This document shows positions 1 through 64,000 of a stretch of DNA of 64,000 bases, one piece after another. The DNA is from Bacteroidales bacterium (lineage in GTDB: Bacteria; Bacteroidota; Bacteroidia; Bacteroidales; P3): the NCBI GenBank assembly GCA_024681475.1, contig JAILAT010000001.1, positions 62,001-126,000 of the forward strand. Direction: 5' to 3'. Every line of letters starts with the position of its first letter. The stretch's first letter is position 1. The position numbers and the translations under genes are program-made. The notes beneath the pieces were generated by a model that was given only the letters and a program-made list of their open reading frames with translations, was not told the origin of the DNA and did not search any database.

Positions 1-142
1 TTCTACTACAATTTAATATCTATGCGCTGTCGTTGCACCGAATAGCACACCATAGAGGCGCAAGCCAGGCTTGCATCTCTATGGTGCCGATTCCCACGCC
101 ATGGCCCGCGTCATAGGGAGGCCACAGCTGCTGTATGATTCT

Positions 143-457
143 TTATATCAGCGCGTTGATTTTCTCCACCAGGGTACCCTTGGCAACGAGGCCTACCGAT
201 TTGTCGACCACCTCGCCGTTCTTGATGAAGAGCACCGTGGGCACGTTGCGGATGCGGTAACGGGCGGCGATATCCGACGCCTCGTCAACATCAACCTTGG
301 CAAAGAGCATCTTGCCGTCATACTCCTCGGAGAGCTCGTCAACAATAGGAGCCAGTGCCTTGCAAGGGCCGCACCAGGTGGCACCCACATCCATAAGCAC
401 CGGAAGCTCGCTCTTCAGTATTTCCTCAAAATTGTCGTTGTTAACTTCTACTAACAT
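143..457 (-). CDS. trxA: thioredoxin
   Basis: 104 aa with the WCGPCK active site in the canonical position (DVGATWCGPCKALAPIVDEL) and a typical thioredoxin C-terminal half. Confidence 0.95.
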   Translation of the reverse strand: MLVEVNNDNFEEILKSELPVLMDVGATWCGPCKALAPIVDELSEEYDGKMLFAKVDVDEASDIAARYRIRNVPTVLFIKNGEVVDKSVGLVAKGTLVEKINALI

Positions 458-653
458 AATGTTTTATAATTAATTTGTTAAACAATAATCATTTGCAAAA
501 CTACGCAAAAAAGTCCACTCGGGAACCTTCACCGCGGAACTTTTTTCAACAATACCTTTTCATAACGTTCCAGAAAGGAAAAAAGTATGCGCCGCACCGA
601 ATTATTTTTTACTCTTCCACAATAAAACACCTCGCCACAACGTTAACGGGGGC

Positions 654-1046
654 ATGAAGACAAATATCGTTGACTTCGACAAGATGGGCCGCAAAAGCAC
701 AATCCTCGGGATCTCGTTCATCGTCATCCTCGTGGGCGTGATTGTGTATTCGCTGCTGGCCGAGAGCCCCCGCCGCGACATGCTGGGTGTATGGGTGGTC
801 GACACCGCCGGCGTCGAGCAGGGCTTCCATTGCGGCAAGGACGGCATAGCCGCCAGCATCAACAACTCGCACCGGCAGTACACCAACTGGACCGCCAACA
901 GGAAACACCTCATTCTCAAAGGCAAGAGCTTCGAAAACTACCGCGTCTACGACATCGCCGACACCCTTGTCATCAAAAAGATCAACAGCACCACCCTCGT
1001 GGCCGACCACAACGGCAAGGTGACAACCTTCCGCAAAAGCCGCTGA
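654..1046 (+). CDS. small membrane-anchored, lipocalin-like hypothetical protein
   Basis: 130 aa; one N-terminal TM segment followed by a short beta-rich domain (LGVWVVDTAGVEQ...). Confidence 0.55.
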   Translation: MKTNIVDFDKMGRKSTILGISFIVILVGVIVYSLLAESPRRDMLGVWVVDTAGVEQGFHCGKDGIAASINNSHRQYTNWTANRKHLILKGKSFENYRVYDIADTLVIKKINSTTLVADHNGKVTTFRKSR

Positions 1047-1183
1047 TTCCTCCTCTGCCACGCATTCTATCACTCTCACTATGTGATGGATATATCTTTT
1101 CCTGAAGAAAAATTTCTTCTCTGCACAATATGTTTCGCGCTATCGCGTTAATTAGTATTTGAATTAATATAAAATATCGCTAC

Positions 1184-2728
1184 ATGAAACGTTTCATCTC
1201 TGTCGCAGTGGCTATTATGCTAGTCTTTTCCGCTATGGCTCAGCAGGTTGCTCAGCCCAAACATCTCACTGCCGTCTTTTCCTACTCGCTGTTCTACCAG
1301 GAGTCTGTGGGCCCCTATATGGAGACTTACCTCTCTTTCGACGCCTGGAACATGAAGTTCGCGCCCAAGGGCAACCAATACGGCGCCACCGTGGAGGTGC
1401 TCATGACGCTCTCGAAAAACGACAGCATCGAGCTGGTGAAGAAATACGACCTCCAGAGCCCCACTATCGCCTCGCCCAACGACGACCGCTTCAACTTCCT
1501 CGACATCCAGCGTTTCGCCGTGGACAACGGCATCCACACGCTCTCTATCTCGCTGCGCGACAAGAACAGCACCGACGAGCCCAGCATCATCGAGGAGCAG
1601 GTGGTGGTGCTCTTCGACAAGACGCCACGCCTCTCCAGCGTGCAGATGATGTCGAGCATCAAGCCCACCACGCAGGAGAACATCCTCTCTCGCATGGGCT
1701 ACGACATGGAGCCCTACGTCAACGACTTCCTTCCTGAACAGATCGACAACATCTATTTCTACTACGAAATATACAACATCCAGCGCGAAGTCAAGGACAA
1801 GCCCATCTACACCTTCTCCTACATCGAGGTCAAGGAGACCGGCCGCGCCCTGGAAGAGACCAAAACAGCCGAACGGCAGCAGTCCGACAAGCTGATACCC
1901 GTCGTCGGCAACATCAACATCGCTGCACTGCCGTCAGGCAACTACAACCTCGTCGTGGAGGTGCGCAACCGCGACAACCAGATACTCCTCTACAAGAAGG
2001 TACCTTTCTTCCGCAGCAACCCCCAGGCCTCATCAACCGACGACCCGACTATAGCCGACGCCTCCTTCGCAGGCCGCCTCAATGACGAGACCCAGCTCGA
2101 CGAATACATCGAGGCCCTCTACCCCATCTGCAACGAGTCGGAACGCGCCACTGTCTTCGACATCATCAAAAAGCCCGACATCAAGGCCAAGCAGCGCTTC
2201 TTGTACCATTTCTGGGCCGCTCGCAACCCCCTCGACCCCGAAAGCGCCTGGCTCGAATACCGCGACCGCATCGAATACGTCAACGCCAACTTCTCATGGC
2301 TCAACATCAAGGGTTACCGCACCGACCGTGGCCGCGTCTACCTCCAGTATGGCCCGCCCGACTATGTGCGCGACGAGAAAAACTTCGTCTCCACCCGCAA
2401 CCTCGGCAGCGGCGTCAACACACCCGACCTCGTCCGTCGCGCTGCAGGCAACGACTCCGACGCCAACCCCATGGCATCGGCAGCCAACTCACAAGGCCAC
2501 ATCTACTATCTGCCCTACCAGCTCTGGCGCTACAACCAGCTCCCTGCCGACGACCCCACTCGCTGCTTCATCTTCTGGGACGAGTTCCGCACCGGCCACT
2601 ACAAGCTCCTCAACTCTAACGCCAAAGGCGAGGTCCGCGAGATTGGTTGGGAACAACGCCTCAGCCAGCAGCAGCTGAACGAGAACGTCGAGGGCGAGGT
2701 GAGCGACCAGTTCAAGAGAGGTTACTAA
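1184..2728 (+). CDS. GWxTD domain-containing secreted protein
   Basis: 514 aa with signal peptide; C-terminal motif GYRTDRGRVYLQYGPPDYV typical of the Bacteroidetes GWxTD domain. Confidence 0.8.
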   Translation: MKRFISVAVAIMLVFSAMAQQVAQPKHLTAVFSYSLFYQESVGPYMETYLSFDAWNMKFAPKGNQYGATVEVLMTLSKNDSIELVKKYDLQSPTIASPNDDRFNFLDIQRFAVDNGIHTLSISLRDKNSTDEPSIIEEQVVVLFDKTPRLSSVQMMSSIKPTTQENILSRMGYDMEPYVNDFLPEQIDNIYFYYEIYNIQREVKDKPIYTFSYIEVKETGRALEETKTAERQQSDKLIPVVGNINIAALPSGNYNLVVEVRNRDNQILLYKKVPFFRSNPQASSTDDPTIADASFAGRLNDETQLDEYIEALYPICNESERATVFDIIKKPDIKAKQRFLYHFWAARNPLDPESAWLEYRDRIEYVNANFSWLNIKGYRTDRGRVYLQYGPPDYVRDEKNFVSTRNLGSGVNTPDLVRRAAGNDSDANPMASAANSQGHIYYLPYQLWRYNQLPADDPTRCFIFWDEFRTGHYKLLNSNAKGEVREIGWEQRLSQQQLNENVEGEVSDQFKRGY

Positions 2729-2744
2729 CACTCCCACGGCCACT

Positions 2745-3650
2745 ATGTACAGTCTCCTTCTTCCTCTTGGAGCCCTGCCGCTATGGCTTCACCACCGCAT
2801 CGCCGACATGCTGTGGCCCTGCGTATACTACCTCTTCCGCTACAGGCTCAAGGTCACCCGCGACAACCTGCAGCGCTGCTTCCCCGACATGGACAAGAAG
2901 GAGCTGCGTCGCGTTGAACGCCGCTACTACCGTCACCTGACCGACCTTCTGCTCGAAGGCCTCCACAACACCGCCGCTTCGCTGAAACGCATTCGCCGGC
3001 ACTACCTTTTCGACAACGCCGACCTGCTGACACCCTACTACCAGGAGGGACGCAGCGTGGTGCTGATGTCGGCACACTACAACAACTGGGAGTACATGAT
3101 CACCTCCCTCGACAGTGCACTGCACCACCACGCCATCGGCGTGGGGAAAAAGCTCTCCAACGAACGCTTCGGCCGTTGGATCACTGCTCGCCGCGCTCGC
3201 TTCGGCACCGAGATTGTCGACAAGTCCGACGTGCGCCAGACGATGGCTTTCTACCACGAAAACCACATCCCCGTGGCCTACATGATGCTCTCCGACCAGT
3301 CGCCCAACAACCCCTACAACAGCATCTGGACCACGTTCCTCCACCAGGACACCCCTTTCCTCTTCGGCGCCGAACATTTTGCCAAAAAATACGACATGCC
3401 CATCTTCCTCTACGACGTGCGAAAGCTGCGCCGCGGCCGCTATGCCGTACACTTCTCCCTCCTCACCGACGACCCTAACTCATGGCCCGACGGCACCATC
3501 ACCGCCCACTACGCACACCATCTCGAACAGCAAATACTCCAGGCACCCCAATTCTGGCTCTGGAGCCACCGCCGCTGGAAGCTGACACGCACCGGCCGCA
3601 TCAGGAAGGACGGCACCTTCGTTGAAATGAAAAAGATACAACACACATAA
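2745..3650 (+). CDS. LpxL/HtrB-like lysophospholipid (lipid A) acyltransferase
   Basis: 301 aa; acyltransferase pattern SAHYNNWEY...LSDQSPNNPYNSIWTTFLHQDTPFLFGAEHFAKK. Confidence 0.85.
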   Translation: MYSLLLPLGALPLWLHHRIADMLWPCVYYLFRYRLKVTRDNLQRCFPDMDKKELRRVERRYYRHLTDLLLEGLHNTAASLKRIRRHYLFDNADLLTPYYQEGRSVVLMSAHYNNWEYMITSLDSALHHHAIGVGKKLSNERFGRWITARRARFGTEIVDKSDVRQTMAFYHENHIPVAYMMLSDQSPNNPYNSIWTTFLHQDTPFLFGAEHFAKKYDMPIFLYDVRKLRRGRYAVHFSLLTDDPNSWPDGTITAHYAHHLEQQILQAPQFWLWSHRRWKLTRTGRIRKDGTFVEMKKIQHT

Positions 3651-3675
3651 CACCAACCCGTAACAACAAGGAAGC

Positions 3676-4698
3676 ATGCATATAGCAGTAGTGATATTGA
3701 ACTGGAACGGACGCAAGATGCTCGAACGTTTCTTGCCCTCGGTGACACAGCACACCACCGGCAACGCCGAAGTCGTCATTGCCGACAACGGCTCCACCGA
3801 CGACAGCCTGGCTTTCTTGCAGCAGCACTACCCCACCCTCCGCGTCATCGCTCTCGACAAGAACTACGGCTTCGCAGGAGGCTACAACAGGGCGTTGGAG
3901 CAGATTGATGCCGACTACTTCGTGCTGCTCAACGACGACGTCGAGGTGACACCCCACTGGCTTGACCCTGTGGTGGAGGCCATGCAGGCCGACGAGCATG
4001 TTGCTATAGCACAGCCCAAACTGCTGATGCTCGACAAGCGCGACACCTTCGAATACGCCGGCGGCGCCGGCGGCTTTATCGACTGCCTCGGCTACCCCTT
4101 CTGCCGCGGTCGCCTCTTTACCTCCCTCGAACGCGACAACGGCCAATACGACGACCAACGCGAAATCTTCTGGGCCTCAGGAGCCGCCATGTTCGTCAAA
4201 TCCGCCGTGTGGCGCGAGCTGGGCGGCCTCGACGACGACTTCTTTGCCCACATGGAGGAGATAGACTTCTGCTGGCGCGCCAAGAACAAAGGCTACAAGG
4301 TGCTCTGCGTGCCTCAGTCGACAGTCTACCACCTCGGTGGCGGCACACTGCCGAAAAGCTCGCCTTTCAAGACCCAGCTCAACTTCCGCAACAACCTCTC
4401 GATGCTCTACAAGAACTTGCCCGACAGCCGTCGCAACAGCGTCCTGGCTCTCCGCATCGTGCTCGACTGGGTGGCGGCGCTGACCTTCCTCCTGGGCGGA
4501 AAGCCCCAGGAGTTCACGGCTGTATTCAAGGCCCATCAGGAGTTCCGCAACTGGATTCCCGCATTGCGTCTCAAACGCTATGCCATCAAACCCAAGCCCG
4601 TAAGCTGCATCTACGACAATTGGCTGCTGGTCGACTACCACATCCGCCGCCGCCAGCATTTCCGCGAGCTTGACACCATACGCATCAGACAATGTTAA
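3676..4698 (+). CDS. glycosyltransferase family 2
   Basis: 340 aa; AVVILNWNGRKMLERFLPSV...VVIADNGSTDDS...LLNDDVEV...MEEIDFCWRAKNKGYKV. Confidence 0.9.
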   Translation: MHIAVVILNWNGRKMLERFLPSVTQHTTGNAEVVIADNGSTDDSLAFLQQHYPTLRVIALDKNYGFAGGYNRALEQIDADYFVLLNDDVEVTPHWLDPVVEAMQADEHVAIAQPKLLMLDKRDTFEYAGGAGGFIDCLGYPFCRGRLFTSLERDNGQYDDQREIFWASGAAMFVKSAVWRELGGLDDDFFAHMEEIDFCWRAKNKGYKVLCVPQSTVYHLGGGTLPKSSPFKTQLNFRNNLSMLYKNLPDSRRNSVLALRIVLDWVAALTFLLGGKPQEFTAVFKAHQEFRNWIPALRLKRYAIKPKPVSCIYDNWLLVDYHIRRRQHFRELDTIRIRQC

Positions 4699-4734
4699 CA
4701 ATTTGATAATCAAGAAAAAACGCATCATAACAAC

Positions 4735-6276
4735 ATGGCAAAAGTAAGAGTAAGATTTGCACCGAGTCCTACCGGACCGCTCCACATCGGCGGTGTACGC
4801 ACCGCCCTCTACAACTATCTGTTCGCCCGTCAGCATGGCGGCGACATGATTCTTCGCATCGAAGACACCGACCAGACACGCTTTGTGCCTGGTGCCGAAG
4901 ACTACATCATCGAGGCTCTCACCTGGCTGGGCATCACCTTCGACGAGGGTGTCCACATCGGCGGCGCCTACGGCCCCTATCGCCAGAGCGACCGCAAGGC
5001 GATGTACAAACAGTATGCCGACCAGCTGCTGCGCGACGGTTGGGCCTACTACGCCTTCGACAAGCCCGAAGCACTCGAAGCCAAACGCAAAGAGTTCGAA
5101 CAGCAGAAGAAAACTTTCCAATACGACTGCCACACGCGTGGCGATATGCAGAACAGCCTGACGCTGAGCGCCGAAGAGGTACAGCGGAGACTGGATAGCG
5201 GCGAGCACTACGTGGTGCGCTTCAAGTTCCCCGCCGACCTCGACATCACCGTCCACGACCTCATCCGCGGCGATGTGACGATGAACTCCAACCTCCTGGA
5301 CGACAAGGTCCTCTTCAAGTCCGACGGCATGCCCACCTATCACCTCGCCAACATCGTCGACGACCACACTATGGAAGTCAGCCATGTCATCCGCGGCGAA
5401 GAGTGGCTCCCCTCGGCACCGCTGCATGTCATGCTCTACCGCGCCTTCGGCTGGGAAGACACCATGCCGCAGTTCGCCCACCTGCCCCTGCTGCTGAAGC
5501 CCGAAGGCAACGGCAAGCTGAGCAAGCGCGACGGCGACAGGCTCGGCTTCCCCGTCTTCCCCCTCGACTGGATTGACCCCCACAGCGGCGAGAAATCAAG
5601 CGGCTACCGCGAACGCGGTTACTTCCCCGAGGCTGTAGTCAACATGCTGGCACTGCTCGGCTGGAACCCCGGCACCGAACAGGAGCTCTTCACCATGGAC
5701 GAACTCATCAAAGCCTTCGACATCAGCCGCATCAGCAAGAACGGCGCCAAGTTCAACGTCGACAAGGCCAAATGGTTCAACCACCAATACATGCAGCAGC
5801 ACAGCGACGAAGAGGTCGCCGCCATGTTCCAGCCCTCGCTGGACGAGCACGGCATCGTGGCCGACCACGACTATGTGGTCAAGGTGTGCGGCATGATGAA
5901 AGAACGCATCAACTTCATCAGCGAGATGTGGGACACCACAAGCTATTTCTTTGTGGCTCCCACCGAATACGACCCCGCCGCCATCAAGAAACGTTGGAAA
6001 GCAGGCATGACAGGCCACATGCGCAAAGTGATTGAGATTCTCGACACCCAACCCTTTGAATACGAGGCCTTGCACAAAGCACTGCTTGACGACTACATCG
6101 CCGCCAACCAGCTGAACACTGGCCAGATCATGAACTCCCTTCGTCTGGCTGTGGTGGGCAAGACTGTTGGCCCCGACATGCTGACACTCGTCATGATGCT
6201 GGGCAAAGAGGAGACCAAACGTCGTGTGGAACGCGCCATTAGCGTCATCGGCGAACCCGACAGCGACAACCAATAG
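4735..6276 (+). CDS. gltX: glutamyl-tRNA synthetase
   Basis: 513 aa; class I HIGH-type motif ([25 protein letters not shown]) and KLSKRDG; stop codon is TAG. Confidence 0.97.
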
Positions 6277-6313
6277 AAATCATATTAATAATTAACGATA
6301 AATACAGAAAACA

Positions 6314-7057
6314 ATGGAAGACAACCTGAATCCCATGGAACAGGACCTCGGAACCACCGAGAATCCTATTCAAAACGAAACCAACACCTGCGAATGCGGC
6401 GAGAAAAAGAAGAAAAAATGCTGCCACACAGGTATCTGCATCCTCAACATCGTACTGTTGCTCGGCTTGGTGGCACTCTATGCGCTGCACTTCACCGGCA
6501 TCGGTTCCAACATGATCAAGACGAAAGGCAAACCAGCACCTGCAGCTGTTGAAATCGGCGACCAAGGCAACCTCCGTATCGCCTGGATCAACACCGATAC
6601 CTTGATGGCCAAATATCAGTATGCCAAAGACTTGGAGAAACAGCTCCAAGACTTCCAGACCGCCAAACGCAACAGCTACATCAGCCAGATGCAGCAGTTC
6701 GAGAACGACTACAACAACTACATCCACGGTGGTGCCGACAAGATGACTTTGGAGCAACAGCAGAACAAAGAGAAAGAGCTGCAGAACCGCGCCGCCAAGT
6801 TGCAGACTTTGCAGGACGACCTGGCCCTGCAGGTGCAGGAGAAGACTTTGGCTGAAAGCGAGAAGATGACCAATGCTGTCTACAACTTCATCCGCGAATA
6901 CAACGAGAACCTGGAGCAGCCCTTCGATTTCATCCTCGCCCGCTCGTTCAGCAGCAGCCCCCTGCTCTACGGCAACCCCAACTACGACCTCACCAACGTG
7001 ATTGTCGAAGGCCTCAACGCCGAATACGCCCGCGTCCAGGCCAACAAGGACAATTAA
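6314..7057 (+). CDS. OmpH/Skp-family periplasmic chaperone-like protein with N-terminal Cys/Lys-rich segment and TM anchor
   Basis: 247 aa; OmpH-type coiled coil (LRIAWINTDTLMAKYQYAKDLEKQLQDFQ...) after a TM helix. Confidence 0.8.
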   Translation: MEDNLNPMEQDLGTTENPIQNETNTCECGEKKKKKCCHTGICILNIVLLLGLVALYALHFTGIGSNMIKTKGKPAPAAVEIGDQGNLRIAWINTDTLMAKYQYAKDLEKQLQDFQTAKRNSYISQMQQFENDYNNYIHGGADKMTLEQQQNKEKELQNRAAKLQTLQDDLALQVQEKTLAESEKMTNAVYNFIREYNENLEQPFDFILARSFSSSPLLYGNPNYDLTNVIVEGLNAEYARVQANKDN

Positions 7058-7078
7058 TAATAATCATTACCTAACAAT

Positions 7079-7112
7079 AACTCCCTCATGGTTGCCCATG
7101 AGGGAGTTTTTT
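7079..7112 (+). terminator. rho-independent terminator downstream of the OmpH-like gene
   Basis: AACTCCCTCATGG-ttgc-CCATGAGGGAGTT, 13-bp perfect stem followed by a T-tract. Confidence 0.9.
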
Positions 7113-7147
7113 GTTTGATTTTCTCAACCCATATACTGCAAAACACT

Positions 7148-8779
7148 TCATTGATTATGGGTAGCCATAAGTATAATCTTATTGTTTTTCAACTGTTCAA
7201 GACTATCGAGGAAATGGTTGCGGGCGGTGGGATCCAGCCATGCCGTGGGTTCGTCGAGAATAAGGATGGGGGTCTGCGCATAGATGCTGCGGGCCAGGGC
7301 CAAGCGTTGCCATTGGCCTTGGCTGAGTTCCTCTCCGCCATCGAAGAGACGCCCCAAGGGGGTGTCGACGCCGTTGGAGAGATTGTCGACAACGGCCTGG
7401 GCATCCGACAGTTGAAGGGCTTCGGCCAGACGACGGGCATCGCGGGCTTTGTGGATGTCGGAAAGCATCACATTGTCGGCGGCGGTGAGATAGAACTGCA
7501 CAAAGTCCTGAAAAAGAGCGGAGATATTGTTGCGCAGCTCGTTGACAGAGAAGTGGCGGATGTCGATACCATTGATGCGGATTACACCCTGCTGGGGGTC
7601 GTAGAGTCGCATCAGCAGTTTGAGCATAGTGGTTTTGCCCATACCGTTGGGACCCTCAAGGCGTGTCACCTCGCCACGTCGAGCCTGGAGCGTACAATGA
7701 CTCAGCACGGGACGATCCATGGAGGGATAGGCAAACGTAACATCATCGAATTCAATATTTTCCACCTCTTTCGGGAACGGTACAGGGTCGGCAGGCGAAA
7801 CGATAGCAGGCTCCAGGGAAAGAAACTCAAACAGGTTGCTGATGAATAGCTTATGCTCATACAATCCGCTGACGGCGCTGACGAGACTGGAGAGATAGCC
7901 TTGTCCACGACGGAAAGCCTCGAAGAGCATCACGAAGGTGCCTACCGTAAGCACGCCAGCCACGATGGGATGCAGCAGCATCAGAAGGATAAAGAACAGC
8001 GCAGCCACCTCGATGACGGCGGCCAAAATCTCCAGCCACGCCATGCGGCGCGAGATGGTGAGAAGGCTACCGACCAGCTGGCGACGCACCTCGACGTAGC
8101 GCTGACGGAAATAGTCGGCCAGGCCGAAGAGGCGCATCTCCTTGGCATAGTTGCGTCCCGTGAGGAGTGTGGAATAATAGTTGCTGCGCCTTGCTAGTTG
8201 CGTTGTCTCGCGACGGAAACGATAGATGCGACGGGCGCGGTAGAGCTGTATGGCAAAAGTGGGCAGAGCTGCACAGACCATGACTGCCACGACCTGCCAC
8301 GACGAGGCCACAATGATGGCCATGACACCCACCAGCGAGATGGCAGCGCCAAAGAGCGAAACGGCATTCTCAAGGATGCGCACGGGGCGGAAGGCCGCCT
8401 CCTGTTGCGCACGATGGAGCGTATCGTGGAAGTCGGGATTGTCGAAGAAAGCAATGTCGAGACGTGCCGACTGGTTCTGTATGCGCTCGTTGATGTGGTC
8501 TATCATCCTCTGTATCAACACATCGTTGTTGACGGAAGCCAAAGCGCTAAAGAGCCGGCCCAGCAATGTGACGGCACAGAAGGCCAGAACGTAATACAAC
8601 AACCTGGTGCCGGAAAGGCTGGTCATTCCCTCTTCGGCCATCTGCATGGCGGAGTCGACCAACAGTTTGAGAACATAGAGGTTAAGCAGCGGCAAAAGAC
8701 TGGTACACAATGTGTAGAAGAGCTTCAAACAGAAGCCCTTGGGGTCGCATTGCCATATCAATTTAAATGCTTTGAACAT
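7148..8779 (-). CDS. ABC transporter, fused permease/ATP-binding half-transporter
   Basis: 543 aa; TM domain then Walker A (LEGPNGMGKTT), signature (LSQGQWQRLALARSI), Walker B (ILILDEPTAWLD). Confidence 0.9.
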   Translation of the reverse strand: MFKAFKLIWQCDPKGFCLKLFYTLCTSLLPLLNLYVLKLLVDSAMQMAEEGMTSLSGTRLLYYVLAFCAVTLLGRLFSALASVNNDVLIQRMIDHINERIQNQSARLDIAFFDNPDFHDTLHRAQQEAAFRPVRILENAVSLFGAAISLVGVMAIIVASSWQVVAVMVCAALPTFAIQLYRARRIYRFRRETTQLARRSNYYSTLLTGRNYAKEMRLFGLADYFRQRYVEVRRQLVGSLLTISRRMAWLEILAAVIEVAALFFILLMLLHPIVAGVLTVGTFVMLFEAFRRGQGYLSSLVSAVSGLYEHKLFISNLFEFLSLEPAIVSPADPVPFPKEVENIEFDDVTFAYPSMDRPVLSHCTLQARRGEVTRLEGPNGMGKTTMLKLLMRLYDPQQGVIRINGIDIRHFSVNELRNNISALFQDFVQFYLTAADNVMLSDIHKARDARRLAEALQLSDAQAVVDNLSNGVDTPLGRLFDGGEELSQGQWQRLALARSIYAQTPILILDEPTAWLDPTARNHFLDSLEQLKNNKIILMATHNQ

Positions 8780-8791
8780 CAGCTGAACACA

Positions 8792-10150
8792 TTATACTTT
8801 TTCAACAACAAGAGACTCGTTGACGTAATCCACCACCTTGACAGGCGTGTCTTTCTCAATGTAGCCAAAACGGGCTGTGGCATCGAACACTTGGCTACCT
8901 ATCTGTACCTTGCCGGCAGGACGCAGAATGGTGAACGCCACACCGGTGGCTCCTACCAGGTCCTGCTGCTGCTTGATGGCCGAAGTGAATCCCTCGTCGG
9001 CCGACTGCACCTCATTGAGTGCCAGGCGACTAAGGGCGGTATTCTCCAGCAGTTTTTTGCCCAGCCAGATGCTGAGCGGCAACGCGACGGACAGCGACAG
9101 CAGCACTATCATGAGTCGGTTGAGGATAACACCGCCAGGGAGGTGCGAGAAGTCGAAGCCCACATTGCCTACAAGGCTGAAAACCAGTCCTGCGACGATG
9201 CAGATGATGCCCAGCACACCACACACTCCAAAGCCCGGGATGACGAAGAACTCGACGATGAGCAGGACTATTCCTGCGACGAAAAGCAGTATTTCCCAAT
9301 AGGTTGCCAAGCCTTCGAGGTAGAGAGGGGCAAAATAGAGCGCCATGGAGCATAGTGCAAGAATCAGCGGAAAACCCACACCCGGCTGTTGAAGCTCAAA
9401 ATAGATGCCACCGATGATGAACACTATCAGGATGCCCGAGACAATGGGATTGACCAGAAAGCCGATGAGCTTGTCGAGGAACGTATAGCGCTGTTCCTGA
9501 ATGGTGTAGGTATCCACACCCGCATGGTCCAGCAGTTCGGGGACGCTCTCCACCTGCGCCTCACAATAGCCGTTGGCCACAGCCTCGGTCGTGGTGAATG
9601 TCAGCACCTTGCCGCTGTCGGAGATACCGGCGACATAGATGTCGGGGTCCACCATGGCTTGCGCGATGTCGGGACGGCGGCCGCGCGTCTCGGCGGTGGT
9701 ACGCATCATGGAACGCATATAGCTCTGATACTTATCGGGCTGTACTTCACCCATTTGGTCCACGACAGTTGCAGCACCTATCGAAGAGCCGCTATGCATG
9801 AATATGGAGTCGCAGGCGATGGAGATGAGCGCACCGGCGGAGGCGGCATTGTTGTCGATGTAGGCCCACACAGGTATGTCCGACTGCAGGAAGGCCGTGC
9901 GGATCTTGTCGGCATCTTCCAGCGTGCCTCCGAAAGTGTTGATATGCACCACAATGATATCAGCCTTACACTCTTTCGCCTCCTTCATGGCCTTCTCGAC
10001 ACGGAGACTTGCCGGCGGAGCAATTTCCTCGTCGATATGGAACAGATAGACATTCTGCGACTCGCGCGACTGGCCGAAGACGAGTGCCGGCAGCGCGACA
10101 GCAAGAAGGATAACAAGTTTTTGCAATGGTTTAATTATTCGCCGTATCAT
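8792..10150 (-). CDS. NfeD-family / ClpP-class membrane serine protease
   Basis: 452 aa; signal peptide, ClpP-like NNAASAGALISIACDSIFMHSGSSIGAATVV, TM segments and a C-terminal OB-like NfeD domain. Confidence 0.85.
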   Translation of the reverse strand: MIRRIIKPLQKLVILLAVALPALVFGQSRESQNVYLFHIDEEIAPPASLRVEKAMKEAKECKADIIVVHINTFGGTLEDADKIRTAFLQSDIPVWAYIDNNAASAGALISIACDSIFMHSGSSIGAATVVDQMGEVQPDKYQSYMRSMMRTTAETRGRRPDIAQAMVDPDIYVAGISDSGKVLTFTTTEAVANGYCEAQVESVPELLDHAGVDTYTIQEQRYTFLDKLIGFLVNPIVSGILIVFIIGGIYFELQQPGVGFPLILALCSMALYFAPLYLEGLATYWEILLFVAGIVLLIVEFFVIPGFGVCGVLGIICIVAGLVFSLVGNVGFDFSHLPGGVILNRLMIVLLSLSVALPLSIWLGKKLLENTALSRLALNEVQSADEGFTSAIKQQQDLVGATGVAFTILRPAGKVQIGSQVFDATARFGYIEKDTPVKVVDYVNESLVVEKV

Positions 10151-10188
10151 ATTTATTATTATTGTTTTAATTATTCAATATCAAATCG

Positions 10189-11013
10189 TCATTCTCCCAT
10201 AAATTCCTGCAACGAGCGAAGCATCTCGTCGAAAAGCCGTGGCGCCGCCGACACCATCTGCTGGCAAAAAAGCCAGTCGTCGCCGCCACGGAAATCGCTG
10301 TTGCATCCGCCAGCCTTCTGCACGATGAAGGCTCCAGCGGCAACGTCATAGGGTTTGAGGCCATACTCGAAGAATCCGTCGGCACGGCCACAGGCCACAT
10401 AGACCAAATCGGCTGCGGCAGAGCCCAAACGACGCACGCCATGGGTGTGGCTCATCGTCCAAGCCAGATAGTTCATATACTGTGGCAAACGGCTGAAATT
10501 GGAGTATGGAAATCCCGTCGCTATCAGAGAATCGTTCATGGCTGCAGCCGGCGACACTTGGATGGGAGACCCATTGAGGAAAGCGCCTTCGACATCAGCG
10601 GAGGCATAGAAGCATTCGCGAGCCCAGATCTCATAGACGACACCCACAAGTGGCTTAGGCGACTGATCGGCAGTGTTTTCACCCCAATCGTAAAGGGCTA
10701 TGGAGACACAGGTGGGCGCCATGCCATGGATGAAATTGGTAGTGCCGTCCAGAGGGTCGACAATCCAGACATAGCGTTCGGCGCCACGTGTGGCGGTGCC
10801 CTCCTCAGCGATGAAACCGCTGCCAGGCAGAAGCTCGCGAAGACGCTGTACGATACGGCGTTCCGACTCGCGGTCGAAGCGCGTCACATAGTCGTGCAGA
10901 CCTTTGGCCTCGGAGTCGACGGTGGCAAGTTTCTGACGCTCAACACGAAGAAAATCACCCACTTCAGTGGCGAGGCGACAGACCTCGCTGCAGAGTATAT
11001 TCAGTTCTGTCAT
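10189..11013 (-). CDS. inositol monophosphatase family protein
   Basis: 274 aa; FIAEEG, WIVDPLDGTTNFIHGM and YDVAAGAFIVQKAGG motifs. Confidence 0.92.
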   Translation of the reverse strand: MTELNILCSEVCRLATEVGDFLRVERQKLATVDSEAKGLHDYVTRFDRESERRIVQRLRELLPGSGFIAEEGTATRGAERYVWIVDPLDGTTNFIHGMAPTCVSIALYDWGENTADQSPKPLVGVVYEIWARECFYASADVEGAFLNGSPIQVSPAAAMNDSLIATGFPYSNFSRLPQYMNYLAWTMSHTHGVRRLGSAAADLVYVACGRADGFFEYGLKPYDVAAGAFIVQKAGGCNSDFRGGDDWLFCQQMVSAAPRLFDEMLRSLQEFMGE

Positions 11014-11113
11014 GATATCACGATTGATTAATTAGTAACGCGCGCGACGCGAAAATATTATGTAGAAACACAATAAAAATGCCCCGATGGCGTTTGGCAC
11101 AAAAAATCAAAAC

Positions 11114-11626
11114 ATGACAAAGCTGACATTGCGAGCCTTGGAGCCCGAAGACATTGACGCCATCTACCGCTGGGAAAACGACCCACGGGTATGGGTGTCA
11201 GGAGTGGCCCACCAGCCTTTCTCGCGTGACGCATTGCAACGTTACATACTAGAAAGCAGCACTTTAGACATCTACGCTGCACGTCAGCTGAGACTGATGG
11301 CGGTAGACGAGAAAGGGTGTGCTGTGGGCTGTGTGGACCTGTTCGACTTCGACCCCTTCCACCGTCGCGCCGGCGTGGGCATCCTGGTCGATGCTGCGCT
11401 GCGCCGACAGGGCTACGGCAAGGCGATGCTCGAGGCCGTGGAGCTCTTTGCAAAAGAGCACCTCAATATGCACCAGCTATACTGCGACATTGCAGAAGAC
11501 AACGAGCACAGTATCAATCTCTTCAGCCATTGCGGATACCAACATTGCGGCACACGTCATTCGTGGGTATGGAACGGCGACCGATGGCTTGATGCTCTAA
11601 TATTCCAGAAAATAATTGAAAACTGA
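11114..11626 (+). CDS. GNAT-family N-acetyltransferase (RimJ/RimL type)
   Basis: TLRALEPEDIDAIYRWENDPRVW...VGILVDAALRRQGYGKAML...IAEDNEHSINLFSHCGY; ATG at 11114 preferred over the longer ORF start at 11087. Confidence 0.88.
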   Translation: MTKLTLRALEPEDIDAIYRWENDPRVWVSGVAHQPFSRDALQRYILESSTLDIYAARQLRLMAVDEKGCAVGCVDLFDFDPFHRRAGVGILVDAALRRQGYGKAMLEAVELFAKEHLNMHQLYCDIAEDNEHSINLFSHCGYQHCGTRHSWVWNGDRWLDALIFQKIIEN

Positions 11627-11630
11627 CGAC

Positions 11631-12743
11631 ATGGCAGAGAAAAAACGTACCTCTCATAAGAAAAACACTTTGCCCAAAAGCGGCAAAAAACGCAATACCA
11701 AAGGCAAGAAAAAAGGTGTCGCCCATGGCAGCAAAGCTGTGCTGGCGATTCTTTTCCTGCTGCTTGCCGGAGGCGTCATCGGCGGCATACTGCTTAAAAA
11801 ACAGCACTTTAACAACACAGAAGAATTCATGCTCTATCTGCCCACGGGCAGCGACTTTGCCGCCACCACCGACTCGTTGGCGGTACACGGATGCGTGGAG
11901 AGCAACAACCACACATACAAGCTGATGGCCAAATTGCGCAAATACGACAAGCATGTGAAGGCCGGAAGCTACAAGATTGAGCCACAGATGAATATGTGGA
12001 AAGCGCTAACCAAGCTCTACTACGGCAACCGCGACGCGGTGCGGGTGACCATCAACAAACATCGCAAAGCAGAGACCCTGTGCGACTATGTGGGCGGCCG
12101 TCTGGAGATGACTGCCGACGACTTGCTCGTGATGATGAAAGATCCCCACAGCTGCGAAAGCTATGGCTTCAGCAAAGAGGAGATCATCGGTATGTTCATC
12201 CAGAACACCTATGAACTCTATTGGAACACCTCGGCGGAACAGTTCATGGAGCGTATGAAAAAGGAATACGACAAGTTCTGGACCGACAAACGCATGACAC
12301 AATGCAAAGCGCTGAACCTGACTCCGATAGAAGTCATCACGCTGGCCTCGATAGTGGAAGAAGAGACCAACAAGAACGACGAAAAGCCCGACGTGGCGAG
12401 CGTCTACCTGAACCGTCTGCGCAGAGGGATGCCGTTGCAGGCCGACCCGACGGTGAAATATGCCGTCGGCGACTTTGGGCTGCGCCGCATACTGAATGTT
12501 CACACCGAGGTGGAAAGCCCCTATAACACCTACAAACACAAAGGGTTGCCTCCAGGCCCCATCTGCATTCCCAGCATCGCCTCCATCGATGCCGTGCTGG
12601 CCAACAAAAAGACCGACTATATCTACTTCTGCGCCCGTGCCGACTTTTCGGGCTACCACGCCTTCGCCAGCACACTGGCACAGCATAACGCCAACGCTGC
12701 GGCTTTCCATGCCGAGATGAACAGACGAAAAATCTACAAATAA
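11631..12743 (+). CDS. mltG: endolytic murein transglycosylase
   Basis: YceG/MltG motifs LASIVEEETNKNDEKPDVASVYLNRLRRGMPLQADPTVKYA...SPYNTYKHKGLPPGPICIPS; ATG at 11631. Confidence 0.92.
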   Translation: MAEKKRTSHKKNTLPKSGKKRNTKGKKKGVAHGSKAVLAILFLLLAGGVIGGILLKKQHFNNTEEFMLYLPTGSDFAATTDSLAVHGCVESNNHTYKLMAKLRKYDKHVKAGSYKIEPQMNMWKALTKLYYGNRDAVRVTINKHRKAETLCDYVGGRLEMTADDLLVMMKDPHSCESYGFSKEEIIGMFIQNTYELYWNTSAEQFMERMKKEYDKFWTDKRMTQCKALNLTPIEVITLASIVEEETNKNDEKPDVASVYLNRLRRGMPLQADPTVKYAVGDFGLRRILNVHTEVESPYNTYKHKGLPPGPICIPSIASIDAVLANKKTDYIYFCARADFSGYHAFASTLAQHNANAAAFHAEMNRRKIYK

Positions 12744-12761
12744 GGTAGTTGAAAAAAAGAA

Positions 12762-12857
12762 GGGTAAGCGACTTATATCGCGCCGCTACAACCAAACACC
12801 CTTGCTGTATTCCTACCCTGGGGGATTCAATGGGAGCTGACCGTATAAGACTTACCC
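12762..12857 (-). ncRNA. ffs: small bacterial SRP RNA (4.5S-type)
   Basis: Reverse complement GGGTAAG...CCCAGG-GTA-GGAA-TAC-AGCAAGGG...CTTACCC: closing helix GGGUAAG/CUUACCC, apical GGAA tetraloop on GUA/UAC, and the symmetric loop CAGG/AGCA characteristic of SRP domain IV. Confidence 0.88.
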
Positions 12858-12862
12858 AATTG

Positions 12863-12893
12863 CAAAAGTACGACTATTTTTGATAGTGGCAAA
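12863..12893 (-). promoter_or_regulatory. Bacteroidetes-type promoter for SRP RNA
   Basis: Minus strand TTTG-N19-TACTTTTG ending 5 nt before the first base of the SRP RNA. Confidence 0.8.
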
Positions 12894-13058
12894 ATAATTT
12901 TTGGCATTCGTAGATAAGGCATTGACAGCCAAGATGAAATATTTTGCATATTGCGCCGCAGTACAGCAAAGACATCACGTGACTGCTGTGCTTTTTGACA
13001 AAAATCGAGACCTTCCGGGAGGCTTTTCCTGAGTTCGGTTTGGGTTGGCAAAAAGTTT

Positions 13059-13092
13059 TTTGCTTCTGATTACGCTTTTTTTATTACTTTTG
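13059..13092 (+). promoter_or_regulatory. probable Bacteroidetes-type promoter for the ZIP transporter gene
   Basis: TTTG-N22-TACTTTTG, 17 nt upstream of the ATG at 13110. Confidence 0.5.
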
Positions 13093-13109
13093 TACCTTAT
13101 TTAAAAGAG

Positions 13110-13931
13110 ATGAACACAGAGATATTTTTGTATTACCTCCTGATTTTCGGGGGGATAATGATTTGGGCGGTACTGCTGCCGGGGCGCAAAAAAGTGCCCG
13201 ACGGCGTGCTGGAATACCTCAATATCTTCTGTGGCGCCTTCCTGCTGGGCATCTGTTTTGTCAATTTGGTGCCGCACATTTTCGCGACGGGCTTCACCAC
13301 ACCACATCTGCATCTCAAAGTTGGTGCTGCCGTGCTGGTAGGCTTCGGGCTTCAGCTTCTGCTGGAACAGCTCACCGGCGGCGTCGAACATGGCCACAAC
13401 CACTGCGAATGCTGCGGCGAAGGCAACGGCGAAAACATCTCGCACAGTGCTGACAAACACCACCATCATCACCATCAGGGCCACTGCCACGAGCATGGTG
13501 CACACCCCGTGAACGGCTTGCTGTTGGGCTTGTCGCTGCACGCCTTCGTGGAAGGCATGCCGCTGGTCGGCGTCGAAGGGACGGTACACACAGGGCTGCT
13601 CTATGGGCTGCTGATACACAACATCCCCATCGCGCTGGTGCTACTGACGATGTGCATGGCGGGAGGCTACAGCGCATGGAAGAGTATGGGCGTGATGGCC
13701 CTGTTTGCGCTGATGACACCGCTAGGGTCGCTCTGCAGCGTGCTGTTTCTGCCTCCCAGCGAGACACTGGAGGCGTTGCTGATGGGTCTCGTGGTGGGCA
13801 TTCTGCTGCATGTCAGTGTCAGCATCCTGTTCGACCACGGACAGAGCCGCCTGCACTGGGGCAAGCTGGCCATCATCATTTTGGCATTCACTGCAGCCTA
13901 CTTCGTGCCAGGCTGCGCAGAGATATACTAA
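13110..13931 (+). CDS. ZIP-family metal (zinc) transporter
   Basis: 273 aa, multi-TM, His-rich cytosolic loop (HSADKHHHHHHQGHCHEHG), LHAFVEGMPL and LIHNIPIAL TM motifs. Confidence 0.85.
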   Translation: MNTEIFLYYLLIFGGIMIWAVLLPGRKKVPDGVLEYLNIFCGAFLLGICFVNLVPHIFATGFTTPHLHLKVGAAVLVGFGLQLLLEQLTGGVEHGHNHCECCGEGNGENISHSADKHHHHHHQGHCHEHGAHPVNGLLLGLSLHAFVEGMPLVGVEGTVHTGLLYGLLIHNIPIALVLLTMCMAGGYSAWKSMGVMALFALMTPLGSLCSVLFLPPSETLEALLMGLVVGILLHVSVSILFDHGQSRLHWGKLAIIILAFTAAYFVPGCAEIY

Positions 13932-13952
13932 CATCAAGATACAGAGAACATT

Positions 13953-15887
13953 GTGAAACTGTCGGTCATCATAGTCAACTACAACGTGAAGTACTTCCTC
14001 GAGCAGTGCCTGCACTCGGTGTATGCCGCCGCGGAGGGCATCGACACGGAAGTGTGGGTGGTGGACAACAACTCGACCGACGGCTCGGTGCAGATGCTGC
14101 GCGAGCGTTTCCCCATGGTGCATCTCATCGCCAACAGCGACAACCCCGGTTTCGCCAAAGCCAACAACCAGGCCCTCAGAGAGTGCACCGGCGACTATGT
14201 CCTGCTGCTGAATCCCGACACGGTGGTGCAACGCGACACTTTCACGCGCTGCATAGCCTTCTTCGAGAGCCATGCCGAGTGTGGCGGCCTGTCGGTGAAG
14301 ATGGTGAACGGCGAAGGCGAATTCCTGAAAGAGAGCAAGCGCGGATTCCCATCGCCGAAGACCTCGTTCTACAAAATAACAGGCCTCATCAAGCTATTCC
14401 CCCACAACAAAACCGTGGGAGCCTACTACATGGGCCACCTGAGCGACGACGAGACCTGCGAGGTGGATGTCCTCCCCGGTGCCTTCATCATGATTTCGCG
14501 TCCCGCGCTCGACAAGACAGGGCTGCTGGACGAGAGCTACTTCATGTATGGCGAAGATATCGACTGGTCGTGGCGCATCCGTCTGTCGGGCTACAAAAAC
14601 TACTATCTGCCCGAGACACGTATACTGCACTACAAGGGCGAAAGCACCAAGAAGGGAAGCATGAACTACGTGTACACCTTCTACAACGCCATGGGCATCT
14701 TTGTGAAGAAATACTATGGCGGCAAAGGCGCCCGGCGCTACAACCTGCTGCTGCAGCTTGCCATCTGGCTCAGGGCGTCGCTCGACTTCTTGAAGCGCAT
14801 GCTGGGACACTTGGCCATGCCGGCCGTGGACTTCGTCGTGTCGCTGGCAGGATTGCTCTGCATCAAGCAAATATGGGCCACCTATTGGGCTGAAAATGTG
14901 AACTATTACCCCAACTTCTACTCGTGGGGCATCCTGCCGCTGTATGTCCTCATCCTCCTCATGGCCAGCTGGCTGAGTGGCGGTTACGACAAGCCTGTGA
15001 AAACTGTGCGCATCGTGCAAGGCATCGGTCTTGGCGCGCTGTGCCTACTGGTGTTCTACTCGCTGATGGACGAGACGCTGCGCTTCTCGCGCGCGATCAT
15101 CCTCTTCGGGTCGCTGTGGAGCATCGTGGCGGCGTTGTGTGTGCGCGGACTGTTGGGAGCCCTGGGAGTGGCAGGCTACAGCGCGCGTCCCGAGAGCCGC
15201 AGACGCTACCTGATAGTGGGCAGCGACGAGGAGCAGAAACGTATCACTGAGCTGTTTGGCAACCTGGGCATCGAGCCCAAAGAGGTGGCTGCCGCCCCTG
15301 CCGGCATCAGCAGCGAGGAACTGCGCAGCCGTCTCGCCAAAGGAAAAGTCGACGAGCTCATCTTCAGCGGCGCCGACGTGGCGGTGAGCACCATCCTCGA
15401 CCACACCGTCGCACTGCGCGATACCGGTGTCTATTTCCGCATTGCTCCGAAAGAGATGGATGTGCTGATAGGCAGCAACTACACCAACAGCCCCGAAGAG
15501 CTGTACCATCCAGACCATGACGACATCAGCAGCAGCACCAACCGGCGCAACAAACGGCTGTTCGACTTGGTTGTCAGCGTGTTACTACTAGCGCTTACAC
15601 CTCTACTGTTCTGGTTCCAGAAACGCAAACGGCGCTATCTGTCCGACATCCTGTCGGTACTGACGGGACGGAGAAGCTGGGTGGGCTACAGCCAGCAATA
15701 CGACACACTGCCCATGCAGCAGATGACGGCTCCCCTGCCCCATTTGCGCAAAGGCATTTTCCGCACCACCGACAGCCTGCCGCCTGTGCGGCGTCCCAAC
15801 GGGCTGCTGCTTGACCAGCAATATGCGCAAGACTACCATGTCATCACCGACCTCACCATCGTAATGAAGAACATCAGAAAGATATGA
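13953..15887 (+). CDS. glycosyltransferase family 2 fused to a membrane/degenerate sugar-transferase-like C-terminal region
   Basis: 644 aa; N-terminal GT2 (SVIIVNYNVKYFLEQCLHSV...VVDNNSTDGS...LLLNPDTVV); C-terminal half has CoA_binding-like and RLFDLVVSVLLLALTPLLF segments resembling polyprenyl glycosylphosphotransferases. Confidence 0.85.
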   Translation: MKLSVIIVNYNVKYFLEQCLHSVYAAAEGIDTEVWVVDNNSTDGSVQMLRERFPMVHLIANSDNPGFAKANNQALRECTGDYVLLLNPDTVVQRDTFTRCIAFFESHAECGGLSVKMVNGEGEFLKESKRGFPSPKTSFYKITGLIKLFPHNKTVGAYYMGHLSDDETCEVDVLPGAFIMISRPALDKTGLLDESYFMYGEDIDWSWRIRLSGYKNYYLPETRILHYKGESTKKGSMNYVYTFYNAMGIFVKKYYGGKGARRYNLLLQLAIWLRASLDFLKRMLGHLAMPAVDFVVSLAGLLCIKQIWATYWAENVNYYPNFYSWGILPLYVLILLMASWLSGGYDKPVKTVRIVQGIGLGALCLLVFYSLMDETLRFSRAIILFGSLWSIVAALCVRGLLGALGVAGYSARPESRRRYLIVGSDEEQKRITELFGNLGIEPKEVAAAPAGISSEELRSRLAKGKVDELIFSGADVAVSTILDHTVALRDTGVYFRIAPKEMDVLIGSNYTNSPEELYHPDHDDISSSTNRRNKRLFDLVVSVLLLALTPLLFWFQKRKRRYLSDILSVLTGRRSWVGYSQQYDTLPMQQMTAPLPHLRKGIFRTTDSLPPVRRPNGLLLDQQYAQDYHVITDLTIVMKNIRKI

Positions 15888-15939
15888 CCAGCGCACTATG
15901 CCACTGGCCACAGATAACATATAGAAAATCAACAATCCA

Positions 15940-17052
15940 ATGACAATAGCAGAGACCATTAAAGATTTGACCCAACGGCGCGACTCGCTGCGAAAATTTC
16001 TGGACATCGACACCCTGACCGCACAGATTGCCGAAGAAGAGAAGAAGACCGAGGCAGCAGAATTCTGGAACGACCCCAAAGAGGCCAAGAAAGTGATGCT
16101 GGAAATCAAGAACAAAAAGACTTGGACCACCGCTTTCAAGGCCGTCAACGACAGCTGCGAAGACATGGCTGTCATGGGCGAGTTCTACGATGCCGGCGAA
16201 GCCACCGAAGAGGAGATGATGGCCCAGCTGGCCACGACGACGAAACTGGTGGAAGAGTTGGAATTCAAGAACATGCTGCGCAACGAGAGCGACAGCTTCG
16301 ATGCCGTGCTCTCCATCAATGCCGGTGCCGGCGGCGTGGAGGCGCAAGACTGGACCGAGATGCTGATGCGCATGTACATACGCTACGCCGAGCGGCACAA
16401 CTACAAGGTGGTCATCAGCAACTCGCTGGAAGGCGAAGGTGCTGGAATGAAAAGCGTCACGATGCAGATAGAGGGCGAATTCGCCTACGGATACCTGAAG
16501 AGCGAGACCGGCGTGCACCGTCTGGTGCGCGTCAGCCCCTTCAACGCGCAGGGCAAACGCATGACCTCCTTCTCGTCGGTGAGCGTCACCCCACTGGTCG
16601 ACGACACCATAGAGGTGGTGGTCGACATGTCGCGCCTGTCGTGGGACACCTTCCGCAGCGGCGGCGCCGGCGGCCAGAACGTCAACAAAGTGGAGAGCGG
16701 CGTGCGTCTGCGCTATCAATACAAGGATCCCTACACAGGTGAAGAGGAAGAGATACTTATCGAAAACACCGAGACACGCGACCAGCCCAAGAACAAAGAG
16801 AACGCCATGCGTCTGCTGCGCTCGCAACTCTACGACCGCGAGATGAAGCACCGCATGGAGGAGCAGGCCAAGATCAAAGCCTCGCAGAAAAAGATAGAAT
16901 GGGGCTCACAGATAAGGAGTTACGTCATGGACGACCGTCGCGTGAAAGACCACCGCACCAACTACCAGACCGGCGATGTCACCGGCGTGCTCGACGGCAA
17001 GATTGACGAATTCATCAAAGCCTACCTGATGGAATTCGGTGCCGAAGGTTAA
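15940..17052 (+). CDS. prfB: peptide chain release factor 2, single continuous frame
   Basis: 370 aa; SPF tripeptide (VRVSPFNAQGKR) and GGQ motif (SGGAGGQNVNKVESGVRLRY). Confidence 0.95.
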   Translation: MTIAETIKDLTQRRDSLRKFLDIDTLTAQIAEEEKKTEAAEFWNDPKEAKKVMLEIKNKKTWTTAFKAVNDSCEDMAVMGEFYDAGEATEEEMMAQLATTTKLVEELEFKNMLRNESDSFDAVLSINAGAGGVEAQDWTEMLMRMYIRYAERHNYKVVISNSLEGEGAGMKSVTMQIEGEFAYGYLKSETGVHRLVRVSPFNAQGKRMTSFSSVSVTPLVDDTIEVVVDMSRLSWDTFRSGGAGGQNVNKVESGVRLRYQYKDPYTGEEEEILIENTETRDQPKNKENAMRLLRSQLYDREMKHRMEEQAKIKASQKKIEWGSQIRSYVMDDRRVKDHRTNYQTGDVTGVLDGKIDEFIKAYLMEFGAEG

Positions 17053-17070
17053 TCCATGACAGAAAAAAAC

Positions 17071-17105
17071 AAAAGAGTCGGACAGATCGCTGCCCGGCTC
17101 TTTTT
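17071..17105. terminator. bidirectional terminator between convergent prfB and proS
   Basis: AAAAGAGTCGGACAG-atcg-CTGCCCGGCTCTTTTT imperfect stem flanked by A and T tracts. Confidence 0.75.
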
Positions 17106-17121
17106 GTTGACTATGTGATTA

Positions 17122-18594
17122 TCAATAGCTACGTGCGAAGATGACGCGGCGGTGGCTGGGACGACCGCTGTAGATGCACTTGCCCTCCTCTTCGGGGGCG
17201 TCGAAGGGGATGCAGCGGATTGTGGCCTTGGTCTCCTCCTTGATGCGCTCCTCGGTCTCGACGGTGCCATCCCAATGGCACAGCAGGAAGCCGTTTTTCT
17301 CAATCTCGACCTTGAAGTCCTCCCAGGTGTCGACCTTACGGGTGCGGCCGATGCGGAAATCGAGAGCGCGCTGGTAGATGCTATGCTGGATATCAACAAG
17401 CAGATTGTCAACGTATTCGACGATACCGTCGAGGGGACGGGTCTCCTTTTCGAGCGTGTTGCGGCGGCACACCTCGCAGGTGCCGTTCTCCAAGTCGCGG
17501 GGACCGAAGGCGAGACGCACGGGGACACCCTTGAACTCATACTCGGTGAATTTCCAGCCGGGCTTGTATTCGGGACGGTTGTCGTATTTGACACTGATGC
17601 CTTTGGCGCGCAGCGCGTCGATAACGGGCTGCACCTTGGTGTCGATTTCGGCCATTTGCTCGGCATTCTTGCAGATGGGGACGATGGCCACCTGGATGGG
17701 TGCCAGCTTGGGCGGCAGCACAAGGCCGTTGTCGTCGCTGTGGGTCATGATGAGGGCACCCATGAGTCGTGTGGAGACACCCCACGAAGTGGCCCAGACA
17801 TACTCCAGCTTGTTCTCCTTGTTGAGGAACTGCACCTCGAAAGCCTTGGCGAAATTCTGGCCCAGGAAATGCGATGTGCCAGCCTGCAACGCCTTGCCAT
17901 CCTGCATCATAGCCTCGATGCAGTAGGTATCGAGGGCACCGGCGAAGCGCTCGTTGGGCGATTTGACACCCTTGATGACGGGCACCGCCATGTAGTTGTT
18001 GGCGAAATCGGCGTAGACCTCGAGCATACGCTCTGCCTCGGCCACAGCCTCTTCGCGCGTGGCGTGGGCGGTGTGGCCTTCCTGCCACAGAAACTCTGCG
18101 GTGCGGAGGAACATACGCGTGCGCATCTCCCAGCGCACCACGTTGGCCCACTGGTTGCACAAGATGGGCAGGTCTCGATACGACTTGATCCAGTTCTTAT
18201 AGGTGCTCCAAATGATGGTCTCGGAGGTGGGTCGCACGATGAGTTCTTCCTCGAGGCGTGCCTCGGGGTCGACAACGACGCCGGTGCCTTCCTCGTTGGT
18301 TTTCAGACGATAGTGGGTCACCACAGCACACTCTTTGGCGAAGCCTTTCACGTGGTCGGCCTCACGGCTGAGAAACGACTTGGGTATGAAAAGGGGAAAA
18401 TAGGCATTGACATGGCCTGTGGCCTTGAACATGGAGTCGAGCGTGGCCTGCATCCTCTCCCAGATGGCATAGCCGTAGGGCTTGATTACCATGCATCCGC
18501 GCACAGCTGAGTTCTCCGCGAGGTCGGCGCGCACGACGAGCTCGTTGTACCATTCGGAAAAGTTCTCACTTCTTTTTACAAAATCTTTTGCCAT
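17122..18594 (-). CDS. proS: prolyl-tRNA synthetase (ProS type 3, short form)
   Basis: 490 aa; class II motifs [41 protein letters not shown]..., [32 protein letters not shown]. Confidence 0.95.
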
Positions 18595-18671
18595 AGCGGA
18601 AAAATTGATTTTTTACTGATGGGTGTTAATATTTTTTTTAATGTAATTCGTTATATATAATAATTTTTGCG

Positions 18672-18679
18672 TATCTTTG
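18672..18679 (+). promoter_or_regulatory. putative -7 element (TATCTTTG) upstream of the low-complexity protein gene
   Basis: TAnnTTTG match ~80 nt upstream of the ATG at 18762; -33 element weak. Confidence 0.35.
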
Positions 18680-18761
18680 CAATTTGGAATTGAAAATGCA
18701 AAATTACGTTTATTTTTGGAATTTAAGAAAATATTATCATAACAAATAAAATAGTAGTGAT

Positions 18762-19964
18762 ATGAAAAAATTAATAGACAGAATGTTATGTGTGGCAATT
18801 TTAGTTGCATGCTGCACGGGAAGCCTGTCGGCCCAGACCTCCGATGAGGGCGAAAACTACTATTCCAACCCGAAAAAAGGAATAAAAGCACAGGCTCCGA
18901 AGCGCTATGTCGACAACAGCATTGAGCAAAAAAGTGACGATCTCATCGTCGAACTGACCGGTGAAAACATGGTGCCCGACAGCTCCGTGGCCGACTCGAC
19001 GAAAGGATTCGAACCTGCCTATTATTACGACTATGCCTACACGGCGCGCATCAACCGCTTCCACCGTGGCATGCACTGGGGCTATTATGATGATTTCTAT
19101 ACCGATATCTTCTGGTATACCGGCATGCCATACTTCTGGGGCACAAGCATATACTATGGCTGGAATCCCTGGCTCTACAGCTGGGGCTCTTTCTACCCCT
19201 ACTACGGCTGGTATTACTACGACTGGTGGTATGATCCGTGGTTTTCGCCCTGGTATGGCGGAATGTGGTACTATCCGTGCCATTACTACGGCTACGGCAG
19301 CGCCTGGTATGGCGACTATGCCCACAACAGCTACGTCGGTCCCTACGGCTATATGGGCAACACAGGACGTGGTGCCTACTACCCCACCTCGCGCAACAGC
19401 GGTGGCAAGGCATTGAGTGGCAGGACGCAACCCACGCTGGGCAGCAGCACAGTGCGACGTGGCGGCGTGGACATCAACGGCGGCGGCCGTGGCACGATGG
19501 GCCATGTGAGCGGCGTGCAGGCTGCAGGTCGTGGCGCTAGCAGCGGACGCACCTCCACGGCTTCGACAGGAAGCAGCACACGCTCCGGAGGATACGACAA
19601 GCCCGCTTCAGTGGCTCAAAACCATGGCGCTCAGACTTATGGCCGCACCAGCAACGGCAGCCAGCAGAACTACGGCAACAGCGGACGCAGCACCTCGTAC
19701 AGCAATAGCAGTGTAAGCACCACCTCGCGCGGCGGCAACAACAACACAAGCTATCGCCAGTCGAACAGCAGCCGCTACAGCAACTCCGACAGCTATCGCA
19801 GCACCAGCAACACTTCGCGCAGCAGCTACAATAGCAACAGCAGCAGTCGCAGCAGCATAGGCAGCAGCTCGTCGCATAGCAGTGGCGGTGGCTTCAGCGG
19901 AAGCCGCAGCAGTGGCGGCGGTAGCCATAGCAGTGGAGGAGGCAGCCATAGCAGCCGCAGATAG
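18762..19964 (+). CDS. secreted low-complexity protein: Tyr/Trp/Gly-rich middle, Ser/Gly/Asn/Arg-rich C-terminus
   Basis: 400 aa with signal peptide; ~100-aa aromatic tract (YYGWYYYDWWYDPWFSPWYGGMWYYPCHYYGYGSAWYG) then ~200 aa of SSS/GGG/NN repeats. Confidence 0.75.
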   Translation: MKKLIDRMLCVAILVACCTGSLSAQTSDEGENYYSNPKKGIKAQAPKRYVDNSIEQKSDDLIVELTGENMVPDSSVADSTKGFEPAYYYDYAYTARINRFHRGMHWGYYDDFYTDIFWYTGMPYFWGTSIYYGWNPWLYSWGSFYPYYGWYYYDWWYDPWFSPWYGGMWYYPCHYYGYGSAWYGDYAHNSYVGPYGYMGNTGRGAYYPTSRNSGGKALSGRTQPTLGSSTVRRGGVDINGGGRGTMGHVSGVQAAGRGASSGRTSTASTGSSTRSGGYDKPASVAQNHGAQTYGRTSNGSQQNYGNSGRSTSYSNSSVSTTSRGGNNNTSYRQSNSSRYSNSDSYRSTSNTSRSSYNSNSSSRSSIGSSSSHSSGGGFSGSRSSGGGSHSSGGGSHSSRR

Positions 19965-20005
19965 CATTCATTTTCAACATAATAATTCTCAGCAATCAGG
20001 ATAAC

Positions 20006-21235
20006 ATGAAAAAACAAGTGATAGTGTTGGCGCTGTGCGCAATGTTGCCCCTGACGGCGCTATGCCAGTCCAAGCAGAAGCACACCCAAGCCAGCAGCGA
20101 GCGGATGACCGAAATGTCCATACGTGGCGAGTGGATTGACCAACCCAGCGACAGCCCTAAATACCAGAGCGACAACGGCCATGAAACCCAAAAGATGGCA
20201 CAGCCCAAAGCCAAACGTGCGAAAAACGTCATCATCATCATCGGCGACGGCATGGGCACGGCACAAGTCTACTCCTCGATAGTAGCACAGCGCGGCAAAT
20301 CCAACTTCCTGCGTTTCCCCTTCTCAGGGTTCTCGCGCACCTACTCGAACAACAAATACACCACCGACTCGGGCGCCGGCGGCACGGCCATCGTCGGAGG
20401 CAAGAAGACCAACAACAAATTCGTCGGCATGGCTGCCGACAGCACCGACATACTCTCGTTCCTGGAACTGGCACATGCCCAAGGCATGGCCACAGGCTTT
20501 GTGGTGACCTGCAGCGTCCTCGACGCCACGCCGGCAAGCACCTACGGGACAGTGCCTTACCGCAAAATGTTCGACACACTGAGCGACCAGTTTTCGCATA
20601 TCCCCTTCGAGGTGATGATTGGCGGCGGCCTGCATGAGTTCCTGCCCGAGAACCGCAAGGACGGCAAGCACCCGCTCGACACGCTGGTGCAACGCGGCTA
20701 CGAAGTGGCCTACTCCCTCGACGCGCTGCGCAAAGCGCAGAGCAACAAGCTGGTAGCCTTGGTCAGCGAACCTTTCTACACGGAGCGTGCCTCGGTGCGC
20801 GGACCCCTGCTGCAGGTGGGCGTGGAGAAAGCGCTGAACATCCTGACGCAGAACAAAGAAGGCTTCGCCATGATGATCGAAGGCTCGCAGATAGACTGGG
20901 CATGCCACAACAACGATGCCGAGCACATGGCCGAGGAGATGGCCGACTTCGAAAAGATGCTGCAGATAGTGCTCGACTTCGCCGAGCGCGACGGCAACAC
21001 GCTGGTTGTCGTCACCGCCGACCATGAGACCGGCGGCCTGGTGCTGCTGAGCGGCGACATCGAGAAAGGTACCAACGAATGCAAATACATGACCGGCGAC
21101 CACTCCGGTGTGATGGTGCCCGTCTTCGCCTACGGCCCTGGCGCCGAGCAATTCTCAGGAATACAGAACAACACGGAAATATTCGCCAAATTGTTCAAAG
21201 CCATGGGCAAGACAATGCCCGCCACCAAGAAATAA
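20006..21235 (+). CDS. alkaline phosphatase family protein
   Basis: 409 aa; NVIIIIGDGMGTAQ, TTDSGAGGTAIVGGKKTNN (catalytic Ser), VVVTADHETGGLVLL. Confidence 0.92.
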   Translation: MKKQVIVLALCAMLPLTALCQSKQKHTQASSERMTEMSIRGEWIDQPSDSPKYQSDNGHETQKMAQPKAKRAKNVIIIIGDGMGTAQVYSSIVAQRGKSNFLRFPFSGFSRTYSNNKYTTDSGAGGTAIVGGKKTNNKFVGMAADSTDILSFLELAHAQGMATGFVVTCSVLDATPASTYGTVPYRKMFDTLSDQFSHIPFEVMIGGGLHEFLPENRKDGKHPLDTLVQRGYEVAYSLDALRKAQSNKLVALVSEPFYTERASVRGPLLQVGVEKALNILTQNKEGFAMMIEGSQIDWACHNNDAEHMAEEMADFEKMLQIVLDFAERDGNTLVVVTADHETGGLVLLSGDIEKGTNECKYMTGDHSGVMVPVFAYGPGAEQFSGIQNNTEIFAKLFKAMGKTMPATKK

Positions 21236-21255
21236 GTAAAGTGACTTTCAAGACC

Positions 21256-22059
21256 ATGAAGAGAAACATCCTGCTTATCATCATAGCGCTGGGCATGGCC
21301 CTGCCTGCCACGGCACAGATGAAGTTTACACAAGACACGCTGAAGTGTCCGCTGGTGGGCTTCAACTTCGGCACCGTGTTCCCCTCGGCCAAACTGTCGA
21401 GCGACGGGGGCATGTATGACCTGTACAAAGCGCCATACCTGAACTTCGGCCTCGACTTCGGATACAAATTCAAGAGCAACTGGATGGTGGAACTCGACGG
21501 CAACCTCATGTTCGGCAGCGACAACCTGAAAAACCGTGAGGCCCGCATGGGCGACCTCTACACCAACGACCACACGCCTATCATCATCGGCACCAACGGC
21601 ACCGACGCCGAGGTGACATGCCACAACCGTGCACTGATGCTGCGCGTAGGCGGAGGACGCATCTTCAAGGTGAACTCCCGCAACCCCAACTCGGGCATCG
21701 TGGGACGCGCCTACGTGGGATTGCTGCAGCAGAAGACCATCTTCGCCAAGAACGCGGTCAATGCCCCTCAGATCGACGGCGACTACTCACGACTGTATGA
21801 CCACAAACGCCGCGGACTGATGCTGACCGAGAGCGTCGGCTACTGGTTCATGAGCAACAAAGCCAACCTGGTGAACCTCTATGTGGCCTTCGAAGTGACA
21901 GAATGCTGGACCAGCCCCACCCGCAACTACGAGATTGACTACCTGATGGGGCTGCAGGGCAAAGACGAGAACAGCTACTTCGACCTGCTGTACACTTTGA
22001 AAGTGTGCTGGATGTTCCCCCTGAAAGGCAAAACAGCCTACGACCTTTACTACTATTAA
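21256..22059 (+). CDS. secreted/outer-membrane hypothetical protein
   Basis: Signal peptide MKRNILLIIIALGMALPATAQ at ATG 21256; beta-barrel-like alternating pattern; the longer ORF start at 21079 overlaps the phosphatase gene. Confidence 0.65.
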   Translation: MKRNILLIIIALGMALPATAQMKFTQDTLKCPLVGFNFGTVFPSAKLSSDGGMYDLYKAPYLNFGLDFGYKFKSNWMVELDGNLMFGSDNLKNREARMGDLYTNDHTPIIIGTNGTDAEVTCHNRALMLRVGGGRIFKVNSRNPNSGIVGRAYVGLLQQKTIFAKNAVNAPQIDGDYSRLYDHKRRGLMLTESVGYWFMSNKANLVNLYVAFEVTECWTSPTRNYEIDYLMGLQGKDENSYFDLLYTLKVCWMFPLKGKTAYDLYYY

Positions 22060-22128
22060 CAGAACAATGCAATCGTCTGACCGGGAGGTCTGCGAATCAA
22101 AAACAAACAATCCAATAACCCACAAGAC

Positions 22129-23655
22129 GTGTTAGGCTCCGCGATTCATAAAAACATCTATTATGCGCTCATACTCCTATTAGGCGGCTTCATGATATGC
22201 ACGAAGGGGCTCTCGTCTGTGGCATGGGTGCTGCTGCTGGTCAACTGGGTTTTCGAAGGCCGATGGCGCGAGAAATGGACTATGATGAAACAGAGCCGTC
22301 TGCTTCAGGCCATCGTCGTGTTCTTTGTCTTCCATCTGATAGCGCTGCTCTGGAGCAGCAACGTGCAGCAGGGAGTCTCCATCATCTTTGACTTGCTGCC
22401 ATTCTTTGTCGTCTCACTCATCGTCCTCACCTCCCCTATCCCTCAAGGACGTGTAAGACAAATGATTATCTTTGCATACGTCGGCACCGTTTTTGTGGTT
22501 TCCATCATCGGACTGGTGCGGTGGCTAACTATCCCCGACCTGCCACACCGCGAGATAGTGCCCTACATATCACACATTCGCTATTCGCTAAACTGCTGCA
22601 TGGCCATCTTCATTGTCTGCGCAACAATGCTCCGTGGCGGCAAGGCAATGCGATGGCTGGGCGTCGGAATCATGTCGTGGATGGTTTTCACGCTGGTCGT
22701 GCTTAACTCATACACCGGTTTGGCCGTCCTGCTGTGCGTGTCGCCTGTGGCCATCATCCATAGCCGCCGCTACAAGTTGCTCGCCATCTGGGGTACCATT
22801 GCCTGCACCCTCGCGTTGATAGTGTTTGCGGGATGCTGGTCCTACTACCATCTCTCGCCCCTGGCCCGGGAGCCCCTGAAGGCCACCACCCTCAACGGCC
22901 ATCCCTATACCCACCAACAGGATGGGATGATTGAGAACGGCAACTACGTGAACAACTATATCTGCTCCGAGGAGCTTCATTCCGAATGGTTGAGCCGTAC
23001 AGGTACCGAGGTGGAAAGCCTCAGCCCCTCCGGATACCCCATAGAGAAAGTGCTGATACGCTACCTCAACGCATTAAGTCTCACCAAAGACAGTGCTGGA
23101 GTTGCCGCCCTCAGCGACGCGCAGGTGGAAGAGATTCAGCGCGGCATAGAAAACCCGGTCTACCTCCATGGCCCGCAGGCGCGGAAGATGCTCTACGTGC
23201 TTCTCTTCGAATACGAGAACTACCGCTGTTTCAATGCTGTGGACGGCTTCTCGATGCTGCAGCGGTTTGAATTGTGGAAATGCGCCGGCAAGGTGTTTAT
23301 GGACCATTTCTGGTTCGGGACAGGCACTGGCGACATGATGGAGCAAATGCACCGCCAACATATCTCCGACAACTCGCCCCTGCTCAATCGAAACCTTACA
23401 CCCCACAACGAATACCTTACCATACTGGTGATGTTCGGCGCTGTGGGTTTCCTGATCATACTGGCGATGTTCCTACGTGCAATGCTGCCTAGTCGCGGCA
23501 CGTTGCGGCCATCCACACTGATGGTGGTGTGGGCAGCGACAGTGCTGCTGTCGTGCCTCACCGAGAACACCCCCAACACTCTCATCGGAGGACTCTTCTG
23601 CTCATGGTTCCTGATATTCAGGAATGACAACATAAATAAGGAATTGACATCGTGA
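22129..23655 (+). CDS. O-antigen ligase (Wzy/WaaL)-family membrane protein
   Basis: 508 aa polytopic protein with the Wzy_C-like segment FWFGTGTGDMMEQM...NLTPHNEYLTILVMFGAVGFLIIL; GTG start. Confidence 0.8.
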   Translation: MLGSAIHKNIYYALILLLGGFMICTKGLSSVAWVLLLVNWVFEGRWREKWTMMKQSRLLQAIVVFFVFHLIALLWSSNVQQGVSIIFDLLPFFVVSLIVLTSPIPQGRVRQMIIFAYVGTVFVVSIIGLVRWLTIPDLPHREIVPYISHIRYSLNCCMAIFIVCATMLRGGKAMRWLGVGIMSWMVFTLVVLNSYTGLAVLLCVSPVAIIHSRRYKLLAIWGTIACTLALIVFAGCWSYYHLSPLAREPLKATTLNGHPYTHQQDGMIENGNYVNNYICSEELHSEWLSRTGTEVESLSPSGYPIEKVLIRYLNALSLTKDSAGVAALSDAQVEEIQRGIENPVYLHGPQARKMLYVLLFEYENYRCFNAVDGFSMLQRFELWKCAGKVFMDHFWFGTGTGDMMEQMHRQHISDNSPLLNRNLTPHNEYLTILVMFGAVGFLIILAMFLRAMLPSRGTLRPSTLMVVWAATVLLSCLTENTPNTLIGGLFCSWFLIFRNDNINKELTS

Positions 23656-23662
23656 CAACCAG

Positions 23663-24541
23663 ATGGACGCAATAATAACATATGTCAACGGGCTGGACCC
23701 CGAATGGCAAGCCAATTACCGGCAATTTGCCCCCTCGACAGACAAGCTCAAACGTTTTCGAGACTGGGGCACGCTGCCCTATCTGCTACGCGGCATCGAG
23801 GCCAATATGCCTTTCGTGGAGAACATCTTTCTGGTGGTAGCCCGCGAGAGCCAAGTGCCACAATGGGTCGACCGTAGCAGGCTGAACATCGTGCTGCACA
23901 GCGACATCATCCCGCAGAACCTGCTGCCCGTGTTCAACAGCTGCACCATCGAGATGTTCCTGCACCGCACGCCCCGTTTGGCCGAAGAGTTCATCTACTT
24001 CAACGACGATATGTTTCCCCTCGCTCCCAGCAGCGCCGCGGACTTTTTCCCTGGCGGCAAGCCCTCCATCGGCATGTCGCGCCATCTCTTTGCCGGCAAC
24101 CTCTACAAGCAGCAATGCCGCACCTCCGACCGTATGGCCCGCAAAGCACTGGGGCTCAATCCGTCACTTCTTTTCTTGCGCCCGCAGCACATCTGCTCGC
24201 CCATGCTGAAATCACAATGCGAAGAGGCATACCAGAAGCTCGAAGCCGACATACTCGCCACCGCTTCGCCCCTCCGCACCGCCACGAACCCCAACCAGTA
24301 TCTTTTTCTGGACTATATGTACCACAAAGGACTGCTGACAGCGCGCAGACTGTCAAACAAACACATCTCGCAAGGCGTGTGGTCCGCAGAAAAGATTGCC
24401 CACTACATTGAGCATCCCCAGACCACACTCGCCTGCATCAACGACGTCGAAATGTCCGACGAACATTACAACGCCATGAAGCAAGCAATCCTCAACGCCT
24501 TCCAAAAAAAGTATCCCAACAAATCACAATACGAGCTATGA
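23663..24541 (+). CDS. Stealth-family (capsular polysaccharide phosphotransferase-like) protein
   Basis: 292 aa; CR1-like MDAIITYVNGLDPEW and CR2-like LPVFNSCTIEMFLHRTPRLAEEFIYFNDDMF. Confidence 0.75.
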   Translation: MDAIITYVNGLDPEWQANYRQFAPSTDKLKRFRDWGTLPYLLRGIEANMPFVENIFLVVARESQVPQWVDRSRLNIVLHSDIIPQNLLPVFNSCTIEMFLHRTPRLAEEFIYFNDDMFPLAPSSAADFFPGGKPSIGMSRHLFAGNLYKQQCRTSDRMARKALGLNPSLLFLRPQHICSPMLKSQCEEAYQKLEADILATASPLRTATNPNQYLFLDYMYHKGLLTARRLSNKHISQGVWSAEKIAHYIEHPQTTLACINDVEMSDEHYNAMKQAILNAFQKKYPNKSQYEL

Positions 24542-27500
24542 GTTTCCCTATCGATGCAGTGATAACCTGGGTAGACGGGGCCGACCCCGCCCATGCCGCC
24601 AAGATGCGAAAGTATGGTGGCAAATTCACCTTTGTTGACGACGATGTCGCCGGTTCGACACGCTATGCCAACAATGGTGAGATTTATCGCTGTGTGGCCT
24701 CAATACGAAAATACGCTCCCTTCATCAGGACCATCTTCATCGTCACCGACAACCAGGATCCCCACATCCCGGAAGGCAACATTCCTGTCGTGGTCGTCGA
24801 CCACAAGGACATCTTCCGCGGTCACGAAGAGCATCTGCCCGTGTTCAACTCTGTCGCCATCGAAACCATGACATGGCGCATCCCTGGCCTCGCAGAGCAC
24901 TACATTGAATTCAACGACGACTTCATGCTCTGCGCTCCTGCCACAAGAGAGGACTTCTTCGACCCTGACGGAGTGCCGGTGTGCTACACCAAGGTGTACT
25001 CCATGACCTATGTATGGCTGACCCGGATGATGAAGTTCCATGAGCATGGCCATAAAAAAGTGACTTTCAAAGGTCTGACACGAAACGGAGCCCTCCTTGC
25101 CGGCGCCAAGATGCACATGCTCAAGCTCTATCATACCCCCAGGGCTCTCAACCGCACTTTCTTCGAGCAATGGTTCGAGAAACACCCCGAGCAGATGGAG
25201 CGTAACATCTCATGCCGTTTTCGCGACGCCAACCAGTTCTCACCCGAGGAGGTATACTATGTGAGAGCGTGGAAACAGAAGAAGATCATCATCCGCAGCG
25301 CCAAGAAGCACATGTTCTATTTTGAGCCCAAGCCCAAAAAGGACTATGTGACCCGCAAGCTGGAGGAGTTGAAATCGGGCAATTGGAAATTCTGCTGCTT
25401 CAACTCGCTGGACCATGCCTCCGAGCATGACAGAGAACGCCTGCTGGACTGGATGGACAAGAATGTCAAGATGATGCTCGTGCTACTGCTGGCAGTCTTT
25501 ACGCTGACAGGATGCTCGAACCAGAGAAAATTCCTCCAGGCCGATGAGCGCACGCTGAACCGAGTCAACTACAACATCGAGATGGCCGACAGCACCTTGC
25601 AGCCCACCAAGGAAATACGCGACGCCCTCTCCGATGTGAAGCGATACACCCGCCAGAGGCCCAACAGCCGTGTACTCGGCTTCGGCCCAAGGTTGACAAT
25701 GCATATCTATTGCATGTCATCACCCCACGACACCAATTTTTTTCAAAACTATCTGCGTCGGCAGGGGCAGGCCCCAGTGATATACGACCCCGCAGCAGCG
25801 GCGCAGACAGCACAACAGATTGAATGGCTGCTGCAAACCAAGGGCTGCTTCGGCTCGACGGTGACCTACGACACCACACATCGCCGCAAATACGACGCCG
25901 ATGTCACCTACCATATCCGCGCTGCACAACGCTACATCATCAACGATGTCAGTTTCCATGCCGAATCGCGTGAGGTCAACACCCTGCTACAGGAATGGCA
26001 AAACGAGAGCCTGTTGCGGGTGGGCGACTGGTACGACCAAGACAAACTGGCACAAGAGCGCAGCCGTATCATCGACAAGCTACGTGAGAGCGGATACTTC
26101 CTGGCCTCCACCGACCTGGTGAGCTATGCGGTGGATTCCGCCTTCGAGGACCACAAGCTGAGCATCAGGCTACAGCTGCGAAACCCCGTCGTCACCAACA
26201 GCGACGGGAGCAGCCAGGCGGTAGCGCTGCGCAAGTTCCACGTTGACAACATCTACATCTACCCCAACTCGTCGGCGGCGACCAGCGGTCAGGGGGCCAC
26301 TTTCGACACGACGATATGCACCACCAAATTCCGCAACTGGCACACAGACTACAAGTTCCTCACCAACCAGCCCATGACACTCAAGCCCAAGGTGATAGCG
26401 CGCTCGCTATTCATCTTCGAAGGGCAGACCTACCGTGCCAACAACGTGGAACGCACCTACAATTCGCTGCTGAGTCTACGCAACTTCAAGTATATCAACA
26501 TCGAATACACCCAATCGCCCAACAGCAACGACAGCGTACCGCTGCTGGATGCCAAAGTGCGTCTGCTAAACGCCAAGAAACAGCGCCTTTCGGCATCGGT
26601 GGAGCTGAACAACTCATCACCCTTCGGCTCAAACTCCGAAGGACTGTCGGGTGGAGACTTCGGCATCGAGACAAAAGTCAACTACCAGAACAAGAACCTC
26701 TTCGGCGGTGCAGAGATATTCTCTGCCGAGTGGTCGCTGCTGATGGAGCTGCCCAAGTTCATCTTTAAAGACAACGACCAGAACGACGGGTCGCTGCGCA
26801 ACAACGTGTCGAGTTTTGAGCACGGCATCGACCTGTCGCTGGACCTGCCGACATTCCTTTTCCCTTTCACAGGCGACATCATGTGGCAACGTATGCGCCC
26901 GCACACAATCTTCACACTGGGTGCCAACTATCAGTATCGCAGCTACTTCGAGCGTCTGTTGGTCAACACAGGATTCGGCTACAGCTGGTTCAGCAACCAG
27001 CGCAGCCACCAGTTGCTGCCATTGGAGCTCACCTATGTACGTTTCTTCAACATCGACGACGATTTTCTGGCGCGTCTGGGCAATCTCTCCGATGCGCGAC
27101 TCAAATATCAGTACAGCAACCACTTCATCATGGATGCCCGCTACGACTACGTCTACAACACGCAGCTTTACAACACCCGCAAAGACTTCAACTATGTGCA
27201 CCTGTCGGTGGAGAGCGCCGGCAACCTGCTGGGACTGGTCAGTGCGGCGACCGACGCCACCAAGGACAGCACCGGCACCTACCAGGTCTTCGGAGTGCCC
27301 TACTCACAATATGTGCGCTTCAATGCTGAATACAAACACTATTTCTACGTGGGCAAGAAGTCGACATTTGTGACAAGGGTGATGGCAGGTTTCGGCCTCC
27401 CCTATCTCAACTCATCGGTAATGCCCTACGAAAAAAGCTTTTACGGCGGCGGCCCCACTACCATACGCGCATGGCATCTGCGCTATCTGGGGCCCGGCAC

Positions 27501-27867
27501 CTATCAGAGCGACGAAAGCAACATGCTGGAGCGCGTCGGCGATATGCAGCTGGTTCTCAACCTTGAACATCGTTTTCCGATGTTCTCCATCTTCGAAGGA
27601 GCCCTTTTCGCCGACATGGGCAACGTGTGGCTGTATCACGATTCCGAAGAGTTCCCCGGAGGGCAGTTCCGTCTGAAGGACTTCCCTTCGAACATCGCCT
27701 GCGGCATAGGCGTAGGACTGCGCGCCAACATCTCCATACTGACACTGCGTCTGGACAGCGCCATACCGCTCTACAACCCCGGCGAAGCCGCTGGGGCGCG
27801 CTGGCGTCCACAGCACTGGAAGCTGCGCCAGGTGACTCTCAACTTTGGTATCGACTATCCATTTTAA
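24538..27867 (+). CDS. fusion ORF: N-terminal Stealth-family domain (~aa 1-305) + C-terminal TamL/BamA-like outer membrane lipoprotein (~aa 306-1109)
   Basis: IDAVITWVDGADP...RYANNGEIYRCVASIRKYAPFIRTIFIVTDNQDP...LPVFNSVAIETMTWRIPGLAEHYIEFNDDF (Stealth CR1/CR2), then MMLVLLLAVFTLTGCSNQ (lipobox), POTRA-like region and surface-antigen barrel ending ...VTLNFGIDYPF. No stop between modules; ATG overlaps the upstream TGA (ATGA). Confidence 0.8.
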   Translation: MSFPIDAVITWVDGADPAHAAKMRKYGGKFTFVDDDVAGSTRYANNGEIYRCVASIRKYAPFIRTIFIVTDNQDPHIPEGNIPVVVVDHKDIFRGHEEHLPVFNSVAIETMTWRIPGLAEHYIEFNDDFMLCAPATREDFFDPDGVPVCYTKVYSMTYVWLTRMMKFHEHGHKKVTFKGLTRNGALLAGAKMHMLKLYHTPRALNRTFFEQWFEKHPEQMERNISCRFRDANQFSPEEVYYVRAWKQKKIIIRSAKKHMFYFEPKPKKDYVTRKLEELKSGNWKFCCFNSLDHASEHDRERLLDWMDKNVKMMLVLLLAVFTLTGCSNQRKFLQADERTLNRVNYNIEMADSTLQPTKEIRDALSDVKRYTRQRPNSRVLGFGPRLTMHIYCMSSPHDTNFFQNYLRRQGQAPVIYDPAAAAQTAQQIEWLLQTKGCFGSTVTYDTTHRRKYDADVTYHIRAAQRYIINDVSFHAESREVNTLLQEWQNESLLRVGDWYDQDKLAQERSRIIDKLRESGYFLASTDLVSYAVDSAFEDHKLSIRLQLRNPVVTNSDGSSQAVALRKFHVDNIYIYPNSSAATSGQGATFDTTICTTKFRNWHTDYKFLTNQPMTLKPKVIARSLFIFEGQTYRANNVERTYNSLLSLRNFKYINIEYTQSPNSNDSVPLLDAKVRLLNAKKQRLSASVELNNSSPFGSNSEGLSGGDFGIETKVNYQNKNLFGGAEIFSAEWSLLMELPKFIFKDNDQNDGSLRNNVSSFEHGIDLSLDLPTFLFPFTGDIMWQRMRPHTIFTLGANYQYRSYFERLLVNTGFGYSWFSNQRSHQLLPLELTYVRFFNIDDDFLARLGNLSDARLKYQYSNHFIMDARYDYVYNTQLYNTRKDFNYVHLSVESAGNLLGLVSAATDATKDSTGTYQVFGVPYSQYVRFNAEYKHYFYVGKKSTFVTRVMAGFGLPYLNSSVMPYEKSFYGGGPTTIRAWHLRYLGPGTYQSDESNMLERVGDMQLVLNLEHRFPMFSIFEGALFADMGNVWLYHDSEEFPGGQFRLKDFPSNIACGIGVGLRANISILTLRLDSAIPLYNPGEAAGARWRPQHWKLRQVTLNFGIDYPF

Positions 27868-27887
27868 AGAACTAATCACATATAATA

Positions 27888-28862
27888 ATGTATACATATA
27901 AAGAATTAACCGACATAGTGCAGCACATCTTCGCTGAAGAGAACTTCATTGGCGAACCCGCTGAACTCTACGAGCCGATAGACTACACGCTGGGTCTGGG
28001 TGGCAAAAGGCTGCGCCCAGTGCTGCTGTTGGCCGCCAACGACCTCTTTGGCGGAACGGTGGACAATGTCCGTGCCGAAGCAGTGGCCATCGAAATGTTC
28101 CACAACTTCACCCTGCTGCACGACGACCTGATGGACCAGTCGCCATTGCGCCGCGGCAAACCTACGGTCTACAAGAAATGGAACCCCAACACAGCCATCC
28201 TCTCCGGCGACGCCATGACAGCCATGGCATGGCGCTACATGCTGAAGAATGTGCATCAACGTCAGGCAGAGATTCTGGATGTCTTCAACGAGACCTGCAT
28301 GATGATATACGAAGGACAGCAATACGACATGAACTTCGAGACCCGCAACGATGTGACCATACCTGAATACATGGGGATGATCCGACTGAAAACCGCCGTT
28401 CTGCTGGCAGGAGCGCTGAAGATCGGTGCCCTTTGTGCCAATGCCGACGACGCGGCAATCGAAGCGCTTTACAATTTCGGTATCGAGACAGGCTTTGCCT
28501 TCCAACTGCGCGACGACCAGCTCGACGCATGGGGCGACACCGCCACTTTCGGCAAACAGACCGGCACAGATATCAAAGACAACAAAAAGACCTACCTCTA
28601 TCTGCGTGCGCTGGAAAAAGGTGACGCAAAACAGACGGAACGTCTGCGCACACTCTTCTCCAGCACCCCCGACGACCCCAGCGCCAAGATTGCCGAGGTG
28701 CTGGACATCTACGCCCAACTGAACATCGCCGACGACGTGGAGAAAGTCATTGCCGAGCACGAAGCTGCCGCACTACGACATTTGGAGACCGCCGAAAAGT
28801 TCACCGGCGAGGCCCTGACGCTTCGTCAAGTGGCCCAAAAACTGGCAGGAAGAAAGGTGTAA
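27888..28862 (+). CDS. polyprenyl (isoprenoid) diphosphate synthase
   Basis: 324 aa; GGKRLRPVLLL, first DDxxD-type LLHDDLMDQSPLRRGKPT, second Asp-rich FQLRDDQLD. Confidence 0.93.
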   Translation: MYTYKELTDIVQHIFAEENFIGEPAELYEPIDYTLGLGGKRLRPVLLLAANDLFGGTVDNVRAEAVAIEMFHNFTLLHDDLMDQSPLRRGKPTVYKKWNPNTAILSGDAMTAMAWRYMLKNVHQRQAEILDVFNETCMMIYEGQQYDMNFETRNDVTIPEYMGMIRLKTAVLLAGALKIGALCANADDAAIEALYNFGIETGFAFQLRDDQLDAWGDTATFGKQTGTDIKDNKKTYLYLRALEKGDAKQTERLRTLFSSTPDDPSAKIAEVLDIYAQLNIADDVEKVIAEHEAAALRHLETAEKFTGEALTLRQVAQKLAGRKV

Positions 28863-29012
28863 ATGACAAAAAATAACGCCCCAAATGTAGTTATCATTTG
28901 AACAATTCAATAGTACATTATAAATCAACACAATAGAACACCCATCAAAAAGAAAAAGTCAAGAAAAACGAAAAAAAATCAAAAAAAAATTTCCCAATTG
29001 GAAATATATTGC

Positions 29013-29020
29013 TAAATTTG
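29013..29020 (+). promoter_or_regulatory. putative -7 element (TAAATTTG) for the exbB operon
   Basis: TAnnTTTG match with TTTC 19 nt upstream; AT-rich leader before ATG 29084. Confidence 0.4.
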
Positions 29021-29083
29021 CAATGTATTGTAAAAGGCGAAAACCGAATTAACTAATTAATAATTAACACATTAAAATCAATC

Positions 29084-29917
29084 ATGAAAAAAGTAATTGC
29101 TTTAATGTCGGTAATTGGATTATTGACATTCACGAATTTCAACAGTGCAATGGCGCAGGGCAACAGCGCCAATGATGAAAACGTAGCAGTGACCACCGAG
29201 GAAGCCACCGCAGCTGACACCGTGGCCGTCGAGGCAGAGGTCGCCGAGGAGGCTACCACTACCGTTGCTGACGACGTCAAAGAGTCGAAAACCTTCCACC
29301 AGGTGCTGAAAGAGAAATACATCCAAGGTGGTGCAGGCTGGATGACCCCCGTGTTGGTCTGCTTGATTCTGGGTATGGCGCTTGTTATCGAGCGTATCAT
29401 CTACTTGAACATGTCGACCACCAATGTGAACCGTCTGCTCAGAGGCATTGAAGATCGCGTGCAGAAAGGCGACTACAATGGTGCTAAAGAGCTTTGCCGC
29501 AACACCCGTGGCCCCGTGGCCAGCATCTTCTATCAGGGTCTGGACCGCATGAACGAAGGTCTGGAGAACGTCGAGAAGGCCGTTACCGCCTATGGTGGTG
29601 TGCAGATGGCCCGCTTGGAGAACAACCTGACCTGGATTGCCCTGTTCATCGCCCTGGCTCCTTCCTTCGGATTCTTGGGCACTGTGATCGGTATGGTGAA
29701 GGCATTCGACGACATCGAGACCGCTGGTGATATCAGCCCGACCGTTGTGGCTGGTGGTATGAAGGTGGCTCTGTTGACGACTGTGTTCGGTCTTATCACC
29801 GCTATCATTCTTCAGATTTTCTACAACTACATCCTCACCAAAATCGAAGCTCTTGTTGCTCAGATGGAAGATGGTTCCATCACTTTCATGGACATCCTGA
29901 TCAAGAACAGAAAGTAA
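29084..29917 (+). CDS. exbB: MotA/TolQ/ExbB proton channel family protein
   Basis: 277 aa; N-terminal signal-like segment and acidic linker, then FLGTVIGMVKAFDDIETAGDISPTVVAGGMKVALLTTVFGLI. Confidence 0.92.
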   Translation: MKKVIALMSVIGLLTFTNFNSAMAQGNSANDENVAVTTEEATAADTVAVEAEVAEEATTTVADDVKESKTFHQVLKEKYIQGGAGWMTPVLVCLILGMALVIERIIYLNMSTTNVNRLLRGIEDRVQKGDYNGAKELCRNTRGPVASIFYQGLDRMNEGLENVEKAVTAYGGVQMARLENNLTWIALFIALAPSFGFLGTVIGMVKAFDDIETAGDISPTVVAGGMKVALLTTVFGLITAIILQIFYNYILTKIEALVAQMEDGSITFMDILIKNRK

Positions 29918-29971
29918 TAGTGTAAGGATATTAAAAAACTGATTTACTAACTTTTAAAATCCTTAGCTAAC

Positions 29972-30424
29972 ATGAAAGAATCATCAAGAAAACTGTTTAT
30001 GTGGTGCAGTTTGGCAGTAGGACTCATCGTGAGTATCCTCGCCATCGTTTTCGGCATCGCAAATAAAGATATCAGCACCTTGGATGCGGTTAAACAGGGA
30101 TGGGCATATGATATAGCTGCCGGTCTTCTGGCTCTATATATGATAATGTGCTTTGTGGCCATCATATTCTGGGCCATCCTAGCCATCATCAAGAAACCCA
30201 AAGGATTCCTGATCGCATTAGGTTGCATTGTCGTTGTTATCGGCCTCGCAGTATTGTTATCGTCGTTCGACAAGCCTATGGATATTGCCCTGCTGAACAA
30301 GTATGGCAACACTCCTGGTGAAGCACGACTCATCTCGATAGCCTGCTATTCGACCTATTTTATTGGAGCTGCAGCCATTGTGATGCTGCTCTTCTCCGAG
30401 ATTGCTAAAATCTTTAAAAAGTAA
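29972..30424 (+). CDS. small polytopic membrane protein of the exbB-exbD cluster
   Basis: 150 aa, three or more hydrophobic helices, located between exbB and exbD. Confidence 0.65.
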   Translation: MKESSRKLFMWCSLAVGLIVSILAIVFGIANKDISTLDAVKQGWAYDIAAGLLALYMIMCFVAIIFWAILAIIKKPKGFLIALGCIVVVIGLAVLLSSFDKPMDIALLNKYGNTPGEARLISIACYSTYFIGAAAIVMLLFSEIAKIFKK

Positions 30425-30431
30425 TTAGACA

Positions 30432-30998
30432 ATGGGTAAGAAATCAACTCCTGGCTTAAATACAAGCGCGATGTCCGACATATCGTTCTTGCTGTTGGCG
30501 TTCTTCCTGATGACGTCGAACATCAATACCGATATGGGTATCGCACGGCGCTTGCCACCGCCGTTACCGCCTGATTTTGAGAAGCCGGAAGTTCGTGAGC
30601 GCAACATCTTCCAAGTGAAGATCAACCGCAATGACATGATCCTCTTCAACAAAGAGGTCGGTGATATCAGCCTATTGAAACAGAGAGCCAAAGAATTCTT
30701 GGGCAACCCGACCAACAGTCCCGACCTGCCTGAGAAGGTAGATATGCAGATTGATTATCTGGGCACCTACCCTGTTTCGAAAGGCGTTATCTCATTGCAG
30801 AATGACCGCGGCACGTCGTATGAAGCCTATTTCAAGGTGCAGAACGAATTGACGGCGGCCATCAACGAGATGCGCGACGAACTGTCTCGTGCTAAATTCA
30901 GCAAAGCATACAAAGATTTGGACCAACCTCATAAAGAAGCTATCGACAAGGCAATACCTGTCGCTATCTCTGAAGCAGAACCTAAAGGAGGAAAGTAA
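30432..30998 (+). CDS. exbD: ExbD/TolR-family biopolymer transporter (first copy)
   Basis: 188 aa; GLNTSAMSDISFLLLAFFLMTSNINTDMGIARRLPPPLP. Confidence 0.9.
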   Translation: MGKKSTPGLNTSAMSDISFLLLAFFLMTSNINTDMGIARRLPPPLPPDFEKPEVRERNIFQVKINRNDMILFNKEVGDISLLKQRAKEFLGNPTNSPDLPEKVDMQIDYLGTYPVSKGVISLQNDRGTSYEAYFKVQNELTAAINEMRDELSRAKFSKAYKDLDQPHKEAIDKAIPVAISEAEPKGGK

Positions 30999-31459
30999 TG
31001 GGAAGATTTAAACAAAAAAACGACAAAGGAGCACCGAGCCTGAACATGGGCTCAATGTCCGACATTATTTTCATGCTCTTGTTCTTCTTCATGGTTATCA
31101 CTACGATGCGAGAGAGCAGCCTGTACGTGAAGATCACGGTGCCGAAAGGTACTGAGGTCACCAAGTTGGAGAGAAAAAGTCTGGTCAGCTACATCAATAT
31201 TGGTATTCCTTTGGACGCCAAATACGGTACTGAGCCGCGTCTGCAGCTCGACGACCAGATTGCCAACGTGGACAACGTGCGCGACTTCGTGGAATCGGAG
31301 AAGACCGCTCGCACCGAGGAGGAAAGCAACCTTCTGACCTTCGCCATCAAGGCCGACGGCAAAGTGAAGATGGGTATGATTAGCGACATCAAGCAAGAGC
31401 TTCGCAACGCCGGCGCATTGAAGATTTTCTACAACGCCAGCAAGGATGCGTCTAAATAA
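30998..31459 (+). CDS. exbD: ExbD/TolR-family biopolymer transporter (second copy)
   Basis: 153 aa; PSLNMGSMSDIIFMLLFFFMVITTMRESSLYVKITVPKGTE. Confidence 0.9.
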   Translation: MGRFKQKNDKGAPSLNMGSMSDIIFMLLFFFMVITTMRESSLYVKITVPKGTEVTKLERKSLVSYINIGIPLDAKYGTEPRLQLDDQIANVDNVRDFVESEKTARTEEESNLLTFAIKADGKVKMGMISDIKQELRNAGALKIFYNASKDASK

Positions 31460-31482
31460 ATGCTCGGAAAGTAACTGAATGT

Positions 31483-31518
31483 ATGGAGCTGCTACAATTG
31501 TTGCGGCTCCATTTTTTT
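31483..31518 (+). terminator. rho-independent terminator of the exbB-exbD operon
   Basis: ATGGAGC-TGCTACAATTGTTGCG-GCTCCAT followed by T7; additional internal pairing ACA/TGT. Confidence 0.8.
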
Positions 31519-31551
31519 ATTCACTCGACGACAACAGGAAAGGATGCTGAC

Positions 31552-32268
31552 ATGTTCGAAATGAAGCAATTTGCCTTGGAGGACAGCTCATCGACCATGA
31601 AGGTGGGCACCGACGCCGTATTGCTGGGATGCATCGCCGCCAAGACACTCGACACTCGCAAGGTGCAGCATATTCTTGATGTAGGCACCGGCTGTGGCAT
31701 TGTGGCGTTGATGATGGCACAGCGCTATGCCACATCCACGGTAGATGCCATCGACGTGGACAGCGCCAGCGTCCAGGAGGCCAGCAGCAATTTTGCCAAA
31801 AGCCCTTGGGCTATACGTCTACACGCCAAGCTGCGACCTCTTCAGCAGCACAGCACTCCTACAGCATATGACCTCATCGTCTCCAATCCGCCCTATTTCA
31901 GCAATTCGCTGAAAAACGAGGATGCACGCCGCTCGTTGGCACGCCATGACGACAACCTTTCGACCAACGAACTGATGGAGCACACCGCAAGGCTGCTTTC
32001 TCAAGAGGGTGTGCTGTCGGTCATCGTGCCTGCCGAACAAGCGGAGAGCCTCCTACAGTCGGGCAGCGCCTATGGCCTCTACCCTTTTCATCAAGTGTTC
32101 GTATATGGAAAGACGGGGAAAGTGCCGCGGCTTTGCGTGGTGGATTTGAGCCGGGACAGACAATCTGACTATACGGTCGGACATGAGTCCATTGCCGATG
32201 CCAACGGCGCATACACCGCATGGTACAGAGAATTGACCCAGCCCTTTCTGCTGTGGCGCAAGAATTGA
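31552..32268 (+). CDS. trmN6: tRNA1(Val) (adenine(37)-N6)-methyltransferase-like protein
   Basis: FEMKQFALEDSSSTMKVGTDAVLLG..., SAM motif ILDVGTGCGIVALMMAQR, catalytic NPPY (LIVSNPPYFSNSLK). The longer ORF start at 31483 lies inside the terminator hairpin. Confidence 0.88.
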   Translation: MFEMKQFALEDSSSTMKVGTDAVLLGCIAAKTLDTRKVQHILDVGTGCGIVALMMAQRYATSTVDAIDVDSASVQEASSNFAKSPWAIRLHAKLRPLQQHSTPTAYDLIVSNPPYFSNSLKNEDARRSLARHDDNLSTNELMEHTARLLSQEGVLSVIVPAEQAESLLQSGSAYGLYPFHQVFVYGKTGKVPRLCVVDLSRDRQSDYTVGHESIADANGAYTAWYRELTQPFLLWRKN

Positions 32269-32353
32269 AATGTTGCAAACAAGGGCAATAAAAATACACA
32301 AGTCGTGTTAATTTAAGAAACAATTTTACAACAACGACATACACAGACCGACA

Positions 32354-33082
32354 ATGAAGAGAGCATATCTATTGGGTGCCATGTTGTGTGCCCTAACAAT
32401 GATGCCAGCCTGCAAAAGCACGTTGCAAACCATTAGTCCCTCTTTGATAACACCTATTCCGGAAGGTATTGATTTCAAAGAGTTGGAAAACTTCTGGGAG
32501 GTGATTGACATCCTTTCATACGAAGAAATGAACGACCATCAGCGTGACCTCGTAGATCTGCTCGAAGAAGACGACGTAATGATGCACTTTTACTCGCCAT
32601 CATGCAGTTGGTATTGTGGGGGTATTATTGACACTGTTGTCTCGTCGGCTTGCAAAATGGCTGACGAACATGGCTCTTATGAGGGTATCAACACCCACGA
32701 CTGGGATATCAATACCGCATGGGTTACGAATTCGCAGAACCATGGATTGGGCGAATCGGTCACCTATACTTTTCCGGGCGATTGCCCCCGCATAACCACC
32801 GTTTGCATATTGAATGGCTTCACGCGCAATACCCATGAATGGGCGGACTATTCGCGAGCGAAGAAAATCAAGGTCTACTACGACGGCGAGCCTTACGCCA
32901 TTCTCGAACTTCAAGACACCCGCGATGAGCAAGACTTCGAGGTCGGATTACTGGGATACTTCGATAAGGATCATCCCCAGCAATGGACATTGACTTTTGA
33001 GATATTAGAGGTCTATCCAGGCAGGAAATATCAAAACACAGCCATTACCGAACTCTATTTCGACGGCGTGGACGTACATTGA
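32354..33082 (+). CDS. lipoprotein with NADase-type glycan-binding/discoidin-like domain
   Basis: 242 aa; lipobox MMPAC; GINTHDWDINTAWVTNSQNHGLGESVTYTFPGD...ICILNGFTRN...YSRAKKIKVYYDG. Confidence 0.65.
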   Translation: MKRAYLLGAMLCALTMMPACKSTLQTISPSLITPIPEGIDFKELENFWEVIDILSYEEMNDHQRDLVDLLEEDDVMMHFYSPSCSWYCGGIIDTVVSSACKMADEHGSYEGINTHDWDINTAWVTNSQNHGLGESVTYTFPGDCPRITTVCILNGFTRNTHEWADYSRAKKIKVYYDGEPYAILELQDTRDEQDFEVGLLGYFDKDHPQQWTLTFEILEVYPGRKYQNTAITELYFDGVDVH

Positions 33083-33131
33083 ACGCATGCAACGGATGAG
33101 GGCTTTCGTCGAGATGCCCATCAATAAAAAG

Positions 33132-33160
33132 AAAACCCGTGGGTTACCCCACGGGTTTTT
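33132..33160. terminator. bidirectional terminator between the lipoprotein gene and clpB
   Basis: AAAACCCGTGGG-ttac-CCCACGGGTTTT, 12-bp perfect stem with A/T flanks. Confidence 0.88.
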
Positions 33161-33205
33161 GCTTTTTATTTACAGGCAAGCAGTCCTGTCACAAACTGCC
33201 CCATA

Positions 33206-35854
33206 TCAAGATTTTCGGGTCGCCTCCTCAAAATTCGGCGTGTTGTAGAACACAAACTGATTGTCGATGACATCGATGATGATGGTGTCGCTGGTGTGGA
33301 CCTTTTCCTGCAACAGCTGTTTGGAGAGTTCGTTGAGTATCTCGCGCTGGATGACACGCTTCACGGGACGGGCACCCATGGCAGGGTCGAAGCCTATGGA
33401 GGCCAGCTGGTCGACAGCCTCGTCGGTGGCGTGGATAAGAATCTCGTTCTTTTCAAGCATCTTGGCCACGTTATTCAGCTGTATGCGCACCACATCCTTA
33501 ATCTGTCGCATGGTCAGCGGACGGAACATGATGATTTCGTCGATACGGTTCAGAAACTCGGGGCGCATATTGGCTTTCAGCAAGTCCATCACCTCCTCTT
33601 TTGTCTTTTGCAACGTGTACTCGTTGATGTTCTGTGCATCGCTGAGACGCTCGTGAATGATGTTGCTGCCCATGTTGGAGGTCATGATGATGATGGTATT
33701 CTTGAAGTCCACGGTACGGCCTTTGTTGTCCGTCAGACGACCATCCTCCAGCACCTGCAGCAAGGTGTTGAAAACATCGGGATGGGCTTTCTCTATCTCA
33801 TCGAAGAGCACGATGCTGTAGGGTTTGCGGCGCACCGCCTCGGTCAGCTGGCCACTCTCGTCATAGCCCACATATCCCGGAGGCGCTCCAATGAGTCGGC
33901 TGACGCTGTGACGTTCCTGATACTCCGACATATCGATACGCACCATCATATTCTCGTCGTCGAACAGCACCTCGGCCAAAGCCTTAGCCAGTTCCGTCTT
34001 ACCGACACCTGTGGTGCCCAGGAATATGAAGCTTCCGATAGGACGTTTGCCGTCGCTGAGGCCCGTGCGGCTGCGGCGGATGGCGTCGGCGACAGTCTGG
34101 ATAGCCTCATCCTGTCCCACCACACGGCGGTGCAGCTCCTCTTCGAGATGCAGCAGACGCTCACGCTCGCTCTGCATCATGCGGGTGACAGGGATGCCCG
34201 TCCATTTGCTGACCACTTCAGCGATCTGCTCGCTGTCGACCTCCTCGTTGATCATGGCCTTGTCGGTCTGCAACGCACGGAGCTCGAGTTTCAGCTCGTC
34301 GACGTGTTTCTCGGCTTCCTTGATACGGCCATAGCGCAGTTCGGCGACACGGCCGTAGTCGCCCTGACGTTCAGCCTGCTCGGCCTCAAACTTGTAGTTC
34401 TCAATATTTTTCACCTCGGTCTGGATGGACTCGGCGATACTTTTCTCATGCTGCCAGCGCGCCTTCATGGCGTTGCGCTGCTCCGACAACTCGCCAATCT
34501 CACGGCTGATACGGCTCAACTTGTCGGCATTGAGCTGCTGCTCTTGCGAGTCGCTGTGCTCATTCTCACGACTGATGGCTTCGCGCTCGATCTCCAGCTG
34601 GGTGATACGGCGCTCAATCTCATCGAGTTCCTCTGGCACCGAGTCGATCTCCATTCGCAACTTGGCGGCAGCCTCATCGATAAGGTCGATGGCCTTGTCG
34701 GGCAAGAAACGGTCGGAAATGTAACGGTTGCTCAGCTCAGCGGCAGCGATGATAGCCTCATCCTTGATACGCACCTTGTGGTGCACCTCGTAGCGTTCCT
34801 TCAATCCACGCAGGATGGATATGGTGTCGGCCACATTGGGCTCGTCGATGAGCACACTTTGGAAACGGCGTTCCAATGCTTTGTCTTTCTCGAAATATTT
34901 CTGGTATTCGGCCAGCGTCGTGGCGCCGATGGCACGCAACTCGCCACGAGCCAGAGCAGGCTTCAGGATGTTGGCGGCATCCATTGCGCCTTCGCCACCA
35001 CCGGCACCCACAAGGGTGTGTATCTCATCGATGAAGAGGATGATTTCGCCGTCGCTCTCGTTGATTTCGCGGATGACGCTCTTCAGTCGCTCCTCAAATT
35101 CGCCTTTGTATTTTGCGCCAGCGATAAGTGCGCCCATGTCAAGGGAATAGAGCGTCTTGCTTTTCAGGTTCTCAGGCACATCGCCACTGACGATACGATG
35201 CGCCAGACCTTCGGCAATGGCGGTCTTGCCCACGCCGGGCTCGCCGATAAGGATAGGATTGTTCTTGGTGCGTCGGCTCAGAATCTGCAACACACGGCGT
35301 ATCTCCTCATCACGTCCGATGACGGGATCCAACTTGCCGCTCTGGGCCAGCTGGTTGAGGTTCTTGGCATATTTGTTCAGCGCGTTAAAACTGTCCTCAG
35401 CCGTCTGGCTGCCCACCTTGCTGCCTTTGCGCAGGTCGGCTATGGCGGCGCGGAGCCCCTTCTCGCTGACACCAGCTTCGCGCAACATCTGTGCCAGCCG
35501 GTCACGTCCCGTGGCCAGCGCAAGCAACAGATGCTCGATGCTGACAAAATCGTCGTTCATCTTGCTCGACAGCTGCGAAGCGTTCAGCAGGGCCTGGTTG
35601 GCGTCGTTGCTGAGATACACCTGGCCACCGCTGACATGCGGCAATGCAGCCAACTGGTCGTCGACTTGCTGCGACAGACGGGCAATGTTGACTTCCATTT
35701 TCTTGAGAAGCCACGGTGTGACGTTTTCGTCCTCACTGAGGATTCCCTTGAGAATATGAGTCGTCTCGAGGGAAGGATGCTGATGCGCCAAGGCAATTTC
35801 CTGGGCTTTCTGTATGGCCTCTTGGGCCTTGATTGTAAAATTGTTCAAGTTCAT
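33206..35854 (-). CDS. clpB: ATP-dependent chaperone ClpB
   Basis: 882 aa; N domain, two AAA+ modules ([29 protein letters not shown]) and the M-domain coiled coil. Confidence 0.97.
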
Positions 35855-36003
35855 TGTTTATGGTCTCCTTCGTTGTAAAAAAGAGCAAAAGAAAGACCAA
35901 AAACAGCCACAATGCCATTATGACATCATAAAAGACATTTTGACAGACTAGGATTATGCCTTGGGGGAAAAGACATAATACTGTTCCAACCTAATAATCA
36001 AAA

Positions 36004-36201
36004 TCAACGGAAAAGCTCAAGCCAGCCTTGGTAACCGCCCCACGAAGAGGCAGGGAAGGCAACCATTAAGAGGAAGAAAAGGGCGACTACCAATCCCAAC
36101 ACCGTGACAATGACCAGCAGCACCTTGCGGCTGCGGCGCCGATGGGGATGAACAGACATTTTCTGCTCAAATTCTTTATCTTCTTCGTATTCCTTGGTCA
36201 T
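36004..36201 (-). CDS. small single-TM hypothetical protein
   Basis: MTKEYEEDKEFEQKMSVHPHRRRSRKVLLVIVTVLGLVVALFFLLMVAFPASSWGGYQGWLELFR: basic cluster then TM; start inferred at 36201. Confidence 0.6.
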   Translation of the reverse strand: MTKEYEEDKEFEQKMSVHPHRRRSRKVLLVIVTVLGLVVALFFLLMVAFPASSWGGYQGWLELFR

Positions 36202-36259
36202 AAAAAAACAATAATGATATAATACTTTTAGGACATTAATCCTGAATAACTGATAAAGG

Positions 36260-36289
36260 AATGGTCCGACCCATGCGGGTCGGACCATT
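36260..36289 (-). terminator. perfect 13-bp inverted repeat downstream of glyA (terminator/attenuator-like hairpin)
   Basis: AATGGTCCGACCC-atgc-GGGTCGGACCATT; no long U-tract on the minus strand. Confidence 0.6.
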
Positions 36290-36303
36290 ATTAGAAACAA
36301 ATC

Positions 36304-37584
36304 TTACCAAGCGAACAGAGGACGGTTCTGCATCATCTCGTTGACCTGGCCGGTGATCTTGGTGCGGACGGCCTCATCGGTCGGGTTGCAGAGCACGGTG
36401 TCGATCATGTCCACAATCACCTGCATGTCGCCTTCTTTAAGGCCACGGGTGGTGATGGCAGGCGTTCCGACGCGCAGACCGCTGGTCTTGAAAGCGCTGC
36501 GGCTATCGAAAGGCACCATATTCTTGTTGACGGTGATGTCAGCAGCAACCAAAGCGTTCTCAGCCTCCTTACCGGTCAGCTCGGGGAACTTGGTGCGCAG
36601 GTCGATAAGCATGAGGTGGTTGTCGGTGCCGCCGCTGATGACCTTGTAACCCTTGTTGACGAAAGCCTCGCACATGGTCTTGGCGTTCTTCATCACCTGC
36701 TGGATGTACTGGTCGTAGCTGTCGGTCAAAGCCTCGCCAAAAGCGACGGCCTTGGCGGCGATGACGTGCTCCAGCGGGCCACCCTGCGTGCCGGGGAACA
36801 CGGCGCTGTCGAGCAGGGCGCTCATCTTCTTGATTTCACCCTTCGGAGTGGTCTTGCCCCAAGGATTGTCGAAGTCCTGACCCATGAGGATCATACCGCC
36901 GCGGGGACCACGGAGAGTCTTGTGGGTGGTGGTGGTGACGATATGGCAATACTTGACGGCGTTATTCAGGTAACCCTTGGCAATCATGCCGCTGGGGTGG
37001 CTGATGTCGCCCATGAGGATGGCGCCAATCTTGTCGGCGATAGCGCGCATGCGCTCCCAATCCCAGTCACGGCTGTAGGCCGAGCCACCGCCGATGATGA
37101 GCTTGGGATGATACTCGAGGGCTTTCTTCTCCATGTCCTCATAGTCGACCGTACCGGTCTCTTCTTTCACCTGATAGCCAACAACTTTGTAGTTGATACC
37201 CGAGAAGTTGACGGGGCTGCCGTGGCTGAGGTGACCGCCGTGGTTGAGGTCCATACCCATGAAGGTGTCGCCGCTGTTGAGGCAAGCCAGGAAGACAGCC
37301 ATATTGGCCTGGGCACCACTGTGGGGCTGTACGTTAGCCCAGCAGGCACCGTAGAGTTTCTTGGCGCGCTCGATGGCGATGGTCTCGCTCTGGTCCACCA
37401 CCTGGCAGCCGCCGTAGTAGCGCTTGCCGGGGTAGCCTTCAGCATATTTGTTGGTCATCACGGAGCCCATTGCCTCCATGACCTGGTCGCTGACAAAATT
37501 CTCAGAGGCAATCAGTTCGATGCCTTTGGTTTGACGCTCACGCTCTTTCTGGATGAGGTCGAAAATCGCGGTATCTCTTTGCAT
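36304..37584 (-). CDS. glyA: serine hydroxymethyltransferase
   Basis: 426 aa; [40 protein letters not shown]-Lys [14 protein letters not shown]. Confidence 0.97.
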
Positions 37585-37625
37585 ATCAATAAGGTATTTT
37601 AAAATATTGTTATTCTTATAAAATG

Positions 37626-37657
37626 CAAAGATACGAATAAAAATGAAATAGCGGCAA
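37626..37657 (-). promoter_or_regulatory. Bacteroidetes-type promoter for glyA
   Basis: Minus strand TTG-N21-TATCTTTG about 41 nt upstream of the glyA start. Confidence 0.6.
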
Positions 37658-37675
37658 TTGTTGGGGATTTTTTAG

Positions 37676-37683
37676 TATCTTTG
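37676..37683 (+). promoter_or_regulatory. putative -7 element (TATCTTTG) for mutL
   Basis: TAnnTTTG match ~90 nt upstream of ATG 37771, divergent from the glyA promoter. Confidence 0.4.
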
Positions 37684-37770
37684 CCATCGCGCTTTGCGGT
37701 TGTCCTGCCTTGCATACTCACTGCAGTACAGCACATTACAATCATTGCAAAGTGCCTAATAAGAATAAAA

Positions 37771-39612
37771 ATGAGTGATATTATCAACATATTGCCCGAC
37801 AGCGTGGCCAACCAGATTGCCGCCGGCGAGGTGGTGGAACGCCCCGCCTCGGCAGTGAAGGAAATGCTGGAGAACGCCATGGATGCAGGCGCGACGGCCA
37901 TCGAGCTGATTGTCAAGGATGCCGGACGCACACTGATTCAGGTCATCGACAACGGCTGCGGCATGTCGGACAGCGACGCACGACTCTGCTTCGAGCGTCA
38001 CGCCACGTCGAAAATCCACAAAGCCGACGACCTTTTCGCTATCCGCACCATGGGATTCCGCGGCGAGGCGCTGGCCGCCATCGCCGCCGTGTCGCAAGTG
38101 GAGCTACGCACCCGCCAGCACGACAGCGAGCTGGGCACCGAGGTGCAGGTGGAAGGCTCAGACGTGAAGGAACAGTGTCCCTGCAACTGCGCGCCAGGCA
38201 CCTCCATCGCTGTCAAGAACCTGTTTTTCAACATCCCTGCACGGCGCAATTTTCTGAAAAAAGACAGCATCGAGTTGTCGCATATCGAGGAGATTTTCCG
38301 TCGCGTAGCGCTGGCCAACTGCGACAAGGACTTTGCCTTCCACCACAACGGAAGGCTGCTCTACGACCTGAAAGCCAGCAATCTGGCACAACGTATCGCC
38401 GGACTCTTCGGCAACAATTACAAGGAGCGTCTCTTTCATGTGCATGAAGAGACCGACATTGTGCGCATCGACGGCTACATTGGCAAGGCAGAGTATGCCA
38501 AACGCACCCGCGGCGAGCAGTATCTTTTCGTCAACAATCGCTTTATCAAGCATATAGGGCTCTCTTCCGCCATCGAGAAGGCGTATGCCGAGCTTATTCC
38601 GGAGCGCACCTATCCCTCCTATTTCGTGATGCTCGAGGTGGACCCCAGCAAAATTGACGTGAACATACACCCCACCAAGACAGAGGTTAAATTCACCGAC
38701 GAGAGTGTGATTTACGCCATCCTGCGGGCGGCGACAAAGAAGGCGTTGGGCCAGTTTTCGCTGGCCACCGAGCTGGAGTTCAACCCCAGCACCGAGTTCG
38801 ACTTTGCGCCAGCGCCGAAAGACTATACGCCTCAGCCCCCGAAGGTTAGCTACAACTCCAATTACAATCCTTTCGCAAGTCAGAGCGAGACGCGTTTTGA
38901 CTCTTTCAGCAGCAAGAAAAGCCCCTCACGCCACGAGTTCGAACATTTCTTCGACGACACCGACAAACCCTCGGCACGGAGCGAAGAGTGCGCCAGCACC
39001 CCCTCTTTAATCCCCAACGCCGAACATGCCACTGGCACTACGCAGAAAACAAGCGAGATGCCGCTAAGCTATCTAGGGCGCTACATTGTATCGACACTGA
39101 AGTCGGGCATCCTCATCATCGACCAGCAGCGGGCGCATGAGCGCATCATCTACGAACGGCTGATGCTTCGTATGGAACAATCTCAGGCCGCCGCACAGCA
39201 GCTGCTGTTTCCCGTCAACTGCCGTTTCAACGCCGGCGACAGCGAGGTGCTGATGGAGATGTTCCCCGAGCTGAAACAGCTGGGATTCGCCATAGAGCCT
39301 CTGGGCCAGAACACTTTTGTGGTGACAGCCACACCGGTAGACATCACCGACAACGACATACAGAGCCTGCTGGAGCAAGCCATCAGTGATTACAAAGGCA
39401 GCATGATGCAGAAGTTCAGCGACCGCAAGCAGAGCCTCTGCGCCGCCCTGGCGCGGCAGACGGCCGTGAAGGCGGGCGCCACGTTGTATCCTCAGGAAAT
39501 GCAGCAGCTCATCGCCGACCTTTTCTCATGCCAAGTGCCACACACCGCTCCTTCAGGCAAGCGCACCATGTTCATTCTCAACGAACAAGAACTAGCAGAA
39601 CGATTCAAATGA
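37771..39612 (+). CDS. mutL: DNA mismatch repair protein MutL
   Basis: MSDIINILPDSVANQIAAGEVVERPASAVKEMLENAMDAGAT..., RGEALAAIAAVSQVEL; ATG at 37771 rather than the ORF-track start at 37681. Confidence 0.96.
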   Translation: MSDIINILPDSVANQIAAGEVVERPASAVKEMLENAMDAGATAIELIVKDAGRTLIQVIDNGCGMSDSDARLCFERHATSKIHKADDLFAIRTMGFRGEALAAIAAVSQVELRTRQHDSELGTEVQVEGSDVKEQCPCNCAPGTSIAVKNLFFNIPARRNFLKKDSIELSHIEEIFRRVALANCDKDFAFHHNGRLLYDLKASNLAQRIAGLFGNNYKERLFHVHEETDIVRIDGYIGKAEYAKRTRGEQYLFVNNRFIKHIGLSSAIEKAYAELIPERTYPSYFVMLEVDPSKIDVNIHPTKTEVKFTDESVIYAILRAATKKALGQFSLATELEFNPSTEFDFAPAPKDYTPQPPKVSYNSNYNPFASQSETRFDSFSSKKSPSRHEFEHFFDDTDKPSARSEECASTPSLIPNAEHATGTTQKTSEMPLSYLGRYIVSTLKSGILIIDQQRAHERIIYERLMLRMEQSQAAAQQLLFPVNCRFNAGDSEVLMEMFPELKQLGFAIEPLGQNTFVVTATPVDITDNDIQSLLEQAISDYKGSMMQKFSDRKQSLCAALARQTAVKAGATLYPQEMQQLIADLFSCQVPHTAPSGKRTMFILNEQELAERFK

Positions 39613-39674
39613 ACAGTCATCACTAAGAAGACCACACAATTGTCCAACAACTGACCAGCAACAATAAAGAAAAC

Positions 39675-40511
39675 ATGACACAACAATATGCACCCCAAGG
39701 CTTCCGGATTTTGCCGCCTGCCGTCAAGCACCTGATCATCATCAACGCCCTTTTCTTTTTGACGACCCTCGTGCTTCGCTATTCCATGGGCATTGACTTG
39801 AACCAGTATCTGGCACTGTTCTTTGTGGGGAGCGACTTTTTCCGCCCGTGGCAATTTGTCACCCACATGTTTATTCACGAGAACTTCATGCATCTGTTTC
39901 TCAACATGTTTGCCCTGTGGATGTTCGGCAACATACTGGAGAACTTGTGGGGCACCAAGCGCTTCCTTTTCTATTTCTTTGTATGCGGCATAGGAGCTGG
40001 CCTTATCAGCACACTGGCGACATGGATCACCTCCTCTATCGTGTTGGCCGACATCAACGCCTTCGCTGCAGCACCTTCGCCGGAAGAATTGGCACACGTC
40101 TGCACCCGACACTTCAGAGGATTCTACGACCCCGAACTGCTGAGCAATGCCGTAACCGAATGGCGCAACAATCCGGAAATGACCGACTTGGGCTTCGGCT
40201 ACACCGAGGAACTTATGAAGATGTATCAACGGTTCACCATCGGCATCCCTTCATTGGGCGCGTCGGGAGCCACCTACGGCATCCTGCTTGCCTTCGCCAT
40301 GATGTTCCCCAACGAGCGCATTTACCTTTACTTCCTAGTACCCATGAAGGTGAAATGGTTTGTCATCGGATTCATCGTGATTGAGTTCATCAGCGGAATC
40401 ACAGGCTTCAACCAGCTCGTAGGTCATTTTGCCCATCTGGGTGGCATGCTGTTCGGCCTGATACTCATGTTGATGTGGCGGCGCCGCGACCGAAACAGCC
40501 GCTGGCAATAA
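39675..40511 (+). CDS. rhomboid-family intramembrane serine protease
   Basis: 278 aa; HENFMHLFLNMFALWMFG, GASGATYGILLAF (catalytic Ser), GHFAHLGGMLFG (catalytic His). Confidence 0.9.
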   Translation: MTQQYAPQGFRILPPAVKHLIIINALFFLTTLVLRYSMGIDLNQYLALFFVGSDFFRPWQFVTHMFIHENFMHLFLNMFALWMFGNILENLWGTKRFLFYFFVCGIGAGLISTLATWITSSIVLADINAFAAAPSPEELAHVCTRHFRGFYDPELLSNAVTEWRNNPEMTDLGFGYTEELMKMYQRFTIGIPSLGASGATYGILLAFAMMFPNERIYLYFLVPMKVKWFVIGFIVIEFISGITGFNQLVGHFAHLGGMLFGLILMLMWRRRDRNSRWQ

Positions 40512-40538
40512 GGATGCAAACCTCTAACAATTGGCACA

Positions 40539-41450
40539 ATGGGTGAAAACAGACGCGGACTGATATACGGATTTCTGTGCTACTGCATCTGGGGCCTGTT
40601 CCCGCTCTACTGGAAACTGATAGAGCATGTGGACAGCATCGAGATTCTGGCCAACCGCATGGTCTGGTCGGGTGTATTCATGGCCATATTCTTCATGGGC
40701 ATCCGACAGGTGAGATTAAGGAGCCACGTCAAACAACCCATACAATACTTGAAACTGCTCGGCACAGGCAGCATGATGACCTTCAACTGGGGTCTCTACA
40801 TCTGGGCCATCAACCACGGATATATCCTTGAAAGCAGCCTGGGCTACTATATCAATCCGCTGCTCAACGTGTTGCTGGGATTTCTGTTTCTCCACGAGCG
40901 GCTGAACCGTGCCCAGACGGTGGCGCTGCTGCTGGCGCTGGCCGGCGTGCTCTATTTCACCATCGACTATGGGCGCTTTCCCATCATCTCCATTGCGCTG
41001 GCCACCTCGTTTGCCTTCTATGGCCTGTTCAAAAAAAAGATGAAACTCAACGCCACCGCGGCGCTGACCGTGGAGACGCTGTGGATGGTACCTCCTGCAC
41101 TGATATTCATTATCCTGCTGACTGTCAATGGCAATTCGGCGCTCGTCAACTACCAGCCGTGGCATTACAATGCGTTGGTCGAGCCCAATATGTATCTTAC
41201 ATGGCTGCTTCTTTTCCTTGCCGGTGCCGTCACAGCCATACCCTTGCTGCTCTATGGCAAAGCGGCCGAGCGCATCAGCTTGTCGGCCTTGGGTTTTCTG
41301 CAATACGTGTCGCCAACAGGGCAGTTCCTCATCGGCATACTGGTCTACCACGAAACGATGACCACCGCCCATCTGGTCTGCTTCGGATGCATCTGGGCGG
41401 GGCTCACCATCTTCACCATCGACATGGTCAAAGGGCTAAGGAAGAGATGA
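40539..41450 (+). CDS. rarD: EamA-family transporter, RarD type
   Basis: 303 aa; RGLIYGFLCYCIWGLFPLYWKLIEHVDSIEILANRMVWS...NWGLYIWAINHGYILESSLGYYINPL. Confidence 0.92.
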   Translation: MGENRRGLIYGFLCYCIWGLFPLYWKLIEHVDSIEILANRMVWSGVFMAIFFMGIRQVRLRSHVKQPIQYLKLLGTGSMMTFNWGLYIWAINHGYILESSLGYYINPLLNVLLGFLFLHERLNRAQTVALLLALAGVLYFTIDYGRFPIISIALATSFAFYGLFKKKMKLNATAALTVETLWMVPPALIFIILLTVNGNSALVNYQPWHYNALVEPNMYLTWLLLFLAGAVTAIPLLLYGKAAERISLSALGFLQYVSPTGQFLIGILVYHETMTTAHLVCFGCIWAGLTIFTIDMVKGLRKR

Positions 41451-42744
41451 GTGTCAAGTAATTAAGGTAATGTTCCAAGCTGCAGCCGCTGCAGTTGTCG
41501 GCAGGATCGTGATAGCCGCCATAGCGCTGTCCCATGGAAAGCACATAGATGGCTGGCACCACCTGGGAGAAATAGTAGTGGTCGCTATTGGGTGAATTCT
41601 TGCGGTGCCGAATTTCGGGAGCCACCTCCAACGCCTTGTTCAGCAAATCCAGACGTTCCATGTGTTCCGACACCCTGGGGTCGTCGGCATTGAAGACCAT
41701 CAGACCCTCGTCGCCTCCACAGAAGAGGTCGATGTTCACCAGCAGGCGTACTTTGTCGAAATCAAAGAGAGGATGTTTCACAGCGTATTCCGAGCCTTTC
41801 AGACCGGCTTCCTCACCGCTGAAGAAGCAGAACACGTGGGTGTAGTGAGGATGCTCCTTGACGGCGACACGGGCCAGGTCGAGCACCGCTGCCACACCGC
41901 TGGCATTGTCATGGGCGCCATAGAAAATGACATCGTCGCCCATGGTGCCAAGATGGTCATAATGAGCTGTGTATACAATCATTGTGTCGCATTCGCCTTG
42001 AACATAGCCACAGACATTCTGTGTAGCATATTGGGGATGAAACTAAGTGAAGATGCCACAATGCATCGTGCGTATCTTTTTGGGCATCTTGCTGGCCAGC
42101 ACCTCGATGTAGGCATAGCCATGCTCGTAATCGGTAAAAGCGGGTGAAAAGGTGTTCATCTCATTCATGCCCACCATTACACCTTTGGAGTTGAAGGAGT
42201 TGCGACGACGCAGATTGCTCAACGACGACTTGAACGCCTTCTGCTCCTCTTCGTCTTTGGGCTTGAAGCTGGTGGCGTCGACATAGACAACCACGTCGGC
42301 AAGCAGCGACTTGTTCTTTTTCAAGAACTTGGAGAGTTTCGTGCCGTCGACAAGTATCTCGGGAGGGACGTTGAGCACCTCAAAAGTGCCATACAACGAA
42401 GCAGAGAACGGCGCCACGCGATACTCTTTGAAGGGCTCCAGCGTCACACCATTGACGCTGAGCGAGAGGGGCCCCTCCATCGAGAAGGCACTGAAGGTAT
42501 AGGGCTGGTAATAGTCATCGCCCAAAGGACTGACGCCCAACCGTTTCAGTTCGCTGCGAAGATAGGCGGCAGCGATGGAGTCGCCATGATAGGAATAGCC
42601 ACGGCCATAGAACTGCGGCGAAGTAAGCCGCTCCAGCACCTGACGGGCATAGAGGGTGTCCTGAGCCTTCAAGGAGTTTAAACCAGCGATTAAGACAAAT
42701 ACAGCTAACGCAATAATATTCAATACTTTTCTCATAACAAACAT
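41428..42744 (-). pseudogene. M28-family aminopeptidase interrupted by one in-frame TAG (42043-42045)
   Basis: 42043-42744 encodes signal peptide and N-half; 41428-41982 encodes VYTAHYDHLG...GAHDNASGVAAVLDLAR...CFFSGEEAGLKGS. Same frame throughout: ...MHCGIFT-TAG-FHPQYATQNVCGYVQGECDTMIVYTAHYDHLG. Confidence 0.85.
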
Positions 42745-42749
42745 TTATA

Positions 42750-44345
42750 TTAAAAACCAGGCAGGCTGAGCCACAGAGTGGGGAGCATCAGCACGAAGCC
42801 CAGCGCAATCAGAATCAAGATAAATTTCCAGGCCCACTTGAACCAGGTGGCGTAAGGGATGCGGGCGATGCCGAGTACGCCGATAAGCACACCGCTGGTG
42901 GGGGTGATCATGTTAGTGAACCCGTCACCGAACTGGAAAGCCAGCACGGTGGTCTGTCGCGAGACTCCGATAAGGTCGGCAAACTGGGCCATGATGGGCA
43001 TGGTGAGGGCCGCCTTGGCACTTCCGCTGGGCATCACCAGATTGAGTGCCGTCTGGAAAAGGTACATAATGCCCATCGATGTCACCTCGCCGGTGTGGGC
43101 CAAGGAGCGCGAGAGGCCGTAGAGGATGGTGTCGATGACGTGTCCATCCTTGAGAATGAAGATGATACCACTTGCCAGACCCACCACAAGGGCTGCGGAG
43201 AGGATGTCCTTGCAGCCTGCCAGGAACAGCTTGGCGATGCCGTCGGCACCTTGTCCGTCGGCGATGCCACTAAGGATACCCATGGCGAGAAACAGTGCGG
43301 AAATCTCCATCACATACCAGTCGTAGCCCAGCACGCCAACAACCAGATAGGCTATGGTAAAGAGCAGGATGTCAAGGATAAAGAAGTGCACCGACTTGCG
43401 GAGCAAGAAAAAACCGCTGAACGCAAAGAGACCAGCCAGCACCGGCATCACCACCAAACTGACTTGCGCGCTTCCAATTTTCAACGTGGTGGTGGGGAAA
43501 AGTACGGCTACCACTATCAACACGACGGAGAGCAACCCGTAGAGCACCCACGCCACCCGTGGCGAACGATACTCAGCCGGCGAAGCCTGCTGCTCGGCGA
43601 CACGATTACGCCAATACTCATCGAGCTGATGGACAGGCGATTTGAGAGGATTTTTCTTTACGCGACGGGCATACCACAGCACGAAAGCGATGCAGAACGT
43701 CGTCAGCACAACCCAGCATGCGAGACGGTATTCTAGTCCCGAGAAGAGGGGCAAATCGGCAATACCCTGGGCGATGCCGATAGTGAAGGGGTTGAGCATG
43801 GCTCCCGCAAAGCCCACATGGGCTGCGACATAGCACATACAGACACCCACCAGCGAGTCGTAGCCCATCTGGATGGCCAGAGGGATGAAAACGACAACAA
43901 AGGCGATGGTCTCCTCGCTCATGCCGAACACGGCGCCAAACAGGCTGAACATAATCATTACCAACGAGATAATGATATTGTTGACACCGACAGCGCGTAT
44001 CACGCCGATGCGGCCGAGCCGCTCGACACGACGCAGAAAAGCCAACACGCCGACATCGATGGCATGGCTGTTGTTGAGTATCCAAAAAGCGCCGCCCACC
44101 ATCAAGATGAAGATCACGATGTCGGCCTTGTCGCAGAAACCGTTGAAAAGTGCGGAGAAGACCTGCCATGTCTGCGGCGCAGCATCAACAGCCCGGAACG
44201 AGCCTTCGACGACCACCTCCTTCTGCGTTTCGCCTACGGTCACCATTTCGCGCTCAAACTCACCGGCAGGCACGAACCATGTGAGCCCCGCGGCCAGGAG
44301 GATGAGCGAAAAGACGATGGTGAAGGTATGGGGTACGCGTTTCAT
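42750..44345 (-). CDS. YfcC-family / C4-dicarboxylate-type membrane carrier
   Basis: 531 aa, >10 TM; PHTFTIVFSLILLAAGLTWFVPAGEFER, ...SGSAKAALTMPIMAQFADLIGVSRQTTVLAFQFGDGFTNMITPTSGVLIGVLG. Confidence 0.88.
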   Translation of the reverse strand: MKRVPHTFTIVFSLILLAAGLTWFVPAGEFEREMVTVGETQKEVVVEGSFRAVDAAPQTWQVFSALFNGFCDKADIVIFILMVGGAFWILNNSHAIDVGVLAFLRRVERLGRIGVIRAVGVNNIIISLVMIMFSLFGAVFGMSEETIAFVVVFIPLAIQMGYDSLVGVCMCYVAAHVGFAGAMLNPFTIGIAQGIADLPLFSGLEYRLACWVVLTTFCIAFVLWYARRVKKNPLKSPVHQLDEYWRNRVAEQQASPAEYRSPRVAWVLYGLLSVVLIVVAVLFPTTTLKIGSAQVSLVVMPVLAGLFAFSGFFLLRKSVHFFILDILLFTIAYLVVGVLGYDWYVMEISALFLAMGILSGIADGQGADGIAKLFLAGCKDILSAALVVGLASGIIFILKDGHVIDTILYGLSRSLAHTGEVTSMGIMYLFQTALNLVMPSGSAKAALTMPIMAQFADLIGVSRQTTVLAFQFGDGFTNMITPTSGVLIGVLGIARIPYATWFKWAWKFILILIALGFVLMLPTLWLSLPGF

Positions 44346-44362
44346 TGTCGTAATGTCAGATA

Positions 44363-45472
44363 CTATTCATTAATGATATGGTTAACAAGTATTTTTGCAT
44401 TGGCCTCATTGCTGTACAGGTTGCCCAGGAGCGCCTTGCGCTTCTCGATATCCTCATCAGTGAACGGCGTCGACATCAGCTGTGCCAGCAACGAACGCTG
44501 GAGCGCAGGATCATCGGCGATATGGCACACCTGGCCTAACTCGGTGCCGGCCACCATGTGACTGTTGACCAGACAGTGACGGCCTTGATATAGAGCATTG
44601 AGCAACTTGAGTTTCAAGCCCGTAGGCTGGTTGGTGACAAGGATATTGACCTGGGCGTCGCGTATCAAAGTCGACATCTTGTCGTCGTCGGGGTTGGGCA
44701 CGATACGGATGTGGGGATAGCGCCCTGCCAAGGCCACAAGCTGTGGGGAGGGCTGCCTGCCGGCGATGACGGCGGGGGTGTCTGTCTTGGAAAAGACATT
44801 CTCTATCAGATAGATGGCAGACGAATTATTGTCGGCCACCGAGAGGTCGGCATGGAAGAGCGCATAGGTGCCCTGTCCTGGCAGGGACTGGATGGTTTCA
44901 CAGGTGTGCGACGAAGGCATGAGCCAGACATCCTTACAGCCTATGGAACGGAAATGGGCCGCATCGGCTTCGGTGACGGCAAAAATGCCGGCGGCACGCG
45001 CAAGAATATGTTCATAGCGTTTCAACTTGCGTGCCTCGCTACGCAGATAGAACCGTTTCCACCAGCGTTGTTCACTGAAAGCCAGACGACTATAATAGTC
45101 GTGCTCCACATTGTGGGCACGGACGTAGACAGGGCGGTCGGACAGGCTCTCGAGCAGGGCGCAGCAATGGAGGCCCTCGAGCAGCACGGGACCTTGGTCG
45201 TGGCTGATGTCGATAAAGAGTTGTTTGTTGCAGCGTGAAGCGACGATGTAAGGCTCGCGCTGTAAGGCGCGTAAGGGCGAGGTGTCGCGTTTATAATAGG
45301 ATACACGCGCGCAATATTGCTCCAGCTGCGGTGCCTCGGGACGGCCATAGGCGAAACAGTGCAGATGCACGGGCACCCCCATGGCGTGCAACGTCTTGAG
45401 CCGATAGAAGACATCGACCACGCCGCCATAATCGGCAGGCCAAGGGACGTTGAAGGAGACAATGTGGAGCAT
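44363..45472 (-). CDS. glycosyltransferase (GT4-like mannosyltransferase)
   Basis: 369 aa; HIVSFNVPWPADYGGVVDVFYRLKTLHAMG..., VRAHNVEHDYY, LLNALYQGRHCLVNSHMVAGTEL. Confidence 0.8.
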   Translation of the reverse strand: MLHIVSFNVPWPADYGGVVDVFYRLKTLHAMGVPVHLHCFAYGRPEAPQLEQYCARVSYYKRDTSPLRALQREPYIVASRCNKQLFIDISHDQGPVLLEGLHCCALLESLSDRPVYVRAHNVEHDYYSRLAFSEQRWWKRFYLRSEARKLKRYEHILARAAGIFAVTEADAAHFRSIGCKDVWLMPSSHTCETIQSLPGQGTYALFHADLSVADNNSSAIYLIENVFSKTDTPAVIAGRQPSPQLVALAGRYPHIRIVPNPDDDKMSTLIRDAQVNILVTNQPTGLKLKLLNALYQGRHCLVNSHMVAGTELGQVCHIADDPALQRSLLAQLMSTPFTDEDIEKRKALLGNLYSNEANAKILVNHIINE

Positions 45473-45499
45473 GGTTGTCAGTATTGTTAGAATATTATA

Positions 45500-46288
45500 T
45501 TACAAGTTAATAATGTCAATTGAGAGACCGTCGTATGCCAGATGGACGCCTGGGGGCAGGGAGCTGTCGACATCGGCATGGAAGCCCATCTGATGGCTCA
45601 TGTGGGTAAGCAGCGCCTCACGAGGCTTGGCTTTGGCGATAATGTCGAGGGCTTCGGGCAGCGAGAAATGGGAGAAATGCTTCTCTTTACGCAACGCATT
45701 GACTACCAAGAGATCAAGATGGGAGACTTTATCCATTTCCTGAAGGGGTAGATGGTTCATGTCGGTGATATAGGCCAAGGAGGCTTGGTCCTCATCGATG
45801 CGGAAGCCAAGGACCGGCAAATCCTTATGCATGCCTCTAATGGGCGTGACGGTGAGCTGCCCCACGCGGAAAGACTCGCCATTGGAGACATCGTGGAGCT
45901 CGGCCTCCGGGAGGCCTGGGAAGGGATGCGGGGCAAAAATGTAGGCATAGTCGCGCCGCAGGGTTGTCAGCGCCTCGCTGTTGGCAAAAAGATCCATCTT
46001 GCGCTGCTGTACCCAATTGAAGGCACGGATGTCGTCGAGGCCGCCGACATGGTCGCGATGGGCGTGGGTGATGAGGATGGCCTCAAGGTGCTGAACGTCG
46101 AGTCGTAGCATCTGCTGGCGAAAGTCGGGGCCGATGTCGATAAGGATGTTGTTGCCCAGCTTGTCGGTGACGAGCGCAGAAGAGCGGAGACGCACATCGT
46201 GGGGGTCGTCAGAATGGCACACCTGACAGGGGCATGCTATGACGGGTACGCCCTGCGAAGTTCCGGTGCCAAGGAAGGATATTCTCAA
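45500..46288 (-). CDS. MBL-fold metallo-hydrolase (PhnP-like)
   Basis: 262 aa; SFLGTGTSQGVPVIACPCQVC, ILITHAHRDHVGGLDDIR, YITDMNHLP. Confidence 0.88.
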   Translation of the reverse strand: MRISFLGTGTSQGVPVIACPCQVCHSDDPHDVRLRSSALVTDKLGNNILIDIGPDFRQQMLRLDVQHLEAILITHAHRDHVGGLDDIRAFNWVQQRKMDLFANSEALTTLRRDYAYIFAPHPFPGLPEAELHDVSNGESFRVGQLTVTPIRGMHKDLPVLGFRIDEDQASLAYITDMNHLPLQEMDKVSHLDLLVVNALRKEKHFSHFSLPEALDIIAKAKPREALLTHMSHQMGFHADVDSSLPPGVHLAYDGLSIDIINL

Positions 46289-46381
46289 AACGGGAGGGGT
46301 TTAGGGGACGACAAGTGACTGACGGCCAGAAGAGAGACAGAAGGAATGTCCTCTGGTGCTTCACCCATTGCCGTTCCGCAA

Positions 46382-47089
46382 TTAAAGACTATCGGATGCC
46401 TTCTGGGTGAGTTTGAAACCCACGCCGTGGACGTTGACAATCTGCACCGTGGGGTCGGCGCGGAGATATTTGCGCAACTTGGTGATATAGACATCCATAC
46501 TGCGTGCGGCGAAGTAGGAGTCGTCTTTCCAGATTTTCTGCAAAGTCGAGGAGCGGTCGATGAGCTGGTTGAAGTTGATGCAGAAGAGGCGCAACAGCTC
46601 GCTTTCCTTGGAGGTGAGGCGCTGGGGCTCGCCGCCGTCGAGGGTGAGGGTCTGGTAGTTGTAGTCGAACTTGAAACGGCCAATGGTAAACTGGTTGTTT
46701 TCAGACTTATTGTCATCGAAAGAGCGACGGATGGTGGCGTTGATACGGGCCAAGAGTTCCTCCATGGAGAAGGGCTTGGTGATATAGTCGTCAGCGCCCA
46801 CCTCAAAGCCTTTCAACTTGTCAGCCTCGAGACTTTTGGCAGAGAGGAAAAGGATAGGTATATTCTTATCGACATGGCGTAGCTCTTTGGCGACGGTGAA
46901 ACCGTCTTTGACAGGCATCATGACATCGAGGATGCAAGCATCGATATGCTGGGACTGGTAAAGGTCGAGCGCTTGCTGTCCGTCGGGCGCGAGGAAGACG
47001 GTGTAGCCCTTCTGCGTGAGATAGGCTTTGAGGATTGTGGCCATATTGTTGTCGTCTTCGGCGACAAGAAGGTTGATTCCAAGATTCAT
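46382..47089 (-). CDS. OmpR/PhoB-family response regulator (RprY-like)
   Basis: 235 aa; receiver (LLVAEDDNNMATILKAYLTQKGYTVFLAPDGQQALDLY...ILDVMMPVKDG) and winged helix (LTSKESELLRLF...KIWKDDSYFAARSMDVYITKLRKYL); no adjacent histidine kinase in the window. Confidence 0.92.
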   Translation of the reverse strand: MNLGINLLVAEDDNNMATILKAYLTQKGYTVFLAPDGQQALDLYQSQHIDACILDVMMPVKDGFTVAKELRHVDKNIPILFLSAKSLEADKLKGFEVGADDYITKPFSMEELLARINATIRRSFDDNKSENNQFTIGRFKFDYNYQTLTLDGGEPQRLTSKESELLRLFCINFNQLIDRSSTLQKIWKDDSYFAARSMDVYITKLRKYLRADPTVQIVNVHGVGFKLTQKASDSL

Positions 47090-47170
47090 AACGTTTGTTT
47101 TTGAAGTCCCCGAAGGGAACTGGTTTGCCTATTTAACTTAAAAAATGTTATTTTATTGTGTGGAGGTAAT

Positions 47171-47204
47171 AAAAAAAAGTTCCACAGCGAGCTCGGAGTG
47201 GAAC
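47171..47204 (-). terminator. terminator of the 2024-aa gene transcript
   Basis: Minus strand GTTCCAC-tccgagctcgct-GTGGAAC followed by TTTTTTTTATT. Confidence 0.8.
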
Positions 47205-47244
47205 ATAATAGAGATTAATGATATGATTTTCAAAAATATAAAAA

Positions 47245-47352
47245 AAGTATTCTACTAGAAAAACTAGTTATACCAGAAACACTAGTTCTACCAGAAACAC
47301 TAGTTCAACTAGAAGGGCTAGTTCAACTAGAAGAACTATACAACCAGAAATA
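47245..47352. repeat. array of about six degenerate 18-nt tandem repeats
   Basis: Plus-strand units: (aagtattctactagaaaa) actagttataccagaaac / actagttctaccagaaac / actagttcaactagaagg / gctagttcaactagaaga / actatacaaccagaaata; units 3-4 contain the 13-nt palindrome CTAGTTCAACTAG. Confidence 0.9.
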
Positions 47353-47371
47353 CCTGCTCCATAAAAAACCA

Positions 47372-50300
47372 TCATTCAAGGCTCCGCACCTTCAGCGCCG
47401 GCGAGGGGGTAACGGCGCGGAACTCAGGGGCGTAGAGACACTGCACCGTTGTCGGGGCGGCGGTATAGGTGCCGGCGCTGTTGACAAAATAGTCGAATTC
47501 AACGATATATGTACCTTTATTGAGGTAGTCGACATAGAGTTTCTGTGTGGTGTTGGTCACAGCGAGATAGTACGACAATCCTCTGCTCCACCGCCAACCG
47601 CTGGCGGTGGTGACGGGCTCCAGGGCGGCATGGCGAGGCACATTGATTTCGACATACTCGAGATTGCGGTCGACTGTGATCTGGAGGCGGAGACGGATAC
47701 GGTCGCCGACACTGATATCCCCCACCTTCGACAGCGGCGTGAGCTTGTCGCCAGAGGCAACGTGGTAGTAGTTTTTCTTGATGGTAATACCAGTCTCGCT
47801 GGCAGGTATTTTATCCTGATTCTCAAAATACTGCCAGAAGAAAGCTCCCCAGGCGATGCCGTCGTCATCCTTGCGCAACACGATGTTGCCGTCGTCGGGC
47901 AGGATTTCCGACGCTGCGATACGCCGGGCCACAGAGGGTTGGTGGCGCAATGTGTCGCTGTCGAGGCGATGGCTGCCAAAGGTGAGCGTGCTACGCGAGG
48001 GGGTGAAGAGCGGAGACTTGTCGTCGACAATGAGGAGCGCCTGGATGGCGTTGACTGTGGCGATGTCGGAATTCCAGCTGGTGGTCTGCTTCTGTTTGAG
48101 AAGCCACTGCTGCATGAGTGCGATGTCGTCGCCGCTACCGCCCGCTTCGGCAAAGGCACGAATGAGCAATGCCTGGGTCTCCACTGGACGCTGATACCAG
48201 AAATATCCGCTCACATTGTCGCGCCAGTACATGCCCATCTCGTCGCTGCGCAGCGCTTTCTGCCTGACACGCTTGAGCATGGTCTGCGCCAAAGCCTTGT
48301 CGCCACTACGCTGAAATACGAGCGCCAGCTGCGCCTGCGAGTAGAGTCCAGTATACTGCATGTTCTGCTGTTTGGCGTTGGTATAGAAGTAGTTGTAGGA
48401 TTCGGCGTATTTGCCGCCTAGCTTGCTGTCGGCATAGAAGCTGCGCATGTAGAGATAGTCGAGATTGATGCAGTCTACCTGCTTGTTTTTGAGATATTTG
48501 ACGTAATAACTATGGTTTTCTGCATCGACATAGTCGAGCGCCCGTTTGAGTGCTTTCTGCAGGCGGCGGTCGATGGGCACCCCTTGTTGCTGCAGTAGGC
48601 CGAAGGTGGAGAGTATGTATTGTGTGGTATAGAGGCTCGAATATCTGCCGCCGGCTATCCAGCTCCAACTGCCGTCGGAACGCTGTGCGTCGAGCAACTT
48701 GTCAATGTCGGTCTTCAGGCGGCTGTCTATCTTATTGTGGTCAAAGTAGTTGGCCATCTGTTTGCGCTGCTGCTGCTCGTTCTGCATCTGGCGGAGCCAG
48801 GGTGTGGTGGCAGCGACCTCGTCGTCAATGAGGCTGGGAAAGAGAGTGTCTGCCTCTTCCTGGCTCCAGGCTTCGAACAGCTCCTTCAGCTGGGGGTTGT
48901 CGTTCACCATCTTGTTGGCCAGACTATTGACATAGAGGCTGTTGGCGAGATAGATATTGGATGGGTTCTGATGTTCGTCGGCATAAGGCAGGCATTGCAG
49001 GGCGAGCCAGAAGGGATTGGGCGTAAGCTGTGCCGTGACGGCATGGTGGCGCAGCGTGAAATCCGTCGCGGCAGTGTCGAGCTGCGTGAGGTGCTTCAAC
49101 TCGTAGTGCTTCTCCCCTACTCCATTGATATAGAAAGACATCGACTCGGTGACCAGCTGTCGACGCGTGAGCAGCGGCACTGCGGCCGTCTCGCCGTCGC
49201 TGCAGTTCTGCCCACGGGCGACGACAGTGTAGTGCGCCATGTAGCAGTCGCCTTCGGGCACAGCAAGGATGAAGGTGGCCACAGCGCTGGTATGGGCTTT
49301 GAGCGTCAGCTTGCGCACTGTGCCGCCCATCACCATAGGCAAGGTTTTTCCGCTCAGGCCATCATGCATCTCCAGCGTAAGCTCAATGTTTTGGGTGCTG
49401 TCGCTCATGTTGCTGACTTTGACGGCAAAGCAGCAGGTGTCGCCCTGATAGAGATAGCGCGGCACGTTGGGCACCACCATCAGCGGCTTCTGCGTCACGG
49501 CGCTGGCTTCCAGCTGTCCCACCTGCCAGTTTTGGCTCCAGGCGAGGCCTTTGATGCTCCACTCTGTCAGAAGGTCGGGCACCGTGAAGGAGACCTCCAC
49601 GGCTCCCGTGCTGTCGCTGCGCAGCGTGGGGGCATAGAATGCCAGCGTGTTGAGGTTGCTGCGGACTGGTGGCTTCTGGCTGGCGGCTTCATCAAAGCCG
49701 ACGCCTGCCGTAGCAGCCACAATTTCCCCCTCCAATGTACCAGGCATGTGAGCGACCTCGTTGGCGCTAATGAGATCGGACGACTCCGCGTTGCCAACCT
49801 CCATAACGGAGTTCCGATTGGAGACCACTTGGGCTTTCGACATAGGAGCATCCTGGTCAACAATCGAGAACACCGCTTCATCCATCTCCACAAAGCCACT
49901 TTTGCTGCCAGTTCTTTTGCGGGTGTTGCCATAGAGGGTGACGTAACGGCTTCCGCCGAAGAAAGCTGTCAGCAGGTCACGCCAATGCAGATAGTCCTCG
50001 TCAATGGTATAATCGGATGGCAAATGTTTGAAGAAGCTGTCATTACTGTAGTTGCAACCGGTAGAGGCGGTCATCAGGCAAGGCCTGGTGTAGGAAAGAG
50101 GCCAGGGCGACAGCCTCCAATACAGAGAGGCGAAATTGTCGAGGGCATGGTCGTACATCGTCATGGCCAGGTTGGCAGCGACACCTTGACCAGTACTATT
50201 CGTAGCGATGCGCAGCGTCCAGCGCTCCTGACTGCCGGGCTGCAGTTTGTTGCGGAACGACTCGAAGGCAACAGTCAGCTTCGAATCGGGTTTTTCCACC

Positions 50301-53300
50301 CCGATAATAAAATTATTGTGAGAACGATGGTTGGCTTTTACAGCGCATAGCGACACCGACATCCGCCCCACCATGACGTCGGTGACAGGGATGTCGAGTG
50401 TACGAATCGAACGGCTCAGGTTGAAAACGTGTGTCTCGTGATAGTCATTTTCCTTGTTGACAACCACATAGACTGTCACATCGTCGAAGCGGCTGCCGAA
50501 ACGGAGATGCAGCGTGTCGCCCACATTCACATGTTCCTGGTCTATCTCCGACCAGAGGAGTTCGACGCTGGAGGGCTGGCGGGCATCGCGGCCCGTATGG
50601 CTCACATAACGCTCTTCGACGACCGTGTCGCCGTAGTCGTCCACTGCCATAGCCTTCACCTTGTAGACCCCTGACGGCAAATCGCTCATGTCCAGCGTTC
50701 CAGGTCCCGACTCGCTGCAATCGACGGTACGGTCGGCATAGCGCTTCTGCACAGTCCATTTTTTGAAGTCCATCTGTGTGCCGGTATAATCGTAGAGCGG
50801 AAAGGCATCGCGATAAGCCTCGCGACCCAGCGGCAGCACGGGAGTGCTGTCGAACGAGAGATTCAAAGGCAACAACGGCCACTCCGGCATCTGCAACTGC
50901 TCCAGCTGCACCTTGACGGGTCGCGACATATTGGTGCCCGACGCAAGGTTTTGGCATCCAATCTGCAGCTGTGTGCCCTGCGGTGTCTTCTTTTCGACGA
51001 TGTTTATCCTGCAGCTTTTCTTGCCCAGGTTGATGTGCAGCGATTCCTCATGGGTCTCGCCGTTCAGGTCGGTGACTGTGGCGGTGAAGGTGTAGGAACA
51101 ATAACCTCCTTCGGGAACCCACGAGGCCATGGTGTCGACTATCACGATGCGGAATGCACCCAGCTCATCGGTGGTCAGGGTGCCGACATAGGGCAGCATA
51201 GACATAGACATCTGCGGCCAGGGTCTCAAATAGTCCTTGCGAGTTTGATATATGTCGCACCTCACCGAGTATTCCACATGGGCATTGGCCACAGGCACAG
51301 CAGTGTACGAGGCTGCCAAGCCTTCCACAATGATGGTGTCGCCCAGACGGACTGCCCGCGTCGGCTTGTGCAGGTCGATGCGGAATTTGGGCTGCTTGTA
51401 GGCTTCGACTTGAAACGAAGAATAATTATAGATGGCGGAACTCTTCGTTTGCTGTTTCAACTCTGTGGCGTTCAAGGAATAACGGCCGGGCATGGCATCT
51501 TCGTCGAGGACATAAGCGACCATGGCAGCACCATAGGCATCGGTAACGACGGTGTCTGCCAGCAGGTTAGTGCCGTTGGGACTGTTGATTACCACACGGA
51601 ACTCTATGCCCTCCGACGAGAGGACGGCGCCGCCCCGTGTGGTAATCGAGACAACCAGGGTCGTGCGCACCGTGTCGCCAGGTTTGTAGATGGGCTGGTC
51701 GTTAAGAAATTTCACACATGCATATTCCTCATCGTCACCACTATTTACATTGATGGAAAGGCCGTCTCTAAGCACCAGTTTCTTCCCTTTGTATTCCGTC
51801 TCAATCCTTCTTTGCCAGTAATTGGAATTGTTGTCCGAATCCTTTGATTTCAAGGCGGGGACGAAATCGTAGTAGCCATGCTCGTCGGTCTTGGTAGTGC
51901 AGTAGAGCTTGTACTGCTCATTGTTATACGAACGAACCTTCAGGTTGAGTGTCAAGTCCTTGACAGGTTTTCCTGTCACTCGGTCGACCACATATCCCTG
52001 CTGTGGTTTGTTGTCACTTTGGGCAGGCAGAAGGTCCAGGTCCGAGACCTCGAAATAGGTGTATACAAAACCATATTGCTTGAAGTCCGCCGTCGGCGAA
52101 GCCATCAGGTAATATTCACCCTGTTCCACCGGCGGAACGATGGCCAGCAGCTGCTGGCCACGATAGTCGTCACGCGAGGGCACAGCCATCGACCAGCTCG
52201 CGACGGGCCTGCTGTTGCGCATCTTCTGCTCGCGATTATTGTAATCTGTTGTTCCTTCGACTATCCTGAAATAGAGGCTGTCCACATTACGCACCCTGAG
52301 ATGCAGCGGCGCAGGTTGCCCCGACGGCAAGTGTTGTTGCATTTCGCTATACACTACGGGGTATTTGATGCTGGAACGCATATTGTCGCACATCTTGGCA
52401 AAGGGCGATTGAGGAAACTGCGCCACCACGGTGTCGCACTGACCCAGTGCGGCAATATAGTTCTCCTCACCCAGGTAGCCCTCGGCGAGCTTGGCACGAA
52501 GGCGCGCCATGGCGGGCGACGCGCTGTTCCGATAACGGTCAAGCAGCGGAAGCAGGTTTTTCTGCCAGTAGCCTATTTCGGGGTATTCGATGCGTTCAAT
52601 GGCAAGATTGATAAGCAGTTCGGTGTCGGCATCGGCCAGATGGTAGCGTTCAACCTGCTGCAAGAGTTTGATAGACAACCAAATCAGGGGGTCGACATCA
52701 TGCTCGGCAGGCAAAGGCTTGGCGACGAACTCCTCCGACGTGCCGCTCTTGAAAGCGAAGTAGTCGAATGCTATTTGGCCGTGCACTTCGGCGCGGGAGC
52801 GCATATCGTGAAGATACTGCTGCGCCATGACATCGAAGAGTGTGGGCGTGATGTCGAGGCGGTCCTTCCCGGAGGACAGTTCGACAATGTAGAGGAACTG
52901 CTCCGAGGGCTGGCTGTGCAGCAGGTCGGCATCCGCGAAGGCGGCCTTGTAGTGCATCAGCACGGTATCCATGATGCGCTGGCTGCTCCACAGCGATGGG
53001 TGCTCCTCATTGCCCCCAGCGTCCGATGCCTCATCCGCAACGCCTCCTGTATACTGATTCTTAACATAATAGGACGACAGGCCGTTGGTCAGATAGGTGG
53101 CATAATAGGTGGCGATGTAAAAGTGGCATACGGCCTGGTCGACCTTGTCGAGCGTGGGCAGCAACTGCCTGTAGCGCAGCAGGGCGCTGTCGGCTGCATT
53201 CTCGCGGTAGCTGCTGGCACTGAGCGACATATAGCGTGCCGCAATGAGGCTTTCGCGCGATAGACCTTGCTTTTGCGCTCGCTCAAACAGGCTGCCGGCC

Positions 53301-53446
53301 ATGCGGTAGGCGTCGTCGTAGTACATCTGTTCAACGAGGCCGTCGAGCTTTTTCCAGTTGTATGTTGTGTCGGGCACCGCAGCGTGCAGGCTGCCGGCCA
53401 CTAGTATGGTAAGGAAGGTTATGATTATCAGTCGATTGAATTTCAT
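47372..53446 (-). CDS. alpha-2-macroglobulin (MG)-family large secreted protein, apparently thioester-less
   Basis: 2024 aa; YVVDRVTGKPVKDLTLNLKVRSY, NDQPIYKPGDTVRTTLVVS (MG2), TLRSDSTGAVEVSFTVPDLLTEWSIKGLAWSQ (MG), alpha/alpha helical C-terminal region; no CxEQ at the expected thioester site. Confidence 0.9.
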   Translation of the reverse strand: MKFNRLIIITFLTILVAGSLHAAVPDTTYNWKKLDGLVEQMYYDDAYRMAGSLFERAQKQGLSRESLIAARYMSLSASSYRENAADSALLRYRQLLPTLDKVDQAVCHFYIATYYATYLTNGLSSYYVKNQYTGGVADEASDAGGNEEHPSLWSSQRIMDTVLMHYKAAFADADLLHSQPSEQFLYIVELSSGKDRLDITPTLFDVMAQQYLHDMRSRAEVHGQIAFDYFAFKSGTSEEFVAKPLPAEHDVDPLIWLSIKLLQQVERYHLADADTELLINLAIERIEYPEIGYWQKNLLPLLDRYRNSASPAMARLRAKLAEGYLGEENYIAALGQCDTVVAQFPQSPFAKMCDNMRSSIKYPVVYSEMQQHLPSGQPAPLHLRVRNVDSLYFRIVEGTTDYNNREQKMRNSRPVASWSMAVPSRDDYRGQQLLAIVPPVEQGEYYLMASPTADFKQYGFVYTYFEVSDLDLLPAQSDNKPQQGYVVDRVTGKPVKDLTLNLKVRSYNNEQYKLYCTTKTDEHGYYDFVPALKSKDSDNNSNYWQRRIETEYKGKKLVLRDGLSINVNSGDDEEYACVKFLNDQPIYKPGDTVRTTLVVSITTRGGAVLSSEGIEFRVVINSPNGTNLLADTVVTDAYGAAMVAYVLDEDAMPGRYSLNATELKQQTKSSAIYNYSSFQVEAYKQPKFRIDLHKPTRAVRLGDTIIVEGLAASYTAVPVANAHVEYSVRCDIYQTRKDYLRPWPQMSMSMLPYVGTLTTDELGAFRIVIVDTMASWVPEGGYCSYTFTATVTDLNGETHEESLHINLGKKSCRINIVEKKTPQGTQLQIGCQNLASGTNMSRPVKVQLEQLQMPEWPLLPLNLSFDSTPVLPLGREAYRDAFPLYDYTGTQMDFKKWTVQKRYADRTVDCSESGPGTLDMSDLPSGVYKVKAMAVDDYGDTVVEERYVSHTGRDARQPSSVELLWSEIDQEHVNVGDTLHLRFGSRFDDVTVYVVVNKENDYHETHVFNLSRSIRTLDIPVTDVMVGRMSVSLCAVKANHRSHNNFIIGVEKPDSKLTVAFESFRNKLQPGSQERWTLRIATNSTGQGVAANLAMTMYDHALDNFASLYWRLSPWPLSYTRPCLMTASTGCNYSNDSFFKHLPSDYTIDEDYLHWRDLLTAFFGGSRYVTLYGNTRKRTGSKSGFVEMDEAVFSIVDQDAPMSKAQVVSNRNSVMEVGNAESSDLISANEVAHMPGTLEGEIVAATAGVGFDEAASQKPPVRSNLNTLAFYAPTLRSDSTGAVEVSFTVPDLLTEWSIKGLAWSQNWQVGQLEASAVTQKPLMVVPNVPRYLYQGDTCCFAVKVSNMSDSTQNIELTLEMHDGLSGKTLPMVMGGTVRKLTLKAHTSAVATFILAVPEGDCYMAHYTVVARGQNCSDGETAAVPLLTRRQLVTESMSFYINGVGEKHYELKHLTQLDTAATDFTLRHHAVTAQLTPNPFWLALQCLPYADEHQNPSNIYLANSLYVNSLANKMVNDNPQLKELFEAWSQEEADTLFPSLIDDEVAATTPWLRQMQNEQQQRKQMANYFDHNKIDSRLKTDIDKLLDAQRSDGSWSWIAGGRYSSLYTTQYILSTFGLLQQQGVPIDRRLQKALKRALDYVDAENHSYYVKYLKNKQVDCINLDYLYMRSFYADSKLGGKYAESYNYFYTNAKQQNMQYTGLYSQAQLALVFQRSGDKALAQTMLKRVRQKALRSDEMGMYWRDNVSGYFWYQRPVETQALLIRAFAEAGGSGDDIALMQQWLLKQKQTTSWNSDIATVNAIQALLIVDDKSPLFTPSRSTLTFGSHRLDSDTLRHQPSVARRIAASEILPDDGNIVLRKDDDGIAWGAFFWQYFENQDKIPASETGITIKKNYYHVASGDKLTPLSKVGDISVGDRIRLRLQITVDRNLEYVEINVPRHAALEPVTTASGWRWSRGLSYYLAVTNTTQKLYVDYLNKGTYIVEFDYFVNSAGTYTAAPTTVQCLYAPEFRAVTPSPALKVRSLE

Positions 53447-53473
53447 GGCTTTTGCTTTTTGGTTAAGACTTGT

Positions 53474-53911
53474 CTATTGCTTGCTGTCGATGTAGTTGTA
53501 CACGGCATCCAGCCGCGCCTGAGTGCCGATGTTGTGGAATATATATATGGTGCGCTGGTCGAGCGAGGCGCCGACAAGGCAGCTTTTCTTCAATATGGGT
53601 TGCCCGTTTTTGGTGGGTGCAGGCTTGTGGGGGTCGGAGTTGCTGTGAAGACGGGCGTAGATGACGCCGTTCTGCGAGGTGGCACGGGAATCGACGGTGA
53701 TGCCGAACTCGCGGCACACCTTGACAAAGGCACGGTCGTCGACCATCTGGATGAGGGTGACATCAATCTTTATGCCCCCTACCGCGTAATTCATGCGACA
53801 CAGCACCTGTTTCACTTCGCGGCGGTTCTCGTACTGCCTGTACAGCTTGGTCTGGCCTATCGCCAGCTGCGTTGCCAGCAGCAAGAGAAATATGGCGTAT
53901 ATTCGTTTCAT
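53474..53911 (-). CDS. small secreted hypothetical protein in the ECF-sigma operon
   Basis: 145 aa, signal peptide MKRIYAIFLLLLATQLAIGQ; ordered between the anti-sigma-like and MG genes. Confidence 0.65.
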   Translation of the reverse strand: MKRIYAIFLLLLATQLAIGQTKLYRQYENRREVKQVLCRMNYAVGGIKIDVTLIQMVDDRAFVKVCREFGITVDSRATSQNGVIYARLHSNSDPHKPAPTKNGQPILKKSCLVGASLDQRTIYIFHNIGTQARLDAVYNYIDSKQ

Positions 53912-53992
53912 GATGAGTCGGTTTTTTGTGTTTATTCGGTATGGTTTCTTATGGCTGTCGTTATCAGGCTTTCATTTCGGTAATCGTTCTTT

Positions 53993-54376
53993 TCACAATG
54001 CTGTGGCCATGGTTTGGTCGAACCACTGGTCGATGTCGCTCTCCGACAGGCTGCTGTTGGAGCAGTACTGACGAGGCTGCCGGTTGGCGGCGGCGTAGAC
54101 GGTCATGCCGGTGCCCAGGGCCAGCAACAACGCAATGCTTGCGGCCACACGCAGCGGCAGCAGCGTCCGACGACGGCGTCTGAGGTTTTTGCGCAATTCG
54201 CTGCGACCCTGATTGGCGGTGGCGGCGAGAGCCAGGGGCACAATGACGCGTGCCGCCTCGGGATAGCGGCGACGCAGCTCTTCGTCATTCAGCATACGGC
54301 GATAGAGCACCTGGCGCTGCAGTTTGGTGATGGTGCCGTCGTTGAATTTTTCTATCAGTCTTTCAATGTCTTCCAT
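53993..54376 (-). CDS. single-TM anti-sigma-factor-like protein
   Basis: 127 aa; N-terminal cytosolic helical domain, basic juxtamembrane segment and one TM; overlaps the ECF sigma gene by 14 nt. Confidence 0.65.
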   Translation of the reverse strand: MEDIERLIEKFNDGTITKLQRQVLYRRMLNDEELRRRYPEAARVIVPLALAATANQGRSELRKNLRRRRRTLLPLRVAASIALLLALGTGMTVYAAANRQPRQYCSNSSLSESDIDQWFDQTMATAL

Positions 54377-54839
54377 GGTTCATCAGTATTTGGTGTGATT
54401 TGGCTAGGTGTTTTTTGACGGTGTCGAGGCTTTTGCCTATGCGGGTGGCTATCTCCTGGCAGTTGTAGCCTTCGATGTCGTGGAGGGTAACCACCTGGCG
54501 CTGACGCTCGTCGAGGGGTTCGAGCAGGGCGTCGACGCCATAGGGGTCGGTGGAGGGTGCTGCGCCGCAGTAGTCCTCGTCGAGGGGGCGTATAAGCTGC
54601 TGGCTACGGGAGCGGTTGCGTATTTGATTGCGGCAGTGGTTGCATAGCGAGGTGTAGATATAGCCAGCTTTGTTGTCGATAGTGTCGAGTGTTTCGCGTC
54701 GTTCCCAGATGGCCAACGAGACATCCTGCACGGCATCGCGTGCCTGGTCAATGTCGCCAAGCATACTCCAGGCTTGTGCCAGGAGGCTGTCGTAGAGCGA
54801 CAGGAGGAGGTCTTCTATTTGGCGGTCGCGGTTTTTCAA
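54363..54839 (-). CDS. ECF-type RNA polymerase sigma factor
   Basis: 158 aa; region 2 (AWSMLGDIDQARDAVQDVSLAIWERRETLDTIDNKAGYIYTSLCNHCRNQIR) and region 4 (LDERQRQVVTLHDIEGYNCQEIATRIGKSLDTVKKHLAKS). Confidence 0.92.
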   Translation of the reverse strand: MKNRDRQIEDLLLSLYDSLLAQAWSMLGDIDQARDAVQDVSLAIWERRETLDTIDNKAGYIYTSLCNHCRNQIRNRSRSQQLIRPLDEDYCGAAPSTDPYGVDALLEPLDERQRQVVTLHDIEGYNCQEIATRIGKSLDTVKKHLAKSHQILMNHGRH

Positions 54840-54893
54840 AGGTGTGTAAAGGTATAAGGGTGTCTCTTTTCTCGTTTTGGGATATCGGCAGGG

Positions 54894-57644
54894 TCAGGGT
54901 TTCCAGCCCAGGGTGATGCTGTAGGTGAGTATGTTGTTCAACACCAGCTGGCTGTTGACGCGGCGGCGGAAGTCGGAGCGAAACATGTAGGGTTCCATGA
55001 GGGAGTCGAACTCGTAGTCGTAATCGGTCCAGAATTTGGCGATGGTGACGTTGAGACGTGCGTTGACGCTGAGGGAGAGGCGGTTGGTGAGCATGCGATT
55101 CTTGCCCATTTCGAGGAGGATGCCTCCGCGATGGAAGGTGTTGTCGTAGACGTGGGCAGGCTCTTTGATGTCGACAAGGGCGTAGGTGGCGCCGAGGCCG
55201 AAGTAGAAGGCATCCCAGAAGACCGGGAAGGAGGCGCCGTCGCGCACGGAGAGGGCAAAGGTGAAGGTGTTCACATCGTGGCAGACACCGACGCGCTGGA
55301 TGTCGTAGCGCGAGCCGTTGTAGTCGGCCTGAAGATGCAGGCAGGCTTCGCTGCCAATCTGCCAGTTGAGTCCCAATGTGGGACGCACGGCGACAACGGG
55401 GATGTCGAAATTCCAGATGAGCCGTCCCAGGAAGGTGGGTGCGACGGTGAGTCCCGCTTCGACGGTGAAGGGGTGGCCCATGAATCCACCCTTTTTCTCG
55501 CCAAAGGATTCCGCCAGGCTTTCGTAGGCGAGCTGCCGGTTGATGCCGTTGTGGTCGACGGTGTAGACATCGGCGGCAGTGGCGGATTGGCCCGTGTTGA
55601 CATTGACGGTGTGAGAAGCACTGAGGGTCAGCTGGTTGAGGCCGGCAAAATAGACAGGCATGGTGGGGAAGACGACTTCGGGGAGGAGTTTGGCAAACTC
55701 GACGATGGGGTCGAAGGCGTAGAGGTTCTCCACGTTGACCACCAGGGGTATGGTGACATAGTCGACCTGATAGCGCTGCGCCAGGGGTTGTATGTCGACA
55801 GCTTGCAGCATGGACACTTTGTCGTCGATGGAGCTGTTCTCGCGCACCCATTCGCACAGGCGCACATAGTCGTTGTAACGGCCTCCATCGCCGCTGGCGA
55901 TGAGCGACTCAGTGGAGAAGTCTACTGGGTTGCCTCCCAGCTGGCGCACAATGGTGTGCGTCTGTTCCAACAGCTGCTGCTCCTTGCGCAGCGACTCCTT
56001 GACCTTCATGCGGTGCTTGTAGCCGTTGACCACGGCGTAGGTGGGCTGCATGACCATCACGCTGCGGCCATAGCGTTCAGCCGCGGGTTCATCAAGAGAC
56101 ATTGTATTATTGTTGAACCAGTTAACAAACTGCTCATCGCGCTGCATCAGGTCGGCAAAATAGTAGCGACGGGAGTCCTCGTTACGGACGTTCTGCCGTT
56201 TCTGGCGTATCAGGTCGTACTTCGAGTTGACGGCAGTGGTATCCTGCTGTATGGACTTGGCGGCAGTGTCGAGTGTCGCCAAAAAATAGTCGCGGCGGAA
56301 GTCGGCCTTGCCGAAGAGGTCGTTGAGCATATCGTCGTGGATTCGCATAATCTGCGGGTCGGAGCCACCATGCTGCCATAGGAAGCGCACCGTTATCATG
56401 GCCAGCTCGTTGGGCTGCACTTTGCGGAAGAGGTTCACCACCTGTTGCTCCTCGCCTTCCACACGGTCGGTGCTCTGTATGGAGTTGTTGCTCTCGGCAT
56501 AGAGCTTGTGCTTGGCCAGGGCGTAAAGCGACTGGCACATGACTTTTTGCGGATACCATTCAAAAGCATCGGGGCACTGCATGTATTCCACCCAAGAGTT
56601 GTAGAAAGCACGGGTATAGTTGCCATTGATAAGGTCCTGGCGCATACATTCCCAGCGTGCCAACGTCTGAATCTCCTCGAATTCTTCGGGTGTGGTCACC
56701 AGGTATTTGGACCCCTCATCGCTGTTGCCCAGCAGACTGCGCATGGCGATACGGCGCTTGAGCAGGTTGGGATGCGTGCTCAGCGAGTCGTCATAGTCGT
56801 CACGGGCGCTGATGGGCTTCACCTGTTCGAGGTAGTAGCTGCGAGGCAACTTGTAATAGGGGCTGTCGAACAGGGTGGTGTCGAAAGGGGTCTCTCCGAA
56901 AGGAAGATAGGAATACTGCAGCATGTCGAACACGCCGTCGGTCACCCCTTTCCAGTAGCGGCTCTTGCCATAGAAGAGTGTGGCACAGAGGCTGTCGGCC
57001 TCGCTCTCCATCGAGCGGGAGCGCTGGTGGTAGGTGAGAAAACGGTCGTGCGTAGCGCCACGGGTGGTGTCGTTCTTGATGTTATGGTCTTTGTCGAGTT
57101 CCACCCAGGTGTGGTCGCGATAGTAGTGCACAATCTCATGTCCCAGAGCGAAAGCCAGCGCTGCCTCGTTCTCGGCTTTTGCCACCAAGCCCAGGTTGAC
57201 GAAAATCATGCCCTGCCCCGTCGAGAAGGCGTTGACCGACGTGCTTTTGACGGTGTAGAAGCGGAGGCTGTCGCGCAGCTCAGGATAGTCGCGCAGCAGC
57301 GTGTCGGCGATGCGCTCTATCATCTCGGTGATAGGGTCGCCATAGAGTATCTCGCCGCCGGCCATCATGCGGTTAACCTGATATGAGACATTTTCCAGCT
57401 TGTTGACCTTCACATTGGCACCGCGCAACTTGGCACGCTGAAGGTCGATGGCATAGAGCCTGTTGAAATCCAGCAGCATATCGGCAGGCATAGGCCCCTG
57501 CGAATAGAGCCCGTCGTAGTCGCCTGCCAGCATCCGTTCCACAGATGGGGAAGCCTGTGGGCTCCGCGTCGTGGTGCCACTTTGCGCCACTGCCAGCAGC
57601 GGGAACAACGACAATAACAACAATGCTATTTTTCTCATAATCAA
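54894..57644 (-). CDS. M48-family metalloprotease with long C-terminal extension
   Basis: 916 aa; signal peptide, LAFALGHEIVHYYRDHTWVE (HExxH) and downstream ESEADSLC; C-terminal barrel/beta-like region. Confidence 0.85.
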   Translation of the reverse strand: MIMRKIALLLLSLFPLLAVAQSGTTTRSPQASPSVERMLAGDYDGLYSQGPMPADMLLDFNRLYAIDLQRAKLRGANVKVNKLENVSYQVNRMMAGGEILYGDPITEMIERIADTLLRDYPELRDSLRFYTVKSTSVNAFSTGQGMIFVNLGLVAKAENEAALAFALGHEIVHYYRDHTWVELDKDHNIKNDTTRGATHDRFLTYHQRSRSMESEADSLCATLFYGKSRYWKGVTDGVFDMLQYSYLPFGETPFDTTLFDSPYYKLPRSYYLEQVKPISARDDYDDSLSTHPNLLKRRIAMRSLLGNSDEGSKYLVTTPEEFEEIQTLARWECMRQDLINGNYTRAFYNSWVEYMQCPDAFEWYPQKVMCQSLYALAKHKLYAESNNSIQSTDRVEGEEQQVVNLFRKVQPNELAMITVRFLWQHGGSDPQIMRIHDDMLNDLFGKADFRRDYFLATLDTAAKSIQQDTTAVNSKYDLIRQKRQNVRNEDSRRYYFADLMQRDEQFVNWFNNNTMSLDEPAAERYGRSVMVMQPTYAVVNGYKHRMKVKESLRKEQQLLEQTHTIVRQLGGNPVDFSTESLIASGDGGRYNDYVRLCEWVRENSSIDDKVSMLQAVDIQPLAQRYQVDYVTIPLVVNVENLYAFDPIVEFAKLLPEVVFPTMPVYFAGLNQLTLSASHTVNVNTGQSATAADVYTVDHNGINRQLAYESLAESFGEKKGGFMGHPFTVEAGLTVAPTFLGRLIWNFDIPVVAVRPTLGLNWQIGSEACLHLQADYNGSRYDIQRVGVCHDVNTFTFALSVRDGASFPVFWDAFYFGLGATYALVDIKEPAHVYDNTFHRGGILLEMGKNRMLTNRLSLSVNARLNVTIAKFWTDYDYEFDSLMEPYMFRSDFRRRVNSQLVLNNILTYSITLGWKP

Positions 57645-57646
57645 TA

Positions 57647-59137
57647 TTATTTCAATTCGACATCCATCAGCATGGTGTTCTTCTTCGACGACACGCGCAG
57701 CGTCGCCCGGTCGTCAGAGGGACGGTCGACAACCTCTATCACACCCATGCCCGAGGGGAACTTCTTCGTGGTCTTCTTGTCGACATTGCCACGGGCGTCG
57801 ACACGGTAAACGCTGAGCGGTGTGCTGCCATGGAAGATGTAGGTCTTGCTGGCACGCATATCGATGTTGTAGGGCATCTTGCTGTCCGACTTGTTCTCGT
57901 TCATCAGCAAATAGCACATATCGCCACGCGACACCAGTATCTCGTTGACGAAATTGTAGTCCTTGGTGTAGGCAAGACGGCGCATGGGACGGCTCCATGT
58001 GATGGCACCCGTGGTGTCCACGCCGAAGAGCACCGATCCGAAAGCTCGGTAGAATATCTGTGTCGTCGTCATGCCGTTTTGGTTACGCATCTCGATGACT
58101 TCTTTGTAGGCCATGCCCAACAGCATGGCGCCGCCGTAGCTTGTCGAGGTTCTGGCACGGCAATGAATATCCGTGTATCCGCGGTCTTTCTTGTGGTTCT
58201 TGTCGATATGGGCGTTGCTCAGCACCGACAGTTCCTCGTCGGTAAACAGGCGATATTCAGCTTGCGACTTGCCGGTGCGAAGATCGAGCGCAGCGCCATA
58301 ATAGCCCGAAACGATGTAGTTGACCACTTTGTCGCCTTTCTTGACGGCCTGGGCCAGGAGGCCGCCAACCACAATATGGTTCTTGTCGCTCATGAGCAGA
58401 CTGGCGCTGTAGGCAGGATTGTCGCCCAGCTCCACAGAACCCATCACATAGTCCTCAACATCGACAATAGTCATGATAGCACGATTTTTGCTCACGCTGG
58501 CCAACGACACTTCACCGTCGTCGCTCACGGCAATGTCGCTCACGGTGCCGCAATCCACCACACGGTCCCACAGCACCTCGAAACGGTTGTCATAGAGCCA
58601 CACATGGGCGTTGTCTATGTTGTAGCCCCACTGCTGCGAAGCCACAGCATAGAAGGCCTTGTCGGCCGAACGTGCCACCATCACCTGTCCTTCCCTATCC
58701 ATCTGTCCCAACAGCTTCATCTCCTTCATCTCCATGGCCTCGAGGTCCACGATGCAACACGAGAGGCCTAGCGCCAAGCCTGCTTTATCCTTACGGCCCT
58801 TGCGGTCGAGAACGAGGAGGTACATCTTGCCATCGACTATCGAAATCTGCAACACATCCTTGTTGTGCAGTGCCTCGAGTTTCAGGGTGCCGTTCTTCTT
58901 CAGGTTATCGTCATAGCGTACCAGCTTCACACTCACAGCATAGATGTTGAACGCATCTGGAGTCTCCACCACTGTATAGTAGTGGTTGGCATAATGCTCA
59001 AAAAAACGGATACCATCCAACTGACGCTGATTCAAGGGCATACCCTTCTTGACGATGGTGGTCTGTGCCACTTCCAGTTTCTGAGCCTGACTCAACAACG
59101 GCAACAATGCCACAAGAATAAGAAGTACTTTTTTCAT
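57647..59137 (-). CDS. secreted hypothetical protein (beta-propeller-like)
   Basis: Signal peptide MKKVLLILVALLPLLSQAQ; repeating beta-rich pattern; start at 59137 preferred over 59164. Confidence 0.6.
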   Translation of the reverse strand: MKKVLLILVALLPLLSQAQKLEVAQTTIVKKGMPLNQRQLDGIRFFEHYANHYYTVVETPDAFNIYAVSVKLVRYDDNLKKNGTLKLEALHNKDVLQISIVDGKMYLLVLDRKGRKDKAGLALGLSCCIVDLEAMEMKEMKLLGQMDREGQVMVARSADKAFYAVASQQWGYNIDNAHVWLYDNRFEVLWDRVVDCGTVSDIAVSDDGEVSLASVSKNRAIMTIVDVEDYVMGSVELGDNPAYSASLLMSDKNHIVVGGLLAQAVKKGDKVVNYIVSGYYGAALDLRTGKSQAEYRLFTDEELSVLSNAHIDKNHKKDRGYTDIHCRARTSTSYGGAMLLGMAYKEVIEMRNQNGMTTTQIFYRAFGSVLFGVDTTGAITWSRPMRRLAYTKDYNFVNEILVSRGDMCYLLMNENKSDSKMPYNIDMRASKTYIFHGSTPLSVYRVDARGNVDKKTTKKFPSGMGVIEVVDRPSDDRATLRVSSKKNTMLMDVELK

Positions 59138-59180
59138 TTTCAATGTTTTTAATGTTGTTTTCATATTTTATATTATTTTG

Positions 59181-59211
59181 CAAAATTACACTTTTTCTTC
59201 ATTGTTTCCAA
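59181..59211 (-). promoter_or_regulatory. Bacteroidetes-type promoter upstream of the 57647-59137 gene
   Basis: Minus strand TTG-N20-TAATTTTG, ~44 nt upstream of the start codon. Confidence 0.55.
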
Positions 59212-59408
59212 CATCAGCATCCACTTTTTATGCTTTATTATCTTTTGAACATGTTTTTTTCATCAATCAAAGTATGCTTAAAATCATCATCTTACGCCCT
59301 TTATCTTATCATTGTATTACACAATAATTCCTTTGCCATATACCCATAAGACACCCCAGCATACCCAAAAGTGCATTTTATTGTAAAAAAAATACGTGTA
59401 ACAAAAAA

Positions 59409-60029
59409 ACGTGCCAACGGCACGTGATCTCAATTACTATGACATCGACTCGGCCAAAAAGATGGTGTCTCAAAAGTCCGAAGGACTGTCAGAATACAGG
59501 CAGGGATGGAGGCCATAGGCCGGAATCCCTGTTTTATGACATTCACCCATACTAAGCCCTGAAGGGGCGAAAGAGCCTGTCTGTAAGTCTTCTGCCGCCC
59601 CTTCAGGGCTTATTGCGCGCGGTGTGTCCTTTGCAGGGGTTGCGCACAGCTTCACCCCTGCCTATCCTCTGTCGTCCCGTTCTGGGACTGTGGGGATACC
59701 ATCTTCCACGCCATCCTCTTCATACGTGCCAGCGGCACGTTCTTTTAATAACCCCGCACGAAACGAAGTGCCGTGTGGGGTCTCTACGCCTCCCTCACCC
59801 AGCGTGCCGGAGGCACGCGCTCACTATGTCATCTCAAAATCGCTCCAACGGGCAACCAGATGCCAGCCCAGGGCATCGCCCTGGGTCACAGCACAGGGAC
59901 AAACCACGCACTGAAAGGGCAAAAGCATAGTAATCAACCTTCTGACCCTTCAGGGCGCAACCCCCTCTCACAATTAAGCCCAGGGCGATTGCCCTGGGCT
60001 ATTATCTATAGGCCTTTCAGGCCATATAG
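59409..60029. repeat. cluster of at least 12 short palindromes / inverted repeats (REP-like intergenic array)
   Basis: e.g. ACGTGCCaacGGCACGT (59409), AGTCCgaaGGACT (59475), CAGGGAT..ATCCCTG (59501-59531), TAAGCCCTGAAGGGGCG..CGCCCCTTCAGGGCTTA (59553-59612), GCAGGGGT..ACCCCTGC (59633-59661), ACGTGCCagcGGCACGT (59724), ACCCCGCACG..CGTGTGGGGT (59751-59781), GCGTGCCggaGGCACGC (59802), CCCAGGGCatcGCCCTGGG (59867), AGCCCAGGGCgattGCCCTGGGCT (59977), CTATAGGCCTttcAGGCCaTATAG (60006). Confidence 0.9.
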
Positions 60030-60043
60030 GGATGACATCCTTA

Positions 60044-60877
60044 TCAGAAACGGAAGGAAACCTCCAAACCGTGATATATCTTCAACGATTTGTCTGGTTT
60101 TCCAAGATCCAGAGTATGATAACCCGTGTTATGACTATTTATCTCATTGTTGATATCGCGCTGATAATTTGACAGCCATATCGTACTTTTTGCATAAGGC
60201 ATCAAGCTAGCGCAATAGCCTATGTTCAATGCAGAATACCGCCCTGTGCTGATTGAAAGACCTGCTTTCAAATCAAAATACGGTTTTACTCCATCAAAAT
60301 CAACATATCTCCATCCATCCAAAGATCCACCCTCTGCATAATAATGATATGAATAGGAGTAATAAGACCGATCCACACGATATTCATATACGTCCTGGTA
60401 ATGAATAATACTTTCAAACCAATATGACAATCCTAGCGAAACGCCGATAAACGGACGCATCTTCTTGAATCCTAATAGGTTGGCATCGATATTCCATCTG
60501 CCATGTAAAAACGCATCGGCAGCACCCCCACATCCTACTTTAAAATGAAATCCAGGACCGTACATGACATCGCCATTTCGTTTCAGCCTCTCATATCCAA
60601 ACGTCATAAGGGCTCCGCCATCAGAATACCTATCCGAATTTAACCGAATGTCTCCTACATTATAGCTATGTACACGTTGTTGTAAAAAGGTTCCTGCTGT
60701 AAGCCCTACAGAGAATTGACTATACCAATCACCGTGTTTTTTCGGAGGTTTGGTTTCCTTAATAGTATCTGTCACGGCAGCCTTGTATTGCCCACGACGG
60801 ACAACGACATCTTCTTGCTGGGCCAGTATGGGCATGGCAAATGCGCACATCAGCGCAACTAACAATACTCTTTTCAT
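60044..60877 (-). CDS. outer-membrane beta-barrel-like hypothetical protein
   Basis: 277 aa; signal peptide, alternating aromatic/Gly strands, terminal Phe (LEVSFRF); locally AT-richer than its neighbours. Confidence 0.65.
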   Translation of the reverse strand: MKRVLLVALMCAFAMPILAQQEDVVVRRGQYKAAVTDTIKETKPPKKHGDWYSQFSVGLTAGTFLQQRVHSYNVGDIRLNSDRYSDGGALMTFGYERLKRNGDVMYGPGFHFKVGCGGAADAFLHGRWNIDANLLGFKKMRPFIGVSLGLSYWFESIIHYQDVYEYRVDRSYYSYSYHYYAEGGSLDGWRYVDFDGVKPYFDLKAGLSISTGRYSALNIGYCASLMPYAKSTIWLSNYQRDINNEINSHNTGYHTLDLGKPDKSLKIYHGLEVSFRF

Positions 60878-61416
60878 TGCTCTACGGGATTAATGATGGT
60901 TGTTTGTTTCTTTGTTGGGTTGGGGGTACTTGCTGACGCATCAAAACTCTGCTTGATTAATTGCAGGTCATTTGCGCTGGCCTTACGGAAATTGGTGTAG
61001 GTGGCGGGATAGCCAGTCACTTCAACGGTGATGGTGTTCATGTCCGCCGAAGTCCTAATCTCATAGACTGGCACCAACAGCAGGTCGGCGTTGTTGAGTT
61101 TCACGGCACGTGTCAGCGTGTAGCTTTTCAGGTAACGGATTTCGGCCGAGTGATCGGGGTCGAGCAAGTCTTTGGCCGTAAGGGCGTTGCCGAATGTCTC
61201 CTTGTGGGTGATGCGGGTGGATGACACCGTGAGGTCGGCCACCACGGGCATCGTGTGTGCCGAAGCCACAGGGTTGATACTGCTCGCCGTCGCTTCGTCG
61301 TAGCCATACTTTTCGTTTTCAAGAACCACCACATGTTCTTTCTTGTTCTGTGCCAGCAGTTGTCCTGCGGCCAGCAGCAGCGCGGCTGCTGCAATCATCA
61401 ACTTTTTAGTGTCCAT
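60874..61416 (-). CDS. small secreted hypothetical protein
   Basis: Signal peptide MDTKKLMIAAAALLLAAGQLLAQ at ATG 61416; overlaps the 60044-60877 gene start by 4 nt. Confidence 0.65.
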   Translation of the reverse strand: MDTKKLMIAAAALLLAAGQLLAQNKKEHVVVLENEKYGYDEATASSINPVASAHTMPVVADLTVSSTRITHKETFGNALTAKDLLDPDHSAEIRYLKSYTLTRAVKLNNADLLLVPVYEIRTSADMNTITVEVTGYPATYTNFRKASANDLQLIKQSFDASASTPNPTKKQTTIINPVEQ

Positions 61417-61438
61417 TTTACGGGTATGTTTTGGTAAT

Positions 61439-61577
61439 AAAAAAAATCCGTGAACTTCTTGTTGGTACCCGAGGATCTGGACTTCCTGCAACCTTAACAC
61501 GAAAGCTCACGGCAATAGTGAGCGTTTCAGTTCTTGTCAAGGTTGCGAGTACACAAAATTGTCCGGATTTCGGGTAC
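61439..61577 (-). ncRNA. structured rod-like RNA (6S-like sRNA or cis-acting attenuator candidate)
   Basis: Minus strand nested helices: GTACCCGA/TCGGGTAC, ATCCGGAC/GTCCAGAT, GCAACCTT/AAGGTTGC, GAAAcGCTCAC/GTGAGCTTTC; asymmetric 14/5-nt internal loop; 3' AAGTTCACGG + U8 can alternatively pair with CCGTGAGCTT. Confidence 0.65.
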
Positions 61578-61754
61578 GCCTACAAAGGCATTAACGCTTG
61601 GTAAAATATGTATCTAAATACTTATTGTTCTGTCATTCAATATATTTTGGTTCAAAATCTATTTCTTGTTACAATGCAAATATACGAATTATTTTAGAAT
61701 TAGATGATTTTTTTAGTGGTGTCCTATAAAACTATTATTATTGATGTTTGGTAA

Positions 61755-61771
61755 ACGTGCCAGAGGCACGT
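61755..61771. repeat. fourth copy of the CGTGCC-NNN-GGCACG palindrome
   Basis: ACGTGCCagaGGCACGTgctctctttgtc, same core and similar downstream flank as the 59802 copy. Confidence 0.85.
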
Positions 61772-61863
61772 GCTCTCTTTGTCGCCTCTTCTCTCCGCCA
61801 ATCTGGCGTTGGTGTTCATGTATACATAAAATATACTGCATGAACGTTTTATATTTGGGGCGC

Positions 61864-64000
61864 TTATTCAGCGAGGATGGTCGATCGTTTCAGCAGCTTC
61901 ACAGTGTGCTGCTTGCCATCGGTGGTGGTAAGGGTCAGAAAATAGATGGTTTGAGGATAGGCTGTGAGGTCAATGGTGTAGCTTCCGTCACCTGTCGAAG
62001 TCATCTTTATCTCTTCACGGCGACCGGTAAGGTCGGTCAGGATGGCCGTTGCGATGTGTTCTGAAGTAGAGATAGTCACTTCCCCATGGGTCGGGTTCGG
62101 GTAAACCACGTACTTTGCCACTTCTGCCACATCGATACCTTCTTGGGTAGCGAAAATGGCTATCAGGGTTGTGTCGCTTGTAACAAAAAGGGTTCTTGGA
62201 TTGTTGGTGTCGCCGTCGCTCCATTGGGAAAAAATATGATTCGGGAGTGGCGTGGCGGTCAGGGTGGCTATGTCACCATAGTAGTATCTGCCACCGCCAG
62301 ACACCAATCCGAAGGAAGGATCATTGGCCGTTACGGTAACCAAGTATCTATTATTCAAGAATGTAGTGGTAAATGCCAGGGATGTGTCGCCTGAACCGCA
62401 GAGGGTACGAATATGGACTGTGTACAGGGGGCTCAACGGGAGATTTGTCAAGGTGCATGCTGGTTCAGTGACAATGATTGAGGTGTCGCCAAATATGACT
62501 TCCCATGTATTTTCTAAGCCCTCATCCCATGTGAGGCTGAGGCTGTCGGCCGAGACAATACCTGTTACATTTTGTGGCATTGGGCAGCTGTTGGGGACGA
62601 GATAGATATTGTCGATGGCAGCAGGAGCCTGGTTAAAGGTACTTTCGTCGTTGTGCCAAAGGAATACCCAAATGTAGTCGCCTGGTGAGTCTATTGTGAA
62701 TGTACCACTCTGGCTCTGCCATAGCGTATGTTGGCTGAGGAATGTGCCGCCGTCGAGGAAGATACCGCCAGAAGACACAATCGATTCCTCGTCAAAACCA
62801 TCAAGTTCGCCCGGAATCAGCAGCGTTTGGGCTGGTAGCAGTGCGGCACGGATGAAATCCCTATTTTCCTCGCCATTGCATTTCCAATCAAAGCGGTAGG
62901 CATATTCGCCACTGGCGTCAATGTGGAAAGTACGGGTTGCAAAGACTGTTGAGGCTGTGTCACTGTAGTGGTTGCTACTACCGTCGTCGGTTATGAATAG
63001 CGACCCTCCGGGATTACCTGTTGCGTTACCTGTCGTCCAATAGTTGCGCTCCGATCCGTCCAAAAGTATCCAATCATTTTCGGAATGGTCAAAGTTGCAG
63101 ATATATGGCAATGTGACAGGAGTGCTCAACAGTGTGGTCGCTGCAAGGTGTCGGGCAACAACAGAGTCGTAGCAGTCGGGATAGACATAGATGTGGTATA
63201 GGGTGCTGGAGTCGAGACCTGTAAGGGTATAGAATGTATCGGTGACGAGAAGCGGTGTTGCCGTCCCGTTGCCGGGAGTGAAGTCGACGGTGTCGTACTC
63301 CACATACCAGAAGATGTCGGCACTGCTTGTGTCGGTCCATGCTATGGTGAGGCTGTCGAGACCCGTATTGACAACATGGAGGTCTTCGGCCGGAGCGCAT
63401 GGTATCTCTTCGAGGACAATGTCGTCAAGGTAGGGCCGGTTCACCGGAGATTGGTATGGTGCTTTGAAGGCTATGTGGCCGTGGGGGCCGCGGTAGCCGG
63501 CCATCCTTACCGTATGGTGTGAATAGTCGCTCAATGATACGATGCGGGCGGTATCGACTGCGACAAATGTACTGGTGTCGGTGGGGTCGCTCATCACTCC
63601 CACCACGATGAACGAGTTGTAGTAGAAATGGGCGGTACGCAGCCAGAAGGAGACCTGCAGGCCCCTTGCCGGATAAAGTGTCGGGTCGGTGAGCGGCATG
63701 ATGGCATACTGGTCGGAACATTCTCCGGAGATGTTTGCGGTGTGGAACCGCATGGCGTTGCTGCCGCTGTGGGCATAGGAGGAATCGTTGTGAATAAGAG
63801 GGGCACCGCTGTACTCGCCAGCCGTGCCAATGTTGTGTCGAAGCCAACATTCAGGCAATGTGTTTTCGGTGGAATAGGTGGTATATGAAGGAAGACCTGC
63901 GACACTTTCGAAGTCCTCTACGAATGGCAAACTATTGATAGGAGAGCAAAGAGTATGGAAGCGTTCGGGGTATGAGGGATAGCCCTCGCTGCCGCCACAG
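61864..64000 (-). CDS. T9SS type A sorting-domain protein with choice-of-anchor-J-like, Fn3-like and bacterial-repeat-like modules; 5' end outside window
   Basis: C-terminal YPNPTHGEVTISTSEHIATAILTDLTGR...YFLTLTTTDGKQHTVKLLKR; frame stays open to position 64000 (…CGGSEGYPSYPERFHTLCSPINSLPFVEDFESV…), so the true start is outside the window. Confidence 0.88.
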   Translation of the reverse strand, partial: CGGSEGYPSYPERFHTLCSPINSLPFVEDFESVAGLPSYTTYSTENTLPECWLRHNIGTAGEYSGAPLIHNDSSYAHSGSNAMRFHTANISGECSDQYAIMPLTDPTLYPARGLQVSFWLRTAHFYYNSFIVVGVMSDPTDTSTFVAVDTARIVSLSDYSHHTVRMAGYRGPHGHIAFKAPYQSPVNRPYLDDIVLEEIPCAPAEDLHVVNTGLDSLTIAWTDTSSADIFWYVEYDTVDFTPGNGTATPLLVTDTFYTLTGLDSSTLYHIYVYPDCYDSVVARHLAATTLLSTPVTLPYICNFDHSENDWILLDGSERNYWTTGNATGNPGGSLFITDDGSSNHYSDTASTVFATRTFHIDASGEYAYRFDWKCNGEENRDFIRAALLPAQTLLIPGELDGFDEESIVSSGGIFLDGGTFLSQHTLWQSQSGTFTIDSPGDYIWVFLWHNDESTFNQAPAAIDNIYLVPNSCPMPQNVTGIVSADSLSLTWDEGLENTWEVIFGDTSIIVTEPACTLTNLPLSPLYTVHIRTLCGSGDTSLAFTTTFLNNRYLVTVTANDPSFGLVSGGGRYYYGDIATLTATPLPNHIFSQWSDGDTNNPRTLFVTSDTTLIAIFATQEGIDVAEVAKYVVYPNPTHGEVTISTSEHIATAILTDLTGRREEIKMTSTGDGSYTIDLTAYPQTIYFLTLTTTDGKQHTVKLLKRSTILAE

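Follow-up and report, generated by a model that had tools for sequence, protein, structure and literature searches.

Lipoprotein signals are taught as N-terminal features. A bacterial precedent for cleavage of one chain at an internal signal peptide, with two envelope proteins as the products, is the cytochrome b/c1 polyprotein encoded by fbcH of Bradyrhizobium. Among the families met at the present locus, the Stealth phosphotransferases include CpsY of Mycobacterium tuberculosis, in which the arginine of conserved region 3 (CR3), R419, is essential (PMC10668966). In Flavobacterium johnsoniae, tamL could not be deleted, and apparently the lipidation Cys of its product could not be changed either (PMC12045153). 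The locus described here joins these two families in one reading frame. It lies in a 64,000-nucleotide stretch of the genome of a gut-type Bacteroidales bacterium, referred to below as the window (Table 1).

A complete Stealth domain and a complete TamL share one frame

A single uninterrupted frame of 1109 codons with an ATG start spans positions 24538 to 27867 on the forward strand, as the initial annotation had claimed, and the motifs it quoted for both parts were found in place. The Stealth phosphotransferase occupies residues 1 to ∼313 of the 1109-amino-acid chain and TamL residues 317 to 1109. In stand-alone Stealth relatives the C-terminus lies no more than a few residues from window residue 313, and the frame therefore reads as two whole genes joined at their boundary with neither partner truncated. 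Since two full-length family matches fall in one frame, a chance frame is taken as ruled out. The arrangement of two complete proteins in one frame, with a signal and its cleavage site between them, is the one expected of a polyprotein cut at an internal signal.

Pfam matched Stealth_CR1 (PF17101; residues 3 to 29; E value, 4e−12) and CR2 (PF11380; residues 42 to 147; E value, 5e−26) in the first part. There was no Pfam match to CR4 at an E value of 0.001; a C-terminal helix is common to the window and its relatives. When the window protein was aligned with 14 stand-alone Stealth relatives, the invariant columns included the key residues of the family, among them R229, which aligns with R419 of CpsY and is conserved in the window and all 14 relatives. 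An AlphaFold model of this part was confident to about residue 310, and Foldseek matched its fold to the structures of CpsY and GlcNAc-1-phosphotransferase.

The second part matched the NCBIfam TamL model NF052279 with 645 bits (cut-off, 400) over residues 317 to 1109 and profile positions 2 to 747 of 747, and both the Omp85 barrel (PF01103) and POTRA (PF07244) were matched within it. A lipobox, LTGC, precedes the first POTRA domain, its Cys codon at 25513 encoding Cys326. The signal peptide of a TamL is N-terminal, whereas here ∼300 in-frame Stealth residues precede it, and it would be N-terminal only if translation started internally. From its sequence, the TamL part was filed as TamL and the whole chain was not. 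A search for tamB elsewhere in the genome, proposed as a check on the fusion, located it at G000:C63:46189-47508, in a frame of 1533 amino acids.

The Stealth-TamL join is known from one assembly, which is of metagenome quality, 87% complete and in 63 contigs. Those neighboring genes that related genomes share are intact, and an assembly full of indels throughout is therefore unlikely. As a separate observation, an M28-type peptidase gene at positions 41456 to 42744 on the reverse strand has one mid-gene in-frame TAG with coding sequence open on both sides; this is either a decayed gene or a base error.

TABLE 1 Features of the Stealth-TamL locus in the window and of the WaaA::TamL fusions in related genomes
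Feature	Coordinates	Strand	Evidence or remark
Alkaline phosphatase-like gene, left synteny anchor	20006..21235	+	PF00245; order same in L107, L109, L122
Outer-membrane-type protein, directly before waaA in relatives; C-terminus FPLKGKTAYDLYYY	21256..22059	+	Sequence, synteny
O-antigen ligase/Wzy_C, first gene of the block replacing waaA	22129..23655	+	PF04932, E value 5e−11; not at this place in relatives
Stealth1, 292 aa	23663..24541	+	PF11380, E value 1e−28; ATGA stop/start overlap with Stealth2, 24538-24541
Stealth2 domain of the fusion, complete	24538..25476	+	PF17101/PF11380; invariant residues; relatives end here; AlphaFold and Foldseek to CpsY/GNPTAB
Putative internal lipoprotein signal MDKNVKMMLVLLLAVFTLTG; n-region MDKNVK Stealth-derived	25453..25512	+	Sequence; MDKNVK aligned with Stealth C-termini, e.g., WMDK in L052
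ATGATG at junction	25471..25476	+	+1 frame TGA at 25472-25474
Mature TamL: lipobox Cys, POTRA region, Omp85 barrel	25513..27867	+	NF052279 645 bits, PF07244, PF01103
Polyprenyl synthetase, right synteny anchor	27888..28862	+	PF00348; order same in relatives
In-frame WaaA::TamL fusions	L110:5085-8804, L111:5227-8877, L112, L113	L112 and L113 on reverse strand	Main argument rests on these

The junction carries an internal lipoprotein signal

The last codons of Stealth2 also serve the TamL signal as its charged n-region. The in-frame ATGs that the initial annotation had placed at 25453 and 25471 are both present, and a third lies at 25474. Initiation at 25453 would give a 20-residue signal with two lysines, and initiation at 25471 or 25474 a signal lacking any positive charge; MDKNVKMMLVLLLAVFTLTGC alone would make a normal lipoprotein signal. 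The ATGATG is close to an ATGA gene overlap, of which it may be a relic or near-form. A search for a Bacteroidetes-type promoter inside Stealth2 gave no match. The joining of a cytosolic transferase to an outer-membrane lipoprotein through a lipobox had been called topologically odd. This description does not hold, because Stealth and WaaA both act on the cytosolic side, and the order of cytosolic domain, positive residues, h-region, lipobox and periplasmic domain is the normal N-in/C-out arrangement.

A Wzy_C-Stealth block stands in the place of waaA

The gene upstream of tamL was waaA/kdtA, encoding the Kdo transferase, and not a Stealth gene, in all loci of the genus that were fetched. The order in these relatives is alkaline phosphatase, outer-membrane protein, waaA, tamL, polyprenyl synthetase and ExbB, and the window differs solely in having Wzy_C/O-antigen ligase, Stealth1 and Stealth2 in place of waaA. 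None of the relatives examined had Stealth at this position, and no foreign base composition was visible in the Stealth block. Conserved Stealth1-Stealth2 pairs occur with unrelated neighbors elsewhere, sharing the same 4-nt ATGA overlap at L042:2214-4084 and lying side by side at L039:5102-6960; the pair is possibly a transferable two-gene module.

Searches and synteny revealed neither waaA nor kdsB anywhere in the genome. Contig C10 has the conserved site of kdsB, flanked by a nucleoside kinase gene and a SPOR/HU-type gene, but kdsB itself is cleanly absent from it; comparison of G000:C10 (L266:1117-1183) with L243 and L267 showed its excision from a conserved kinase-kdsB-SPOR-trmB block. 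Even with the genome at 87% completeness, the two losses are a gap-free replacement and a gap-free excision on assembled contigs. Both lpxC and tamB are present. With waaA gone and kdsB excised, Kdo addition appears to have been lost in this lineage while lpxC was kept, and the genome may carry a Kdo-free lipid A together with a Stealth-type phosphoglycan, an unusual envelope.

WaaA::TamL fusions recur in related genomes

In-frame fusions of WaaA to TamL were found at 4 of 142 distinct waaA-tamL junctions surveyed in the family, in genomes G104 and G078 from the genus of the window and G187 and G188 from another genus. Each of the four genomes has one TamL match, and the genes around the fusions look intact. 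The waaA stop and the tamL start are close together or overlapping in many species, and this tight overlap explains why fusions arise at this place. Separately, in part of the genus (L008, L010 and L014) there is no ATG near the tamL signal and a probable TTG start overlaps the last waaA codons. A WaaA tree built with FastTree placed the changes to fusion at four separate points, an approximate count from a quick tree. The nearest relative of G188 on this tree is unfused, and all four fusions are singletons, which also fits short-lived or merely tolerated joins.

The distance from the conserved C-terminal motif of WaaA to the lipobox Cys is 46 nt in G187, 46 nt in G188 and 55 nt in G078, the three shortest of 112; it ranges from 63 to 197 nt (median, 93) in 108 unfused junctions. 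These short distances indicate that the three joins lost the TamL start and its charged n-region, not a stop codon alone, and the last K/R residues of WaaA stand in for that n-region. In G187 the sole start near the signal is a GTG, from which the signal would be 13 residues long and uncharged; in G188 it is an ATG that would leave about 11 residues. Accordingly, neither genome has, as read from its junction, a plausible internal start that gives a charged signal. In G078 the only candidate is a GTG lying about 30 codons ahead of the Cys, and possible TTG starts are kept in G104.

No second Stealth-TamL fusion was found in 190 genomes of the family or among the 14 nearest Stealth loci, and querying the junction against 395 genomes of the order brought up no new fused frame. 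Long frames near tamL in G087, G072, G138, G121, G129, G143, G136, G105 and G402 were set aside, their extensions being noncoding readings of an overlapping upstream gene. A 1235-residue frame in G390 was likewise not a fusion, with stops between folC and tamL. A literature search found neither a transferase-TamL fusion nor an internal lipoprotein signal. The wider pattern, in which transferase-TamL polyproteins that carry the lipoprotein signal internally arise repeatedly, did not turn up in the literature searched and is a more interesting result than the window fusion alone.

Proposed processing of the fusion and alternative explanations

The favored explanation, to which a probability of roughly 0.5 is given, is that the fusion is a polyprotein on which Lgt and LspA act at the internal lipoprotein signal, so that TamL is set free in lipidated form and the transferase stays behind with a tail anchor. 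A Wzy_C-Stealth1-Stealth2 block took the place of waaA directly upstream of tamL, and the boundary between Stealth2 and tamL merged into a single reading frame, whose main product would be the 1109-amino-acid polyprotein, translated as one chain. Its Stealth domain would fold in the cytosol, and the C-terminal Stealth residues DKNVK would act as the positive n-region for the hydrophobic stretch that follows, which would enter the Sec translocon N-in/C-out. Cys326 would then be lipidated by Lgt, with LspA cutting before it. One product would be lipidated TamL of the ordinary kind, bound for the outer membrane. The other would be a putatively active Stealth enzyme with the remnant signal helix at its C-terminus, presumably tethered to the inner membrane. 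Part of the TamL may in addition come from initiation within the frame, at ATG 25453. Because tamL and, apparently, its lipidation Cys are essential in F. johnsoniae (PMC12045153) and each of the WaaA::TamL genomes has one TamL, TamL would have to be released from such fusions. Processing by LspA had already been proposed in the initial annotation; it gains from four independent WaaA::TamL fusions, two of which lack a usable internal start, and is weakened by the in-frame ATGs at 25453, 25471 and 25474 that the window keeps. The accompanying suggestion that glycan synthesis is coupled to envelope export found no direct support, and the Stealth partner occurs in this genome only.

Those retained ATGs are also the basis of a second explanation, a nested in-frame gene, which is doubtful but the strongest of the alternatives. 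TamL would then be made mainly from ATG 25453 (or 25471/25474), and the full-length fusion would be a by-product mainly supplying Stealth, its tail useless or degraded. The lysine-bearing signal from ATG 25453 suits such a start, a Shine-Dalgarno site is not needed for initiation in Bacteroidetes, and relatives start tamL within the end of waaA, probable TTG starts included. Against it, there is no stop after Stealth, so each ribosome translating Stealth2 still makes the fusion; the two later ATGs yield an uncharged signal; and G187 and G188 have the same layout with no usable internal start. An assembly or consensus error, or a very young frameshift, is less probable again. In this case the real or ancestral state would be a pair of separate genes overlapping by 4 nt (ATGA), as the neighboring Stealth1 and Stealth2 do. 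The TGA of the +1 frame exactly overlaps ATG 25471, and the join is seen in one genome only, both as expected from such an event. The neighboring genes shared with relatives are intact, however, and the Stealth frame aligns to its natural end, which confines any shift to the final few bases; a TamL starting MMLVLLLAVFTLTGC would lack a charged n-region, and the four independent WaaA fusions indicate that such joins are not rare errors. Stop-codon loss, an alternative raised at the outset, is too simple for the three WaaA fusions in which start and n-region are gone, and is a candidate for the window, given the overlap of the +1 TGA with ATG 25471. Least credible by far is an uncleaved bifunctional protein reaching from the cytosol to the outer membrane. 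It has the single frame in its favor and nothing more; a textbook lipobox lies between the parts, the residues between the signal and POTRA are too few for a linker across the periplasm, and lipidation of TamL is apparently essential in F. johnsoniae (PMC12045153).

If the processed-polyprotein explanation applies generally, LspA would act as a polyprotein processor. Several Bacteroidales lineages would then obtain an essential TamL only by cutting it off the C-terminus of WaaA or Stealth, with the transferase left signal-anchored, a proposition held at even odds. Fusions with two different transferases arose independently, and this suggests an ability of the cell to cleave polyproteins of this kind where a lipoprotein signal lies inside them. 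Were a large cytosolic enzyme with TamL as its tail the only source of TamL, then Sec, Lgt and LspA would have to tolerate hundreds of folded residues ahead of the signal, and a presumably essential protein would depend on it. Annotation pipelines that seek lipoproteins at N-termini would miss such cases.

Comparison with known systems

The TamL part resembles TamL as modeled by NF052279 and Fjoh_1464 of F. johnsoniae (PMC12045153) in its POTRA domains, Omp85 barrel, lipobox and a TamB encoded elsewhere; in contrast to Fjoh_1464, its signal is internal, behind a 300-residue cytosolic enzyme, and has no n-region of its own. The Stealth part shares CR1, CR2, the CR3 arginine and the fold with CpsY of M. 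tuberculosis (PDB 8J2N; PMC10668966) and GNPTAB, but the chain does not stop at its C-terminus, where a lipoprotein signal and then TamL follow. The closest counterparts are the WaaA::TamL fusions of G104, G078, G187 and G188, which lie at the same genomic place and likewise join a cytosolic glycan transferase to TamL by way of an intact internal lipobox; their transferase is the Kdo transferase WaaA, whereas the window has a Wzy_C gene and a Stealth pair. With the cytochrome b/c1 chain of fbcH the fusion has in common the layout of a single bacterial chain with an internal signal, at which it would be cut into two envelope proteins. There, a c-type cytochrome follows a non-lipoprotein signal; here, the putative cut would be made by LspA and the part released would be an outer-membrane lipoprotein.
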